Of a DNA stretch of 64,000 nt, positions 1 through 64,000 are shown piece after piece. Under the pieces are notes generated by a model. That model searched no databases. It saw only the letters and a list, made by a program, of their open reading frames with translations, and had not been told where the DNA came from. The translations under genes and the position numbers were made by a program. Source of the DNA: Ornithobacterium rhinotracheale (lineage in GTDB: Bacteria > Bacteroidota > Bacteroidia > Flavobacteriales > Weeksellaceae); assembly GCF_004088395.1 (NCBI RefSeq), contig NZ_CP035107.1, positions 248,001-312,000 of the forward strand, read 5' to 3'. The first letter of the stretch is position 1. Every line of letters begins with the position of its first letter.

Positions 1-3315
<3,315 letters not shown>

Positions 3316-3336
3316 TCATTCCTAAGAAGATTATAG

Positions 3337-3374
3337 AAAAAACGGCGTTTCTCTGAGAGAAGCGCCGTTTTTTT
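3337..3374 (+). terminator. Rho-independent terminator after the GH2 gene
   Basis: An inverted repeat of AAAACGGCG and CGCCGTTTT surrounds a TCTC/GAGA inner stem and is followed by a T run. It lies between convergent genes and has an A tract on its 5' side, so it can work in both directions. Confidence 0.85.
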
Positions 3375-3389
3375 AATGATTACAAAAGA

Positions 3390-3761
3390 TTATAGAATTT
3401 CGTAATTTACATTAATAACCCCTCGGTCTTTTGCCGCAATTTGATGGAAAGCAGCCTTGCTTAAATCAAATTTTCTACCCTTTACAAAAGGGCCTCGGTC
3501 ATTAATTCTCACTACTACGGACTTCTTTGTCCTCACATTCGTAATCTTCACTTTAGTTCCAAAAGGTAAAGTCTTATGAGCCGCTGTAAGAGCATTCATA
3601 TCATACTTTTCACCGCTTGCAGTCTTCTTTCCGTGGAATTCTTTTCCGTACCAAGACGCTTTTACTACCTCATTATCATCGCCATCACCATTTCCGTTAG
3701 TGGCAAAAGATAGTTGCAAGCTCATACAAACTAATAGTGTAAAAATAAATCTTCGTTTCAT
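3390..3761 (-). CDS. RlpA-like double-psi beta-barrel protein
   Basis: This 123-residue secreted protein consists of a signal peptide (about 1-20, ending LSFA) and one double-psi beta-barrel domain of the RlpA type. Family motifs are ASWYG (35-39), TASGE (47-51) and RINDRGPF (85-92), which contains the Asp used by RlpA lytic transglycosylases. RlpA enzymes cleave peptidoglycan strands lacking stem peptides, usually at the septum. The protein has no SPOR domain, which is usual for short Bacteroidota versions. Start is at the ATG before KRRFIF. Function is inferred from the domain; activity is not shown by sequence. Confidence 0.85.
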   Translation of the reverse strand: MKRRFIFTLLVCMSLQLSFATNGNGDGDDNEVVKASWYGKEFHGKKTASGEKYDMNALTAAHKTLPFGTKVKITNVRTKKSVVVRINDRGPFVKGRKFDLSKAAFHQIAAKDRGVINVNYEIL

Positions 3762-4084
3762 GATTTTCTATTTTTTCTATTATTTCTGCTGCAAATGTAG
3801 GGTGAAGTTTTTATTAAGCCTTAGAATGATTCTAAATAATTTGCTTTTAGATTGATTTTGTGGCTCGAAACATTGATTATAAGTGAAAACATAGCTAAAC
3901 GCTAATGATTTGTTAAAAAAAAGTAGAAAAAATTAAATTATCAAAACATTAAGAACCTTGTTAGCGTATTTATTTCTCTTCGATTTATTTAAGTGATTGA
4001 TATTTAGTTGGTTGCTTTCTAGTGGAGTCCATTTTGGCAAAATCAAACAATGAGAAATTGTTTTTTGATGGTTTTTCAATATTA
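3762..4084. other. AT-rich intergenic region without a recognisable gene
   Basis: About 320 bp between the rlpA-like gene and the first IS element. Apart from the -7 element I see no coding frame, tRNA or repeat. It was the target for the IS insertion at 4085. Confidence 0.6.
3792..3799 (-). promoter_or_regulatory. Putative -7 element for the rlpA-like gene
   Basis: TACATTTG on the minus strand matches the Bacteroidota -7 consensus TAnnTTTG, 30 nt upstream of the ATG. No clear -33 TTG was found at 17-23 nt. Confidence 0.4.
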
Positions 4085-4129
4085 ACCTGAGTTCGATTAA
4101 TATTTTAAGGGAAATAAGTTGTATAAAAA

Positions 4130-4185
4130 GAGAAATAGTTGTATTTTTAAGTTTTTAAAATTCAATTATTTAACAACTATTTCTC
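4130..4185 (+). promoter_or_regulatory. Inverted repeat abutting the transposase start codon (copy 1)
   Basis: GAGAAATAGTTGT (4130-4142) and its perfect complement (4173-4185) enclose a 30-nt AT-rich loop. The 3' arm ends at the base before the ATG at 4186. In RNA this 13-bp stem would hide the initiation region, which would lower transposase translation; that role is inferred. Confidence 0.65.
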
Positions 4186-5082
4186 ATGATTAATTACCAC
4201 AAAATTACGGATATTTTTTGTATTGTTGATGACTTTTGTAATGATTTTGAAAAATTCACTCAACCTTTTCTTCTCGGAAAGCCTCCCAAAAAGAAGCCCA
4301 AAATGAGTAACGCTGAAGTAATCACCATAATGATTCTTTTTCATCTAAGTGGCTTTAGAACTTTTAAGCATTTTTACATTTACTATGTTCAAAAGCATAT
4401 GCAAGAGGAATTTCCTCAAACGGTGTCTTATAACCGGTTCACAGAACTTATGCAATCCAATACCATGGCTCTTACCATGTTTGCAAAAACCTGTGCTTTA
4501 GGAAGTTGTACTGGTATTTCTTTTATGGATAGTACGCCAATAAGAGTATGTGGAAACAAAAGAATTAAACGCAACAAAGTATTCAAAGACCTAGCTACAA
4601 CGGGGAAATCTACTATGGGTTGGTTTCATGGATTTAAACTCCATCTGGTCATTAATGATAAAGGCGAGATACTGAGTTTTTGCGTAACGCAGGCGAATGT
4701 AGACGATAGAGAACCACTGAAAAATGAAGGCTTTTTGAAGCAAATTTTCGGTAAACTATTTGGTGATAAAGGTTACATCTCTGAAAAGTTGAATCAATTA
4801 CTCTTTGTGGATGGTATTCAACTGATTACCAACATCCGAAACAACATGAAAAACTCTCTTATGACTATGTCTGACAAAATTTTGCTTAGAAAGCGCTCCA
4901 TCATAGAGACAGTGAATGACGAGCTAAAAAACATTTGCCAAATTGAGCACTCCAGGCATCGTTCAATAGGAAATTTTATGACCAACTTAGTGGCAGGGAT
5001 TATTGCCTATCACTTTCTTCCTAAAAAACCATCATTAAAATATGAATCTCTGAAAACTAATCAATTAGCTGTGTTTTATTAA
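4186..5082 (+). CDS. IS982-family transposase, copy 1
   Basis: DDE transposase of 298 residues that moves the surrounding IS. Likely catalytic residues are D115 in FMDSTPIR, D194 in GDKGYI and E241 in IIETVNDELK, all in the order and spacing of the IS982 family. The frame is complete, so the protein may be active. It differs from copy 2 by one residue, T139 here against M139 there. The start is the ATG directly after the hairpin arm. Confidence 0.93.
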   Translation: MINYHKITDIFCIVDDFCNDFEKFTQPFLLGKPPKKKPKMSNAEVITIMILFHLSGFRTFKHFYIYYVQKHMQEEFPQTVSYNRFTELMQSNTMALTMFAKTCALGSCTGISFMDSTPIRVCGNKRIKRNKVFKDLATTGKSTMGWFHGFKLHLVINDKGEILSFCVTQANVDDREPLKNEGFLKQIFGKLFGDKGYISEKLNQLLFVDGIQLITNIRNNMKNSLMTMSDKILLRKRSIIETVNDELKNICQIEHSRHRSIGNFMTNLVAGIIAYHFLPKKPSLKYESLKTNQLAVFY

Positions 5083-5094
5083 TCGAACTCAGGT

Positions 5095-5214
5095 TATTAA
5101 ATAAAAGATTGGCTGGTGTTTTTTAATTCAAGCTTAGAAAGCTAGTTTTTGATTGAGCCGTAAGTAGTTTTTGCAGTATTTATTCCTTCATTTATGTATG
5201 AAAATATGCTTAAA
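5095..5214. other. Spacer between the two IS copies
   Basis: 120 bp of ordinary AT-rich host DNA, including one TATTA duplication from copy 1 and one TTAAA duplication from copy 2. No gene seen. Confidence 0.6.
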
Positions 5215-5259
5215 ACCTGAGTTCGATTAATATTTTAAGGGAAATAAGTTGTATAAAAA

Positions 5260-5315
5260 GAGAAATAGTTGTATTTTTAAGTTTTTAAAATTCAATTATT
5301 TAACAACTATTTCTC
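5260..5315 (+). promoter_or_regulatory. Inverted repeat abutting the transposase start codon (copy 2)
   Basis: The same 13-bp inverted repeat as in copy 1 (arms 5260-5272 and 5303-5315), ending directly before the ATG at 5316. Confidence 0.65.
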
Positions 5316-6212
5316 ATGATTAATTACCACAAAATTACGGATATTTTTTGTATTGTTGATGACTTTTGTAATGATTTTGAAAAATTCACTCAACCTTTTC
5401 TTCTCGGAAAGCCTCCCAAAAAGAAGCCCAAAATGAGTAACGCTGAAGTAATCACCATAATGATTCTTTTTCATCTAAGTGGCTTTAGAACTTTTAAGCA
5501 TTTTTACATTTACTATGTTCAAAAGCATATGCAAGAGGAATTTCCTCAAACGGTGTCTTATAACCGGTTCACAGAACTTATGCAATCCAATACCATGGCT
5601 CTTACCATGTTTGCAAAAACCTGTGCTTTAGGAAGTTGTACTGGTATTTCTTTTATGGATAGTACGCCAATAAGAGTATGTGGAAACAAAAGAATTAAAC
5701 GCAACAAAGTATTCAAAGACCTAGCTACAATGGGGAAATCTACTATGGGTTGGTTTCATGGATTTAAACTCCATCTGGTCATTAATGATAAAGGCGAGAT
5801 ACTGAGTTTTTGCGTAACGCAGGCGAATGTAGACGATAGAGAACCACTGAAAAATGAAGGCTTTTTGAAGCAAATTTTCGGTAAACTATTTGGTGATAAA
5901 GGTTACATCTCTGAAAAGTTGAATCAATTACTCTTTGTGGATGGTATTCAACTGATTACCAACATCCGAAACAACATGAAAAACTCTCTTATGACTATGT
6001 CTGACAAAATTTTGCTTAGAAAGCGCTCCATCATAGAGACAGTGAATGACGAGCTAAAAAACATTTGCCAAATTGAGCACTCCAGGCATCGTTCAATAGG
6101 AAATTTTATGACCAACTTAGTGGCAGGGATTATTGCCTATCACTTTCTTCCTAAAAAACCATCATTAAAATATGAATCTCTGAAAACTAATCAATTAGCT
6201 GTGTTTTATTAA
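5316..6212 (+). CDS. IS982-family transposase, copy 2
   Basis: 298-residue DDE transposase, identical to copy 1 except Met at position 139 instead of Thr. The same D115, D194 and E241 are present. The frame is intact. Near identity of the copies indicates recent transposition in this genome. Confidence 0.93.
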   Translation: MINYHKITDIFCIVDDFCNDFEKFTQPFLLGKPPKKKPKMSNAEVITIMILFHLSGFRTFKHFYIYYVQKHMQEEFPQTVSYNRFTELMQSNTMALTMFAKTCALGSCTGISFMDSTPIRVCGNKRIKRNKVFKDLATMGKSTMGWFHGFKLHLVINDKGEILSFCVTQANVDDREPLKNEGFLKQIFGKLFGDKGYISEKLNQLLFVDGIQLITNIRNNMKNSLMTMSDKILLRKRSIIETVNDELKNICQIEHSRHRSIGNFMTNLVAGIIAYHFLPKKPSLKYESLKTNQLAVFY

Positions 6213-6250
6213 TCGAACTCAGGTTTAAAATCAAATTTTTAGCCATAAAA

Positions 6251-6275
6251 AAACCTTGCATAACATGCAAGGTTT
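6251..6275 (-). terminator. Terminator at the end of the dcw cluster
   Basis: AAACCTTGCA and TGCAAGGTTT form a 10-bp stem with a 5-nt loop. On the minus strand it is followed by a U run (A tract at 6247-6253). It lies 22 bp beyond the yqeY-like stop codon and is the first strong terminator seen downstream of mraZ. Confidence 0.8.
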
Positions 6276-6296
6276 AAAAAACTATGATTAAGAAAT

Positions 6297-6746
6297 TTAT
6301 TTTCCTAATTTATTTTTCACCGCATCAGCAATAGCTTTGCTGTCAGCTTTTCCAGCTAATCTTTCATTGGAAAGTTTCATTACTTTGCCCATATCTTTCA
6401 TTTCGGTAGCACCTGTTTCTTCTACGATTTTGGCGATTTCTGCCTCTAGCTCTTCGGCAGAAAGCTGTTCTGGTAAGAATTTTTCGATTACGCTGGCTTG
6501 TGCTAATTCATTTTCCGCCATTTCGTTTCTGCCTTGCTCAGCGAATTGAGCGGCAGCGTCTTTACGCAATTTGATTTGCTTTTGCAAGATTGCGATTTCA
6601 TCTGTTTGGCTTAATTCTGAACCAGAGCCATCGGTTTTTGCTAGTAAAATAGCTGATTTTATGGCTCTTAATGCTTCCAGTGCGGTTTTATCTTTGCTTT
6701 TCATGGCGGCTTTCATTTCCTCCATGATTTGTTTTTCTAATGCCAT
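6297..6746 (-). CDS. GatB/YqeY domain-containing protein
   Basis: 149-residue YqeY-family protein related to the tail domain of GatB, the subunit of the tRNA-dependent amidotransferase. A role in tRNA binding is assumed for the family but not proven. The start matches the family pattern (LEKQIMEEMKAAMKSKDKTALEALRAIKSA begins at residue 3, shown here only by its KDKTALEALR core). It is the last gene of the dcw cluster, 64 bp after ftsZ and before the terminator, and is probably cotranscribed with ftsZ. Confidence 0.88.
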   Translation of the reverse strand: MALEKQIMEEMKAAMKSKDKTALEALRAIKSAILLAKTDGSGSELSQTDEIAILQKQIKLRKDAAAQFAEQGRNEMAENELAQASVIEKFLPEQLSAEELEAEIAKIVEETGATEMKDMGKVMKLSNERLAGKADSKAIADAVKNKLGK

Positions 6747-6810
6747 TTTGTTTAAAGTTTTTATAATTAAAAATTAATTGTTTAGCCCAAAGAATTTTGG
6801 GCTAAATAGG

Positions 6811-8505
6811 TTAGTCTACATTATCGTGTAAGAAGTTATTTGGTCTTAATTTAATTTGTTGATCCACATCTTCATCTACAATATAGTTGCTTGGTTTTGA
6901 GTGTTTGTATTCAGAAAGTTCAATGCCTTGTCTTTTGTAGGCAGGGATTCTTTCAAACTCCTCAGTTTCTTGCAAGCTATTTTGGAAACGATAGTTGAAT
7001 TTCTTTAATCTTTCTCTTCTCTCTAGAATTTGTTGAGAAGTTTTTTCATCGTTTATATTTATTGTGTTGTTTGAGACATTATCTACTTTTTGGATAAAAG
7101 TAGGCCTTTCTTTTACTTCAACTTGAGTTTCTTGTCTTTTGGGCTGAGTGCTTACGCTATTTTGCGGAGCTCCGTGCGAATTGATGCTTGGGTTCTCTTC
7201 ATTGTCTCCTTGCTCGTTTAGATTAAAGATTGTGCGAGTTTCTCCACTTTCTTTGTCTATGATAATCTTCGGCCCATTGTTTTGTGGTAAATCTTTTGGC
7301 TGCTCGTTTTCGGTTGGAGAGGTGAAAAAATAATCTTCAGAAGCTTCGTCATTTAAATTTGTTTCTTGCTCTTCTTCGTTTTCAAGAAGGGTAAATTGTC
7401 TAGGGCTTTCTTCTGGTTTTGGTGAAGAAAACTCTTTTTTAGAAGCTGTGATATTAATGTTTTTTTTCTCCGTTTCTTTATCTTCTAAATGATGAACGAT
7501 AGGCTCTTTCTTTTTCTCATTGATAGCTTGCTGGTCTTTTGGGAAGCCAGTGGCTACAATGGTAACACTTATGTTTTCGCCTAGCTCAGGGTCTTCTCCC
7601 ATACCCATGATGATGTTGGCGTCGTAACCAGCTTCTTCTTGAATATAATCGTTAATGATTCCGATTTCATCCATGGTTACTTCATCATCTCCAGAAACTA
7701 TTAATAATAGTACATTTTTAGCCCCTGTAATTTTATTATCGTTTAACAACGGAGAGTCTAGTGCCATTTCAATTGCTTTTTTGGCTTTTTCAGATCCGCT
7801 AGCTTTTCCAGACCCCATGATGGCAGTTCCACTATTTTCTAGTACAGTCTTGGCATCACGCAAGTCGATGTTGATGGTGTATTCGTGCGTGATCACTTCT
7901 GCAATGCCTTTTGCTGCGGTAGCTAAAACTTCGTCTGCTTTGGCAAAGCCTGTTTTAAAGCCTAAATTGCCGTAGAGTTCTCTTAGTTTATCGTTGTTGA
8001 TGATTATAAGAGAATCTACACTGTTTCTAAAGCGTTCAATACCCGCTTTTGCTTGTTCTAGTCTTTTTCTTCCCTCGAATGAAAACGGAGCGGTACAAAT
8101 TCCCACGGTAAGGATTCCCATGTCCTTGGCTTGTTTAGCGATGATTGGAGCGGCACCTGTTCCTGTTCCTCCACCCATTCCTGCGGTGATGAAGGCCATT
8201 TTGGTGTTGGAGTCTAGGATGTTTTTGATGTCTTCTAAACTTTCAAGGGCAGCTTTTTCTCCTACTTCAGGATTAGCACCAGCACCTAAACCTTCAGTAA
8301 TGTTTTGTCCTAATTGAACTTTTAGAGGAATTTCACTTTTATTCAAAGCTTGAGCATCGGTATTGGCGATGATGAAATCTACTCCAGTAATTCCTTGTTT
8401 TGCCATGTAGTTCACGGCATTGCTTCCGCCTCCACCTACACCTATCACTTTGATGGCTGCTGATCTGTTTTTTGGCATTTCAAAAGATATATCGTTAAAA
8501 TCCAT
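6811..8505 (-). CDS. ftsZ: Cell division protein FtsZ
   Basis: Tubulin-like GTPase that polymerises into the cytokinetic ring. The GTP-binding signature GGGTGTG is at residues 111-117, after IGVGGGGSNA (21-30), and the T7-loop NIDLRD that completes the partner's active site is near 210. The GTPase core ends near residue 325. A long acidic and polar linker (about 330-500) and a conserved tail follow. At 564 residues it is much longer than E. coli FtsZ, as is normal for Bacteroidota. It sits 33 bp after ftsA. Confidence 0.97.
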   Translation of the reverse strand: MDFNDISFEMPKNRSAAIKVIGVGGGGSNAVNYMAKQGITGVDFIIANTDAQALNKSEIPLKVQLGQNITEGLGAGANPEVGEKAALESLEDIKNILDSNTKMAFITAGMGGGTGTGAAPIIAKQAKDMGILTVGICTAPFSFEGRKRLEQAKAGIERFRNSVDSLIIINNDKLRELYGNLGFKTGFAKADEVLATAAKGIAEVITHEYTINIDLRDAKTVLENSGTAIMGSGKASGSEKAKKAIEMALDSPLLNDNKITGAKNVLLLIVSGDDEVTMDEIGIINDYIQEEAGYDANIIMGMGEDPELGENISVTIVATGFPKDQQAINEKKKEPIVHHLEDKETEKKNINITASKKEFSSPKPEESPRQFTLLENEEEQETNLNDEASEDYFFTSPTENEQPKDLPQNNGPKIIIDKESGETRTIFNLNEQGDNEENPSINSHGAPQNSVSTQPKRQETQVEVKERPTFIQKVDNVSNNTININDEKTSQQILERRERLKKFNYRFQNSLQETEEFERIPAYKRQGIELSEYKHSKPSNYIVDEDVDQQIKLRPNNFLHDNVD

Positions 8506-8538
8506 GTTTACTTATTTTCTATTTTTCTGTGTTAAAAA

Positions 8539-9951
8539 TTATTCTGTATCATTAATCATTTTAATGAATTTGTCGCCCCAATTCTCAAGTAGATTGTTGA
8601 TGCCTAAAATTCTTTTTTTATTTTGTTTTTTAGGCTTTTCATTCTTCTCTTCTTTTTCACTAACTTTTTTCTCCTCTACTAGGGCTGTGTTTGAGATGTC
8701 TTTTTCATTTTGTTTAGGTTCTTCTTCTATTTCAATTTCCTCTATTGGGGCAAAGATTTCTTCTTCGAAAATTTTGGATTTTTCTAATTTGTTTAAGCCC
8801 TCAATAACTAGACCTACTGCAGTTGCATATTCAGGTTTAGAAATGATTTGAGCTTGCCCACTCGCTATATGCTCGTTGCTATATCCTATCCGGCAATCCA
8901 TTGCTGTAACATATTCAGCCAGTTGTCTTATGTGTTTTAGCTCCGCACCACCACCTGTGAGAACAATTCCTGCGATGAGTTTTTTTCTTTGTTCCTCGCA
9001 TCCGTAATGTCTCAATTCAGAATGTACATGGTCTAGAATTTCAAGAACTCTAGCGTGTATGATTTGGCTTAAGTTTTTCAATGAAATTTCCTTAGCCGGT
9101 CCACCTCTAAGTCCAGGAATAGCTACCACTTCAGTCGCTTTGTTTTCCTCTGGCATAGCAGAGCCAAATAAAACTTTTAATTTCTCTGCATGCCTTTCAA
9201 TGATAGAACACCCCGTTTTGATGTCCTCTGTAATCACATTTCCACCAAATGGAATCACGGCTGTATGGCGAATGATATTGTTTTTAAAAACAGCAATATC
9301 TGTAGTTCCCCCACCGATGTCTACCAATGCTACACCTGCTTCCTTTTCCTCTTCGCTTAAAGAAGCTAAAGACGATGCCAAAGGCTCTAGAGTTATCCCT
9401 TTTAAGATAAGTCCAGCACTTTTCACACATCGTGCAATATTTTTGATAGAGGCAACTTGCCCCACTACTACATGGAAAGTAGCCTCAAGACGACTACCGT
9501 ACATGCCTGTAGGTTCTGTAATGCCTCCTTCGCTATCTACCTTAAATTCTTGCGGGAGAACATGAATAATTTCTTCGCCAGGGAGCATAACAAGTTTGTG
9601 CACTTGATTGATTAAACGATTGATGTCGTCGTCATCAATTACTTCCTCAAAGTTATCTCTTGTGATGTAATCACTGTGTTGCAAACTTCTAATGTGCTGC
9701 CCAGCAATACCCACGGTAACTTCTGTGATCTTGTATCCAGAATCTTCTTCCGCTTTTTTTACTGCCTCTGTGATGGAGTTTACAGTATTAGTGATGTTGG
9801 TAACAACGCCGCGGTGTACTCCAAGGCTCTTTGCGCGTCCGATTCCTAAGATTTCTAATTTACCGAACTCGTTTTTGCGACCTACCATAGCCACAATCTT
9901 AGTTGTACCTATGTCTAAACCTACTGCTATTTGATTATTCTTGCTCTCCAT
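8539..9951 (-). CDS. ftsA: Cell division protein FtsA
   Basis: Actin-like ATPase of 470 residues that anchors FtsZ filaments to the membrane. Actin-fold signatures are VGLDIGTTKI (phosphate 1, about residues 10-19), DIGGGTTDIAVF (phosphate 2, about 211-222) and GIVLTGGGA (adenosine loop). A charged, low-complexity stretch follows the fold. The protein ends in a hydrophobic, basic helix (NNLLENWGDKFIKMI), the likely membrane-targeting sequence. It lies 4 bp after ftsQ. Confidence 0.96.
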   Translation of the reverse strand: MESKNNQIAVGLDIGTTKIVAMVGRKNEFGKLEILGIGRAKSLGVHRGVVTNITNTVNSITEAVKKAEEDSGYKITEVTVGIAGQHIRSLQHSDYITRDNFEEVIDDDDINRLINQVHKLVMLPGEEIIHVLPQEFKVDSEGGITEPTGMYGSRLEATFHVVVGQVASIKNIARCVKSAGLILKGITLEPLASSLASLSEEEKEAGVALVDIGGGTTDIAVFKNNIIRHTAVIPFGGNVITEDIKTGCSIIERHAEKLKVLFGSAMPEENKATEVVAIPGLRGGPAKEISLKNLSQIIHARVLEILDHVHSELRHYGCEEQRKKLIAGIVLTGGGAELKHIRQLAEYVTAMDCRIGYSNEHIASGQAQIISKPEYATAVGLVIEGLNKLEKSKIFEEEIFAPIEEIEIEEEPKQNEKDISNTALVEEKKVSEKEEKNEKPKKQNKKRILGINNLLENWGDKFIKMINDTE

Positions 9952-9955
9952 GTTT

Positions 9956-10678
9956 TTATTTACTTGCTACCACTTGATTACTATATCTTAAACTCAATTT
10001 ATTGTAAGGCATTTCTGCATTTTTTTCAATGAATTCTTGGTGAAAAACTTTGAAATTTCTCAACTTTCGGTCTAGATTTTCTAGGTTGCCGAGGTCTAAA
10101 ACATAGGTTCCATCATCAACTAACAAAATAAAGGAATTTTCCCCATTCTTTTGCATTCCGATGATGTGTTTTTTCAACAAATTATCATCATTGATTAGAT
10201 GCGTTAAATGTACGATTTTTTTATATTCCTCGGGCAAAATTTTTCCATTAATCATCAGAACTTTTGCAGAGAAGTCCTTGCATAATGGGATTTGTGTGGC
10301 ATCTTTGGTGATGTAGAATTCCTTATTTCCATTCTTCACCCGCGCCACGGGGATTTCTTGCTCAATTTCCGTGTGCAGAACGCCGTTATTCTCCAAATAT
10401 ACCTGCGCCCTCTTTATGTGGGGATTTGCATTAAGCCTATCCTCCATCGCCTTGATTGAGATACGCTGCGCCTGCATTTTTGGGTAATCGGGGTGGGTGC
10501 TTTTTAGGGTGTTTTCTACCACTTTGTCATTGATGAAATAAATGCCCTCCGAATAGTCAATCTTATCATCAATTTTCATCAATTCCCTTGTTTCGTACAA
10601 GTGATTGGAAAAAGACAATAGCGAGACTAGCACAATCAATCCCAAAAGTATTTTAAGTAAAATCCATTTACGCTTCAT
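9956..10678 (-). CDS. ftsQ: Cell division protein FtsQ/DivIB-like
   Basis: Bitopic divisome protein of 240 residues that links early and late division proteins. It has one N-terminal transmembrane helix (about 7-25, LLKILLGLIVLVSLLSF) and a periplasmic part with a POTRA-like segment (about 30-110). Sequence similarity to E. coli FtsQ is weak; the assignment rests on topology, size and position between murC and ftsA. The start overlaps the end of murC by 11 bp, so translation is probably coupled. Confidence 0.88.
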   Translation of the reverse strand: MKRKWILLKILLGLIVLVSLLSFSNHLYETRELMKIDDKIDYSEGIYFINDKVVENTLKSTHPDYPKMQAQRISIKAMEDRLNANPHIKRAQVYLENNGVLHTEIEQEIPVARVKNGNKEFYITKDATQIPLCKDFSAKVLMINGKILPEEYKKIVHLTHLINDDNLLKKHIIGMQKNGENSFILLVDDGTYVLDLGNLENLDRKLRNFKVFHQEFIEKNAEMPYNKLSLRYSNQVVASK

Positions 10679-12005
10679 TGTACAATTCTTTTAGAGGTTC
10701 GTATAAATTGGCAATATCGCCGGCACCCATAAGCAAAAGTACATCAAAATTATGATTTTTGATAGTTTCAATGGCATTGGATAGCGATGAAATTTCAGGT
10801 TTCTTTACCATTTTAGCGGCCAACCATTCGGCTGAAATTCCCTCTATGGGCTCCTCACGAGCGGGGTAAATGTCGAGTAAAATCAAATCATTCAGCATAT
10901 TAAGGGCGTGAGCGAAATCGTCGCCAAAATCCCTAGTGCGGCTAAATAAATGCGGCTGAAACACGCCTAAAATTTTTTTATCAGGATAAAAATTTTGTGT
11001 CGCAGAGATAATTGCCCTTAATTCTGTGGGGTGGTGGGCATAATCATCTATGATTACCTTTCCGCTAGGGCAGGTGTGGCGCGTAAATCTCCTTTTTACC
11101 CCCTTAAAGCTTGCAAGCCCTTTTCTAATATCTTCTGCCGAAACACCGTTTTCAAGCGCAATAGCGATGGCTGCCACGGCATTTTCAATATTGTGCCTAC
11201 CTGGGAGGGGCATTACAAGATTATTAATAGTTTGTTTAGGTGTTTGTAAATCAAATAAATAATTTTCACCTTCAATTCTAATATTCTGAGCGGTATAGTC
11301 AGCTTCAGTTTCCACGCCGTAGGATAGGCTATTGGGAATATCCAGTCCTTTTTTGGCAAAAACTTGATTTTCTACTAAGGTGGCAAATTCTAGGAAGCTT
11401 TTTTCTAATTCCTCTTTTTGTCCATAAATGTCCAAGTGGTCGGCATCCATAGAAGTTATGGCAGCATAATTGGGCGATAGTTGAAGGAATGAGCGGTCAA
11501 ATTCATCAGCCTCTACAACCGTGATTTCCGTTCCGCCAAGAATAATGTTTGACTGATAATTCTCCGCAATCCCGCCAAGAAAAGCCGTGCAAGGCTTGCC
11601 CGCTATATGCATTAAGTGCCCCAGCAGGCAGGAGGTGGTAGTCTTGCCGTGAGTGCCTGCGATGGCAAGGCAATTGGTCTGTTGTGTCAAGAGCCCCAAG
11701 ACTTTTGAGCGTTTTAAAATATTAAAATTATTTTGCTCAAAAAAATCAAGAATTTTCAGTTTTTTGATAGCAGGAGTGAAGATTACTAAGCAATTTTCTG
11801 CCGTGAGTAGCTCAAAATCTTCACTTAGATTATCCTCGTAAGATATTTTAATTCCCTCTTTTTCAAGTGTGTGCGTGAGTTCGGTGGGTGTTTTATCATA
11901 TCCCAGCACTTTTTTGCCTGCAAGGTTAAAATATCTGGCAAGGGCGCTCATTCCTATGCCTCCAATGCCGATGAAATAATAATATGTAAAATTTTTAATA
12001 TTCAA
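10668..12005 (-). CDS. murC: UDP-N-acetylmuramate--L-alanine ligase
   Basis: Cytoplasmic Mur ligase that adds L-Ala to UDP-MurNAc, the first amino-acid step in peptidoglycan precursor synthesis. Visible signatures are the N-terminal UDP-binding loop GIGGIGMSALA (about 14-24), the ATP loop GTHGKTTT (about 117-124), the middle-domain DEFDRSF and the C-terminal DDYAHHP. Length is 445 residues, normal for the family. It follows murG with no gap and overlaps ftsQ. Confidence 0.97.
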   Translation of the reverse strand: MNIKNFTYYYFIGIGGIGMSALARYFNLAGKKVLGYDKTPTELTHTLEKEGIKISYEDNLSEDFELLTAENCLVIFTPAIKKLKILDFFEQNNFNILKRSKVLGLLTQQTNCLAIAGTHGKTTTSCLLGHLMHIAGKPCTAFLGGIAENYQSNIILGGTEITVVEADEFDRSFLQLSPNYAAITSMDADHLDIYGQKEELEKSFLEFATLVENQVFAKKGLDIPNSLSYGVETEADYTAQNIRIEGENYLFDLQTPKQTINNLVMPLPGRHNIENAVAAIAIALENGVSAEDIRKGLASFKGVKRRFTRHTCPSGKVIIDDYAHHPTELRAIISATQNFYPDKKILGVFQPHLFSRTRDFGDDFAHALNMLNDLILLDIYPAREEPIEGISAEWLAAKMVKKPEISSLSNAIETIKNHNFDVLLLMGAGDIANLYEPLKELYNEA

Positions 12006-13100
12006 TTATTTGATTTTTAATTGGTTAAATAAAATGTCTACAATGTCTTGCGTGGCTTGGGGCTTAGCAAGTTTTATGATGTTTTGGCTTAAAGTCTTTT
12101 GATTTTCAATGTTTTGAGCTAATTCAATGATCGTTTTCACCAAAGATTCTTGTGCAAGCGCATCTTCAATCATTATTGCCGCTTGGTGATTTACTAAGTT
12201 TTGCGCATTTTTAGTTTGATGGTCTTCTGCCGCCCAAGGGTAAGGCACCAAAATCGTGGGTTTGCCGATTAAGCAGAGCTCAGAAATTGCCATTGCGCCC
12301 GCGCGCGAGACGATGATATCTGCCGCGGCGTAGGCTTGTTGCATATTGTAAATGAAATCTGTGATGTGTATGCCGTTTCGAGACAATTCTTTAAGCTCTT
12401 GAAAAGAGGTTTTGCCCGTTTGCCAAATCAGCTGAATGCCATTTTGCGTTAAGGTGTCTAAATTTTCTTTCCAAGCAGCGTTTAAGGTTTGCGCCCCAAG
12501 CGAGCCTCCCACGGATAAAATTACGGGTTTGTTTGGATTTAGCCCAAAGGCTTGCTTAGATTTAGATTTTTCGGGCAGATTTTCAAATAAATTGGCACGA
12601 ATGGGGTTGCCTGTAAAGTGTACGCGCTCTTGCGGAAAGTAGTTTTCCATTCCTGTGTATGCGGTGCAGAAGGCAAAGGCTTTGTTTTTCAGAATCTTAT
12701 TGGTGATGCCAGGGTATGAGTTTTGCTCTTGCACCAGCACGGGGATTTTGTTTTGAGCGGCGACCCACATAATGGGGCCCGAAGCAAAGCCACCCGTCCC
12801 GATGGTTGCATCTGGCTTAAAGTCTTTGATGATTTTTTTGGCAGAAAACCAGCTGCTTATCAATTTGAAAGGAAAGGATAAATTTGCAAGTAGATTGCTT
12901 CTTTGAAAGCCTGAAATCCATAGTCCTTTAATAGGGTAGCCAGCTTTTGGTACTTTTTCCATTTCCATTTTGCCCTCTGCGCCTACAAAGAGGATTTCAG
13001 CATTGGGTAGCCTGCGTTTGATTTCATCGGCAATGGCAATAGCTGGGTAGATATGCCCACCTGTACCGCCTCCGCTTAGTATGAATTTATAATTTTTCAT
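12006..13100 (-). CDS. murG: UDP-GlcNAc--lipid I GlcNAc transferase
   Basis: Membrane-associated glycosyltransferase that adds GlcNAc to lipid I to give lipid II. It has the N-terminal GGTGGHIYPA loop (about 10-19), the second glycine-rich motif GGSLGAQTLN and the donor-binding SRAGAMAISEL segment. Length 364 residues. The start ATG at 13100 lies inside the last codons of the restored ftsW frame (14-bp overlap), which supports the view that ftsW originally continued to 13087. Confidence 0.97.
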   Translation of the reverse strand: MKNYKFILSGGGTGGHIYPAIAIADEIKRRLPNAEILFVGAEGKMEMEKVPKAGYPIKGLWISGFQRSNLLANLSFPFKLISSWFSAKKIIKDFKPDATIGTGGFASGPIMWVAAQNKIPVLVQEQNSYPGITNKILKNKAFAFCTAYTGMENYFPQERVHFTGNPIRANLFENLPEKSKSKQAFGLNPNKPVILSVGGSLGAQTLNAAWKENLDTLTQNGIQLIWQTGKTSFQELKELSRNGIHITDFIYNMQQAYAAADIIVSRAGAMAISELCLIGKPTILVPYPWAAEDHQTKNAQNLVNHQAAIMIEDALAQESLVKTIIELAQNIENQKTLSQNIIKLAKPQATQDIVDILFNQLKIK

Positions 13101-14279
13101 AGCTCATTTCTTTTATATTTTCTGGTAAATTAAGCGGATTGTCTCCCGTTTTGGGGATATGTCGGCTTACACTTAAAATGATTCCAAAGGAAAGGCAAGT
13201 AGCCCAGAGGGAAGTCCCCCAGCGCTAATCATAGGTAAGGGCTGCCCTGTGGTGGGGAAGAGGCCTACGGCTACGCCCATATTGATGATGGCTTGAAATA
13301 TGATGGGCAGGCCTACGGCAAACACGAGCAGAGTGCCAAAGAAGTTTTGAATCTTAGTAGCTATCACTATGATTCGCCAAAGTATGGATATATAAATAAC
13401 AATGATGAGCCACCCACCTACGAGCCCATATTCGTCTATAATGATAGCAAAAATGAAGTCTGATGAGGCTTGAGGTAGGGTGTATTTAGTGGTGCTTTTC
13501 CCAGGGCCGTTTCCATTTAAACCTCCTTCCACTATGGCAACCTTGGCGTTTGTTTCTTGCCAAGATTCCAAGGAGTCTTCTGAGGGATTATTGAAACGCT
13601 CAATGCGATTTATCCAAGTATGCACACGGCTGGAAGATGAGTTGAAAAAAGTTAATGATACTAGAATGAATAAGCCTCCAGAAACTACTAAAAAGCAACC
13701 AAAAATGGCTAAATATTTAATCGGGAACCCTCCGATGAACATAATGGTTACGACCATGATGGAGAGCATAATAGCGGTGGAACCATTCGAGGGGAAAATT
13801 AAGGCAATGATTAAAAGCGTTACTGATATGGGGATAATAGAGTTTTTTAAGGTAATTTTTTGATTTCGGATATTATTCAGATACCCAGAGATAAAAACCA
13901 TTAAGGAAAGGCTAGCAAAGGTAGAGGGTTGTATCGTAAGCCCACCAGCAATTCTTAGCCAGCGAGCGGCATTAGCTCCCTCGATTACAGTGCCTTGCGC
14001 CCATGTTAAAATGAGCAGGATAATGCTTAAAAATATGGCGAGTTTTGAGATGCCAAAAAGGATTTTATAATTGACTAGTTGCATGCCAAGCATCATAAAT
14101 AGCCCAACGATTAAAAATAAAAATTGGCGTCCAAATTGCCCTAATGTAGTCCCCGTTTTAGCTGCATATTCAATATTTGAGCTAGCTGAAAGCCCTAAGA
14201 GTATTGAGCCAATAGCTAGTATCATAACGAAAGAAATTAGGGCTTTGTCTCCTAAAAATATGGATTTTAAAAAGTTCAT
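13087..14279 (-). CDS. ftsW: FtsW lipid II polymerase, broken by a one-base frameshift
   Basis: SEDS-family septal peptidoglycan glycosyltransferase. Translated as given, the frame stops at 13173 after 368 residues with an unrelated tail (PSGLLAFPLESF). Shifting by one base at the C5 run 13216-13220 (G5 on the coding strand) restores the conserved ISAGGTSLWATCLSFGII and a final transmembrane helix. That frame ends at TAA 13087-13089, overlapping murG by 14 bp. The original run was probably six Gs. About ten membrane segments are visible in the full frame. FtsW is essential, so a sequencing or assembly error is the simplest explanation, but a real polymorphism cannot be excluded. Confidence 0.9.
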
Positions 14280-15614
14280 TTATAGCTTTTTAACTTCGTC
14301 TTTAAACAGTTTTCCTCTTTGTTCATAATTTTCAAATAAATCAAAGCTAGCGCAAGCAGGCGATAGCAGGACAACATCGCCGCTTTCGCCGTATTGGTAA
14401 GCGGTTTTTACAGCCTCCTCCATAGATTTTGTTTCAGTGATGTTGGGTACAATGTCGCGGTAGCATTCAGTGATTTTGCTATTATCAAGCCCTAGGCACA
14501 CGATGGCTTTTACCTTTTTCTTCACTAGCGGAATCAGCTCAGCGTAATCGTTTCCTTTATCCTTGCCACCCACAATCCAGATGGTAGGTTTTCTCATACT
14601 TTGTAGCGCATAGAAAGTTGCGTTGATGTTAGTCGCCTTTGAATCATTGATGAATTCAATGCCGCGTACGCTCAATACGGGCTCCAAACGGTGTTCTACT
14701 GCATCAAAATCAGTTAAGCTCTCTTGAATGATTTTTTTTCTAAGTTTCAAGATGTTGCCATTTAATGCGCTTGCCAAGGAATTGGATACATTGTGCTCTC
14801 CTAATAATGCTAATTCTTCTAATTTCATTCTAAATGTTTCCGGATATGTTAATATTAAATTTTCTTTATCTGTATAAGCGGGCTGGGTTTCATCTTTGAG
14901 AGAATAGCCTAGCGCCTTTGCCTTGATATTTTGAGTTTTTAGTAATTCTAAGGTCTTGGGGTCATCAGCATTGTAAATGAAGAAGTCGCCCTCGGTTTGA
15001 TTTTGAGTAATTCTTAATTTAGCCCTGCCGTATTTATCAATATCGTAGTCATATTGGTCTAGGTGGTCTGGTGTGATGTTTAGCAAAATTGCGATGTGTG
15101 GTTTAAATTGCTCAATATCATCTAATTGAAAGCTGCTCAATTCCAATACATAAATCTCGTGCAAATCATCATTTAAAACCAATTCGGCAAAGCTGTAACC
15201 AATGTTTCCGCCAAGCCCCACCTTTTTACCTGCCTTGCGCAGCATATGAGCAATTAGCGAGGTGGTGGTAGTTTTCCCATTGCTTCCCGTGATGGCGATG
15301 ATGGGTTTCTGGGTGAACCACGAAGCAAATTCAATTTCTGAGATGATTTTTACCCTTTCATTTCTCAGTTTTTGGATTAAAGCTGCCTTTTGCGGAATTC
15401 CTGGGCTTTTTATCACTAAATCAGCGTTTAAGATTCTCTCTTCGCTGTGCGTGCCACTCTCAAATTCGATGCCCGCAGCGATTAATTTTTCTTGAAAATT
15501 GGGCTTAATGCTCCCTCTATCTGAGAGAAATACCTCGTAGCCCTTGGCTTTTCCTAAAAGTGCCGCGCCCACACCGCTTTCGCCTCCACCGAGTATGATT
15601 AATTTTTCTGGCAT
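14280..15614 (-). CDS. murD: UDP-N-acetylmuramoylalanine--D-glutamate ligase
   Basis: Mur ligase adding D-Glu to UDP-MurNAc-L-Ala in the cytoplasm. It begins with the Rossmann-like GGGESGVGAALL loop (about 8-19), carries the ATP loop GSNGKTTT (about 110-117), the middle-domain NITPDHLDQY and the C-terminal NDSKATN signature. Length 444 residues matches the family. It directly precedes ftsW with no gap and follows mraY by 2 bp. Confidence 0.97.
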   Translation of the reverse strand: MPEKLIILGGGESGVGAALLGKAKGYEVFLSDRGSIKPNFQEKLIAAGIEFESGTHSEERILNADLVIKSPGIPQKAALIQKLRNERVKIISEIEFASWFTQKPIIAITGSNGKTTTTSLIAHMLRKAGKKVGLGGNIGYSFAELVLNDDLHEIYVLELSSFQLDDIEQFKPHIAILLNITPDHLDQYDYDIDKYGRAKLRITQNQTEGDFFIYNADDPKTLELLKTQNIKAKALGYSLKDETQPAYTDKENLILTYPETFRMKLEELALLGEHNVSNSLASALNGNILKLRKKIIQESLTDFDAVEHRLEPVLSVRGIEFINDSKATNINATFYALQSMRKPTIWIVGGKDKGNDYAELIPLVKKKVKAIVCLGLDNSKITECYRDIVPNITETKSMEEAVKTAYQYGESGDVVLLSPACASFDLFENYEQRGKLFKDEVKKL

Positions 15615-15616
15615 AG

Positions 15617-16846
15617 CTATCTGATTTTAAGCGTTATGATTGAAATTACAGCGAGAATAAAACCTATGATTAAAAATCGGTTTACGATTTTGCTTTCGTG
15701 GTAGGCGAGCTTTTGGAAATGGTGATGTAGTGGCGACATTAAGAAAATTCTCTTGCCTTCGCCAAAACGCTTTTTGGTATATTTAAAGTAGCCCACTTGC
15801 ATTAAAACTGAAAGGCTTTCGGCTAAGAAAATTCCGCACAAAATGGGAAGCAAAAGCTCTTTCCGTACAATGATGGCAATCACGGCAATGAGCCCCCCGA
15901 TAGTTAAGCTTCCAGTGTCTCCCATAAAGACCTGCGCGGGGTAGGTATTGTACCATAGGAAGCCAATCAGCGCCCCGATGAAGCCTCCGCAAAATACCAT
16001 CACTTCCTCCACTCGTGGTAAGTACAAAATGTTTAGGTAGTCGGCAAAGATAAAGTTTCCCGATACCCAAGCGAAGAGCGCCAAGGCCCCCACGATGATG
16101 ACGGAGCTTCCCGCAGCTAGGCCATCAATACCATCGGTAAGGTTAGCGCCATTGGACACGGCGGTAATGATGAAGATGACTACTGGGATAAAGATGAGCC
16201 AGCCGTATTGCTTGGCGTCTTCTTTACTCATCCAAAAGAGAGTGGAATCATAATTTAATTCGTTGTCCTTAAAAAAGGGAATATTTGTTAAATTAGATTG
16301 TTGAGGCTCTTGAAAAATCTCATCAGCAGAGAGTTGTCTTGTATTCGTTTGTGGGGTGTGAACTTGCTGGCGCACAGTAACATTTGGGCTAAAATATAGC
16401 ATAGCCCCCACAATGATCCCTAGCCCTACTTGACCTAAGATTTTAAATTTTCCGGCTAAGCCTGCTTTATTTTTTCTAAATACCTTAATATAGTCATCTA
16501 GAAAGCCAATCGTGCCCATCCATAGGAGCGATGTGATGAGAATGATGACATAGATGTTGTTTAGCTTGGTAAAGAGCAGAGCTGGAATTAGGGTGGCTAA
16601 AATGATAATTACCCCTCCCATGGTAGGCGTGCCTTCCTTTTCTTTTTGCCCCACAAGGCCTAAATCTCTCACCGTTTCGCCAAGTTGCTTTATGCGCAAA
16701 TAATTAATGATTTTTTTGCCAAAAAATAGTGCGATGAATAACGAGGTGAGCACAGACATTGCCATACGGAATGTTGTAGATCGTATCATACTGATACCCG
16801 GCACATCGATATATTGGTTTATGTATTCAAAAAAATAGTAAAGCAT
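15617..16846 (-). CDS. mraY: Phospho-N-acetylmuramoyl-pentapeptide transferase
   Basis: Polytopic inner-membrane enzyme that transfers phospho-MurNAc-pentapeptide to undecaprenyl phosphate to form lipid I. Signatures are the GTPTMGG motif (about 73-79), the catalytic [16 protein letters not shown] segment (about 115-130) and [15 protein letters not shown] (about 232-246). It ends with SPLHHHFQ and a last helix. Residues about 153-212 form a hydrophilic insertion absent from E. coli MraY, raising the length to 409; similar insertions are usual in Bacteroidota. Confidence 0.97.
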
Positions 16847-16850
16847 TATT

Positions 16851-18311
16851 TCATTTATTTAAAATTTCAGTAAATTCCTTAGCAATTAAAGCATCATTAA
16901 AGGGATATCTCACCCCTTTGATTTCTTGATAATTTTCGTGGCCCTTCCCCGCAATTAGGATAATGTCGCCCCGCTCAGCCATATTGATAGCTGTTTTGAT
17001 GGCTTCTTTTCTATCTGTAATTTTTAAATATTTCTTAAAGTTTTGAGCTTGTACGCCCGCTTCCATTTCAGCCAAAATCATTTCAGGGTCTTCACTCCTA
17101 GGATTGTCCGAGGTTAAAATGGCCAAATCAGCCAATTTCGTTACGGCATCGCCCATCTCTGGGCGTTTGCTTTTATCGCGATCGCCACCGCAGCCAGCCA
17201 CACAAATTAATTTTTCGTTTTTGGTACGAATTTTCTGAATCGTACTGATTACATTTTCCAGAGCGTCTGGCGTGTGGGCGTAGTCTACGATAATAGTAAT
17301 GTTGCCTTTTGATTGAAATGTTTGGAATCTTCCGTTTACATTTTTAAGTTGGCTTATGCCCACCAAAATTTCCTCTTTGTCCCAGCCTAATTCCGAGGCG
17401 ATGGCATACACGAGTAATAAATTATAAGCATTGAAATTGCCCACAAGAGAAGTCCAAACTTCTTGATTGTTAAAGTTTAGGAGCATTCCTGTGAGTTGAT
17501 TTTCAATTACTTTCGCTTTGTATGGCGCCTCTGTTTTTAGTGCATAGCCTAGCCTTTTTGCTTGGGTGTTTTGGAGCATTATTTCCCCATTTTTATCATC
17601 TAAATTTGTAATGGCAAAAGCTGATTTTGGTAAATTGTCAAAAAACCGTTTTTTAACTTCTAAATAATTTTTAAAAGTTTTGTGATAATCCAAATGGTCG
17701 TGCGTAATATTTGTAAAGCCCGCTCCACTGAATTTTAGGCCTTCAATTCGGTGTTGGTCAATTCCGTGTGAGCTTACTTCCATAAAAGCATATTCGCAGC
17801 CTTTGGCTACTGCTTGGGCTAGGATTTCATTGATTTTCAGAACGTCTGGCGTGGTGCGCTCGCTGCGAATGCTATTTTTATGGATTTTGATTTCAATGGT
17901 GGAAATCAAAGCGCAGGGGTAGCCCAATGTTTCGCCCAAGGAATAGAGCAAACTGCTAGTGGTGGTTTTGCCATTGGTGCCAGTAATGCCTACTAATTTG
18001 ATTTTCTCCGAGGGGTTGTCGTAAAAATTAGCGGCTAGTTTTCCTAAGCTTACCGAAGTGTTTTCTACCTGAATGTAAGTAATTTGGGGGATTATATTTT
18101 CTGGTAAATTTTGGCAAATGATGGTGGTAGCCCCTTTTTCAATTGCGCTATCAATGAAGCGATGCCCATCTGAGGCGCTGCCCACAATGGCAACAAAAAC
18201 ATCATTTGGCTCAATTTTTCTTGAATCAAATTGAATGCTGCGCACTTCTCTGTCCGCCTCTCCGAAGCTGGCTAAAATGGGTAGCTGATATGTGAGTTGC
18301 TTTAATTTCAT
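16851..18311 (-). CDS. murE: UDP-MurNAc-tripeptide synthetase
   Basis: Mur ligase adding the third residue to the peptidoglycan stem. ATP loop GTNGKTTT (about 111-118) is present. The C-terminal DNPRSEDP motif is the signature of meso-diaminopimelate-adding MurE enzymes, so this organism should have DAP-type peptidoglycan. Length 486 residues. The start overlaps the ftsI stop by 4 bp (ATGA), and mraY follows after 4 bp. Confidence 0.96.
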
Positions 18312-20284
18312 AAATGATTAAGTGCTAGGTGGATATGTGTTCCTTTTTTTATGCTTGTGCCCTCTGGTAGTGATTGGTTTACAATTTTCCCCAGTCCAGA
18401 ATAGCTTACTTTCAGCCCAGCATTTTCGAGTGCTGGGATTACTTCATAGGCTAATTTTCCTTTTAAATTAGGGATTTTATTGTTTTTTAATTCAAAGCTT
18501 TTGCGTTCTTTATTGGTTGTGTTAATTTTTTTATTTTCAGCTAAATAAGTTTTTGGCGTGTTTACATAAACATAATCAGCCACTGCCTTAAATATAGGCC
18601 CAGCCACGGTGCCTCCGTAAAAGCCCTTGTTTCGAGAGGGCTTGTGGGCCATCACATAGCACGAGTACTGAGGATTATCCGCAGGGAAATATCCGCAGAA
18701 AGAGGCGCGATATTGAACGGGCTGATTCTTTATCCAGTATTCCACGCGGGCGGTTCCTGTTTTTCCAGCAGAAGGGTAATCCTTGTTGTTAAATGCGCGC
18801 CCTGTACCTTTTTTCATCACGGCGGCGAGCATATTTTGCATTTTCTTGATAGTGGAATCCTGTGCCATTTTTGCCACGCGCACGGTGGGCTCAAATTTTT
18901 TGATTAACTCACCTTTTTTTCTAATTTCTTTTACAAATAAGGGTTTTAGCATCACGCCGCCATTGGCTATGCCATTATAAAAGGTAAGGATTTGCAGTGG
19001 CGTGATTTTGCTTTCATAGCCAAAGGAAACGGAGGAGAGCGATTGCTTGCTCCACGATTTTTTATCAGGGTCTGGGAAGAATGGTTGTGCTTCCCCAGGG
19101 ATGTCTACGCCGAGCGGTTCGCCCATTTTCCATTCTTTTGTAATGATGTTTAGGAATTTTTTTGGGTTACTTTGGTAGGCATTTGTAATGATTTTGGCGG
19201 TGCCGATATTTGATGATTTTTCTAGAACTTGGCGCACATTGATGGTACCATACCCGTACGAATCGCTGATTATACGCCCAAAGAGTTTGGCTCTTCCTCC
19301 GCCAGTTTGCACAGTTGTAGCGGTGTCTACTATGCCTTCTTTTAGCGCGGCAAGTAGCGAAATGGTTTTAATTGTAGAGCCTGGCTCAGCGGCTTCGCCC
19401 ACGGCAAAGTTTTGAATATCTGCATAGTTTCCATCTTTTAGGCGGGTTAAATTAGCGATGGCTTTGATTTCGCCAGTTTTCACCTCCATAATGATGATGC
19501 AGCCGTACTCAGCTTCATATTGTGAGAGCTGGTCGTAGAGGGCATTGTATGCCACATTTTGCAGCGGAATGTCTATTGTGGTAACGACATCGTAGCCTTC
19601 TTCGGCACTTATTTCGTTGTTAATATCAATAGGTTTCCAGTTTCCACCGCCCATTCGCTGTTCTAGCCTGCGCCCATCTTTGCCTGCGAGTAGCTCATTA
19701 TAAGCGCCTTCGAGCCCTACTTTTACGCTATCTTTCACATAGCCAAGGGTTCTGGAGCCTATGTCTTTTACGGAGCGCTCTCTCTCTAGCCTGTCTTCAA
19801 TGATGAGTCCGCCCTTGATTTGGCCTTTTTTGAAAATTGGAAAGTTTTTTAATCTTTTGAGTTGTTGAAAGTTGAGCCCACTGGCAATTTTTACATATTG
19901 TTTATTTTGTTCTTTGGCTTTTAGGATTAATTTGGCGTAATAATTGGCGGGCTTACCAAAGAGTGTATGTAGCGAGTCGCTTAATGCGTTAAGGTCTTTA
20001 TCTATTAAATCTTGGCGCATAGCTTTTCCGTCGATAGCGATATCGTACATTTTTATGGAGGTAGCTAAAAGGCTCCCATCTGCAGCATATAGGCTCCCTC
20101 TTTGGGCAGGGATTATGGCTTCGCGGAAATTTGTTTTTTGGGCAAATTCTTCGAATTTTTTGCGCTCTCCGGGCGCCATTTGTAGGTGGCTTAGTTTTGC
20201 TAGAACCCCCAACAATGCCAATATAAATGAAGCAGCTACAATATAGCCTCTTAATTTTAAGTTTTTATTCTGATTATCCGTCAT
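18308..20284 (-). CDS. ftsI: Septal penicillin-binding protein (FtsI/PBP3-like) with PASTA domain
   Basis: Division-specific transpeptidase of 658 residues that crosslinks septal peptidoglycan. It has one N-terminal membrane helix (about 9-29), a PBP dimerisation domain, then the transpeptidase domain with active-site PGSTIK (SxxK), KSSNIG (SxN) and GKTGTA (KTG). A single PASTA domain closes the protein (about 597-658), unlike E. coli FtsI. The ATG directly follows the ftsL stop codon. Confidence 0.95.
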   Translation of the reverse strand: MTDNQNKNLKLRGYIVAASFILALLGVLAKLSHLQMAPGERKKFEEFAQKTNFREAIIPAQRGSLYAADGSLLATSIKMYDIAIDGKAMRQDLIDKDLNALSDSLHTLFGKPANYYAKLILKAKEQNKQYVKIASGLNFQQLKRLKNFPIFKKGQIKGGLIIEDRLERERSVKDIGSRTLGYVKDSVKVGLEGAYNELLAGKDGRRLEQRMGGGNWKPIDINNEISAEEGYDVVTTIDIPLQNVAYNALYDQLSQYEAEYGCIIIMEVKTGEIKAIANLTRLKDGNYADIQNFAVGEAAEPGSTIKTISLLAALKEGIVDTATTVQTGGGRAKLFGRIISDSYGYGTINVRQVLEKSSNIGTAKIITNAYQSNPKKFLNIITKEWKMGEPLGVDIPGEAQPFFPDPDKKSWSKQSLSSVSFGYESKITPLQILTFYNGIANGGVMLKPLFVKEIRKKGELIKKFEPTVRVAKMAQDSTIKKMQNMLAAVMKKGTGRAFNNKDYPSAGKTGTARVEYWIKNQPVQYRASFCGYFPADNPQYSCYVMAHKPSRNKGFYGGTVAGPIFKAVADYVYVNTPKTYLAENKKINTTNKERKSFELKNNKIPNLKGKLAYEVIPALENAGLKVSYSGLGKIVNQSLPEGTSIKKGTHIHLALNHL

Positions 20285-20611
20285 TTATCTTTCAAAAATT
20301 CTATAAGGTTGAACGGTAGAGCTTTTAATGCTATCTTTTTCCACCATATTGGCTACATGGCTTCTCATTTGGTGCTGCATAAGCTGCTTGTGCACAAATG
20401 CGTATTCCGATTTTAGGTTAGAGGCGGTTGTCTCCAATTCCTTAATTTGCACCACCTTTTTATCAGTTATTTGAGCGCTGATGATACTTATCAGAGCAAG
20501 CACGAAAAGGAAGCTCATAAATATCCAGTTTTTCGTAGCATTTTCTCCTATGAAAAATTTTCCTTTAACAAAGTCCTTAAAATCGTCAATTATCGTTTTA
20601 TTCTTAGCCAT
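20285..20611 (-). CDS. ftsL: FtsL-like division protein
   Basis: Small bitopic protein of about 108 residues with one membrane helix (about 28-47, IFMSFLFVLALISIISAQI) and a periplasmic coiled-coil stretch. This is the topology of FtsL, which recruits FtsW/FtsI. The ATG at 20611 (MAKNKT) is preferred because it overlaps the rsmH stop by 8 bp; an upstream in-frame ATG at 20626 would overlap more. Sequence identity to FtsL is low, and the call relies on position between rsmH and ftsI. Confidence 0.8.
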   Translation of the reverse strand: MAKNKTIIDDFKDFVKGKFFIGENATKNWIFMSFLFVLALISIISAQITDKKVVQIKELETTASNLKSEYAFVHKQLMQHQMRSHVANMVEKDSIKSSTVQPYRIFER

Positions 20612-21509
20612 AATTTCTAATTCCAATTCTCAATTTAGCGCTTCTTGCACGCGGATTCTCTTCAATTTCCTCTGGGCTAGCAAGGATTACCTTGGATTGT
20701 ATAGGCCTAAACGGTGCGTGCCAATTGCCGTACAAATCGCGCTCTGGCTCTCCTTGAAACATTCCTTTTTTTATGTAATTTTTAACTAATCTATCTTCCA
20801 AAGAATGGTAGGAGATTACAACTAGCCTGCCATCTGGTTTAATGATATCTGCCATTTGCAAGAGCATATCTTCTAGTGCTTTTAATTCATCATTCACCTC
20901 AATTCTCAACGCTTGAAATAATTGAGCTAAAAGCTTATTTTCCTTGTGTTTTGGGATTACGGCTGAAAGCACTTCTTTTAACTCTTGCGTGGTATTGATA
21001 GGGGTGTTTTTTCTTGCGGTGGCGATAATATTCGCCCATCTAGCCCCTTGCTTAATTTCGCCATAATTCTTTAAAATAATGCCTAAATCCTTTTCTGGAT
21101 ATTGGTTTACTACTTCCCAAGCCGATTTAGATTGGTTTTGGTTCATGCGCATATCCAGTCTGCCCTCAAATCGGGTAGAGAAACCACGCGTTGCGGTGTC
21201 AAACTGGTGCGATGAAACGCCTAAATCTGCCAAAACGCCATCTACTTGTGTGATTCCGTGAAACTTTAATTGATTTTTAATAAATCTAAAATTAGATAAA
21301 ATCAACTGAAAACGAGAATCTTGTATTTGGTTTTTAGCCGTATCTAAATCTTGGTCGAAGGCGAAAAGCTTTCCGTTTTCATTTAATTTTTTCAGAATTC
21401 CGTGCGAGTGTCCTCCGCCTCCAAAGGTGCAGTCTACATACACACCTCCAGGCGTTTGAACTAGTGCGTCTACGCACTCATCAAAAAGTACAGGTTTATG
21501 GTAATTCAT
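20604..21509 (-). CDS. rsmH: 16S rRNA (cytosine(1402)-N4)-methyltransferase
   Basis: SAM-dependent enzyme (formerly MraW) that N4-methylates C1402 in the ribosomal P site. It starts with YHKPVLFDE and has the SAM-binding VDCTFGGGGHS (about 25-35), the GVLADLGVSSHQFD motif and the C-terminal PRARSAKLRIG. Length 301 residues is normal. It overlaps mraZ by 14 bp and ftsL by 8 bp, implying translational coupling. Confidence 0.97.
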   Translation of the reverse strand: MNYHKPVLFDECVDALVQTPGGVYVDCTFGGGGHSHGILKKLNENGKLFAFDQDLDTAKNQIQDSRFQLILSNFRFIKNQLKFHGITQVDGVLADLGVSSHQFDTATRGFSTRFEGRLDMRMNQNQSKSAWEVVNQYPEKDLGIILKNYGEIKQGARWANIIATARKNTPINTTQELKEVLSAVIPKHKENKLLAQLFQALRIEVNDELKALEDMLLQMADIIKPDGRLVVISYHSLEDRLVKNYIKKGMFQGEPERDLYGNWHAPFRPIQSKVILASPEEIEENPRARSAKLRIGIRNYG

Positions 21510-21960
21510 CTCCTAAGCTGCCCATTACTTCTTCTGCTAATGCACCAAAATCTACTTCCTCATTGTTGATTTCAGCTTCATACAAATCTTTGTTCCAAAT
21601 CTCGATAATGTAGATGTAAGAGGAGAGCACTACATTCTTTTCAATCTTTGCGTAATTCACTAAGTCTTTGGCAATCTGCAATCTGCCATTGCTGTCGAGC
21701 TCCACGGGTTTGGCTCCAGCGGTGAATCGGCGAATGAAATCACTGTTTTTTTTCACAAAAGGATTAAGTTTACCCATTTTTTCCATCACGCGGTTCCATT
21801 CATCTATGGGGTGAAGCTCAAGACAAGGTTTGAACACAGAACGCTTTAAGATAAATCCCTTTTCTAGGACATCTTCTAGCTGCTTGCGCAGGTCCATAGG
21901 AAGGGCTAGACGCCCCTTGGCATCTACCTTACATTCATATGAACCGACTAGACTTGTCAT
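21496..21960 (-). CDS. mraZ: MraZ transcriptional regulator
   Basis: First gene of the dcw cluster: a 154-residue protein with two SpoVT/AbrB-like halves, each carrying the DxxxR motif (DAKGRLALP near 13-21 and DSNGRLQI near 98-105). MraZ assembles into rings and in E. coli and Mycoplasma regulates its own operon by binding spaced GTGG/TGGG-type repeats. Three such boxes with a 10-bp period lie upstream at 22008-22032, so autoregulation is likely here (inference). Confidence 0.96.
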   Translation of the reverse strand: MTSLVGSYECKVDAKGRLALPMDLRKQLEDVLEKGFILKRSVFKPCLELHPIDEWNRVMEKMGKLNPFVKKNSDFIRRFTAGAKPVELDSNGRLQIAKDLVNYAKIEKNVVLSSYIYIIEIWNKDLYEAEINNEEVDFGALAEEVMGSLGDELP

Positions 21961-21979
21961 TACCTAAATAAATTTTTTC

Positions 21980-21987
21980 CAAAAGTA
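21980..21987 (-). promoter_or_regulatory. Putative -7 element of the dcw promoter
   Basis: TACTTTTG on the minus strand fits TAnnTTTG, 19 nt upstream of the mraZ ATG. No TTG was found at the expected -33 position, which is occupied by the GTGG boxes. Confidence 0.45.
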
Positions 21988-22007
21988 AGAACTTTCTTCC
22001 AAAATGC

Positions 22008-22032
22008 GCCACTTTTTACCACAAAATCCCAC
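22008..22032 (-). promoter_or_regulatory. Triple GTGG repeat, candidate MraZ operator
   Basis: On the minus strand three boxes GTGGG, GTGGT and GTGGC (plus-strand 22028-22032, 22018-22022, 22008-22012) are separated by exactly 5 nt. The first and third are preceded by AAA. This matches the spaced direct repeats bound by MraZ in other phyla. They lie just upstream of the putative -7 element, suited to repression. Confidence 0.65.
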
Positions 22033-22257
22033 TTTTGTTGAAAACTTTTGCTTCTCTTATTTTTGATGGCTATGATTTTGATTGTTAATGTTTGGTGAAT
22101 TTTAATTTAAAAGTAAAACACACCCTTAGGGCATAATTTGATGAGATGCCTAGTGGGGGTGCGCAGTGGGAGTTTCTGTGGGGTGAAAATTTTGGTTAAA
22201 AAGAAAAAAAATAATTATATAATTTAGATTATGTGTGATTAATTGCATATAATGCCT

Positions 22258-22265
22258 TATATTTG
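22258..22265 (+). promoter_or_regulatory. Putative -7 element for the alpha/beta hydrolase gene
   Basis: TATATTTG fits TAnnTTTG, 25 nt before the ATG. The nearest TTG upstream (22243-22245) is only 12 nt away, so the -33 part is doubtful. Confidence 0.45.
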
Positions 22266-22290
22266 TTACGATAGATGAATTTTAAGGCTT

Positions 22291-23058
22291 ATGCTATTCA
22301 ATATTAAAAAGAAAAAGAAGTATAATTACATAGAAGAAGGGGAGGGGCACCCGCTAGTATTGCTGCACGGATTGATGGGTGGGCTCTCTAATTTTGAGGC
22401 ACTTACAAAGTTTTTTGTAGAAAAAGGATATAAGGTATATATGCCTGAATTGCCCATTTATTCGCTGCCAGTTCTTAGCACCAATGTATCCAGTATCGCA
22501 AAGTATGTAACGCGTTTTATCAATGATGTGATTCAAAAACCGGTAACCCTCATTGGGAACTCTCTCGGAGGGCATGTGGGGCTAGTGGTGTCGCTGGACC
22601 ACCCAGAGATAGTGCATTCGCTGGTGCTCACGGGAAGTAGTGGCTTATATGAGAAATCTTTTGGCGAAACATTCCCTAAACGAGGTAGTTATGAATATGT
22701 GCAGAAGAAGGCAGAGGAGGTGTTCTATGACCCGCGCATCGCTACCAAAGAGGTGGTAGACAGCGTGTATGAGGTAGTGAATGATAATTCTAAGGTAATA
22801 AAAACGCTATACATCGCGCGCAGTGCCATAAAACATAATATGAAAGATGTACTGCATAAGATAAAAATGCCCGTGTGCCTCATCTGGGGCAAGCAGGATA
22901 CGGTGACGCCGCCCGATGTCGCGGTGCAATTTGAAGAAGGCTTGCCCAATGCTACGCTCTTCTGGATAGATAAATGCGGCCACGCCCCGATGATGGAGCG
23001 CCCGCAGGAGTTTAACGAGATTTTGTATAGCTGGCTTAGCCAAGTAGTAAAAGATTAA
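22291..23058 (+). CDS. Alpha/beta hydrolase
   Basis: 255-residue cytoplasmic alpha/beta-fold hydrolase with no signal peptide. The HGLMGG oxyanion motif is near residues 26-31. The nucleophile elbow is GNSLGG, the acid Asp is in IWGKQDTVTP and the catalytic His in KCGHAPMMERP, so the triad is complete. Family members act as esterases, C-C hydrolases or lactonases; the substrate cannot be read from the sequence. It is followed after about 90 bp by engB, with no terminator between them. Confidence 0.88.
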   Translation: MLFNIKKKKKYNYIEEGEGHPLVLLHGLMGGLSNFEALTKFFVEKGYKVYMPELPIYSLPVLSTNVSSIAKYVTRFINDVIQKPVTLIGNSLGGHVGLVVSLDHPEIVHSLVLTGSSGLYEKSFGETFPKRGSYEYVQKKAEEVFYDPRIATKEVVDSVYEVVNDNSKVIKTLYIARSAIKHNMKDVLHKIKMPVCLIWGKQDTVTPPDVAVQFEEGLPNATLFWIDKCGHAPMMERPQEFNEILYSWLSQVVKD

Positions 23059-23149
23059 TCGAAAAAAAATATAAAATTCCTTGAGCGCTCCGATGGGGCA
23101 ACTTGGGGGATTTTTTTGTGTAAAGAAAATAAAATCCATTTTAAGGAAA

Positions 23150-23812
23150 ATGAAAATCACATCGGCCAAATTTGTGGAAAGCAACTCCGATTGGCAAAAA
23201 TGCCCGCCACCCAACCTGCCAGAATACGCCTTTATAGGGCGCTCAAATGTAGGCAAGTCCTCGCTTATAAATATGCTGGCAGATAATAAAAAGTTAGCCA
23301 AAACCTCGGGCACCCCAGGGAAGACACAGCTAATTAATCACTTTTTAATCAATGGCGATTGGTACCTAGTTGATTTGCCAGGCTATGGCTATGCGCAGGT
23401 GTCTAAGAAGACAAGAAAGAAATTCAATGAGCTGATTACGGGCTATATCTTAAACCGCAAAAACCTCATCAACCTCTATGTCCTTGTAGATGCGCGGCAC
23501 GAGCCTATGAAAATCGATTTGGAGTTTATGGAATTCCTAGGCAAAAAGGGAATCCCGTTTAGCATTGTACTCACAAAGATTGATAAGCTTAGCAGCTCTG
23601 CCTTGGCTAAGAATTTAATGAAATACCAAAAGAAAATGCTCAATACTTGGCAGACTTTGCCTCCGTTTTATAAAACCTCCGCTACCTCCAAAGTGGGCAA
23701 AGAGGAGTTGTTAAATAATATAGAGCTATTTAATCAACAGCTAGAAAAAATTGATTTTGCACAAATTGTAAATAATGAAAATCCATTAAAAAATGAAGTT
23801 GAAAATCTTTAA
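23150..23812 (+). CDS. engB: Ribosome biogenesis GTP-binding protein YihA/EngB
   Basis: TRAFAC-class GTPase needed for assembly of the large ribosomal subunit. Motifs in order: G1 [10 protein letters not shown]2 around TPGKTQ, G3 DLPGYG and G4 TKIDKL. The ATG at 23150 is chosen because it follows an AAGGAAA-like ribosome site and gives the normal family N-terminus ([11 protein letters not shown]); an in-frame start at 23081 would add 23 atypical residues. The 3' end overlaps the GH84 gene by 20 bp. Confidence 0.93.
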
Positions 23813-25958
23813 TCTGCTAATTTTAGCATTTAGTTTAACCTTTGCACAGCAAATTCAGCCCACGCCGCAAAAGGAAAATTTTAACGGAAAATCCATTGCC
23901 ACCCCACAGCGCTTTGCTTACAAGGTGAGCGGGCGTGTGCCAGAGAGCATTGCCCATTTCATAAAACAGAACGAAAATACTGGCTCAAAAGCCTTTAAAG
24001 TAGAATTAAATAAGAAATCTAAAATCAAAAATCTGCCCAATAAAGCAGAGGCCTATTACCTAAAAATAGATAAAAATAAAGCCAGCATAGAGGCAAGAGA
24101 TTGGCGCGGATTATACTATGGTTTGCAGACATTCAGGCAATTAGCGAAGCACCAAAATCTGCCACTTGGTGAAATCATCGATTACCCCAATGTGGAATTC
24201 CGTGGCGTGGTAGAGGGCTTTTATGGCACCCCTTGGAGCTTTGAGGATAGAATGCGCCAGCTTAGCTTCTATGGCGAAAATAAAATGAATACCTATATAT
24301 ATGGTCCGAAAGATGATGCCTACCACAGCTCACCTAATTGGCGAAAACCCTACCCCCCAGAAGAGGCGCAGAAAATCAAGGCTTTGGTGCAGCAAGCTCA
24401 CCTGAACGAAGTGGACTTCTATTGGGCTATTCACCCAGGGAAAGACATTAAATGGAATGAAGAGGATAGAGATAATTTAATCAAAAAATTTGAGGCAATG
24501 TATGATTTAGGCGTTCGTGCCTTTGCCGTATTTTTTGATGACATTTCAGGCGAGGGAACTAAGGCCGATAAGCAAGCGGAATTGCTCAATTATATAGATG
24601 ATAATTTTGTGAAAGTGAAGAAAGATGTGCGCCCGCTCATTATGTGCCCTACGGAGTATAACAAAAGCTGGTCTAACATAAAAAGAGGCTACCTGCCAAC
24701 TCTGGGTAAGAATCTAAATAAAGACATTCACATTATGTGGACAGGCGACCGCGTGATAGGTGATGTGTCTAAAAAATCCCTAGAATGGATTAATCAGCAT
24801 ATTCAGCGAAAGGCATTCTTTTGGTGGAATTTCCCCGTGTCCGATTATGTGAGAGACCACCTACTCCTAGGCCCTGCCTATGGCCTTGATACCCGCGTGG
24901 AAAGTATGCTCTCCGGTATGGTTACTAATCCAATGGAGCGCGCAGAAGCCTCCAAAGTAGCCATTTATAGCGTAGCCGATTATGCTTGGAATGTGCCAAA
25001 ATACGACTCCCTCAAAGCTTGGGAAAGAGGCATAAAAAATGTATTCCCCACAGATTATGAAGCCTATCAATTCTTTTCAGAGAACAATGCCGATTTAGGC
25101 CGAAATGGACACGGATACCGCCGTGATGAATCTTGGAATTACAAAAAATTAGCCCAAAAAATCACCCAAGAAATAGAGCAAAATAACCTAAGCCCAGCAA
25201 CCTACCAAGAGGCGAAAACATTCTTTAATAAAATGATACAGTCCGCAGGAATACTCCTAGCGAGCCAAGATAATCCATACTTGATTGAAGAAATCAAGCC
25301 GTGGCTCCTCCAATTTGGGCTACAAGGGCAATTAGGGCTAAACATTTTAGCAATGCAGCAAGCCCTCCAAGTTGGAGATAAGCAAGCGTTTTTGACTAAC
25401 TATTACAGCGCGCAGAATGATAAAACCTCTATGTTTTACATCGACCACGCTGAAAACCAAAACCCATATCACCCAGGGGCAAAAACAGCTACCTTGGTAA
25501 TTCAGCCTATGCTGGACAATGCTATGGTGAATTTAGCTAAAAAATATAACCAAAAATATAACGCCAATTTAGCCATTCAGGCAAATTACAATCCACACCA
25601 AAGCGATACCAATATCGAGCAATTGAAAAACCAGCCCTTGCTGCTAAATAATAGAACGCTACATTACTCCCCAGCCCTTGAAGTAGTGAAAATCAAGCCA
25701 CAGGGCTACATTGGCGTAAAGCTAAACGAGCCTTTAAGAGTAGAGCGAATTAGCCTAGACTTTGGCATTAAAAACTTCGATTGGGGGCAAGTACAATACT
25801 CTGAAAACGGCGAAGTATGGAGCCCAATCAATGGTAATTTTAAAGCCAATACTTGGACAGCCACACTGAATAAAAAAGCAAAATACATTCGCTTTATCAA
25901 CACCTCTGCAAGCGAGCAGGAAATGTATTTTAAACGATTTGAATTAATCGTAAAATAA
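23793..25958 (+). CDS. GH84 beta-N-acetylglucosaminidase
   Basis: Secreted or periplasmic family 84 hexosaminidase (721 residues) that cleaves terminal beta-GlcNAc, likely from host glycoproteins or mucins. It has a signal peptide (about 1-18, ending TFAQ), an N-terminal GH20b-like domain (about 30-125), and a catalytic barrel starting at [16 protein letters not shown]. The tandem catalytic aspartates are D249-D250 in [10 protein letters not shown] helical domain and a C-terminal F5/8C-like domain (about 600-721) follow. Architecture matches Bacteroides and Clostridium GH84 enzymes that also act on O-GlcNAc. No T9SS tail is present. Confidence 0.93.
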
Positions 25959-25983
25959 AAAATTTTCAGCCAAAGAGAAACCT

Positions 25984-26025
25984 TAAAAATCCGTATTTCT
26001 AAACCCAAAGGAGTGCGGATTTTTA
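25984..26025 (+). terminator. Putative terminator after the GH84 gene
   Basis: TAAAAATCCG and CGGATTTTTA form a 10-bp stem with a 22-nt loop and end in a short T run, between the GH84 and thiamine pyrophosphokinase genes. The long loop lowers confidence. Confidence 0.5.
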
Positions 26026-26044
26026 GCATTAAAATAAAGTATAA

Positions 26045-26659
26045 ATGAAAAAAGCCCTTTTGCTCATCAACGGAGCGCCGCCCAAGCAGCCCATTAATGT
26101 AGAAAAATATACCGCTATTTACTGCACCGATGGCGCTTATGAAAAAGCCCTAAAAATTGGGCTAAAACCCGATGTAGTGGTGGGCGATTTTGATTCCATT
26201 GCTAGCACAGAGCTGCCAGAGGTGGAGCTACTACACCGCCCGAATCAAGATTTTACCGATTTTGATAAATGCCTGCAAGTGCTGCAAGCGCGCGGCTTTG
26301 AGAGCATTGATGTCTTTGGGGCTACGGGATTAGAGCACGACCATTTTTTGGGGAATTTAACTACCGCAAGCCATTTTAAGGAAAAAATGCGAATCAGTTT
26401 TCATGATGATTATTCCGTATTCTTTTTTTCGCCCAAAGTTTTAAAGTTAAATGCTGTGAAAAATAGAATGATCTCATTGTATCCATTTCCGCTTGCCGAA
26501 TCGGTAGAATCCAAAGGCTTGTTCTACCCGCTAGGCGGAATGGATTTGGATATTTTGGGCAGAGTAGGAACACGAAATCACGCCAAAGATGATGAGGTGG
26601 AAATTAGTTTTAAAAAAGGTGAAATGATAATTTTTGTGTCAAAATATCTAAAAAAATAA
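26045..26659 (+). CDS. Thiamine pyrophosphokinase
   Basis: Cytoplasmic enzyme (204 residues) that transfers pyrophosphate from ATP to thiamine, giving TPP. Family motifs are YCTDGAYEKAL, PDVVVGDFDSI, the catalytic DFTDFDKCL and GATGLEHDH, followed by the C-terminal beta domain (about 130-204). The upstream 86 bp holds only the terminator and shows no TPP riboswitch. It probably salvages thiamine, since no thiamine biosynthesis genes are nearby. Confidence 0.9.
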   Translation: MKKALLLINGAPPKQPINVEKYTAIYCTDGAYEKALKIGLKPDVVVGDFDSIASTELPEVELLHRPNQDFTDFDKCLQVLQARGFESIDVFGATGLEHDHFLGNLTTASHFKEKMRISFHDDYSVFFFSPKVLKLNAVKNRMISLYPFPLAESVESKGLFYPLGGMDLDILGRVGTRNHAKDDEVEISFKKGEMIIFVSKYLKK

Positions 26660-26702
26660 ATTTTATGAAATAAAATCATTAATATTGTATAGGCGTAATT
26701 AA

Positions 26703-26846
26703 TTCAAAGGAAATACCTCAACCATAACACAAAATATAGATTGGATCCAAAATCGTGTTGGGAATTATCTTATCAAAATTCCTAAAAGCGTAAATAAAGC
26801 AGGAGAAATACAATATTTAACTAAAGAAATAGAACTAACTGAATAA
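26703..26846 (+). pseudogene. Possible 3' remnant of a lost gene
   Basis: An open frame of 47 codons runs from after a stop at 26700-26702 to TAA 26844-26846. It has no ATG but has coding-like composition (core DWIQNRVGNYLIKIPKSVNK). It ends 11 bp before the next gene and may be the tail of a gene deleted upstream. No family was recognised, and chance remains possible. Confidence 0.3.
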
Positions 26847-26857
26847 AAATAAAGATT

Positions 26858-27352
26858 ATGAAAAAATTATTATTAGCAATGCTTTCAGTCTTAAGTTTAG
26901 GGTTGACATCATGTTTAAACAACGATGACGAACCGCAAAAATACCAAGGGCTTGCTTTTGTTACCAATGTAAAGGCACCTGAAACTGGCGAAGTGGGGCA
27001 AGAAATAGTGTTTAATGTAACATTTCAATTAAATTCAAACTGTGCTCATTTCTTAAAATTCAATGCACCAATCGTGCTTCAAGACCCAGCAAAAGAGAGT
27101 GAATATGCAGGGATTATGGAAGTTGCACCTATTGTGGAGTCTGAAGATCCGAAATGCTCTAATGCAGAAGGAGCGAGTGCGACCAAAGAGTTTAAAGTGA
27201 TCCCGAAAGTTCCAGGAGTTTATCAGTTTAAATTTTATTCTGGAGTGAAAGGCGAAGGGGCAGATGCCAAGCCTCAGTTTATTGAAGTGAAAGTAACGGT
27301 TTCTAATCCAGAAAAGAAAGAAAAAGAAGGTGGTGAAAAGCCAGCGGCTTAA
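26858..27352 (+). CDS. Lipoprotein of unknown function
   Basis: 164-residue lipoprotein with a signal peptide and lipobox LTSC (Cys at about 19). Directly after the Cys comes LNNDDE, which resembles the acidic lipoprotein export signal that sends Flavobacteriia lipoproteins to the cell surface. The mature part looks like a single beta-sandwich domain (Ig-like, about 35-150) with two Cys and ends in a Lys/Glu-rich tail. I do not recognise a characterised family. It stands alone, followed by a strong terminator. Confidence 0.75.
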   Translation: MKKLLLAMLSVLSLGLTSCLNNDDEPQKYQGLAFVTNVKAPETGEVGQEIVFNVTFQLNSNCAHFLKFNAPIVLQDPAKESEYAGIMEVAPIVESEDPKCSNAEGASATKEFKVIPKVPGVYQFKFYSGVKGEGADAKPQFIEVKVTVSNPEKKEKEGGEKPAA

Positions 27353-27377
27353 TTTTAGAAATTAACTAAAAACTAAA

Positions 27378-27409
27378 AGAGAAACTTTTTTAAAAGTTTC
27401 TCTTTTTTT
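27378..27409. terminator. Bidirectional terminator between convergent genes
   Basis: AGAGAAACTTTT (27378-27389) pairs with AAAAGTTTCTCT (27392-27403), a 12-bp stem with a 2-nt gap, with T and A tracts on its sides. It serves the lipoprotein gene and the convergent DtxR/MntR gene. Confidence 0.85.
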
Positions 27410-28061
27410 ATTTCTCTGTTACAAAAATCATCTCCGTAACAGCCTTGCTAAATGTATGCGCTTTTTCATCAATTAAAATCACCATACTTTGGTCAAAATT
27501 ATGGCGCTTCGTTACTTGAATCTTTTTCCCTAAGTGCACCCCAATTTCGTCCAAAAATCGTAAAAACTCCTCCGAGGAATCTCTCACCGATTGCACCTGC
27601 ACGCACTCCCCTTCCCTGCATATGGCCAGAGCCTTGGCATTGATTTTCGGAATTTCGCCATTTCTATCAGGAATTGGCGCACCGTGCGGGTCGATGCTTG
27701 GGTGGTCTAGGATTTCGTCCATTTTATCAAAAAAGGCTTTGGACTTTATATGCTCCACTTGCTCAGCGATTTCGTGCACCTCGTCCCAAGCGAAACCCAT
27801 AATTTTGACTAGGAACATTTCCGTTAATCTATGCTTGCGCACCACAAGGGCTGCCTGTTTTCGCCCCTCTGGGGTGAGGTATATGGGCTTGTAGCTTTGA
27901 TAATTTACCCAGCCTTTATCGGCAAATTTTTTCATCATACCAGTTACGGTGGGCATTTTGATTTGCAAAAGCTTACTGATATCGTTGGTAGATATCGCCG
28001 AATCTTTGTTTGAAAGATAAAGTAAAGTTTTTAAATAATTTTCCTCGGTACGCGAATTCAT
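27408..28061 (-). CDS. DtxR/MntR-family metal-dependent regulator
   Basis: 217-residue transcription factor: N-terminal winged helix (about 1-65, with MPTVTGMMKKFADKGWV), a metal-binding dimerisation domain (about 66-140, with HRLTEMFLVKIMGF and EVHEIAEQVEH), and a C-terminal FeoA/SH3-like domain (about 150-217). Such proteins sense Mn2+ or Fe2+ and repress uptake genes. The metal cannot be decided by eye. A 9-bp-arm palindrome lies 18-47 bp upstream (28079-28108) and may be an operator or the terminator of the preceding gene. Confidence 0.88.
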   Translation of the reverse strand: MNSRTEENYLKTLLYLSNKDSAISTNDISKLLQIKMPTVTGMMKKFADKGWVNYQSYKPIYLTPEGRKQAALVVRKHRLTEMFLVKIMGFAWDEVHEIAEQVEHIKSKAFFDKMDEILDHPSIDPHGAPIPDRNGEIPKINAKALAICREGECVQVQSVRDSSEEFLRFLDEIGVHLGKKIQVTKRHNFDQSMVILIDEKAHTFSKAVTEMIFVTEK

Positions 28062-28078
28062 ATAACATTAAAAATAAG

Positions 28079-28108
28079 ACTACCATACCCAAAAATGGAT
28101 ATGGTAGT
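28079..28108 (-). terminator. Palindrome between serine hydrolase and regulator genes
   Basis: ACTACCATA and TATGGTAGT (9-bp arms, 12-nt centre) lie after the serine hydrolase gene and 18 bp before the regulator ATG. On the minus strand it is followed by CTTATTTTT, so a terminator is likely. The symmetry would also suit an operator for the DtxR-like regulator. Confidence 0.5.
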
Positions 28109-28158
28109 TTTTCAGGTATGCCACGAAAATACTATTTATTTAGTAATCTCGCAAAGTT

Positions 28159-29343
28159 TTAGCTTAATTCTGTGAGCCCTAAATATTGTTGAGCCACTTT
28201 GTAAATCTCTTCAGAATTTTTAGAAATTCCCGAAATATATCGGTTTGAAAGGATAATAATGGTGAAATCATCTTTGATGTAGCGTGCAAAAATTCCTTGG
28301 TATCCATGCCACCAGCCTGTGTGGTACACATATTTTTCGCCATTTGGGTAGCATTTAATTCGCCAGCCTAGTCCATAATTTTTCTCTACCGACCAGTCTC
28401 TGGTGGGGGTAAATGCATTTTGCTTAAATTCCTCGGCTAAAAATTCGTTTTTGTACAAAGCTCTGTCCCAGCGGTATAAATCCTCCACAGTGGTAAAGAT
28501 TCCCTTGTCGCCATACACTCCATCTTGAAAGGTATTATTAAAATCTGAGAAATTCGCTTTATAGCTTTTGGCAAAAGAGAAGTTGTAGGTATCCATCGGG
28601 TCGTACACAAATGAGTTTTGCATATTCAGCGGCTCAAAAATGTACTGGCTCACGAATTGCTTATACGGCATTTTGGTAATGCGTTCAATGAGTAGTGCCA
28701 GCATCGCAAAATTTGAGTTACAATAGCTGAAACTGGTGCCAGGTTGAAAATCTAACCTCATCTTCTTATTTCTAAACATAGCGAGCAACTCCTCATTGTA
28801 CATCGGGGCACTAGAAGTCCAGTAGCGCGTAGAGAATTTCAAATACTCTGGCAAGCCCGATCGATGCGATAGCAGATGCTGAATGGTGATATCCGCATAG
28901 GGAAACTCCCAAATGTATTTTTGAACGGGGTCTTTAATATTCAAAAAGCCCCTTTGTTCGAGCCACAAAATGGAGGTTCCTGTAAAAGTTTTGGTAATCG
29001 ATGCAATTTGGGTGGGCGTTTTAGGCGTATTTCTCAGCCCGATAGCTCTATTCGACACGCCATACGATGCCTCAAAAATCAGTTTCCCCTTGTGCGCCAC
29101 AAGCACCGTCCCATTAAAAGACGGATTTCTAGCGCCTATGTTCATCTGCTTAATCTCGTTATGAAGCTGAGAGTACACCCCCGCAATTGTATCGTGAAAC
29201 TCTAACTTCTCAATCGGAGTTTTATAGTTAATTTTCACTTTAAACGGCGCCTTTAATTTGGCAGAAACCAAAGTTCCTCCGCTCAAAAATAAAAGTAGGC
29301 TCAGCACCCAAAATATAGGTTTTAGTCTATTCATCGTATTCAT
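28159..29343 (-). CDS. Serine hydrolase, class C beta-lactamase/PBP-like fold
   Basis: 394-residue secreted protein with an N-terminal signal segment (about 9-28). It has a complete beta-lactamase-related active site: SITK (SxxK) in TQIASITKTFTG, YCN (YxN) in FSYCNSNFAML and HTG (KTG equivalent) in YVYHTGWWHGY. Relatives include D-Ala carboxypeptidases, esterases and AmpC. Given the wider cell-wall content, a peptidase or esterase role is more likely than antibiotic hydrolysis, but this is inference. It has no close operon partner; a palindrome follows. Confidence 0.85.
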   Translation of the reverse strand: MNTMNRLKPIFWVLSLLLFLSGGTLVSAKLKAPFKVKINYKTPIEKLEFHDTIAGVYSQLHNEIKQMNIGARNPSFNGTVLVAHKGKLIFEASYGVSNRAIGLRNTPKTPTQIASITKTFTGTSILWLEQRGFLNIKDPVQKYIWEFPYADITIQHLLSHRSGLPEYLKFSTRYWTSSAPMYNEELLAMFRNKKMRLDFQPGTSFSYCNSNFAMLALLIERITKMPYKQFVSQYIFEPLNMQNSFVYDPMDTYNFSFAKSYKANFSDFNNTFQDGVYGDKGIFTTVEDLYRWDRALYKNEFLAEEFKQNAFTPTRDWSVEKNYGLGWRIKCYPNGEKYVYHTGWWHGYQGIFARYIKDDFTIIILSNRYISGISKNSEEIYKVAQQYLGLTELS

Positions 29344-29432
29344 TTGGTTTTAGCCTTCCAAAATAACGGCTTTGTTTTGTTAAGTAGCGGTAAAGAAAAG
29401 TTAAATAAACCCTCGATATATTTAAATTCCCT

Positions 29433-30680
29433 CTAATGGCGGTGAGTCATATTAAAGAAAGCCAACGCCTCACTCACAATAAAATTACTCCCTCCTATGA
29501 AAATAAAATCCTCGCTTTTTGCCTTCATCAAGGCATATTTTATCGCTTGCGCCGTCGTCTCAAAAAAAGACTTATGCAAGCCACTTGGCACCTTTCTCCT
29601 CAGCTCCTCAATAGGCATTTTCCGTTCCACCTCAGCTTGCGTAAAAATGTATTCAAAATTAGGCTCTTGGGGCAATAATGCCAAAATCTGCGAAACATCT
29701 TTATCGGCCACAAAGCCTAAAATAATATATTTCTTAGGAGCGGAATTTTGCTCAATCTGAAAAACAATCTCTTGAAAACCAGCAGGATTATGCGCCGTAT
29801 CAGCAATACAAAGCGGCTGTTTACCAAGCTGCTGCCATCTCCCCATAAAATTTGTAATTTCTGCCACATTTTGTAGCGCCCAGCTTATTTTCTCATTGTT
29901 TAAAGGAATAATTTTCTCCTCAACAATTGGCAAAACTGCACTGAGCGTTTGTAAATTTTTAGCCTGATATTTACCTAATAAATCGGTGGAAAAATGATGA
30001 GAGCTCTGCTCCTGCGCCCAGATGATGGGTGCGCCTAATTCTTTTGCTCTTTGCTCAAAAACAGGCTTTATCTCAGGCAAATATTCTCCAATGATAATGG
30101 GCGTTTGGGGCTTAATGATTCCTGCTTTCTCATAAGCAATTTGAGATAATGTATTACCTAAAATTGCTGTATGTTCTAGGGCTATATTCGTAATGATTGC
30201 CATTTCTGGCTGAATGATATTGGTGGCATCAAGCCTACCGCCAAGCCCCGTTTCTATGATTGCGACATCTACTTTTTCTTGCGCAAAATAGCTAAACCCC
30301 ATCGCCACTGCAACCTCAAAAAATGAACAGCCAAGGCGTTGTATAAAATCCTTATGCTGAGCCACAAAATCGGTAATAAATTCCTTTTGAGTATTTTCGC
30401 CATTGATTTTATTTCGCTCGCCAAAGCTGAGCAAATGCGGCGAAGTGTGCAAGCCCACTTTTAAATTATGAGCTTGTAATACAGCGCTAAGCATATGCGC
30501 CGTACTCCCCTTGCCATTAGTCCCCGCGATGTGAATGCTTTTAAACTGTGCTTGTGGATTGCCTAAATATGCACAGAGCGCTGTAATTCTTTCAAGCCCA
30601 GGCTTGTAGGCTTTACTCCCTTGCTGCTGAAAAAACACTAAATCGTTTAAGAGCCAATGTGAGGCTTGCTCGTAAGTCAT
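29433..30680 (-). CDS. folC: Bifunctional folylpolyglutamate/dihydrofolate synthase
   Basis: Cytoplasmic Mur-ligase-related enzyme (415 residues) that joins glutamate to dihydropteroate or folates. ATP loop GTNGKGSTAHML (about 53-64), the omega-loop TSPHLLSFGERNKING, and ETGLGGRLDATN are visible. The DTAHNPAGFQ motif of the C-terminal domain is present. It starts directly after the tonB stop codon and is the last gene of the exbB-exbD-tonB-folC run. Confidence 0.95.
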   Translation of the reverse strand: MTYEQASHWLLNDLVFFQQQGSKAYKPGLERITALCAYLGNPQAQFKSIHIAGTNGKGSTAHMLSAVLQAHNLKVGLHTSPHLLSFGERNKINGENTQKEFITDFVAQHKDFIQRLGCSFFEVAVAMGFSYFAQEKVDVAIIETGLGGRLDATNIIQPEMAIITNIALEHTAILGNTLSQIAYEKAGIIKPQTPIIIGEYLPEIKPVFEQRAKELGAPIIWAQEQSSHHFSTDLLGKYQAKNLQTLSAVLPIVEEKIIPLNNEKISWALQNVAEITNFMGRWQQLGKQPLCIADTAHNPAGFQEIVFQIEQNSAPKKYIILGFVADKDVSQILALLPQEPNFEYIFTQAEVERKMPIEELRRKVPSGLHKSFFETTAQAIKYALMKAKSEDFIFIGGSNFIVSEALAFFNMTHRH

Positions 30681-31517
30681 TTATTTAAGATTTACAAGGT
30701 AAGTTCCACGGCGCCCGTCCTCACCTGGGTAGGCTGTTACATACTTTAAGACTAATTTTTTAGCCGTGTCGGCTAAACATTGGCTTTGCGCAGGGCGTGG
30801 TGTGGCGCGTTTAATGCTCCCGTTGGCATTTACTACGATGTCCACCATTACGCTTCCAGAGGCTTCACAATTGTGGGACTGCCCCTCTGGTACGCGGGTT
30901 TTCCAATTCTCTCCTATGTTTTTCCCTTGGCTAGAAGTTCCTTTGGGGTCGCCGTAATTCCCTGCCGCTCCACTCGTACCTTGTCCGCTTGATTTATTTT
31001 TGCCAATTCCGCCTAAAATGTTTTCTAATGCAGATTTCCCTTGGCTATCGCCTTGTGGCTGAGAGGCTGTTTTTTTATTCTTTGCCTGTGTTTGATTGGC
31101 TGATTCTGTGGTAGCCTTGACTGGATTTTCGCTAGCTACGGGCAATTTTTTAGTCGTGGTTTGGGTTTTAGATTTTACAGGTGAATTTTTTGCAGGGGTA
31201 GACTCTGCTTTTATAGGCTTAGGAGTGGGTGCGGGGGCAGATGTTTTTTTCACAGGAGTGGGCTCTGGCACTGCTGCCTTTGCTTCCGTGGCTGGCGCAG
31301 GTTCTTCGGGCCCCTGTCCTAGCTCGGTATTGCCATAATTTATTTCCTCGGTCATAGGTTTTGGCTCTTCCACCATAGCGATTTCTATCATAAGAGGGGC
31401 TTGGTTGTTTTCTTTTTTAAACTTAAAGTTTAATAATAGTAGCAACAAACACAAAATGCCCACCACGGCGGTGATGAGGAAGCTTTCTTTTTTGGCTGTG
31501 ATTTCTTTTCTACTCAT
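30681..31517 (-). CDS. tonB: TonB-like energy transducer
   Basis: 278-residue protein: short cytoplasmic N-terminus, one membrane helix (about 12-30, FLITAVVGILCLLLLLLNF), and a long Pro/Lys/Ala/Thr-rich periplasmic spacer (about 50-170). A Gly/Ser-rich part and a short TonB C-terminal domain follow (about 215-278, SGSVMVDIVVNANGSIK). It transmits proton-motive force from ExbB/ExbD to outer-membrane receptors. The start overlaps the exbD stop by 8 bp. It may serve the two TonB receptors in this window. Confidence 0.88.
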   Translation of the reverse strand: MSRKEITAKKESFLITAVVGILCLLLLLLNFKFKKENNQAPLMIEIAMVEEPKPMTEEINYGNTELGQGPEEPAPATEAKAAVPEPTPVKKTSAPAPTPKPIKAESTPAKNSPVKSKTQTTTKKLPVASENPVKATTESANQTQAKNKKTASQPQGDSQGKSALENILGGIGKNKSSGQGTSGAAGNYGDPKGTSSQGKNIGENWKTRVPEGQSHNCEASGSVMVDIVVNANGSIKRATPRPAQSQCLADTAKKLVLKYVTAYPGEDGRRGTYLVNLK

Positions 31518-31905
31518 TAGGCTCGGTGGCTAGTACCATTTTATACTGATTGCGATTGGCTATGTCCATCACATACACGATGTCTTTGGTATAGGCTTTC
31601 TCCTCGGCTTGAAGAATGAAGGCTGGCTCCTGATTTTGCTTAAATAAATTTTTCAGCTGTGGCTCTAATTGGTCTTTTGCCACGGGAGTTTTATCTATGA
31701 AGTATTGCCCTTGATTGTTTATGCTTACGATGAGCTGCTTATCCTGTGCTGGGGCGCCATCGGCTTTGGGCAATTGGAGGTTTAGCACATTGGTGGAGAC
31801 CATAGTAGATGTAAGCATAAAGAAAATAAGCAATAGGAAGACAATATCCGTCATAGACGACATACTGAAATCTGGGCTTATTTTATTCCTTCCTCTGATA
31901 TCCAT
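31510..31905 (-). CDS. exbD: ExbD/TolR-family biopolymer transporter
   Basis: 131-residue bitopic protein with one N-terminal membrane helix (about 18-38) containing the proton-carrying Asp in SMTDIVFLLLIFFML. A periplasmic domain follows. ExbD pairs with ExbB to form the motor that powers TonB. Overlaps with exbB (1 bp) and tonB (8 bp) indicate one transcript. Confidence 0.93.
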   Translation of the reverse strand: MDIRGRNKISPDFSMSSMTDIVFLLLIFFMLTSTMVSTNVLNLQLPKADGAPAQDKQLIVSINNQGQYFIDKTPVAKDQLEPQLKNLFKQNQEPAFILQAEEKAYTKDIVYVMDIANRNQYKMVLATEPNE

Positions 31906-32603
31906 TATTTCACCACGGGTTTATTGATTACTTCTAGGAACTCGGTAACGGTGGATTCCATTTGGTGAACGCTTTTATCCACCTTCATTACTAAAAAGTT
32001 GTAAGCTATATAGGCAGAAATCCCCACGACTAAACCTGCCGCCGTGGTAAGCATCGCGGCATATATTCCGCTTGATAGCAATTTGGCATCTACCTGCCCT
32101 GCGGTGTTTGCAATCTCGGCAAAAGACATTATCATTCCCACCACGGTGCCTAAGAACCCAAGCATCGGTGCGGCTCCGGCTATGGTGGCAAGGTAATTTA
32201 CATTTTTCTCCAATTTGTATACTTCCAGCTTTCCAGTGTTTTCAATAGCCTCGCTGATTTCCTTCAATGGGCGCCCTATGCGGAGGAGCCCTTTTTCAAT
32301 CATTCGGGACTCTGGCGTATTGGTACGCTTGCAGAGCTCGATGGCTGCGGGGATTTTGTTTTCGTAAACGAAATCTCTTATATTATTAATGAAGTAATAA
32401 TCTTGTCTAGATTGTTTATTAATGCTTAAATAACGCTCAAAGAATAGGTAAACGGTAAAGAGTAGCAACAGGAAGAGGATGAAAATTATGATTCCGCCAA
32501 ACCAGCCTCCTTGCTGAATCATTTCTAATAGTGAAATTTTGGTAGTTTGCGATGCACTATCTGCTACGATTTGTGCTAATGATAACGAATCTTGCTGTTC
32601 CAT
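31905..32603 (-). CDS. exbB: ExbB/MotA/TolQ proton channel protein
   Basis: Inner-membrane channel subunit of the TonB motor with three membrane helices (first near residues 28-48, the other two in the conserved C-terminal half with GAAPMLGFLGTVVGMI). The ATG at 32603 (MEQQDSLS) is preferred: the in-frame ATG at 32699 would add 32 residues through a region containing the likely promoter. First gene of exbB-exbD-tonB-folC. Confidence 0.93.
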   Translation of the reverse strand: MEQQDSLSLAQIVADSASQTTKISLLEMIQQGGWFGGIIIFILFLLLLFTVYLFFERYLSINKQSRQDYYFINNIRDFVYENKIPAAIELCKRTNTPESRMIEKGLLRIGRPLKEISEAIENTGKLEVYKLEKNVNYLATIAGAAPMLGFLGTVVGMIMSFAEIANTAGQVDAKLLSSGIYAAMLTTAAGLVVGISAYIAYNFLVMKVDKSVHQMESTVTEFLEVINKPVVK

Positions 32604-32626
32604 TCTTATTGTTTTATTATGGAACA

Positions 32627-32634
32627 CAAAATTA
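32627..32634 (-). promoter_or_regulatory. Putative -7 element for exbB-exbD-tonB-folC
   Basis: TAATTTTG on the minus strand fits TAnnTTTG, 23 nt upstream of the chosen exbB ATG. No convincing -33 element. Confidence 0.4.
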
Positions 32635-32728
32635 ATGAATGTTACAATAACTTGAATGAAAAAAATGTTATAATCTTCACAAAGTATGGGGGCGGGCATC
32701 TTGCATTAAAGTATCTTAAATAATAAGG

Positions 32729-33104
32729 TTATTTAATTCTATTTAAAATAAATGTAGAATTATTTTTTGGATCTATGTAGAGTAGTTGATTTTCATTTAT
32801 ACGAAATTTTAGATCGTCATCTAATGTAATTATGTTACCTTGCATGTATTTTGGATTTGTGTTCTGAGTCTTTTTTTAAACGATATGAGCTGTCTTTTTT
32901 TAATGTTAAAATAGATTTAACTCCTTCTTTGCAATCAAATATAGGTGCCAAAAAAATATTTAGATTTAAGTTGAAAGAGTTATCTGATGAGCTAATCATG
33001 ATTTCACCTGATCTAGTTACAATAACCTCTTTTTTTATGAGAGGTTTTACAAGACTAGATCAATAAAAAAAGCCCATTAAGCAAATTATTATAAAATTTT
33101 TCAT
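32729..33104 (-). pseudogene. Broken small gene, possibly a former lipoprotein
   Basis: A minus-strand coding trace of about 125 residues starts at ATG 33104 (MKNFIIICLMGFFY), meets an in-frame TGA at 33060-33062 (codon 15), and continues open (core SSSDNSFNLNLNIFLAPIFD). It then needs a frame change near 32836-32870 to continue into the tail DDDLKFRINENQLLYIDP and end at 32729. The TGA sits where a lipoprotein signal would place its Cys. The family is not recognised. Two independent lesions argue for real decay. Confidence 0.55.
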
Positions 33105-33151
33105 AGATTCGTAAATTATTACAGACTCACGAAGTATCAAACTATACGCCA

Positions 33152-35995
33152 ATGCCATACAAGAAATGTTTAATTAACTTTTTTATATCTTTTGTTGTTT
33201 TCTTATGCGTGGGAGAGCAGCAGCTGATGGCACAGACAGATAGTCTTTTTGTTAAACTTATTTTTCAGGCTAATTCAGATTTGGTGAAAGTTGAGCAATC
33301 GTTTGATTTGCCTGTTCGTGGTAATGAGGTGGGGAAAGTGTATCTCTATGCTTGGGTGAATGCCTATCGCAGAAAATCGGTGATGAGCAGAGTGAAGCTA
33401 GATGGGGGTGATGAAAAATTGTACTTTGCTAATAATAAAAATTTGGGCGAAATACGAGATTTAGAAATTTTTAATGACCAAGGGAAAGAGATCAATAGTT
33501 TTCGGAGATTTCGTTCAGAAATATTAGATTTTAAGCTATCTCCAAATAAGGGAAAAAGATATAAATTCAAGGCAAATTATGTAATCAAGCTGCCCGCAGA
33601 TGGGTTTACAGGGTATGGCTATAATAAAAATAACAATAGCTATATTTTTAAATACTTTTTGTTGCACCCAGGATTTTATGAAGATGGAGAGTTTAAAAGG
33701 CAGAATTTTAAAGATTTAGAATCATTAAGTTCAAATAATACTTATTACGGCGTTCAGATTGAAAATCATACAAAATCAGATGTTTATACGGATTTAAAAG
33801 CAGTGTCTGATGGCGTGTACAAAGGCGATGATCGATCTTTTTTTGAATTAACATTGCTTAACCCCAATCAGATTACGGAGATAGAGGTTGAAGACCAAAA
33901 AGTGATTTTTCAAGAGAAAATTCCTGCCGAAGATTCTGCACTGTTGAAGGGTGTCTTGGCAAAGCAAATAAAATTCTTATCTAATTATTTCCCGCCATTA
34001 AATGAGCCTTTATTTATTTCTAGTAAATTATTGAGAAAAACAAATCAGAATTTTATAGATGATGTGAAAATTCCTCTGCTTGGAAAATATAAAATTTATG
34101 AAGATACAATTCGTTTAGATTTAAAAAGTTTAGCCCCCATTGTTTCGGCTTATTGCGATCGCAGTATTTCTGTAGATAGGAGAGGGGATCATTGGGTATC
34201 CAATGGCTTAAAAACCTATTTAGCACTTCAATATTTGAAAAAATACCATAAAGACACACCCATTATAGGGAAAATCCCAGATGATCTCTCATTATTAAAA
34301 TTGCGCCCCTTGTACTGGTTTGAGTCTTCTAAATTTAAGTTCACAGATCGATATCCATTGTATCACAGGTATTTTATGAAACAAAATATAGATCAGCCGA
34401 TTGATACACCTTATGATCAGCTGCGAGCAGTGAATCAAAAACAAGTGAGCTCCATCAAGACAGGACTTGCCTATGACTACCTTGCGGAATATTTGCCTGC
34501 AGGAGAGTTCGATGTCTTGGTAAAAAAAATCATTCGAAATAAAAAGTCAGAATTGCTGACTAAGGAATATTTTGAAGAATATTTAAAAGTGCATGCCTCC
34601 AAAGATGTGGGTTGGTTTTTTGAGGAAATGATTAAAGAATCAAGCGGGTTTGATATGGCAATTTCTAGCGTGAAAGATGGGAAGGATAGTGTGCGAGTAG
34701 TCATAAAAAACAAAAATAGATTTGGAGGTCCTACGCAAGTAGTAATGTCAAAAGACAGCATAGATTTGTATAAAATTTGGGTAAAATCAAACAAAAACAA
34801 ATTTGATATAAACCTGCCCAAATGGAACTATAACAAAATTACACTGAAGCATGGAGACTATTTTCCAGAAACAGAGGTTTCTAATAATGTATACAGAAAA
34901 GAAAAGTGGAAAAAAACTAAATTCAAGCTAAGCCCCATAGGAGATATTCAAGTGCCCGAGTTTCAGCAAATTTTTGTGTGGCCAAACATCAGCTGGAATA
35001 ATTATGATAAGCTACAACTAGGAGCAAGGTTTACAAATGAGACGGTGTTCCCTCAAGATTTTGAAATGAAAGTTTCTCCGATGTATAGCTTTGGTGCAGG
35101 GAAAATCATAGGGAGCACAAATTTTCTCTACAAGTATTTGTTGTACAGAAGTAATGTATTTAGAGAAATTGATTTTTTTGCAGGAACTGGCTTAGGGCAT
35201 TTCAAGCAAGGACTAGAATATTATAAATACCGAGGAGGCGTTAATTTTAAATTTAAAAAAGATGTCCTCAGCACTAGAGATTATAATTTTAAGATAACAT
35301 TCGAGGACATACAAAGACAATTGCCAGCCAACCCTACACTTGTAGAGCAAGATTTGCAGCGTTATCAGTTGTTAAACACAGAGCTGATTTATAGAAACTA
35401 TCACACAATTACAGAATCTAGAGGTCGTGTTAATTTTCAGTATTCCAATAAGTTTTCAAAATTCTATGCAGAGTTTTACCATCGCTGGAAGCTCGACAAA
35501 AATAGAAGAATGGGCGTTAGAGTCTTTTCTGGCGTCTTCTTTAATCATGATTTTTTGGCAACTACATTTTATGATTATGGGCTTGATAGGATAACGGATT
35601 ACACCTATTCCTATAACCTTTTAGGGCGTTCGGAAAATAAAGGTATCCTGAGTCAGCAATTTGTCTTGGCAGAAGGTGGATTTAAATCTCTTCTAGGCGT
35701 AAAATCCAATAAATTTATGTTCACACTAAATGTGGAATATCCCATAGTGAAGATGATAGATTTATATGCCGATATTGGCACCTATCAGAATAAAAACAAA
35801 AGAGGACATTTTGTGTATGATACAGGCATTCGTTTAGGGCTTATTCCTGATTTTGTAGAGTTTTACTTTCCTATTCAGTCGTCCTTAGGTTTTGAGCCCA
35901 CAATGCCCAGATATTATCAACACATACGCTTTTTGCTAAACATCAATCTTAGCAGAATCCGCAGCTACTGGAGAGAGAGAAAACTTCAATTATAA
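33152..35995 (+). CDS. M1-peptidase-like protein lacking zinc ligands, with C-terminal barrel
   Basis: 947-residue exported protein: signal peptide (about 1-27, ending LMAQ), an N-terminal beta domain, a gluzincin-like middle, and a beta-rich C-terminal part (about 640-947) that looks like an outer-membrane barrel. The middle segment HWVSNGLKTYL aligns with the M1 motif WLNEGFA. At the positions of HExxH-x18-E the sequence has A328-P329-I330-V331-S332 and N351, so all three zinc ligands and the catalytic Glu are replaced. It is therefore probably not a peptidase. It could be a structural or binding protein; the true role is unknown. A clear terminator follows. Confidence 0.7.
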   Translation: MPYKKCLINFFISFVVFLCVGEQQLMAQTDSLFVKLIFQANSDLVKVEQSFDLPVRGNEVGKVYLYAWVNAYRRKSVMSRVKLDGGDEKLYFANNKNLGEIRDLEIFNDQGKEINSFRRFRSEILDFKLSPNKGKRYKFKANYVIKLPADGFTGYGYNKNNNSYIFKYFLLHPGFYEDGEFKRQNFKDLESLSSNNTYYGVQIENHTKSDVYTDLKAVSDGVYKGDDRSFFELTLLNPNQITEIEVEDQKVIFQEKIPAEDSALLKGVLAKQIKFLSNYFPPLNEPLFISSKLLRKTNQNFIDDVKIPLLGKYKIYEDTIRLDLKSLAPIVSAYCDRSISVDRRGDHWVSNGLKTYLALQYLKKYHKDTPIIGKIPDDLSLLKLRPLYWFESSKFKFTDRYPLYHRYFMKQNIDQPIDTPYDQLRAVNQKQVSSIKTGLAYDYLAEYLPAGEFDVLVKKIIRNKKSELLTKEYFEEYLKVHASKDVGWFFEEMIKESSGFDMAISSVKDGKDSVRVVIKNKNRFGGPTQVVMSKDSIDLYKIWVKSNKNKFDINLPKWNYNKITLKHGDYFPETEVSNNVYRKEKWKKTKFKLSPIGDIQVPEFQQIFVWPNISWNNYDKLQLGARFTNETVFPQDFEMKVSPMYSFGAGKIIGSTNFLYKYLLYRSNVFREIDFFAGTGLGHFKQGLEYYKYRGGVNFKFKKDVLSTRDYNFKITFEDIQRQLPANPTLVEQDLQRYQLLNTELIYRNYHTITESRGRVNFQYSNKFSKFYAEFYHRWKLDKNRRMGVRVFSGVFFNHDFLATTFYDYGLDRITDYTYSYNLLGRSENKGILSQQFVLAEGGFKSLLGVKSNKFMFTLNVEYPIVKMIDLYADIGTYQNKNKRGHFVYDTGIRLGLIPDFVEFYFPIQSSLGFEPTMPRYYQHIRFLLNINLSRIRSYWRERKLQL

Positions 35996-36003
35996 ATATG
36001 AAT

Positions 36004-36035
36004 AAAGACCTTTCCATTCGGAAAGGTCTTTTCTA
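36004..36035. terminator. Bidirectional terminator
   Basis: AAAGACCTTTCC pairs with GGAAAGGTCTTT (12-bp stem, ATTC loop, T run after). It separates the M1-like gene from the convergent response regulator gene and can serve both. Confidence 0.88.
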
Positions 36036-36067
36036 TAATAAAATTAAAATCTAAATAAAATGAAATT

Positions 36068-36772
36068 CTACGCATCCTTATCTGAAACCAAGCGGAATCC
36101 TTCCCCGTGAATGTTTACAATTTCCACATCTGGATCATCTTTCAAGTATTTTCTAAGTTTAGCGATATAAACATCCATACTTCTAGAAGTGAAGTAATTA
36201 TCTTCGTTCCAAATTCTGTTTAGTGCCACTTCTCTAGGCATTAAATCATTTTCAAATACACAAAGCACTCTCAAAAGCTCGTTTTCCTTAGGAGAAAGCT
36301 TGTATTCAATACCATTAACATTAAGGTGTCTTAATTTAGCATTGAACTCAAAGTTTCCAATCTTGAACTCATCTTGTTCAAATTTTTCTTCGTTTATACC
36401 ATTTCTTTGAACGATAGCTTTGATTTTATACAAAAGCACTTCAGAGTCAAATGGTTTTGTAACATAGTCGTCTGCCCCTAATTTGTAACCTTTCAAAACA
36501 TCTTCTCGCATGTTTTTAGCAGTTAGGAAAATGATAGGCATATCGTGATTAAGATCTTTGATTTCTTTAGCCATAGTGAAACCATCTTTTCTAGGCATCA
36601 TTACATCAGTAATCACAAGATTGAACTTTTCTTCTTTGAAAAGTCTTAGACCTTCCTCTCCATCGATTGCGTGTTTTACATCAAAATCGTTGATCTGGAG
36701 ATAGTCTTTGAGTACGGTTCCAAAACTAGGATCATCCTCAACTAGCAATAGTTTTATGTTGTTATCGGCCAT
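36068..36772 (-). CDS. OmpR-family response regulator
   Basis: 234-residue two-component regulator: receiver domain (about 1-125) with acidic pocket EDD near 12-14, phospho-acceptor Asp in LVITDVMMPRKDG and Lys in VTKPFD; then a winged-helix DNA-binding domain (about 135-230). The kinase gene ends 6 bp upstream, so this is a cognate pair on one transcript. Targets cannot be inferred. Organisation is like Bacteroides RprX/RprY. Confidence 0.94.
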   Translation of the reverse strand: MADNNIKLLLVEDDPSFGTVLKDYLQINDFDVKHAIDGEEGLRLFKEEKFNLVITDVMMPRKDGFTMAKEIKDLNHDMPIIFLTAKNMREDVLKGYKLGADDYVTKPFDSEVLLYKIKAIVQRNGINEEKFEQDEFKIGNFEFNAKLRHLNVNGIEYKLSPKENELLRVLCVFENDLMPREVALNRIWNEDNYFTSRSMDVYIAKLRKYLKDDPDVEIVNIHGEGFRLVSDKDA

Positions 36773-36778
36773 AATGAA

Positions 36779-38329
36779 TTAATTTATTGATAATTTTAAA
36801 TAAAATGTTGTTCCTTTTCCTTTATGACTTTCAACTTCTATAATTCCTTTGTGCAAATCCATAATGTGTTTAACATAAGCCAATCCTAAACCATGCCCTT
36901 TAACATTATGAACATTTCCCGTTTCTGCTCTATAAAACTTCTCAAAGATTCGGTGAATTACATTTTTATTCATGCCCATTCCCTTGTCTTCTATTTTTAT
37001 AACATACCACTTATTATCCTCTATATAAGTAGTTACAGAAATCTCGGGCACCTCTGGAGAATATTTATTCGCATTGTCTAAGACATTCAAAATAATATTT
37101 CTCATGTGGAATGCATCAACTGAAAGTTCACAAGATTTAACATTATATTTTTCAAAAATTGTGCCATTTCTGTTTTCTACAATAAGTCTTATAGAATCCA
37201 CACTATCTTTTACTAATTCATTAATATCAACAAGAGATTTGTCTAGTAATATCTCTCTACGCTCTAACTTAGAGATTCTCAGCACATTCTCCACCTGTTG
37301 GTTCATTCTTTTATTCTCCTGTTTTATTAAATTAGCATAATGCTTGATTTTCTCTGGATTGCTAGATATTACGGGGCTTTTCAGCGCATCGGCAGCAACA
37401 GAAATTGTGGCAATAGGCGTTTTGAACTCGTGTGTCATATTGTTCATGAAATCCGTTTTCATTTGCGAAATTTGCCTTTGCTTTATCATAATATAGATAG
37501 ATGCTACATACACGCACAGAATCGTAAGGGTAAAGAAAATGGTGAGTATTGCCAAGCCTGAATATGTAGAGAGTATAGTGCCCCTTTTTTGTGGTAAATA
37601 GACAGATAGGTAGTAGCTCACTTTGTTTTTGGAGTTGGAGAAAAGTGGCGTTAAGAAATTATCATTTTCTTGAATATATCCATTTTCTTTCAGTGCAATG
37701 GTGGTGGAATCGGCATTTAGGACTGCCAATTTAAAATCGGTACTTACATTCCATTTTTTTTGATAAAAAGAAAAAACAGAATCAATTAATTTAAAATCAA
37801 CTCTTTTGCTTATCGGTGTATTGCCAGAATATAGCTTGGCAAAGCGTTCGATGGTGTAAGTCGCATCTTTAAACTCATTTTCAAGATCGATAGGTAGAGG
37901 TTGAAATCCTTTTAAACTCGAATCTTTCTTCACTTTGAACGCTTTTTCGGAGGAATAAAGTTGAGTTACTTTTAAAGAATCATTGTGTATGCCCGAAATT
38001 GGAAGTTTAATCTTATCCATCATATAGCGAGTGATGTAGACATACTTCACATTGGCAGAGTCGCTCTCGATTTGTGAGGTGATCACTTCTGGTTTTTCAG
38101 CACTGTTGCGCATGGTTTTCCGTGTGGTGTTGAAGTATTTGTAGTAGCGATCTACCTCGTGCTGGCGTACAGCCATTGCTGTTTCGTCCAGTGCACGATA
38201 CACACGGCTATCGAACTCGCTTTCTTTGGCGTCAAAAGCTTTTTTGAGCCAATATAATTGCACAATGATGAGTCCCACGAGGGAAATTGTCATTAAAACA
38301 ATTAATATTTTAAAAAATTTTTTTTTCAT
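36779..38329 (-). CDS. Sensor histidine kinase
   Basis: 516-residue inner-membrane kinase with two membrane helices (about 7-27 and 260-280) around a periplasmic sensor of about 230 residues. The dimerisation/phosphoacceptor helix has NNMTHEFKTPIATIS, and the ATPase domain shows LNVLDNANKYS (N box), EDKGMGMN (G1) and GHGLGLAYV (G2). No HAMP domain is obvious. It partners the downstream regulator. The ligand is unknown. Confidence 0.93.
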   Translation of the reverse strand: MKKKFFKILIVLMTISLVGLIIVQLYWLKKAFDAKESEFDSRVYRALDETAMAVRQHEVDRYYKYFNTTRKTMRNSAEKPEVITSQIESDSANVKYVYITRYMMDKIKLPISGIHNDSLKVTQLYSSEKAFKVKKDSSLKGFQPLPIDLENEFKDATYTIERFAKLYSGNTPISKRVDFKLIDSVFSFYQKKWNVSTDFKLAVLNADSTTIALKENGYIQENDNFLTPLFSNSKNKVSYYLSVYLPQKRGTILSTYSGLAILTIFFTLTILCVYVASIYIMIKQRQISQMKTDFMNNMTHEFKTPIATISVAADALKSPVISSNPEKIKHYANLIKQENKRMNQQVENVLRISKLERREILLDKSLVDINELVKDSVDSIRLIVENRNGTIFEKYNVKSCELSVDAFHMRNIILNVLDNANKYSPEVPEISVTTYIEDNKWYVIKIEDKGMGMNKNVIHRIFEKFYRAETGNVHNVKGHGLGLAYVKHIMDLHKGIIEVESHKGKGTTFYLKLSIN

Positions 38330-38367
38330 TTCAATATTATTGATTAAAAGATGAAAGGTGTGATATT

Positions 38368-38955
38368 TTACACAATATTAGGCAATTTGTTTAAAAATTC
38401 AAGCGTTTTGTGTTTAAAATCTGCCAAACTCCCATCGTTGTGAATGGTGTAATTGGCCAGTTTTTCCCTATCCTCATCGGTCATTTGCTTTTCTATGCGC
38501 TGCTCTATGTTTTGGGCGGAGGTATGGTCGCGCTTGGCAGCCCGCTCGATACGCTTTTCGGTGGGGCTTGATATGTTTAGTACAAAATCACAACTTTCAT
38601 TAGTGCCAGATTCAAATAAAATAGCCGATTCTTTGAATACAAAATCAGATTTTTGGGCGCTTTTCCACTTCTTAAAATCCTTTGCCACCGCGGGGTGTAT
38701 CAGGGCATTGAGGCGTTTGAGCTCCGCATCGTTAGAGAAAATGATTTCGGCTAACCGTTCTTTATTAAGCCCATTTGGGGTGTAAATTTCTGTGCCATAC
38801 CAAGCGATTAATTGTGCTTTAATTTCAGCAGATTCTTGGTATAAGTCCTTAGCCCTTTGGTCTGAATTATACACGGGAAATCCCGCTTCTGCAATGAATT
38901 TTGCAGCGGTAGATTTTCCAGAGCCGATTCCTCCCGTGATACCGATAATTTTCAT
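38368..38955 (-). CDS. coaE: Dephospho-CoA kinase
   Basis: 195-residue cytoplasmic kinase for the last step of coenzyme A synthesis, phosphorylating the ribose 3'-OH of dephospho-CoA. P-loop GGIGSGKST is at about 7-15 and the ALIHPAV lid motif is present. It lies between the DUF6048 gene (18 bp) and the histidine kinase gene (38 bp), within one minus-strand run. Confidence 0.95.
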   Translation of the reverse strand: MKIIGITGGIGSGKSTAAKFIAEAGFPVYNSDQRAKDLYQESAEIKAQLIAWYGTEIYTPNGLNKERLAEIIFSNDAELKRLNALIHPAVAKDFKKWKSAQKSDFVFKESAILFESGTNESCDFVLNISSPTEKRIERAAKRDHTSAQNIEQRIEKQMTDEDREKLANYTIHNDGSLADFKHKTLEFLNKLPNIV

Positions 38956-38973
38956 TTTTTAATATTTTTTAAG

Positions 38974-39630
38974 CTAGAAAGCATAGCCAATTGCCCACAC
39001 TACACGCAAATTCAGTCCGTTGTTGTTTTTGCCAAAGCCAGGAATGGCGATAGGGTCTATGTTTTGGTCGGTTTTCTTGAAAAGCAAAATGTTGATCCCC
39101 GTATTGGCATTGATGTAAAAATTGGAGTTGCCGATCGGCACGCTGGCACCCACAAGTGGCTCAAACCAAACGGCTGTTGCTGAATGGCTTGGGATTGAAA
39201 TGCTGATGGGGGATTCGCGATAGCCTTGCACGGGAGCTTCGCTAAATTCTTGATTGAATAACGAAAAACCAACGCGCCCACCCATGTAGAAATTCATGTT
39301 TGGGTTTTCGTTGTCTTGGCTCACAATCCAGTTGGCCCCTATATTGGTAAAAAATCCGCTAGATTTGCCCTTCCAGCCCACATCATCGTATTCATTTTTT
39401 TCGTAGCCCGCCTCGGCTGCGGCATACCATTTTTTGCGAATGGGGACTATTGCGCTAGCTTCGTAGCCCGTTTTATGGGTGAAAAATTGCAGGGCAGGCT
39501 GTGCCAAGTCTATCCCTACAAAAACTTTTTTTCGTTCCTTCTTTTCTTGGGGCTTATTTTCCTGTCCCAAAACCGACGAAATATTAATAAGTAAGCAAAA
39601 TGTGAGCAGCGTTTTGACTAATGATTTCAT
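38974..39630 (-). CDS. DUF6048-like outer-membrane protein
   Basis: 218-residue exported protein with a signal peptide (about 1-22, ending SVLGQ) and alternating beta strands typical of a small beta-barrel; the C-terminus ends in aromatic Phe (WAIGYAF), as outer-membrane proteins do. It matches my memory of the DUF6048 proteins found beside DUF6452 and rlmD in Flavobacteriia. Function is unknown. The start overlaps the upstream DUF6452-like gene by 47 bp. Confidence 0.65.
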   Translation of the reverse strand: MKSLVKTLLTFCLLINISSVLGQENKPQEKKERKKVFVGIDLAQPALQFFTHKTGYEASAIVPIRKKWYAAAEAGYEKNEYDDVGWKGKSSGFFTNIGANWIVSQDNENPNMNFYMGGRVGFSLFNQEFSEAPVQGYRESPISISIPSHSATAVWFEPLVGASVPIGNSNFYINANTGINILLFKKTDQNIDPIAIPGFGKNNNGLNLRVVWAIGYAF

Positions 39631-40060
39631 CTTGTAGAATTTCTATATTTTTTATGAAATTATGAGAGCTTGCAGTGGCATTCAGGTTTGAATACACGGC
39701 CTTAAACCCGCAGGCTTTTGATACATATTCAGTACTGTATTTATAGCCAATCTTCACTACATCAAGGAATTGGTCGGAGGATTTTCTTCTTGAAAAAATC
39801 AAGAAAGTCTCTGAGGAGGGGCTGAGTGGTAGCGGCACACTGATGGAGTCTCTACCCGCGCCACTTGTGATGAGAGTGAATTCATTTGCGCTGTCTTGCC
39901 GAAGGACATAGAGAGAGTCCAGCGTTTGCGTGGGGGTAGCGCTTTTTAATTTAATGATTAATTCAGGCGTTTTGTTTTCGGTACAGATGTCATCTTCTTC
40001 GCAAGCCCAGAAGAGACTGCCGAAAAGCATTACAGATAGGCCTAAGATGTATTTTTTCAT
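39584..40060 (-). CDS. DUF6452-like lipoprotein
   Basis: 158-residue predicted lipoprotein; the signal sequence ends GSLFWAC and the Cys is followed by EEDD, similar to the Flavobacteriia surface-export signal. The mature part has a beta-sandwich look. It lies 14 bp after rlmD and overlaps the DUF6048-like gene, a conserved trio in this class as far as I recall. Function unknown; a link to outer-membrane assembly is only a guess from its partner. Confidence 0.65.
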   Translation of the reverse strand: MKKYILGLSVMLFGSLFWACEEDDICTENKTPELIIKLKSATPTQTLDSLYVLRQDSANEFTLITSGAGRDSISVPLPLSPSSETFLIFSRRKSSDQFLDVVKIGYKYSTEYVSKACGFKAVYSNLNATASSHNFIKNIEILQDEIISQNAAHILLTY

Positions 40061-40074
40061 AATTAAAAGTAAGG

Positions 40075-41490
40075 TTAAATTTTTTCTAAAAGCACCACAT
40101 TTTCCACATGGTAAGTCTGCGGGAACATGTCCACGGGCTGGATTTTTGATACCCTGTATTGCTCCTTCATTAGGGCTAAGTCCCTCGCTTGCGTTGCAGA
40201 GTTGCAGCTCACATAGACCACGCGTTTTGGGGCGATGCGCAAGATGTTTTCCACCACTTTGGGGTGCATTCCATCTCGTGGCGGGTCGGTAATGATGATG
40301 TCTGGCACGCCGTTTTGTGTTACAAATTCATCGGTGAATACCTCTTTCATATCACCGCAATGGAATGTGCAGTTTTCAATTCCATTGGCGGCGGCATTTT
40401 CTTTGGCGGCGGCAATGGCTTCGGGTACTGATTCTATACCTACTACTTTTTTAGCTTTTTTAGACACAAATTGTGCAATGGTTCCTGTGCCTGTGTATAA
40501 ATCATAGACTAATTCCTCGCCCGTAAGCCCCGCAAAATCTCTTGCCACTTTATACAATTCATAGGCCTGCTCGGGATTGGTTTGGTAAAAGCTCTTTGGC
40601 CCAATTTTAAAATGCAAATCTTCCATTTTTTCGGTGATGAAGTCTTGCCCTGCAAAGGTTTTTATATCTAAATCATACACCGAATCGTTGCCTTTTGGAT
40701 TAATGGCATAAAGCAAACTCGTGATTGATGGAAATTGTTTTAAAATATGATTTAATAGATTTTCTCGTTCGGTTTTATTTTCTTCAAAAAACTGGATCAA
40801 TACCATAACTTCGTTCGTTGTGGTGGTGCGAATCATAAGCGTGCGCAAGAATCCTTCCTGCTTCACGGGGTCGAAGAAGGCTAAACGATGCTCCTCGGCG
40901 TAGGCCTTAATGGCAAGTCGTATGGCATTGGAGGGGTCTTGTTGTAGCCAGCATTTTTTCACATCAAGGATTTTGCTCCACATTCCTGGGATATGGAATC
41001 CAAGGGCATTTCTATCGGTAATTTCTTTGTTTTGAGCGATTTCTTCATCTGTAATCCATCGCTGATTGGAGAAAGAAAATTCTAATTTATTTCTATAAAA
41101 ATACTTTTCCTTTGAGCCTAAAATTTTCTGAGCTCCTCCGTCTATTTCGATGCCACCAATGCGGGTAAGGTGATCGTAAACTTCTTTTTCCTTATAATGT
41201 AGCTGAGCCACATATTTCATGTTTTGCCATTTGCACCCACCGCATACGCCAAAGTGCTCACACTCGGGCTCTGTCCTAAACTCGGAGTATTCTTGAACAA
41301 ATACAGCGGTGCCTTCCATATAGCGACGTTTTTTCTTTAAAATGCGCACATCTACGGTGTCGCCAGGCACGGCGTTTCGCACGAAAATTGTTTTGCCATC
41401 GGGTGCTTTTCCTATGCTTGCGCCCTTGGCACCAGCTGTTTCAAGATAAATATTTTCTAAGATTAAAGGTTTTCTTTCTTTCTTTGCCAT
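40075..41490 (-). CDS. rlmD: 23S rRNA (uracil(1939)-C5)-methyltransferase
   Basis: SAM-dependent rRNA methyltransferase of the RlmD/TrmA group. N-terminal TRAM domain (about 10-68) is followed by an iron-sulfur Cys cluster CEHFGVCGGCKW, the SAM motif DLYTGTGTIAQF, and the catalytic VYVSCNSATQARDL. The ATG at 41490 (MAKKERK) is preferred over 41508. A TATCTTTG -7 element ends only 4 nt before this ATG, suggesting a leaderless mRNA. First gene of an operon with DUF6452, DUF6048, coaE, kinase and regulator genes. Confidence 0.92.
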   Translation of the reverse strand: MAKKERKPLILENIYLETAGAKGASIGKAPDGKTIFVRNAVPGDTVDVRILKKKRRYMEGTAVFVQEYSEFRTEPECEHFGVCGGCKWQNMKYVAQLHYKEKEVYDHLTRIGGIEIDGGAQKILGSKEKYFYRNKLEFSFSNQRWITDEEIAQNKEITDRNALGFHIPGMWSKILDVKKCWLQQDPSNAIRLAIKAYAEEHRLAFFDPVKQEGFLRTLMIRTTTTNEVMVLIQFFEENKTERENLLNHILKQFPSITSLLYAINPKGNDSVYDLDIKTFAGQDFITEKMEDLHFKIGPKSFYQTNPEQAYELYKVARDFAGLTGEELVYDLYTGTGTIAQFVSKKAKKVVGIESVPEAIAAAKENAAANGIENCTFHCGDMKEVFTDEFVTQNGVPDIIITDPPRDGMHPKVVENILRIAPKRVVYVSCNSATQARDLALMKEQYRVSKIQPVDMFPQTYHVENVVLLEKI

Positions 41491-41494
41491 AATA

Positions 41495-41502
41495 CAAAGA
41501 TA
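41495..41502 (-). promoter_or_regulatory. -7 element immediately before rlmD
   Basis: TATCTTTG on the minus strand fits TAnnTTTG. Its last base is 4 nt before the ATG, so transcription would begin at or very near the start codon. Confidence 0.5.
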
Positions 41503-41542
41503 TGCCAAAATTTTGTTGTACTAAATTATTGTTTTCCAAAAT

Positions 41543-41569
41543 AAAAAAAGCCGAGTAAAAACTCGGCTT
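41543..41569 (-). terminator. Terminator of the TonB receptor gene
   Basis: AAGCCGAGT and ACTCGGCTT form a 9-bp stem with an AAAA loop. On the minus strand it is followed by a U run (A tract 41543-41549), 27 bp after the receptor stop codon. Confidence 0.87.
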
Positions 41570-41595
41570 GTTGATGATTTTTGATGCTTTGAAAA

Positions 41596-43761
41596 TTAAA
41601 AATGATAAGTAATATTTAATCCTCCAATGAAATAAGCTTTAGATGGTCCTGGGTTTACATCTGTTACAGTGCCCACAGGGTAGCCATTGCCTAAATCGTT
41701 GTCTCCTACGGCATTTCCTACAAATAGGAAAGTGTAGTTGATTTGATTGGTTAAGTTGTTCCCGATAAGGAATAAATCTAAATCCCAGTTTTTGATGTTT
41801 TTCTTGTACCCCAATTTTGCATTGTATTGAGTAAAGCCTTTTACATTTACTGTGTTAGAGAAATCGGTGTAAACATCGCTGATGTAATTAAAGCTATTTC
41901 TCATATAGAAGCCAGCTTTGATATCAAAGTCTAGACCCAAAGAGTATTTGGTAGATGGAACGCCCACCACTTTGTTTCCGCTGAAATCTTCTTTTGAAGT
42001 TTTGAAATCCTTGTATTTAAAGTTGTATGCAGAAAGGTTTGCATAGGGGCGTACTACTTGAATAAATCTGTGAGGTGCTCTGTAATTGTAGCCTAAGCTT
42101 ATCTCTAGCCCTTTGTTGTTTTGCAAGCCAGTATTGGCAAAGTAGTCATATGGGTTGTTTTGTGCATCTTTGGCAGAAAGTTTAGACAATTTATCTTTGA
42201 TTTCTATATTAAATAAAGACACTTGGTAATCTAATTGATTGGCTAAGGTACCTTGAGCCGAGAAATCCCACATGTTGGCAAACTCAGGTTTCAAGTTGTC
42301 GTTTGTTTTTGAAATGCCTTTGATGTAAGCCGTTGCAGCAGTAGGGGCGTTGTAGCCTTCGCTATAACTTAGCGTCAATACATGGCTTTTCCCGATTTCT
42401 TTTTGTAGGGCGACATGAGGTGTTACTACAAGAGAGAAATCTTTGTCGATAGAAGCATCTTTGGTAGGTTTGGCAAGCAAGCCAGGGAAGTAGAGCAAAT
42501 CTCTCCTGTCGTATCCTAGGCTGTTTCCACTTAATCCAGCGACAAGGGATAGACCGTAAGGCTCATATTTCCATCTGTTTGAGATAAAGAAAGATGCGTT
42601 GTAATTATTGTACTTAAAGTAAGAGCCTTTGCTAAGTGGTTTAGTCTGTAAAGGCGGAGTGCTTAGAGAACTGCCATCAAAACGGTAGTTTGATACCAAT
42701 GGGCGAGAAATTAAGTATTCTGCACCTATATTAAATTCAGTTTTGAAATCTGGAATCCATGAGAATTTACCTGTCCATTCAGTTCTAGCACCATATGATG
42801 GTTGTTCCGAAACCTCAAAAGCACCTGCTGCTGCACGATCTGTATCTAGTGTGTGGTAGAAAATAGAGGTGTTGCTGCTGATGTTTGGCGTAACTTGCCA
42901 TTGGTGATTAACGATAGCTCGTGTGCTGATGAAATGGTTGTGCCCATTTCTTCTGGTATAAGCTGCGTTTCCTGGATCTTTTCCTGCGTAATAGTCTTCG
43001 TAAGAAATTTGCCCATCTACTCCTTGGTAAGAATCGTTGTGCGATGCATACACCATCATTTTTTGAGTATTGCTTAGCTTAAAGTTGCCTAAGAAACTGT
43101 AGTTGTTTTTATTGGTGTTTCCTCTAGGGCGATAGCCCTCACTCTGTAAGTGCCCATAGCTGAATCGCATAGCATAATTATCATTAGCGGCATTTACGCT
43201 AGTAGTGCTCCCGAAAGTGTTGAATGAGCCACCCATAGTGTTTTGCGATATTTTTACGCCATGTTGCTCATCTGGTAGCATATTGAATTTTATAACACCG
43301 CCTACACCTCCACCATACAATGTGCCAGCAGGTCCTTTGATTACATCTACTTGATTAACGGTAGAGAAATCTAAATCTTCTAAAATCGTAGTACCATCAG
43401 CATTAGTCATAGGCACTCCGTTTAAGTAGAATTTAACACCCCAGTTGTTGAACTTTTGGTCGTTTCCATAGCCACGAACTACCACGCGTTGTCCACCAAA
43501 TTGTGTCCTTTTATCTACCTGTACTCCAGGGATTATTCCCAAACTTTGCTCAATGGCTTGAGGAATATTCCTGCCTAATTCATAAGCACCCAATACTTCT
43601 GTGGTTTGAGCATTAGAAATTACAGCATTTCTTTGGTGGTTTCTTTTTTCTTTTCCTTGAACGAGTACGGAATCTAGCACATAAGTTTTGCTAGGTTGTT
43701 CTTGTGCTGTTATACTATAAGTCATCGCTAATAATGTAAACGAAATAAATGCCTTATTCAT
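41596..43761 (-). CDS. TonB-dependent receptor, siderophore type
   Basis: 721-residue outer-membrane transporter: signal peptide (about 1-19), an N-terminal TonB-box-like region, a plug domain (about 45-165, with VVVRGYGNDQ and VIKGPAGTLYGGGVGG) and a 22-strand-type barrel ending in Phe (LNITYHF). It has no carboxypeptidase-like N-terminal domain. The plug resembles FecA/siderophore receptors; the ligand is unknown. It is a single-gene unit with its own -7 element and terminator. Confidence 0.9.
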   Translation of the reverse strand: MNKAFISFTLLAMTYSITAQEQPSKTYVLDSVLVQGKEKRNHQRNAVISNAQTTEVLGAYELGRNIPQAIEQSLGIIPGVQVDKRTQFGGQRVVVRGYGNDQKFNNWGVKFYLNGVPMTNADGTTILEDLDFSTVNQVDVIKGPAGTLYGGGVGGVIKFNMLPDEQHGVKISQNTMGGSFNTFGSTTSVNAANDNYAMRFSYGHLQSEGYRPRGNTNKNNYSFLGNFKLSNTQKMMVYASHNDSYQGVDGQISYEDYYAGKDPGNAAYTRRNGHNHFISTRAIVNHQWQVTPNISSNTSIFYHTLDTDRAAAGAFEVSEQPSYGARTEWTGKFSWIPDFKTEFNIGAEYLISRPLVSNYRFDGSSLSTPPLQTKPLSKGSYFKYNNYNASFFISNRWKYEPYGLSLVAGLSGNSLGYDRRDLLYFPGLLAKPTKDASIDKDFSLVVTPHVALQKEIGKSHVLTLSYSEGYNAPTAATAYIKGISKTNDNLKPEFANMWDFSAQGTLANQLDYQVSLFNIEIKDKLSKLSAKDAQNNPYDYFANTGLQNNKGLEISLGYNYRAPHRFIQVVRPYANLSAYNFKYKDFKTSKEDFSGNKVVGVPSTKYSLGLDFDIKAGFYMRNSFNYISDVYTDFSNTVNVKGFTQYNAKLGYKKNIKNWDLDLFLIGNNLTNQINYTFLFVGNAVGDNDLGNGYPVGTVTDVNPGPSKAYFIGGLNITYHF

Positions 43762-43790
43762 GTTTTTTTTTGAAATTGTGAAAAACAGAG

Positions 43791-43798
43791 CAAAGGTA
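43791..43798 (-). promoter_or_regulatory. Putative -7 element for the TonB receptor gene
   Basis: TACCTTTG on the minus strand fits TAnnTTTG, 29 nt upstream of the ATG. No Fur box was recognised by eye. Confidence 0.42.
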
Positions 43799-44186
43799 TA
43801 ATCAAACTAGATAATAAGCGAAATTATTTCATAGAAATTTTTAATAAAAACTTTAACACCCTAAGAGCTTGTAGTTTCTAAAACTTTTTATAGCTTTTCC
43901 CCCCTGTCTATGAAACAGTGTGTGCAATATATAAATAATTGTGATAAGTTTAACAACTTTTTCTTGCCTAGCTCAAGAAAAAGTGTAAACACACACAGCT
44001 AGATTAGACTCGCCGTCGCTCGCTCCTTATAAAAATGCGTGCTTACGCGTAACCTACAAAAATAATTTTAGAAATCAAGAATGCCCTACCGCTTTATTTT
44101 TTAGAGGGGTAGCGTTTTTTTCGTATAAAAATCTGAGAACGAGGGAAGTAGCTATTGCTATTTTCTCGGTCTTTTTTGTTGAAAAA
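43799..44186. other. Intergenic region with unexplained GC-richer patches
   Basis: About 390 bp without a recognised gene. It holds a GC-rich patch near 44010-44050 (CGCCGTCGCTCGCTCC, GCGTGCTTACGCGT) and a CTACC/GGTAG weak hairpin followed by seven Ts near 44085-44121, which may be a terminator. The plus-strand frame from 43989 to 44333 is free of stops, but its only ATG is at 44187. Confidence 0.4.
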
Positions 44187-44333
44187 ATGGGAGAGCCTGA
44201 GCACTTTTTTAGTGGTTTTCCGTTGCATTACTCCGTCTCTTTATTGGTTTTTATAGTTATAGCCATTATATGGCTTGGGGCGGAGTATTTTTTTTGCTTA
44301 CAATCAGATAAAATAAATAGAATTTTTAATTAA
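44187..44333 (+). CDS. Possible 48-residue single-helix membrane peptide
   Basis: A short frame (MGEPEHFFSG... to RIFN) encodes one strongly hydrophobic segment, SLLVFIVIAIIWLGAEYFF, with acidic N- and polar C-terminal ends. It precedes the secreted protein gene by 15 bp. Support is only the hydrophobicity and the open frame. The same DNA also contains nested inverted repeats (ACTCCG/CGGAGT around AGCCAT/ATGGCT, 44230-44286) with a T run, so it might instead be a structured leader. Confidence 0.25.
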   Translation: MGEPEHFFSGFPLHYSVSLLVFIVIAIIWLGAEYFFCLQSDKINRIFN

Positions 44334-44348
44334 AAACAAACAAAAACA

Positions 44349-45806
44349 AAGAAAAAGAGTATTTTACTTTTAGGAAGTTTAGCACTAAGTGCTAGCCTGT
44401 ATGCACAAAGCCAAGGCAGGGTGGGGATTAACACCCCAGAGCCTAAGGCGACTTTAGACATTAGTAAAGAGGGCGTAGACGATGCCAAAGGCTTACTTGT
44501 GCCACGCCTTACGGCAGACGAGGTAAAGACTATGACCGATTCAGGCAAAGTAGGCAATGAACAAAACTCTTTACTCCTTTATGTAACACAGCCTTTTGCC
44601 GATACTACAAACAAAACAGGCAAGTATGAGCAGATAGACCAAGCGGGCTATTACTATTACGATGCCAAAGACAACGGCGGCAAGTGGAAGAAATTAGGCA
44701 CCAACCTCTATAATAGCAATGGCACCCTCTCAGGAGAAAGATTTGTAAACTTGAACGGCAATAAATTACACTTAGACAACGGCGAGACTACGATATCTGC
44801 TAATTCTTGGTTTTCATTAACTGTTAATGCTACAGGTAGTTTAGGTGGCGGTATAGCTATACATCCAAATGATTGGAATAAGCATGTAGAACTGAGCGCA
44901 ACGAAAGAAGGCGACTTCCGTTTGTTTATGGATGGAAAAGGCGATGTAGTGCAGATACCTAAATCTACGGCAGATATAATAAGTGCTGGTGAAAATTTAA
45001 AGGTAAAAGGAAAAGGCGAAGAATGGGCATATATTGGCGGAGATGGTGCTGCTAACGATGTCCAAATAGGCTCTACCAATCCTGCGATAAATAACATCAC
45101 TCTATGGAACGGGAGTGCTGGAACTCAAATGAATTTGTATGCTAAAGATGTCATATCATCTGGTAGAATCGGGGTAGGAGAAGCAGCTCCCACCGAAAAA
45201 CTCCACATTAAAGATGGACACATTAAAATTGAAGACGGCACCCAGCAAGCAGGGCGTGTGCTAACCTCCGATGCCAACGGTGCAGGCACTTGGCAAGCCT
45301 TATCTATGGGAAATAAAATGGCTCAAATATTATTTCAATCAAATAATGTTAAAATCAATACCGCTAATTATTCTTCAGTTAATAATGTTAAGGTTTTGCC
45401 TACAAAAGAAATAGCAACAAGTGTTGCATCTGTGTATAATGAAATTGATAGGCTAGCCTATACAGAAGATAAGATAACATTACCTGCGGGTAAATATTTT
45501 ATTTTTATCAATCATGATATACCTAGCTCTGAATATTGTTTTTTTCAGGTGAACAGAAATAGTGACAATCATCCTGTTTATACGACTTATTATGGAGAAT
45601 GGCTTAATACTTCATTTCCATTAGTATTAGAAAAAGAAGATAGTATCTCTTTCTATATTAAAGGTTTTGCGGATGCCTCTTATAATTCTGCAGCTATCGA
45701 TAATGAGAACGGTTTGCCTAATCCGTCTCCATTATTTTATCTTCCAGAAGCTTATTATGAAAAAGCCAATATCGTTAACTGGGTCACCATCCTAAAACTA
45801 AATTAA
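44349..45806 (+). CDS. Secreted protein of unknown function; start codon apparently lost
   Basis: The coding frame continues upstream of the first usable GTG (44421) through a clear signal peptide (KKSILLLGSLALSASLYAQ, 44352-44408), but has no ATG before the stop at 44331. The codon at 44349 is AAG where ATG would be expected. The mature part starts GRVGINTPEPKATLDI, typical of a large set of Flavobacteriia surface or tail-fibre-like proteins. Repeating short beta units (about 40-300) precede a C-terminal domain with a jelly-roll look (about 310-461). Its real function is unknown. If GTG 44421 is used, the protein would not be exported. An HU-like gene follows 13 bp later. Confidence 0.6.
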   Translation, partial: KKKSILLLGSLALSASLYAQSQGRVGINTPEPKATLDISKEGVDDAKGLLVPRLTADEVKTMTDSGKVGNEQNSLLLYVTQPFADTTNKTGKYEQIDQAGYYYYDAKDNGGKWKKLGTNLYNSNGTLSGERFVNLNGNKLHLDNGETTISANSWFSLTVNATGSLGGGIAIHPNDWNKHVELSATKEGDFRLFMDGKGDVVQIPKSTADIISAGENLKVKGKGEEWAYIGGDGAANDVQIGSTNPAINNITLWNGSAGTQMNLYAKDVISSGRIGVGEAAPTEKLHIKDGHIKIEDGTQQAGRVLTSDANGAGTWQALSMGNKMAQILFQSNNVKINTANYSSVNNVKVLPTKEIATSVASVYNEIDRLAYTEDKITLPAGKYFIFINHDIPSSEYCFFQVNRNSDNHPVYTTYYGEWLNTSFPLVLEKEDSISFYIKGFADASYNSAAIDNENGLPNPSPLFYLPEAYYEKANIVNWVTILKLN

Positions 45807-45819
45807 AAAAACAGTTATT

Positions 45820-46209
45820 ATGTCAATCAAATACACCATAGTAGAAAGGCCTCAGCCAGGGGCAAAAGGCGGCGGCACCAAGAAATGGTATGCCCAAGTG
45901 AGCACCGCTGGGGAGATGAGCGTAGATGATTTAGTCAAGCAGATAGAAAAATTTTCAGCACTGAGCGAGGCAGATATAAAAGGCGTTCTGGTAGCCTTAG
46001 AGAATGTAGCCCAAGAAGCCCTATCTAGCGGAAAGCTGGTCAGGCTAGGGAAACTGGGCACGCTCTACCCTACGCTGAGCAGTAGTGGCGCCGATACCGA
46101 AGAGGCATTTAATGTCAGCCTCATCCGCTCTGTGGGGGTAAACTACCGTGCAGGCAAACGCATTATAGATGCAATGAAAGCGGCAGGCTTTGAGAAAAAA
46201 TCCAAATAA
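45820..46209 (+). CDS. HU-family DNA-binding protein (Bacteroidota long form)
   Basis: 129-residue HU-like protein of the Bacteroidota type: an N-terminal extension (SIKYTIVERPQPG) followed by an HU fold (about 25-110, VDDLVKQIEKFSALSEADIKGVLVALENV, quoted only by its start VDDLVKQIEKF). It lacks the usual long Pro-tipped arms of E. coli HU in recognisable form. Its role may be nucleoid structure. It lies 13 bp after the secreted protein gene, an odd pairing, and is followed by a very strong terminator. Confidence 0.85.
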   Translation: MSIKYTIVERPQPGAKGGGTKKWYAQVSTAGEMSVDDLVKQIEKFSALSEADIKGVLVALENVAQEALSSGKLVRLGKLGTLYPTLSSSGADTEEAFNVSLIRSVGVNYRAGKRIIDAMKAAGFEKKSK

Positions 46210-46251
46210 TCAAAATCCCCCTTGCCAAACCGCCTATTCATCGGCACTAAG

Positions 46252-46290
46252 AAACGAGGCTACCTTTTGGGCAAAAGGTAGCCTCGTTTT
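46252..46290 (+). terminator. Strong terminator after the HU-like gene
   Basis: A perfect 17-bp stem (46252-46268 with 46273-46289, core ACGAGGCTACC) with a GGGC loop and a short T run. Confidence 0.9.
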
Positions 46291-46303
46291 ATCTAAAAAG
46301 TAG

Positions 46304-46325
46304 CTATGTTTTGCGTGAAACATAG
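46304..46325. repeat. Small hairpin CTATGTTT/AAACATAG
   Basis: Perfect 8-bp arms around TGCGTG, without a following T run. Function unknown. Confidence 0.4.
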
Positions 46326-46443
46326 ATATGTTTTTGTTAAGTACTAATGGAGGGATTTATGAGGGGTTTTTAGAACTTATGGAGCAGCATGCAATTCATT
46401 CTGCTTGTGTAGCATTTTATCGCTATGCAAAGCACTGTTTTTG

Positions 46444-46475
46444 TTTGAAAAAAAAGTATTAAAATTGTAGTTTTG
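46444..46475 (+). promoter_or_regulatory. Complete Bacteroidota promoter for the T9SS protein gene
   Basis: TTTG (46444-46447), 20 nt spacer, TAGTTTTG (46468-46475): both -33 and -7 elements fit the consensus. The ATG is 18 nt further on. Confidence 0.7.
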
Positions 46476-46493
46476 CTGTAAAATAAAAGATAC

Positions 46494-49400
46494 ATGAATA
46501 AGTTTTTATATGCTATCGTGTTATTGATAGCTACAAACCTGCTAGGGCAAAATATGCCGAGTAGCGAAGAATTGTACGATCCGTATATGCCAGAGTATTT
46601 TGCGGGGAAAGATCCTGCATGGTTGCAAGACATTCAAAAGAATCCTCGCGGGGTGAATTTCTATGAAATGGAAAAGAAATACCAAGAATGGCTTGCATCG
46701 GACCCCGACGCGAAGAAGAAAACACTAGACAAAAAGCCAGCGGTGAACTTTTACCGTAGATGGAGAAAGGCCTATGCCCCCTTTGTAGACTCAAAAGGTA
46801 ACATCGTTTTGCCTACTAAAAAAGAATATTTGGCAAAGATTGACCAGCAAAACCGAGCCAATGCCTCTAAGACACCTTCAGGAAGGTTTCAACGCTCAAC
46901 ATCCTCTTCGACACCTACTAATGTATGGAAGAATATAGGTCCAGATAGAACAGCAAGAAATAACGGATTCGATTATATGAAATCCTATGACTACCATGCC
47001 AGTGTCTTTAGAATCGATGTGTATAAAAAGAACCCACAAATTTTATATTGTGGAGCCGAAACAGGTGTAGTTTTTAAAACGACTAATGGGGGTGAAAAAT
47101 GGGTGGCGTGTGATCCTGTTTACAATTTCGGATATATGATCACTGCAATCACCATAAATCAAGAGAATACTAATGAGGTATGGGTGGGGTCAGACTTAGG
47201 ACTTTTTGTTACTACAAATGGAGGAGAGTCATTCGAGAGAATAGATGGAATAGGAGAAAGAGTAAATAGTATCAAGGTAAATAAAGATATTATTACCATT
47301 GCTAGCAAAGAGGGATTTTATGTTTACAATAAAGCTACAAAAAAATTAAGAAAAACATTTAACGGGATTTGCTACGACCATGAGATTAAGCCCGATCAAA
47401 AAGATAAAGTTTATTTATTAGCACAGAAAAATGGAGAATACGAAGGGAAACTTTATACCTCGATAGACAGTGGGTTGAGTTTTGACAGGGGGGAAGCCAT
47501 TGTAGCCAATAAGCAAATAAAATTTGGTCGTTTAGCCATAAGCTATGCACCAAAAGGTGGAGATTATGTATATGCTTTGGTTAATGTTTTTGATTATTCT
47601 TCCATGTCTCACGGGGTGCCCCGTATATTACAAAGTAAAGATGCAGGGAGAACTTGGGAGGACAAGACAGTGAGAACAGAAAATATAAGAGAGAGACAGA
47701 ATACATTTTGCCCATCAGTTGATGCCAAACAGGGAGGGCAAGGCTATTTTGATATGATGATAGGTGTGTCGGATATAGACCCAGAGCATGTGATCTTTGG
47801 ATTATGTAGTGCTTATCGCTCTACAGAAGGAGGGAAAGGAGGATATATTGCCAATGCAATTGGTGGTTATTGTAATTTTTCAATCCACCCAGATATGCAA
47901 GACATTGCCATAGCAGGAAACCAAGTATGGATATCCAACGACGGCGGTGTGAAATATTCTTCAGACTTTTTTAAAAGTAGAGATAAAGCAGAAAATCGTG
48001 TAAATGGAATATATGCCTCAGATTTTTGGGGCTTTGGGCAGGGCTGGAATGAAGATGTGATGGCTGGCGGAAGATGGCACAATGGCGATGCGGTAATGAT
48101 TAACAACAAAAGTTATGGCCATGGAAAAATATCTGTTAAAGTTGGGGGAGTAGAACAAGCAACAGGTTATGTAATGCTTAGTAATCCTAAAAAAGTATAT
48201 TTTACCGATGCAGGTATGTTTATAATGCCTGATGAAATAAGTGGAAAAGTAAAGCCTAATTATATGACATTTAACTCAGTGCCATACGAATCTTTGAAAA
48301 GTAATGGTTTTTTAGGCTTTGACCCCCGTTATGCAAAAAGAATACTGTTTCATCCTGGAAATAATTATTATGGTGTGATGAGCGCAACACATAAAATAGT
48401 TGAAACAACTAACGATGGAGAAGATGGTAATTTTAAAGAATTGCTCGATACCGATTTTAATGAAGATGGAACAGAAGCGATGCAAGAAAATTTCTCGAAC
48501 ATAGTTTTTGCTCGTTCTAATCCGAATACCATTTACGCCGCAGGAAATAGACATATTTACAAATCGAAAGACAATGGTGAAAATTGGGAAATGCTAAACC
48601 CAATACCTAAAAATTTAGGGTTTCAGTATGGATATACTGGTTCTCCAACTTCTTTTATTGATGTAGATCCCCATGATGAAAATAAAATATGGGCAGTGCA
48701 ATCAGGCACAGAAGGAGCCGTATTTTATAGCAAAGATGGTGGTGAAAATTGGATAAATCCGCTAGATGATAATATGAAAGATAAGCTATTTCGATGGGTT
48801 ATCATAACAGGAGATGAGTTGGAGGGCGTATATTTAGGCACAGATGGCGCTTCTAAAATCTATTATAAAGATAAGACGATGAGTAATTGGACGGATTACT
48901 CTTCAGGATTTCCGTCAGCTGCTCGTTTGACTCGTTTGGTACCATTCTTTAAAGAAGGGAAGCTAAGAGCAGCCACTAGCCAAGGAATTTGGGAGGCTCC
49001 GTTGTATAATCAAAACTTTAAGCCAGTAGCACAGCCCATTGCCTTAAACCTAGGGGGAGCAGAGTTGGCCAATGCTAATCAGGAAGTGCAATTTGATTCT
49101 TACTCTATTGTAAATCAAAATCATGCTAAATGGGAGTGGTCTTTTAAACCTCAGCCGTCTTATGTTTCAAATAAAAATGTGCGAAATCCAAAAGTGATAT
49201 TCAAATATAATGGAAAATACGATGTAACATTAAAAATAACTACTCCTAATGGCTCGCACGAGCGCACTATCAAAGAGATGATTGTCGTGAAAAATGGAGA
49301 GGAAAGACCTAATACCCCACAACCTCCTCAAAATCCAGAACCGCCAGTGTCTCCAAATCCACCAAGCGACCCAACACCGCCTGAGATTGAAGGGCTAAGT

Positions 49401-49886
49401 GGATTGAAATTCGTGGTAGTAAACGCAGATAATTTTACGCTTACTTGGGATATGCCAAGCAACATGAAAGGAGTATCTTATTACGATGTTTTGATTGATG
49501 GTGAAGTGAAAGGTGCAACTAAGGCAAACGAGATTACCATTTCTGGATTAAAGCCTTTAACCACCTACAAGGTTAGAATCGTTGCTCGAAAAGCCAACGG
49601 AGATCTTATTGCACAAAGTGAGACAATTACAATGCAGACACTTGAAGGAAAAACACAAAGTAAGCTATTATTTTATCCAAATCCAGTAATCAATAAGCAG
49701 TTGTTTGCCAAAGGAGATAATTTAGCCCAAATCAAATGGATTAAAATTTATGATATGCAAGGCAAGCTAGTGCGCGAAATTCCTCAGCCATTTGCCAGTG
49801 GCGATTCCGTGAGTCTCGTGGGCTTGGCTCAGGGCGTTTATATCTTAACCACGCCGCACCATTTTGAGAAAATTATAGTCCGATAA
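46494..49886 (+). CDS. T9SS-exported protein with sortilin/BNR-like propeller, PKD and FN3 domains
   Basis: 1130-residue secreted protein: signal peptide (about 1-18), a pro-like charged region (about 20-140), and a long beta-propeller of the VPS10/BNR type (about 150-830) with repeated Asp-box-like motifs (KTTNGGEKW, VTTNGGESF, KSKDNGENW, YSKDGGENW). A PKD-like domain (about 855-930), a Pro-rich linker, an FN3 domain (about 965-1052) and a type A T9SS sorting domain (about 1057-1130, with FYPNPV and the end EKIIVR) follow. It is likely cell-surface bound or released; the ligand is unknown. Confidence 0.92.
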   Translation: MNKFLYAIVLLIATNLLGQNMPSSEELYDPYMPEYFAGKDPAWLQDIQKNPRGVNFYEMEKKYQEWLASDPDAKKKTLDKKPAVNFYRRWRKAYAPFVDSKGNIVLPTKKEYLAKIDQQNRANASKTPSGRFQRSTSSSTPTNVWKNIGPDRTARNNGFDYMKSYDYHASVFRIDVYKKNPQILYCGAETGVVFKTTNGGEKWVACDPVYNFGYMITAITINQENTNEVWVGSDLGLFVTTNGGESFERIDGIGERVNSIKVNKDIITIASKEGFYVYNKATKKLRKTFNGICYDHEIKPDQKDKVYLLAQKNGEYEGKLYTSIDSGLSFDRGEAIVANKQIKFGRLAISYAPKGGDYVYALVNVFDYSSMSHGVPRILQSKDAGRTWEDKTVRTENIRERQNTFCPSVDAKQGGQGYFDMMIGVSDIDPEHVIFGLCSAYRSTEGGKGGYIANAIGGYCNFSIHPDMQDIAIAGNQVWISNDGGVKYSSDFFKSRDKAENRVNGIYASDFWGFGQGWNEDVMAGGRWHNGDAVMINNKSYGHGKISVKVGGVEQATGYVMLSNPKKVYFTDAGMFIMPDEISGKVKPNYMTFNSVPYESLKSNGFLGFDPRYAKRILFHPGNNYYGVMSATHKIVETTNDGEDGNFKELLDTDFNEDGTEAMQENFSNIVFARSNPNTIYAAGNRHIYKSKDNGENWEMLNPIPKNLGFQYGYTGSPTSFIDVDPHDENKIWAVQSGTEGAVFYSKDGGENWINPLDDNMKDKLFRWVIITGDELEGVYLGTDGASKIYYKDKTMSNWTDYSSGFPSAARLTRLVPFFKEGKLRAATSQGIWEAPLYNQNFKPVAQPIALNLGGAELANANQEVQFDSYSIVNQNHAKWEWSFKPQPSYVSNKNVRNPKVIFKYNGKYDVTLKITTPNGSHERTIKEMIVVKNGEERPNTPQPPQNPEPPVSPNPPSDPTPPEIEGLSGLKFVVVNADNFTLTWDMPSNMKGVSYYDVLIDGEVKGATKANEITISGLKPLTTYKVRIVARKANGDLIAQSETITMQTLEGKTQSKLLFYPNPVINKQLFAKGDNLAQIKWIKIYDMQGKLVREIPQPFASGDSVSLVGLAQGVYILTTPHHFEKIIVR

Positions 49887-49911
49887 GGATTACCCATTTT
49901 ATCATACGCCT

Positions 49912-49954
49912 AGCCGCACGATTTTCATTATCAGTTAATCGTGTGGCTTTTTTT
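49912..49954 (+). terminator. Terminator after the T9SS protein gene
   Basis: AGCCGCACGATT pairs with AATCGTGTGGCT (12 bp, one G-U), 13-nt loop, then a seven-T run. Confidence 0.87.
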
Positions 49955-50034
49955 AAACGGTAAATGAATTAAAAAAATATGCTTATCAAATCAACTAAAA
50001 AACACGCCACGCGCGCAGCTCACCGCCTTTGCCT

Positions 50035-50113
50035 CGTAGGAATAGAAAAATCGCAAGTAGGAGCGCATTTTATTGCGAATTTATCAAAGAACGGCGCGTA
50101 GGAATAGAAAAAT
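50035..50113. repeat. 17-bp direct repeat, two copies
   Basis: CGTAGGAATAGAAAAAT occurs at 50035-50051 and 50097-50113, 62 bp apart, in a locally GC-richer spacer. The interval holds TCGCA/TGCGA inverted halves. Origin unknown. Confidence 0.6.
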
Positions 50114-50140
50114 TTATAAAAACAATTAAAACCAACAAAA

Positions 50141-50668
50141 ATGAAGTTATCTATAAATAAAGTTATAAAAAATAATTTCTTTTTTTCTCTTTTGATTTGG
50201 TTCTTATTACACCTATTACATATAAATGTGAGTCTTTTTGAATATTGTTGGGAAGAAAAATTGTATTGGATGGAAATGAGAACAGGCGTAGGAGGGTATT
50301 GGATAAATCAAACTTCATTTAATTTTTCTGATTATAAAGAATATGGACCAAAAAATATCAAAGACATTTTTTTTCCCTACACATATAGGCAAGAAGATGT
50401 TTTATTATTACTATTATTATTGATTGTATTATTTTTTTGTTATATTGTATTCCCTACTATAACAATGCTATTCAAAAAAAAGAATCAAAAGAAAATGTTT
50501 ATAATTATTGATAGTATTAATTTTTCAATATATTTATGGTGTGCTTTTATAGGGCTATCAGACAAGCCTATGATAGGTGTTATTCCAATATACATATTAT
50601 TGCCTTTATTTTTTTGTATTCTACTATGTTTTAGAATGCATCAATATAAAAAGAAATTGATATTTTAA
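50141..50668 (+). CDS. Small integral membrane protein, unknown
   Basis: 175-residue protein with four hydrophobic helices (about 13-31, 86-110, 120-140 and 145-168) and a polar loop (about 38-82) between the first and second. No known domain was recognised. It is very AT-rich compared with its neighbours, which may indicate acquisition. No clear promoter; it follows the 17-bp repeats. Confidence 0.6.
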   Translation: MKLSINKVIKNNFFFSLLIWFLLHLLHINVSLFEYCWEEKLYWMEMRTGVGGYWINQTSFNFSDYKEYGPKNIKDIFFPYTYRQEDVLLLLLLLIVLFFCYIVFPTITMLFKKKNQKKMFIIIDSINFSIYLWCAFIGLSDKPMIGVIPIYILLPLFFCILLCFRMHQYKKKLIF

Positions 50669-50715
50669 AATATCCCAATATAAAAGAAGAATGCACGAAA
50701 ATAAAATAAACAATT

Positions 50716-50931
50716 ATGAGTGAATTAATTACACTGATGACTTTTACCAATGATTTTGAGGCAGAAGTAGTAAGAGCGCGCTTAGAGGCAGAGGGCGTGA
50801 GCGCCTATTTGTTCAACGAAAATTCGGTCTATACGCTGGGCTTTACAATTGGCAATTCAGGTGAAATTCAGCTGAAAATTAAGGCAAAGGATTTGGACAA
50901 GGCAAAACATATTTTGGAAAAAAATTTGTAG
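50716..50931 (+). CDS. DUF2007 domain-containing protein
   Basis: 71-residue single-domain protein of the DUF2007 (putative signal-transducing) family, with the ferredoxin-like ACT-type pattern: TLMTFTNDFEAEVVRARLEAEGV, shown here by its TNDFEAEVVRARLE core, then a C-terminal LDKAKHILEK helix. The family is often found as a short stand-alone protein or fused to others; its function is unknown. rplS follows 96 bp downstream from its own promoter. Confidence 0.85.
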   Translation: MSELITLMTFTNDFEAEVVRARLEAEGVSAYLFNENSVYTLGFTIGNSGEIQLKIKAKDLDKAKHILEKNL

Positions 50932-50955
50932 AAATGCCAATAATTTGTAATTTTG
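50925..50955 (+). promoter_or_regulatory. Complete Bacteroidota promoter for rplS
   Basis: TTTG (50925-50928), 19-nt spacer, TAATTTTG (50948-50955). The -33 element lies inside the last codons of the DUF2007 gene. The predicted leader is about 65 nt. Confidence 0.75.
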
Positions 50956-51027
50956 CCAACCGGTTAAATAACCTCTGACGAGAATCGTGAATGTTGTTTA
51001 ACGCTAAAACATTTAATTTATTATCAA

Positions 51028-51372
51028 ATGGATCAATTAGTAAAATACGTAGAAGACAAGTACGTAGCAAAAAAAGATTTCCCTGAATTTTCTACAGGAG
51101 ATACCATTACAGTTTATCAAGAAATTACCGAGGGCGGTAAAACTCGTGTGCAGTTTTTCCGTGGCGTAGTTTTACAAAGAAGAGGTGCAGGTGCTACTGA
51201 AACTTTCACTGTAAGAAAAATGAGTGGTGAAGTAGGTGTAGAAAGAATTTACCCAATCAACTTACCAGCGATTCAAAAAATCGAAGTAAACAAAAGAGGT
51301 AAAGTTAGAAGAGCTAGAATTTTCTATTTCAGAGGACTTAGAGGTAAAAAAGCAAGAATTAAAGAAGCTTAA
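51028..51372 (+). CDS. rplS: 50S ribosomal protein L19
   Basis: 114-residue ribosomal protein of the large subunit, at the interface with the 30S. Family motifs include FSTGDTITVYQEITEG, RVQFFRGVVLQRRGAG, ERIYPINLPAIQKIEV and the basic C-terminal KVRRARIFYFRGLRGK; each is quoted separately and all occur in order. Transcribed alone from the promoter at 50925 and closed by a terminator. Confidence 0.98.
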   Translation: MDQLVKYVEDKYVAKKDFPEFSTGDTITVYQEITEGGKTRVQFFRGVVLQRRGAGATETFTVRKMSGEVGVERIYPINLPAIQKIEVNKRGKVRRARIFYFRGLRGKKARIKEA

Positions 51373-51400
51373 GATACTTGAATCTATTTGTGTAAGCAAA

Positions 51401-51435
51401 AAATTCTGCAAACCATGGTTTGCAGAATTTTTTTT
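51401..51435 (+). terminator. Terminator after rplS
   Basis: AAATTCTGCAAACC pairs with GGTTTGCAGAATTT (14 bp) followed by a T run. Confidence 0.92.
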
Positions 51436-51467
51436 ATACTCGGAAATAAAATTCATTCAAAAAAATG

Positions 51468-51475
51468 TAACTTTG
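51468..51475 (+). promoter_or_regulatory. -7 element immediately before sufE
   Basis: TAACTTTG fits TAnnTTTG and ends 4 nt before the sufE ATG, as at rlmD and mutS. Suggests a leaderless mRNA. Confidence 0.5.
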
Positions 51476-51479
51476 TGCT

Positions 51480-51902
51480 ATGACAATACAAGAAGCTCAA
51501 CAGCAAATTATAGATGATTTTTCTTTTTTCGAGGATTGGCAAGATCGCTACAATCATTTAATCAGTCTTGGCAAATCCCTCGCTTCAATTCCCGCAGAGG
51601 ACAAACAGCCCGAAAATTTGGTAAAAGGGTGTCAGTCTAATGTATGGCTGGGAGCTCATCTAGAAAACGGAAATGTGGTATACACTGCCGATAGCGATGC
51701 CATTTTGCCCAAAGGCATCGCGGCACTTTTGGTGCAAGTGTATTCTGGGCATACGCCGCAAGAAATCTTGAAAAGTAATGAGGATTTCATTGCAAAAATA
51801 GGCTTGCAGGAATTCCTATCGCCCACGCGCGCCAACGGACTTTTGGCAATGATTAAGCAAATTAAATTTTATGCCATCGCTTTTGATGCTAAAAATGCTT
51901 AA
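51480..51902 (+). CDS. sufE: SufE-family sulfur acceptor
   Basis: 140-residue cytoplasmic protein that accepts sulfur from the SufS cysteine desulfurase for Fe-S cluster assembly. The acceptor Cys is C51 in LVKGCQSNVW, and LSPTRANGLLAM is the C-terminal signature. The SUF operon itself is not in the window. The GT9 gene starts 9 bp after the stop. Confidence 0.93.
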   Translation: MTIQEAQQQIIDDFSFFEDWQDRYNHLISLGKSLASIPAEDKQPENLVKGCQSNVWLGAHLENGNVVYTADSDAILPKGIAALLVQVYSGHTPQEILKSNEDFIAKIGLQEFLSPTRANGLLAMIKQIKFYAIAFDAKNA

Positions 51903-51911
51903 GCCCCAAGA

Positions 51912-52904
51912 ATGATGCAGAAAATTTTAGCCTTTCGCCTCTCTGCGCTAGGAGATGTTGCAATGACGGTGCCGGTGATTTTAGCCGTTTTGGAGCAAAA
52001 TCCACAAGTGGAAATCACAATGGTAGCCCCCAGTATGCTGCACGATTTTTACCCCCAGCACCCAAGATTGCATTTAGTGGATTTTAATAAAAAAAATAAG
52101 CACAGAGGCCTTGCAGGAATCTATCATTTTTGCCAAGAAATCACCCAAGAGCCATTTGATGCCTTTGCCGATTTGCACGGCGTATTAAGGTCTTTCGTTT
52201 TAGGCTTTTTATTGAAAAACAAAGGCTTAAAAATTAGTAGAATAGACAAAGGCCGCGCGGAGAAAAGAGCGCTCACGCGCCGCCACCATAAAATCCTGAA
52301 ACCACTGAAACACACCACAGAGCGCTATGCTGATGTGTTTAGAAATTTAGGTTTAGAGGTGAAACTAAGCCACCAGCTGAAAAATCACCTATTTGCCCCT
52401 ATGCCCAAGCTAGGCAATGCCGTGGGGATTGCGCCTTTTGCCAAGCATAAGGGGAAGCGCTACCCACTTAATGAGATTTTACAGCTAATATTGCACCTCA
52501 CTCAGCGTGGCAAAAAAGTATATATCTTTGGGAGCAAGCAAGAGGCCGCGAGCTTAGATGGAATTAAAGACCCAAACATTGAAATCGTTGCAGGGAAATT
52601 AAGTTTTAAAGAAGAGCTAAAACTCATCAGTCGGCTAGATTGTATGCTCAGTATGGATAGTAGCAATATGCATATGGCATCGCTAGTGGGCGTGCTAGTA
52701 GTCTCCGTTTGGGGCGCCACACACCCGTATGCAGGCTTTATGGGCTACGGGCAGAGTGCTGAAAACGCCGTGCAGGACACGGAGCTAAATTGTCGCCCGT
52801 GTTCGGTGTTTGGCGATAAAAAATGCTTCCGAGGCGATTGGGCTTGTTTTGATGCCATTACGCCCGAGGATTTAAGTATTAAAATAGAGAAATTATCAAG
52901 TTGA
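51912..52904 (+). CDS. Glycosyltransferase family 9 (heptosyltransferase-like)
   Basis: 330-residue cytoplasmic GT-B enzyme of the GT9 family, which adds heptose or related sugars to the lipopolysaccharide core. N-terminal ILAFRLSALGDVAMTVPV and C-terminal LISRLDCMLSMDSSNMHMASLVG are characteristic (cores: RLSALGDVAMT and MDSSNMHMASL). The ATG at 51915 is an equally good start. Acceptor and donor are inferred only at family level. Confidence 0.88.
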   Translation: MMQKILAFRLSALGDVAMTVPVILAVLEQNPQVEITMVAPSMLHDFYPQHPRLHLVDFNKKNKHRGLAGIYHFCQEITQEPFDAFADLHGVLRSFVLGFLLKNKGLKISRIDKGRAEKRALTRRHHKILKPLKHTTERYADVFRNLGLEVKLSHQLKNHLFAPMPKLGNAVGIAPFAKHKGKRYPLNEILQLILHLTQRGKKVYIFGSKQEAASLDGIKDPNIEIVAGKLSFKEELKLISRLDCMLSMDSSNMHMASLVGVLVVSVWGATHPYAGFMGYGQSAENAVQDTELNCRPCSVFGDKKCFRGDWACFDAITPEDLSIKIEKLSS

Positions 52905-52930
52905 AAACATTAATTAGTAAAGAAAATTAG

Positions 52931-53461
52931 TTGAAATTCAAAAGTATGTACATTAGAAGTTTTCTTTTATCCATTTTCTTAGTTTGTAGCGCGTGCAAGG
53001 AAGTTTCAAAGCACATTCAGCGCGAGGAGAGCATTCCGCAGAGAGAGACCTTTAAGGTAATCGGCATCTCTGATGGCGATACGGTAAAACTTTTAATCAA
53101 TGGCGTGGAGCAGAAGGTGCGCCTAGCCCACATTGATTGTCCCGAGAGAAGGCAGGCTTTTGGCAATGTGGCAAAGCAGGAGGTGTCTCATTTAATTTTT
53201 GGAAAAAATGTAAAATTAAATCACCAAGAGGAGCGAGATAAATACGGAAGGCTAATTGCCGAGATAATTATGGAAGACGGCACCAATTTAAATAAGCTTT
53301 TGGTGAAAAAGGGGCTAGCGTGGCACTTTAAAAAGTATTCCAATAATCAAGAATATGCACAATTAGAAATCGAAGCAAGACAAAATAAAGTAGGGCTTTG
53401 GAGTGACGAGCACGCAATGTCTCCGTCTGATTTTAGAAAATTAAGTCGTAGAAAAAATTAG
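52931..53461 (+). CDS. Thermonuclease-family (SNase) secreted nuclease
   Basis: 176-residue staphylococcal-nuclease-like protein. An N-terminal hydrophobic signal ends in CSAC, so it may be a lipoprotein. The OB-fold domain (about 40-165) has ISDGDTVKLLING, RLAHIDCPERRQ and the ERDKYGRLIAEI segment carrying the expected catalytic Arg residues. It probably degrades nucleic acids outside the cytoplasm. The ATG at 52946 (MYIRSF) is a plausible alternative start and gives a tighter signal peptide. Confidence 0.87.
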   Translation: MKFKSMYIRSFLLSIFLVCSACKEVSKHIQREESIPQRETFKVIGISDGDTVKLLINGVEQKVRLAHIDCPERRQAFGNVAKQEVSHLIFGKNVKLNHQEERDKYGRLIAEIIMEDGTNLNKLLVKKGLAWHFKKYSNNQEYAQLEIEARQNKVGLWSDEHAMSPSDFRKLSRRKN

Positions 53462-53464
53462 AAT

Positions 53465-53638
53465 TTAATGCTTTTTTGCTGATTTTACGACCAAGAAAAT
53501 AAAAATCACTTGCACGATTACATACACCCAAGTCGGGATATTGTAGCCTAAAAAGTCTGAAGTAGGCTCCCAATGAAATAGCATATACACCAAGTTGAAT
53601 GCTACAAGTGTTACGATGATAGCTCTTAAAATACGCAT
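53465..53638 (-). CDS. 57-residue two-helix membrane protein after corA
   Basis: A small complete frame starts at ATG 53638, 1 bp after the corA stop. It begins MRILRAIIVTLVAFN and ends FLVVKSAKKH. Two hydrophobic segments (about 4-22 and 35-53) are joined by a short polar turn (HWEPTSDFLGYNIP). Tight spacing to corA suggests cotranscription. No family recognised. The Arg/Lys ends and clean start support a real gene. Confidence 0.65.
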   Translation of the reverse strand: MRILRAIIVTLVAFNLVYMLFHWEPTSDFLGYNIPTWVYVIVQVIFIFLVVKSAKKH

Positions 53639-53639
53639 T

Positions 53640-54575
53640 TTAAATCCATTTTTTCATTTTGAAATAGCCCAAAGGAGCCACCATAGAAATTAAAATCCCT
53701 AACAAGGCAAGAGGGTAGGCATATTTTTCATTAAGTTCAGGCATGTATTCAAAGTTCATTCCATAAATTCCAGCAATGAGTGTCGCGGGGGCAAAAATCA
53801 CCGTCATAATGGTAAAGACTTTCATAATTTGGTTCTGTTCCATATCCACCAAGCCCTGAAAGGTATCTTGCAGGAATTCCAAGCGGTGGAAGTTGAAAGA
53901 TACATGTTCAAGCAGGGAGCTAAGGTCTTTTAGCATAATGGTGATGGTCTCGTAATTATCATTGGGGAAAATCCTTGATTTGTTTAGCGAGGAAAGTACG
54001 CGCTGCATCTCCATAGAATTCTCGCGAATGACCATACTTTTTTCTTGCAGGCTTGTGATTTCTTTAAGCAATTCGCTTTCAAGTTTCTCCTCTTTTACTA
54101 ATTTTTTGGTGAGCTTGGAAATCTTTTCCGTAATCAGCTCAATGGAATCCGCAAGGTAATCAATGCGGGTGTCTAAAATCATTAAAAAAGCCCGCTCGCC
54201 CGTTTGAGGTTTCAGCATACGTACCTTGCGCGAGGTGGCTCGGAAGGTTACATACTCATTGTCCCTTTCGGTGAACAAGACATTGTCTTTCAAGATAAAG
54301 GAGACGGGTTTTAGGAATTCCTCATCGTGCTTATTATTGGTAAAGTTCATATTAATACCAATCTCCTCCTCGGTCTCAATGTATCGGGAACTGAGCTCAA
54401 TCTCCTCCGATTCTTGATCGGTAAAGAGCTCGATATTAAACACTTGCTCGATTTTCTTTTTTTCCTCCTCCGTTGGGTCTATCAAATCCACCCAAAAAAC
54501 CTGTTTCTTGTCTTCGGCATTAAGCTCTGCACTCTGCACAATTCTTCCGTCTATTTTAGAAAACAATTTTAACAT
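53640..54575 (-). CDS. corA: CorA-family magnesium/divalent cation channel
   Basis: Pentameric inner-membrane Mg2+ channel. A large cytoplasmic N-terminal domain with a long helix is followed by two C-terminal membrane helices joined by the GMN signature in YGMNFEYMPEL. The ATG at 54575 (MLKLFSK) gives a normal N-terminus of about 311 residues; an in-frame start at 54614 is less likely because it lies beyond the -7 element's expected start site. The 57-residue gene follows. Confidence 0.92.
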   Translation of the reverse strand: MLKLFSKIDGRIVQSAELNAEDKKQVFWVDLIDPTEEEKKKIEQVFNIELFTDQESEEIELSSRYIETEEEIGINMNFTNNKHDEEFLKPVSFILKDNVLFTERDNEYVTFRATSRKVRMLKPQTGERAFLMILDTRIDYLADSIELITEKISKLTKKLVKEEKLESELLKEITSLQEKSMVIRENSMEMQRVLSSLNKSRIFPNDNYETITIMLKDLSSLLEHVSFNFHRLEFLQDTFQGLVDMEQNQIMKVFTIMTVIFAPATLIAGIYGMNFEYMPELNEKYAYPLALLGILISMVAPLGYFKMKKWI

Positions 54576-54599
54576 AAGCAATGTTTTTTTGGGGTTGGG

Positions 54600-54607
54600 C
54601 AAATTTA
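54600..54607 (-). promoter_or_regulatory. Putative -7 element for corA
   Basis: TAAATTTG on the minus strand fits TAnnTTTG, 24 nt before the chosen corA ATG. No clear -33. Confidence 0.4.
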
Positions 54608-54644
54608 CAATCAAAAATTTAAAAACGAGTAGGCATTTACATTA

Positions 54645-57236
54645 TTATTTACCTAATTTCTTTTTAATTTCATTCAATTTCATCAAAGCCTCGACTGGCG
54701 TTAAAGTATCGATTTCAGTGCCTTCGATTTCCTCGCGGATAGCTACTAGGATAGGGTCGTCCAGCTGAAAGAAACTCAGTTGAATGCCCTCCTGCGCCGC
54801 GATGTTTTTCACCTTTTCGCCCTGCCCTGCGTGTGCGTTTTCCAGCTGTTTTAAAACCTCCTTGGCACGGCTAAGCACGGCTTGCGGCATACCTGCGAGC
54901 TTGGCAACATGAATCCCAAAGCTGTGTTCGCTGCCACCGGGTTGTAGTTTTCTTAAAAATAGTATGCTATCCTTGGTCTCCTTAATGCTGACATTGTAGT
55001 TTTTAATGCGTTTAAAGGATTTCGCCATTTCATTTAATTCGTGATAGTGTGTGGCAAAGAGTGTTTTAGGCCTAAATTTATTTTGGTGCAAAAATTCCGC
55101 GATGGACCACGCAATTGAGATGCCATCATAGGTACTTGTGCCGCGCCCAATTTCATCTAAAAGGATTAAGCTCTTAGGTGTTAAATTATTCAGAATCTGT
55201 GCTGTTTCATTCATTTCAACCATAAAGGTGCTTTCGCCCATAGAGAGATTATCAGAGGCGCCCACACGGGTGAAAATCCTATCCACAATGCCTATTTCCG
55301 CAGCTTTGGCAGGGACATAGCAGCCGATTTGTGCCATTAGCACAATCAGGGCAACTTGCCTTAGCAGTGCCGATTTACCCGACATATTGGGGCCGGTAAT
55401 CATCATAATTTGTTGCTCGCTATCATCTAAATACACCGAATTTGAGATGTAGGGCGAAGACGGGGGCAATTGTTGCTCTATCACGGGGTGGCGCCCTTCA
55501 TCTATATGCAGGTGCGTGCCTGTGTTTAGGGTGGGTTTTACATAATAATTTTTTTGTGCCAAATGCGCAAAATTGAGCAAGCAATCAAGCCTTGCAAGTG
55601 CATTGGCATTTTCTTGCAATTTCGGAATCAAAGGCATAATTGCAGTAATTAACTCTTGGAACAATTGCGTTTCAATTTGCAGAATCTTCTCTTCTGCACC
55701 TAAGATTTTTTCTTCGTATTGTTTTAGCTCTTCGGTAATGTATCGCTCGCTATTTACCAGCGTTTGTTTGCGAATCCAGTCGCTTGGCACTTTGTCTTTG
55801 TGCGTGTTTCTCACTTCGATATAGTAGCCAAAAACATTGTTGAAATTGATTTTTAAACTTGAAATTCCCGTATTTTCAATCTCGCGGTTTTTCATGTTTT
55901 CGAGATATTCTTTTCCATGGCTTAAAATATTTCTCAATTCATCTAATTCTTGGCTCACCCCTTCGGCAATCACATTTCCTTTGTTGATGAAATGTGGCGG
56001 ATCGTCGGTTAGTGCTTCTTTAAGTTGCTGATTAAGATGTGACAAAGTGTCCCATGAAAAGGTAGTAGCCTTTAATTTCGTAGGATCATAATCTTGCAGA
56101 ATTTCGACAATATTTTGTACCGAAGCCAATGCGTCCGTCAGCTGTGTTAATTGTTTCGGCGTGATTTTGCCCGTTGCGATTTTTGCACAAAGTCGCTCAA
56201 TGTCGGGCATGTTTTTAAGTTCCTCTGCCAAAGGCAACGAAACTTCGGGGTGCTTTAGTAAATAATCTACGGTATTTTGTCTTAAAACAATAGGTTCTAC
56301 CTTGCTTAAAGGGAGGGCAAGCCATCTGCGTAGCATGCGCGTTCCCATAGGTGTAAGCGTATGGTTTAGAATGTCTAAAAGTGTTACTGAATCGGGGTGT
56401 GGCGAATTGAATATTTCTAAATTTCGCACGGTAAACGAGTCTAGCCACATGAAGTTATCATTGGCAATACGCTGAAGTTTATTGATGTGTTTTAAGTCAA
56501 AATGATGCGTTTCGTCAAGATATGCCATCACGCTCCCCGCCGCAGTGATGGCAAGGGGCATTTCCTCCACGCCAAATCCTTTTAACGATTGGGTGCTAAA
56601 GTGGCGTGTGAGTTTTTCGTAAGCAAATTCATATTGAAATGCCCAATCGTCTAAATAAAACCGACTGATCGTGTGGGGCAAAAAATCGATTTTTTTTCTT
56701 TTTTGATGAATGATTTCGCTTGGCGAAAAGTTTTGAATCAGTTTTAAAACAGCTTGTTCGTCTCCTTCTTGCAGGAAAAATTCGCCCGTAGAAATGTCGA
56801 GCAAAGCCATTCCGTAGAGGTTTTTTTCTTGATGAATGGAAAGCAAAAAGTTGTTGGAAGATGAGCCTATAACTTGGTCATTCAATGCCACACCAGGGGT
56901 TACAAGTTCGGTTACACCGCGTTTTACAATTTTTTTTGCTTGCGATGGGTCTTCCAGCTGGTCGCACACCGCCACACGGTAGCCTGCTCGCACCAGTTTT
57001 GGCAAATAAGCCTCGAGCGAATGATGTGGAAATCCCGCTAATTCTATGTGAGAAGCGGAGCCATTGGCTCGTTTAGTGAGTACAATGTCTAGTGTTTTTG
57101 ATGTTTTTATCGCATCTTCGCCAAAAGTTTCGTAAAAATCGCCTACTCTAAACAGCAAAATCGCATCGGGATATTTTCCCTTGATTTTGTTGTATTGTTG
57201 CATAAGTGGCGTTTCCTTTGTTTCTTTTTTTGCCAT
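54645..57236 (-). CDS. mutS: DNA mismatch repair protein MutS
   Basis: 863-residue mismatch recognition ATPase. The N-terminal mismatch-binding domain has the Phe-x-Glu motif in GDFYETFGEDA. Connector, lever and clamp domains follow, then the ATPase with Walker A GPNMSGKSALLRQ, GESTFMVEM, Walker B ILLDEIGRGTST and FATHYHEL. Length is typical. A TACTTTTG -7 element ends 4 nt before the ATG, suggesting a leaderless mRNA. Confidence 0.97.
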   Translation of the reverse strand: MAKKETKETPLMQQYNKIKGKYPDAILLFRVGDFYETFGEDAIKTSKTLDIVLTKRANGSASHIELAGFPHHSLEAYLPKLVRAGYRVAVCDQLEDPSQAKKIVKRGVTELVTPGVALNDQVIGSSSNNFLLSIHQEKNLYGMALLDISTGEFFLQEGDEQAVLKLIQNFSPSEIIHQKRKKIDFLPHTISRFYLDDWAFQYEFAYEKLTRHFSTQSLKGFGVEEMPLAITAAGSVMAYLDETHHFDLKHINKLQRIANDNFMWLDSFTVRNLEIFNSPHPDSVTLLDILNHTLTPMGTRMLRRWLALPLSKVEPIVLRQNTVDYLLKHPEVSLPLAEELKNMPDIERLCAKIATGKITPKQLTQLTDALASVQNIVEILQDYDPTKLKATTFSWDTLSHLNQQLKEALTDDPPHFINKGNVIAEGVSQELDELRNILSHGKEYLENMKNREIENTGISSLKINFNNVFGYYIEVRNTHKDKVPSDWIRKQTLVNSERYITEELKQYEEKILGAEEKILQIETQLFQELITAIMPLIPKLQENANALARLDCLLNFAHLAQKNYYVKPTLNTGTHLHIDEGRHPVIEQQLPPSSPYISNSVYLDDSEQQIMMITGPNMSGKSALLRQVALIVLMAQIGCYVPAKAAEIGIVDRIFTRVGASDNLSMGESTFMVEMNETAQILNNLTPKSLILLDEIGRGTSTYDGISIAWSIAEFLHQNKFRPKTLFATHYHELNEMAKSFKRIKNYNVSIKETKDSILFLRKLQPGGSEHSFGIHVAKLAGMPQAVLSRAKEVLKQLENAHAGQGEKVKNIAAQEGIQLSFFQLDDPILVAIREEIEGTEIDTLTPVEALMKLNEIKKKLGK

Positions 57237-57240
57237 AAGA

Positions 57241-57248
57241 CAAAAGTA
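57241..57248 (-). promoter_or_regulatory. -7 element immediately before mutS
   Basis: TACTTTTG on the minus strand fits TAnnTTTG, with only TCTT between it and the ATG. Confidence 0.5.
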
Positions 57249-57300
57249 CTTATTTTTTGTGGGAAATCAGATTTTTATCTTTAATTATAGAAAAATCAAA

Positions 57301-58539
57301 TTATTTCACTTTTAGGGCACGTGTAGGGCTAATGCGTTTAATCAAAAGGCTTGGTAGCCACAAAGCTAAAATGCTGATGAGGATACTGCCTAAATTTACT
57401 AAAAGTATCATCTGCCAAGATAAGAACACAGGGGCTTGCGAAATATAATAATTTTCGGGCGGTAATTGCACGATACCAAATTCGCTTTGAATCCATAAAA
57501 GTAAAAGTGCAATGCTGTTTCCTGTAATGAGTCCTGGGAGCATGATAAAGACTGCGTAGGCAATGAAAATCTGCCTGATTTGTGAATTATTGGCCCCCAA
57601 AGTTTTTAAAACTCCAATCGAATGTGTACGCTCTAAAATCAAAATTAAAAGCACCATCACCATATTGATTATCACAACAAAAAGCATGATAAATAAAATG
57701 ATGAAAATATTGGTATCAAAGATTTTAATCCACTCTTCGATTTCGGAGAAGTGGTCGGTTGCGGTGAGTGCAATTAAATTATAATTAATTAAATTATTTA
57801 CTTCTTCTTTTACAGGAGTTAAATCTTGGTCTACATCGGGCACAAAAAGCTCATAGCCGCCCACCACATCGGGAGCCCATTGATTGATGCGTTGCACCTG
57901 TTTCAAATCTCCGATTACATACAATTTGTCAAATAGCTCAATATCGGTGCTGTAAATGCCTGCCACTTTAAACTTTCGATAAATGGGTTTTGCCTCAGGA
58001 TTTTTTTCATTGATGAAAACCATGACAAAAGTGCTCCCTACCTTTAAATAAAAGTTATTGGCAATTTCTTGAGAAATAACGACTTCGTTGCTGATTTTAT
58101 TAGGATTAAATTTTGGAAAATGTCCTTTTTTTAGAAATTTTTGAAATCTTACAGTGTCATATTTTGCATCCACACCTTTAAAGAGCACACCATCAAAACT
58201 CTCTTTAGAGCGAATAATTCCACTCTTCACTGCGTAGCTTTGAATGTGTTCTATGTTTTTTGACGGGAATTTGGGATAATAATTAGGATTAAGATGTAAG
58301 GTGTCCGAATCCATCGAAAGATTGCTATTATAGGGCGTAATGGTGAGATGCCCACCAAAATCGGCCAATTTTTGTTTGATTTCCTTTTTGGCACCAATGC
58401 CAGTGGAAAGCGTAATGAGTGCTACTATGATACCGATAGCCACCGCAAATTGCCCAATGCGTACAATATTGCGCGAGAGACTTTCTTGCGAAGTTTTACC
58501 CCAAGCGATTTTATAAGCAAAATATTGGCTAAATTTCAA
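57301..58539 (-). CDS. FtsX/LolC-like ABC transporter permease
   Basis: 412-residue inner-membrane permease of the MacB/LolCE superfamily: first membrane helix near 25-47, a large periplasmic MacB_PCD-like domain (about 48-265), then three C-terminal helices (about 275-300, 325-350 and 375-400) in an FtsX domain. It resembles the lipoprotein-releasing permeases LolC/E of Bacteroidota. The ATPase partner is not adjacent, so the substrate is not settled. It is divergent from the NamZ gene. Confidence 0.87.
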   Translation of the reverse strand: MKFSQYFAYKIAWGKTSQESLSRNIVRIGQFAVAIGIIVALITLSTGIGAKKEIKQKLADFGGHLTITPYNSNLSMDSDTLHLNPNYYPKFPSKNIEHIQSYAVKSGIIRSKESFDGVLFKGVDAKYDTVRFQKFLKKGHFPKFNPNKISNEVVISQEIANNFYLKVGSTFVMVFINEKNPEAKPIYRKFKVAGIYSTDIELFDKLYVIGDLKQVQRINQWAPDVVGGYELFVPDVDQDLTPVKEEVNNLINYNLIALTATDHFSEIEEWIKIFDTNIFIILFIMLFVVIINMVMVLLILILERTHSIGVLKTLGANNSQIRQIFIAYAVFIMLPGLITGNSIALLLLWIQSEFGIVQLPPENYYISQAPVFLSWQMILLVNLGSILISILALWLPSLLIKRISPTRALKVK

Positions 58540-58579
58540 TGTGTTCTAATTTTTATTAGGTATTAAATCCCGCGATTGT

Positions 58580-58587
58580 TATCTTTG
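58580..58587 (+). promoter_or_regulatory. Putative -7 element for the NamZ-like gene
   Basis: TATCTTTG fits TAnnTTTG, 20 nt before the ATG. No TTG at the expected -33 spacing. Confidence 0.48.
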
Positions 58588-58607
58588 GGAAATCGAAAAT
58601 TTAAATT

Positions 58608-59822
58608 ATGCGGTTCAAATATACATTTTTCAGTTTATTTTTACTATTAATTTTTTGCAAAGCGCAAGAAAAACCATCGGTCGATACTCATTTAGTAACA
58701 AAATGTTTTGAAAATCCCCAAATTAAAGTGGGGGCAGAAAACACCAAAGTGTATTTGCCACTGTTAGTCAATAAGAAAGTTGGGGTAGTGACTAATCAAA
58801 CGGGGATTTTGCCCAATTATGGCAACGAGCATTTAGTGGATTTTCTTTTAGCCCAGAAAATTAATGTAAAAAAGATATTTTCGCCCGAACACGGATTTCG
58901 TGGTAAAGCCGATGCAGGTGAGAAAGTGAAAAGTGGTATAGACGAAAAAACGAGTTTGCCTATTATTTCGTTGTATGGCGATAACCGAAAACCAAAACCT
59001 AGTCAGTTACAAGATTTAGAGGTGATTCTATTTGATTTGCAAGATGTAGGCGTTCGTTTTTACACCTACATTTCTACCTTGCATTATGTAATGGAAGCCG
59101 CTGCAGAAAAAGGAATTCCAGTCATCGTGCTCGATAGACCAAACCCTAATGCGCACTATATCGACGGGCCTATGTTGGAGCCTGCATTGCGTAGCTTTGT
59201 CGGCATGCACGAGGTGCCCATTGTGTATGGAATGACGATTGGCGAGTATGCCCAAATGATCAATGGAGAAAAATGGCTTAAAAACGGAATTCAAGCGGAT
59301 TTAACGGTGGTCTCGTTGCAAAACTACACGCACGACACGCCTTATGATTTGCCTGTGAAACCTTCGCCTAATTTGCCAAATGCCCAATCTGTGAACTTGT
59401 ATCCAAGTCTTTGTTTTTTTGAAGGAGCCAATGTGAGTGCGGGGCGCGGAACCGATAAGCAGTTTCAAATATATGGTTCACCCTATTTAAAAGGCTATAA
59501 ATTCAAATTCACCCCTCACCCAAATGAAGGTGCCAAAAGCCCTAAATTTAATGGGAAAACTTGCTATGGCGAAGATTTAAGCAATCATGAACGACTCAAT
59601 GAAATCAGCCTGAAATTCCTTTTAGACGCGTATAAGAAAAACACCAAAAATCCATTTTTTACCGTTTTTGGTGGTTCTTATTGGATTGATAAATTAGCGG
59701 GGACACCATCGCTTAGGAAACAAATCATTGCGGGCTGGGACGAAGCCAAAATCAAGAAAACTTGGCAAAAAGGTTTAGAGAAATTTAAAAAGACCAGAGC
59801 TAAATACTTGTTGTACCCTTGA
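58608..59822 (+). CDS. DUF1343/NamZ-type exo-beta-N-acetylmuramidase (GH171)
   Basis: 404-residue secreted enzyme with a signal peptide (about 1-19). The DUF1343 domain includes KVGVVTNQTGI, IFSPEHGFRG, SLYGDNRKP, FDLQDVGVRFYTY, LDRPNP and EGANVSAGRGTD, in that order. The characterised relatives NamZ of Bacillus subtilis and Tannerella forsythia release MurNAc from muropeptide ends, so this gene probably serves cell-wall recycling or MurNAc salvage. The stop codon overlaps the start of the alkyltransferase-like gene by 1 bp. Confidence 0.9.
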   Translation: MRFKYTFFSLFLLLIFCKAQEKPSVDTHLVTKCFENPQIKVGAENTKVYLPLLVNKKVGVVTNQTGILPNYGNEHLVDFLLAQKINVKKIFSPEHGFRGKADAGEKVKSGIDEKTSLPIISLYGDNRKPKPSQLQDLEVILFDLQDVGVRFYTYISTLHYVMEAAAEKGIPVIVLDRPNPNAHYIDGPMLEPALRSFVGMHEVPIVYGMTIGEYAQMINGEKWLKNGIQADLTVVSLQNYTHDTPYDLPVKPSPNLPNAQSVNLYPSLCFFEGANVSAGRGTDKQFQIYGSPYLKGYKFKFTPHPNEGAKSPKFNGKTCYGEDLSNHERLNEISLKFLLDAYKKNTKNPFFTVFGGSYWIDKLAGTPSLRKQIIAGWDEAKIKKTWQKGLEKFKKTRAKYLLYP

Positions 59823-60163
59823 TGGAAGATAAAAAAGATTTTTTTGGAAAAGTTTATGAATTAGTCAAGCAAATCCCTAGCGGGCGTGTTGCTACATACG
59901 GCGATATAGCTAAAAGAATCGGTTCGCCACAGTCGGCTCGGGTCGTGGGTTGGGCGATGAACGCAAGTCATGGATTGAGCGAGGAAATCCCTGCTCATCG
60001 TGTAGTCAACAGAAATGGACAGCTCACGGGAAAAGCCCATTTTGCACATCCCGATTTAATGCAAAAAAAACTCGAAGCCGAAGGAATTCAAGTAAAAAAC
60101 GATGAAATTATAAATTTTAATGAAATGCGTTGGGATTTTAAAGATATAAATGAAAGAAAATAG
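59822..60163 (+). CDS. Alkyltransferase-like protein (MGMT family, Cys replaced by Ala)
   Basis: 113-residue protein with the DNA-binding domain of O6-alkylguanine-DNA alkyltransferases (GRVATYGDIA, SARVVGWAMN). At the active site it has PAHR (57-60) instead of PCHR, so A58 replaces the alkyl-accepting Cys and it cannot transfer the alkyl group. Such ATL proteins bind O6-alkylguanine and pass the damage to nucleotide excision repair. ATG 59822 is chosen over TTG 59819; it overlaps the NamZ stop (TGATG). Confidence 0.9.
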   Translation: MEDKKDFFGKVYELVKQIPSGRVATYGDIAKRIGSPQSARVVGWAMNASHGLSEEIPAHRVVNRNGQLTGKAHFAHPDLMQKKLEAEGIQVKNDEIINFNEMRWDFKDINERK

Positions 60164-60439
60164 CATTCACGACATCGATATTGATTTGATAGAGATGCTC
60201 CCTCGATGTGATGAAATAAGCCATTGCGAGCATCACAGACATGGAGCCACATTTGGGGCGGTTTAAACCCGAAGAGAAATTAAAAGAACTAGTGAGCGTG
60301 ATTTGGAATTAGTGCAAATTGCATACAAAAAAATCAATTTGTATAAGATGGAACCTCTGAAGTCGTGATGTGCTTCTGTTTCATCAATCCAGATACCACG
60401 GAAAAAGATTTAGATTTAATTCTGGAAAGTGTGGAATAA
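60150..60439 (+). pseudogene. Gene debris, 3' part resembling a PLP-decarboxylase tail
   Basis: Several coding-like pieces in different frames. A 38-codon frame runs from ATG 60150, overlapping the ATL gene by 14 bp. A second piece (MEPHLGRFKPEEKLKELVSV) starts near 60240. A last piece (core CFINPDTTEKDLDLILESVE) ends at TAA 60437-60439. The last resembles the C-terminus of group II PLP-dependent decarboxylases. Stops and frame changes between the pieces indicate a decayed gene or genes. Identity is tentative. Confidence 0.4.
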
Positions 60440-60441
60440 AT

Positions 60442-60470
60442 AAAAAACCCGCATTTTGCGGGTTTTTTAT
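60442..60470. terminator. Bidirectional terminator
   Basis: AAAAAACCCGCA pairs with TGCGGGTTTTTT (12 bp, TTT loop), between convergent units. Confidence 0.9.
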
Positions 60471-60489
60471 TTACATTTGATTTGATGAA

Positions 60490-61401
60490 TTATAACCAAA
60501 AGTTTCCACCTTCAGGATCTAATTCGAAAATTAAGTCATAATCTTTTTTGATGTCTTCTACCGATACGCCATAAGCTTTTGCGGCGTCTGGGAAAAATAC
60601 ATTTTCTTTTAATTCTTCCGTTTCTTGGAAATTAATGCTTGAATAAATATCAACAGGGATAGAAACATATAAATCGCTATCGTAGATGCCAGGAGCTGGT
60701 TTGTCATTGTAAGCATATGGCTCGTTTTTGTTGTTTTTATTCAGTTTGTTTTCAACCTTAAAGTGAGCTAATAAGATTTTTAAATCAAAAGTATAATAAG
60801 GGTGATCTTTAGGCACTGTAAAATATCCTTTTAGCCCAATTGGGTCGTAGGCATTTGGGTTGTTGCTGTCCCATGTTCTCTTTTTCAACTCAGGTCTTCC
60901 TTCGTTAATAGATGATTCAGAATCTCTATAAGTGTAGGTCATTAATTCATCTTCGTTGATTTCTTTGTTCCCGTGAGTAGGTTTAATGTCTTTAGCATAA
61001 AAGAAGTGTTGGTGAATTTTATCCATACCATCTTTAACAAATTCTGAATTCATCAACTCTCCCGACTTGTTGTAATAATTGATAAGAACGGCGTAAGAGT
61101 TTCCTGCCAAGAATAAAATTGGTTTGTCTGTGCTTGGTACTACATTTCCTTTTTCATCTTGTGTAAATGATATTTTTTGCTCTCTTCTGAAGAATTTAAT
61201 GGTTTCGGGATAGTCTGGGTCGCCATGGAAATTAGCCCCGTGAAGGTGACCTTCTTTAAAGGTGATTTCCACTTTAGACCACTCATCATGTCCTTTGTCT
61301 TTAGTCACATCAGTTGGAGTTGGTGCACTGTCGTCGTTCACACAGCTAAATAGTGCAGTAGCTGCGAAAATTGCTAATAAAGCATTTTTGATTTTTTTCA
61401 T
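60490..61401 (-). CDS. His-rich lipoprotein partnered with a TonB receptor
   Basis: 303-residue lipoprotein: the signal sequence ends TALFSC and the Cys is followed by VNDDS, similar to the surface-export signal. The N-terminal half is rich in His pairs (EGHLHGANFHGD, KIHQHFFYAKD, KPTHGN), which suggests metal binding. It lies 35 bp after the ZnuD-like receptor gene, so the pair probably forms one uptake system, as HmuY/HmuR-like pairs do. No family was recognised; metal specificity is inferred. Confidence 0.7.
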   Translation of the reverse strand: MKKIKNALLAIFAATALFSCVNDDSAPTPTDVTKDKGHDEWSKVEITFKEGHLHGANFHGDPDYPETIKFFRREQKISFTQDEKGNVVPSTDKPILFLAGNSYAVLINYYNKSGELMNSEFVKDGMDKIHQHFFYAKDIKPTHGNKEINEDELMTYTYRDSESSINEGRPELKKRTWDSNNPNAYDPIGLKGYFTVPKDHPYYTFDLKILLAHFKVENKLNKNNKNEPYAYNDKPAPGIYDSDLYVSIPVDIYSSINFQETEELKENVFFPDAAKAYGVSVEDIKKDYDLIFELDPEGGNFWL

Positions 61402-61436
61402 AATCTTCTTTGTTTTAGATTGGTTATTAATTATTT

Positions 61437-63743
61437 TTAAAATTTATATACGATTCTTGCTTGAATATTTCTGCCCATATCGTGGGCAAAAAATCTAAAG
61501 CGGTTGTTGTAGTCCTTATACAATTTGTTGAACAAATTATCTGCGACTAAATAAACCTGAAAATTGTTATTTTTAATTTTGAAATCTGCATTTGCCGAAG
61601 CTTGGAACAAATGATAAGCAGGCGGAGTGATTTCAACTAATTTATTCACATAATATGCATCAAAAGGCATTTCGTTTGCCGCAGTATAGCGGTTTTGTTT
61701 TGCTGTAAATCTATGCTGAATGCCAAATGATAAAGACTTTAATGTCTTGTCAAAATCCTTGTGCCACACTAGCTCTTGGCTTATGTTGGTAGGCGGAATG
61801 TTGGGCAAATAAGTATCGGTAGTTTTATTTTTAGCCCAAATAAATGCAGCCGTTGCACGATAATCCAATTGCGGAATTATTTTGTAAGAAAAATCAGCAT
61901 CAATTCCCGTAAACACCGCATCCGTTTGCTGGTATTTATAAATAGGATAAATCCCAGAAAAAAGCGTTTTGGTTTCTTGCGTAGGCACATTAAAAATATA
62001 ATTTTTAATATTTTGCCAATAAAAATCAGTTTCAATACTAAATTTTTTAGTATGAAAATGTACTGAACTCACCCATTTCAGTCCACGCTCGGAGTTTAAG
62101 TTTTTATCCCCTACTTCAAAGTTTCCTGCACCGTGATGTAGCCCGTTGCTGTATAGCTCATTCACTTGTGGGGCACGCCATGCCATGCCTACATTAGACT
62201 TGATGTAAAATGTGTGTGTAGGCTGATAAGCTAAGCCAAAACTATAAGTGAAATTTCCAAAATTTCGGCGTCCACCATAAAAGTTTCCATACAAATCATA
62301 GCCTTTGGAATCCATGTCTTTGTAATCATATCTTGCTCCCATTTCTGCACTCCATTTTCGTTGAGCGTATTTTTGAATTGCATAAATCCCAAATATTTCA
62401 GATGCGAAATTAGGAATCAGTGGCACGGCTTGCGTGCTCGGATTGTTGTAATTTTCTTGATAAATGTAATTTGCTCCCAATGCAGATTTCCAATAATTGG
62501 CATACTCTTTATGCCAACCGAAATCTATGGTGTGCGTTTTAAGTTCCATATCTACGGCAGGGATTCTGGTGCGTGTTCCACGGCGACGGCTATATTCTTG
62601 TCTGTGATTAAACTGAAAGGCATATTGCAAATCAAATTGCCCCAATTTATCTGATTTAAAGTAAGTTTTAATTTTGGCTAAATCATGCGAAACGGATTGT
62701 TTGGGAGCCTCGATTTCACGATTGAAATCATAAGTTATAGCAGGTTTGCCTAATGAATAAGCCCCATAAAAATCGTCTAAATTCCCTGCGTGCGCTGCGT
62801 AGAAAATGCCCAAATCTGTATTAAATCTACTATAAAACGCTTCTACTCCGTAGGTGTTGTAATCTAAACCTAAAGTTGCTGAAAAATCGTATTCGCGGCT
62901 TCCTGTGTTGTTTAAATAGTAATCAGCGGTTTTTAAGTCTCCCGAGTTTTTAGCGACTCCTTGCACGCGCCACGCAAAATGTGGGTAAGATTTTAGGCTA
63001 CCTTCCATTTTTCCAGAGAGGCTATATTTTTGCCCATTGCTCTCATAGCCAGCAGTCAAGTTGCCAGAGAGGTCGCCGTGATAGGGCAGGTCGCCCGCCG
63101 AAAGCAGTATAATGCCCCCCAATGCATCGGCGCCGTATTTTACAGCATCGGCGCCTTTGATGATGGTGATTTTCTTAGCCATACCAGGGTCGATTTCAGG
63201 GGCGTGGTCTGCACCCCATTGTTGGCTTTCGAGGCGCGAACCATTATTCATAATCACTACGCGAGTTCCTTGCAGCCCGTTGATGATGGGTTTAGAAATC
63301 GTTCCACCCGTTTGGAGCATACTCACACCTGCCACATTTTCAAGGATTTTGCCTAAATCCTTTCCTGAGTTTTTTAAGATTTTATCTTCATGAATATCAG
63401 AGCTAGCTTGTGTGATTTCTAAATTTTGATTTTTCCCTTGTGCCACCACGCTTGCCAGCTTTTGAGCTAGTGGCGTGATGAATAGCTTTTCTGGGAGCTT
63501 TTGGCTAAAAGTATCTTCATAGGTTTCATAGCCATTTTTCTCAATTTTGATAGAGAGTTGGCTCGCAGGTGTGTAGCGATAGGTGCCGTGGTCTGGGGCG
63601 ATGCTTTGCCCATTAATGCTAAGCTTTGCATCAAGGATTTGGTAAAAATTAATTTGGTCATAAATCTTTACCTCCAATTCCTGAGCGGATAGGGCAGAGA
63701 AAAGTAGTAAAAGGTATGCAGCTAAATGTAGTTTATTTTTCAT
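61437..63743 (-). CDS. TonB-dependent receptor, ZnuD-like
   Basis: Outer-membrane transporter of 768 residues with a signal peptide (about 1-20, ending LSAQ), a carboxypeptidase-regulatory-like beta domain (about 21-95), a plug (about 105-215) and a barrel ending in Phe (RIVYKF). The plug contains NGSRLESQQWGADHAPEIDP and VIKGADAVKYGADALGG, the pattern I associate with ZnuD/zinc-type receptors. The ATG at 63743 (MKNKLHL) is chosen because the upstream ATG at 63764 lies inside the transposase remnant and disrupts the signal peptide. It is followed by the His-rich lipoprotein gene. Confidence 0.88.
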   Translation of the reverse strand: MKNKLHLAAYLLLLFSALSAQELEVKIYDQINFYQILDAKLSINGQSIAPDHGTYRYTPASQLSIKIEKNGYETYEDTFSQKLPEKLFITPLAQKLASVVAQGKNQNLEITQASSDIHEDKILKNSGKDLGKILENVAGVSMLQTGGTISKPIINGLQGTRVVIMNNGSRLESQQWGADHAPEIDPGMAKKITIIKGADAVKYGADALGGIILLSAGDLPYHGDLSGNLTAGYESNGQKYSLSGKMEGSLKSYPHFAWRVQGVAKNSGDLKTADYYLNNTGSREYDFSATLGLDYNTYGVEAFYSRFNTDLGIFYAAHAGNLDDFYGAYSLGKPAITYDFNREIEAPKQSVSHDLAKIKTYFKSDKLGQFDLQYAFQFNHRQEYSRRRGTRTRIPAVDMELKTHTIDFGWHKEYANYWKSALGANYIYQENYNNPSTQAVPLIPNFASEIFGIYAIQKYAQRKWSAEMGARYDYKDMDSKGYDLYGNFYGGRRNFGNFTYSFGLAYQPTHTFYIKSNVGMAWRAPQVNELYSNGLHHGAGNFEVGDKNLNSERGLKWVSSVHFHTKKFSIETDFYWQNIKNYIFNVPTQETKTLFSGIYPIYKYQQTDAVFTGIDADFSYKIIPQLDYRATAAFIWAKNKTTDTYLPNIPPTNISQELVWHKDFDKTLKSLSFGIQHRFTAKQNRYTAANEMPFDAYYVNKLVEITPPAYHLFQASANADFKIKNNNFQVYLVADNLFNKLYKDYNNRFRFFAHDMGRNIQARIVYKF

Positions 63744-63748
63744 AGAGA

Positions 63749-64000
63749 TTAATGGCAAGTGCATTTAGGGTTTAGGCAGTGGATTTTTTCAAGCTTTTTC
63801 ATAAAGTGCGCCGCGGTAGACTTGCGAATGTCATAGATTTTGCTAATGCTCGTGGCGTCTATATTTTTATATTTAAAGTACTCAAAGGCTATGAAGAAAG
63901 ACTTCGTTAAACCAAACTTCACCTTATGGAAAATCGTGTGCGCCGTGGGGGATTCCGTGTAGCTGCACTTGTTGCAGGTTCTGGAGTGGTCTTTACGCTC
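63749..64000 (-). pseudogene. Truncated IS1595-type transposase (5' end outside window)
   Basis: The minus-strand frame runs from the window edge to TAA at 63749. It encodes the second half of a zinc ribbon (TCNKCSYTESP) and the helix-turn-helix module typical of IS1595/ISXO2 transposases (TAHTIFHKVKFGL and SISKIYDIRKSTAAHFMKKL). It then ends in HCLNPKCTCH without any DDE catalytic domain. It stops 5 bp before the TonB receptor ATG. It looks like an IS remnant whose 3' part was deleted; the rest lies beyond the window. Confidence 0.65.

Follow-up and report, generated by a model that had tools for sequence, protein, structure and literature searches.

The three GTGG boxes that precede mraZ in the window, the whole 64-kb stretch of DNA analyzed here, are very probably the operator of MraZ. 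The initial annotation had taken them for a candidate MraZ operator, and this interpretation is strongly supported by comparison across Bacteroidota. The putative operator adds a further case to a known kind, and its position in the promoter is specific to the lineage. If this is true, the first protein of the dcw cluster would turn down its own cluster. MraZ is among the most conserved bacterial regulators and, to our knowledge, MraZ operators have been characterized in a few groups only. Our literature search found no papers on MraZ sites, and no MraZ binding or expression data, in Bacteroidota.

Three boxes in 10-bp register upstream of mraZ

The mraZ gene of the window is followed by rsmH and then by murein and division genes down to about position 9956. 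The PDB relatives of its product are MraZ proteins (including 9qlr, 9qlg and 9sx6). The protein carries DAKGR and DSNGR and thus keeps the DxxxR motif, the arginine of which is needed for DNA binding by E. coli MraZ. The MraZ of 80/80 named relatives likewise keeps both motifs, as D.KGR (domain 1) and a further D..GR.

Upstream of this gene, the sequence reads GTGG-N6-GTGG-N6-GTGG on the minus strand at 22009-22032, 49 bp 5' of the mraZ start codon. The elements of the locus, as read from the sequence, are the following:

22029..22032, minus strand: GTGG box 1 of the putative MraZ operator, AAAGTGGG, in a conserved array
22019..22022, minus strand: GTGG box 2, TTTGTGGT, 10 bp from box 1
22009..22012, minus strand: GTGG box 3, AAAGTGGC, 10 bp from box 2 (about -37 to -34 in the promoter)
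21999..22002, minus strand: TTGG, a fourth, degenerate position that continues the 10-bp register
21980..21987, minus strand: -7 element TACTTTTG (TAnnTTTG) of the mraZ promoter, matching the Bacteroidota -7 consensus
21496..21960, minus strand: mraZ, first gene of the dcw cluster, with two MraZ domains (PF02381; Pfam 3e-22, two stretches)

Across the array the minus strand is AAAAGTGGGATTTTGTGGTAAAAAGTGGCGC, and the layout down to the start codon is TTTTCAACA-AAA-GTGG-GATTTT-GTGG-TAAAAA-GTGG-CGCATT-TTGG-...-TACTTTTG-...-ATG. The geometry given in the initial annotation is accurate: the boxes stand in exact 10-bp register on the minus strand (22032-22029, 22022-22019 and 22012-22009), and the 5-nt spacers are right as counted between 5-mers, which amounts to 6 nt between GTGG cores. 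The array also lies, as described there, upstream of mraZ (start at 21960) and beside a TAnnTTTG -7 element (21987-21980). In F. psychrophilum, this element occupies positions -12 to -5 (PMC9723704). If the same holds here, the predicted mraZ start site is near 21975 and the boxes lie at about -57 to -34; the array had been said to sit at the place of -33, and this is right because box 3 then falls at about -37 to -34.

One exact triplet occurs in the 64-kb window against about 0.005 expected, and the copy before mraZ is the only one in the 2.25-Mb genome. A chance origin of the triplet was rejected on these window and genome counts together with the expectation from shuffled sequences given below.

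Conservation across Bacteroidota

The initial annotation had named a lack of the triplet in close relatives as grounds for refutation, and the comparison did not refute the proposal. Judged by eye, nearly all of 80 named relatives, with loci of the Flavobacteriaceae type, carry a 10-bp-period GTGG triplet before mraZ, and the triplet is near-invariant while the flanking sequence is variable. We then surveyed 140 genomes plus the window, with one region per genus and a few genera represented more than once. At least two boxes in register precede mraZ in 57/60 Flavobacteriales, 8/16 members of other orders of the class and 46/65 members of the rest of the phylum, for which dinucleotide shuffles predict 0.07, 0.05 and 0.30 doublets, respectively (less than 0.5 in total). 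Exact triplets, for which the shuffles predict zero, are found in 43/60, 6/16 and 12/65. Outside Flavobacteriales, 54/81 mraZ promoters thus have a doublet and 27/81 are without an exact box pair. Within the family of the window, two of the genera sampled keep just two good boxes.

Pairs of GTGG at 10 bp occur in 111/141 regions, while the other distances between 4 and 19 score 0-5; the 10-bp pairs are far commoner on the mraZ strand than on the opposite strand. The listing for 148 genomes of the order comprises 93 exact triplets: 72 have a listed mraZ match no more than 700 bp away, 17 are in genomes without a listed mraZ place and 4 are elsewhere in genomes with one. Conversely, the 500 bp upstream of rsmH in genomes that lack mraZ contain no doublet (0/15), at loci where rsmH may not head an operon. 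One sampled family (f38) is without mraZ and retains rsmH, and 13/247 near-complete genomes have no mraZ match. Some arrays (families f27, f43 and f49) look like GTGGGGAAAAGTGGGGAATTTTCCCAC, in which an inverted box comes after two direct ones.

These data bear on a first alternative, in which the GG tracts of the boxes form a DNA G-quadruplex and are not a protein site. G-quadruplex-forming tracts have been reported upstream of mraZ in S. aureus, with similar motifs in other bacteria (PMC11796246), and the array of the window does have four GG tracts if TTGG is included. However, what is conserved is GTGG at a strict 10-bp period with A/T around it, and not the length of G-runs or short loops. 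In Flavobacteriales, many of the arrays take the form GTGGTAAAAT, with only two Gs per tract and 8-nt loops, and the site was not found upstream of rsmH in the 15 genomes without mraZ. We therefore consider a G-quadruplex very unlikely.

Comparison with known MraZ operators

The boxes had further been likened to known MraZ sites as sharing a design of spaced direct repeats, and the likeness turns out to be close: the E. coli core is identical, and the Mollicutes site is equal in period and core. In E. coli K-12 the sequence before mraZ is GTGGGAAATTGTGGGGCAAAGTGG, with the same GTGG-N6-GTGG-N6-GTGG core reading toward mraZ. The E. coli boxes begin 7 nt past a -10-like element, whereas those of the window lie upstream of the -7 element, and the base after GTGG is G in E. 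coli but G, T and C in the window. In Mollicutes, MraZ binds (AAAGTGKN3)3 (PMC5282649). This site shares with the window three direct repeats, the GTG core, the preceding AAA and the 10-bp period; it differs in that K is G in the window, in that box 2 of the window has TTT for AAA, and in promoter type. Since these boxes recur throughout Bacteroidota and stand in an identical pattern in the E. coli promoter, the predicted MraZ control circuit is ancient.

The average Flavobacteriales box is AAAGTGGTA, and the rest of the phylum prefers GTGGG. The core is thus followed mostly by T in Flavobacteriales, and by G in the E. coli boxes as well as elsewhere in the phylum, so the specificity may have drifted.

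The array keeps its place beside mraZ and moves relative to the promoter

Among the arrays of Flavobacteriales and the other orders of the class, 61/65 have TAnnTTT[GA] at most 30 nt downstream (background 0.02-0.03 per 30 nt), and just 3/65 are preceded by a canonical -35/-10 promoter. In the rest of the phylum no array is followed by a -7 element (0/46), and 34/46 are shortly preceded by TTGA[CT]-N16-19-T[AG]nnnT, with a gap of 0 or mostly 8-12 nt; the corresponding promoter-to-array gap in E. coli is 7 nt. It follows from these two arrangements that the putative operator is retained while its place shifts, from the neighborhood of +1 to about -25 to -57. Depending on the type of promoter, it lies either downstream of -10 or across -33, and the multi-box design is the same across Bacteroidota. 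This suggests that selection acts on the spacing of the boxes beside mraZ and not on a single blocking position. The last full box is 10-12 nt from the -7 element in 46 sequences and 20-22 nt in 8. In the window this distance is 21 nt, one helical turn beyond the usual 10-12, and TTGG fills the vacated slot, which is the place of the last box in typical Flavobacteriales.

The boxes could instead bind another factor linked to mraZ, or act as a -33 element for the primary sigma factor, with no involvement of MraZ. Binding of MraZ to the boxes is a prediction from sequence, and box 3 overlaps the -33 position in the window. Against this, the boxes stay beside mraZ as their place relative to the promoter shifts between lineages, the E. 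coli mraZ promoter has the same core pattern, MraZ of Mollicutes binds such repeats (PMC5282649), and the rsmH loci of genomes lacking mraZ did not show the site (0/15). Such a factor is thus highly improbable. An RNA element in the mraZ leader, which would fit the boxes of E. coli and much of the rest of the phylum since they lie downstream of -10 and within the predicted transcript, can be dismissed almost entirely: in 61/65 arrays of Flavobacteriales and the other orders of the class, the -7 element comes after the boxes, which would not be transcribed from it and are conserved nonetheless.

With MraZ as the ligand, the mechanism would be as follows. The 10-bp period puts the three boxes on one face of the helix, where adjacent subunits of the MraZ ring could take one box each. 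Bound MraZ would cover about -57 to -34 and, since this overlaps the -33 region, would keep the primary sigma factor off the promoter. Repression of mraZ and the downstream dcw genes would result, closing a negative feedback loop.

A DnaA-box-like element adjoins the array in Flavobacteriales

A second conserved element lies beside the putative operator in Flavobacteriales and is seemingly linked to replication:

22036..22044, minus strand: DnaA-box-like element TTTTCAACA, adjoining the array; position-locked in Flavobacteriales

The sequence TTAT[CT]AACA or a variant is present 5' of the first box in 49/57 Flavobacteriales arrays, against a background of 0.03 per 42 bp, and in 0/46 arrays of the rest of the phylum. 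Its distance to the first box is fixed, at 11 bp in 30 sequences and 21 bp in 15, and the three nearest relatives of the window (L033-L035) have an identical TTTTCAACA. The DnaA box TTATCCACA itself fills the slot in 4/49 of the Flavobacteriales elements, and TTTTCAACA of the window agrees with it at 7/9 letters. In nearly all elements, including that of the window, position 6 is A and not C, and TTTTCAACA does not fit the DnaA-box consensus TTWTNCACA.

Tandem pairs of the motif spaced by 20 bp number 47 in 148 genomes, against 9 for a reversed control pattern, and include the following:

Upstream of hup (HU), 28 pairs: L336, L338, L342, L356, L359-L361, L363, L364, L366, L367, L371-L375, L377, L381-L386, L389-L393
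Upstream of dnaB, 6 pairs: L337, L357, L365, L368-L370
Near nrdB, 1 pair: L376
Near glutamine synthetase genes, 5 pairs, family f6: L378-L380, L387, L388

Several of the dnaB copies contain TTATCCACA or TTATTCACA, both of which fit the DnaA box. In the genome to which the window belongs, neither hup nor dnaB has a 20-bp-spaced pair. A replication origin built from TTAT[CT]AACA clusters was also sought, and none was recognized around dnaA or among the tandem-pair matches. Domain IV of the flavobacterial DnaA proteins examined (L348-L353) reads [RK]DHATV, against RDHTTV in E. coli (1j1v) and another solved DnaA; the change to DHATV could accompany a changed DnaA box.

A tentative reading of these patterns, which we regard as possible rather than probable, is that the dcw promoter of Flavobacteriales is a two-input switch, made of the MraZ operator and a position-locked DnaA-type box shared with hup, dnaB and nrdB. 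DnaA would then recognize an altered box, TTAT[CT]AACA, and replication initiation and division-gene expression would be coupled through one array. The lack of pairs at hup and dnaB in the window's genome and the misfit of TTTTCAACA to the strict consensus speak against a changed DnaA box. The adjoining element opens a possible influence of DnaA on cell division to direct tests in laboratory strains such as Flavobacterium johnsoniae.

A candidate second site facing engB

The window also contains a cluster of GTGGG on the other strand:

22153..22183, plus strand: three GTGGG spaced by 13 and 12 bp, outside the 10-bp register; oriented toward the divergent alpha/beta-hydrolase and engB genes

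The G-runs near 22153-22183 on this strand number four if GGG near 22129 is included. From its sequence, the cluster is possibly a decayed second site or an unrelated one. In several genomes of family f7 (e.g., G042, G074, G111, G116 and G145), an opposite-strand doublet in 10-bp register faces a divergent engB (ysxC), which we recognized by eye from a 12-residue segment common to the engB product of the window. Profundicola (L035, near 2185) has AAAAGTGGGATTTTGTGG facing a divergent hydrolase-engB pair. A second in-register GTGG doublet of this kind, upstream of engB or of hydrolase-engB, suggests that in some lineages the GTPase gene is under MraZ control as well.
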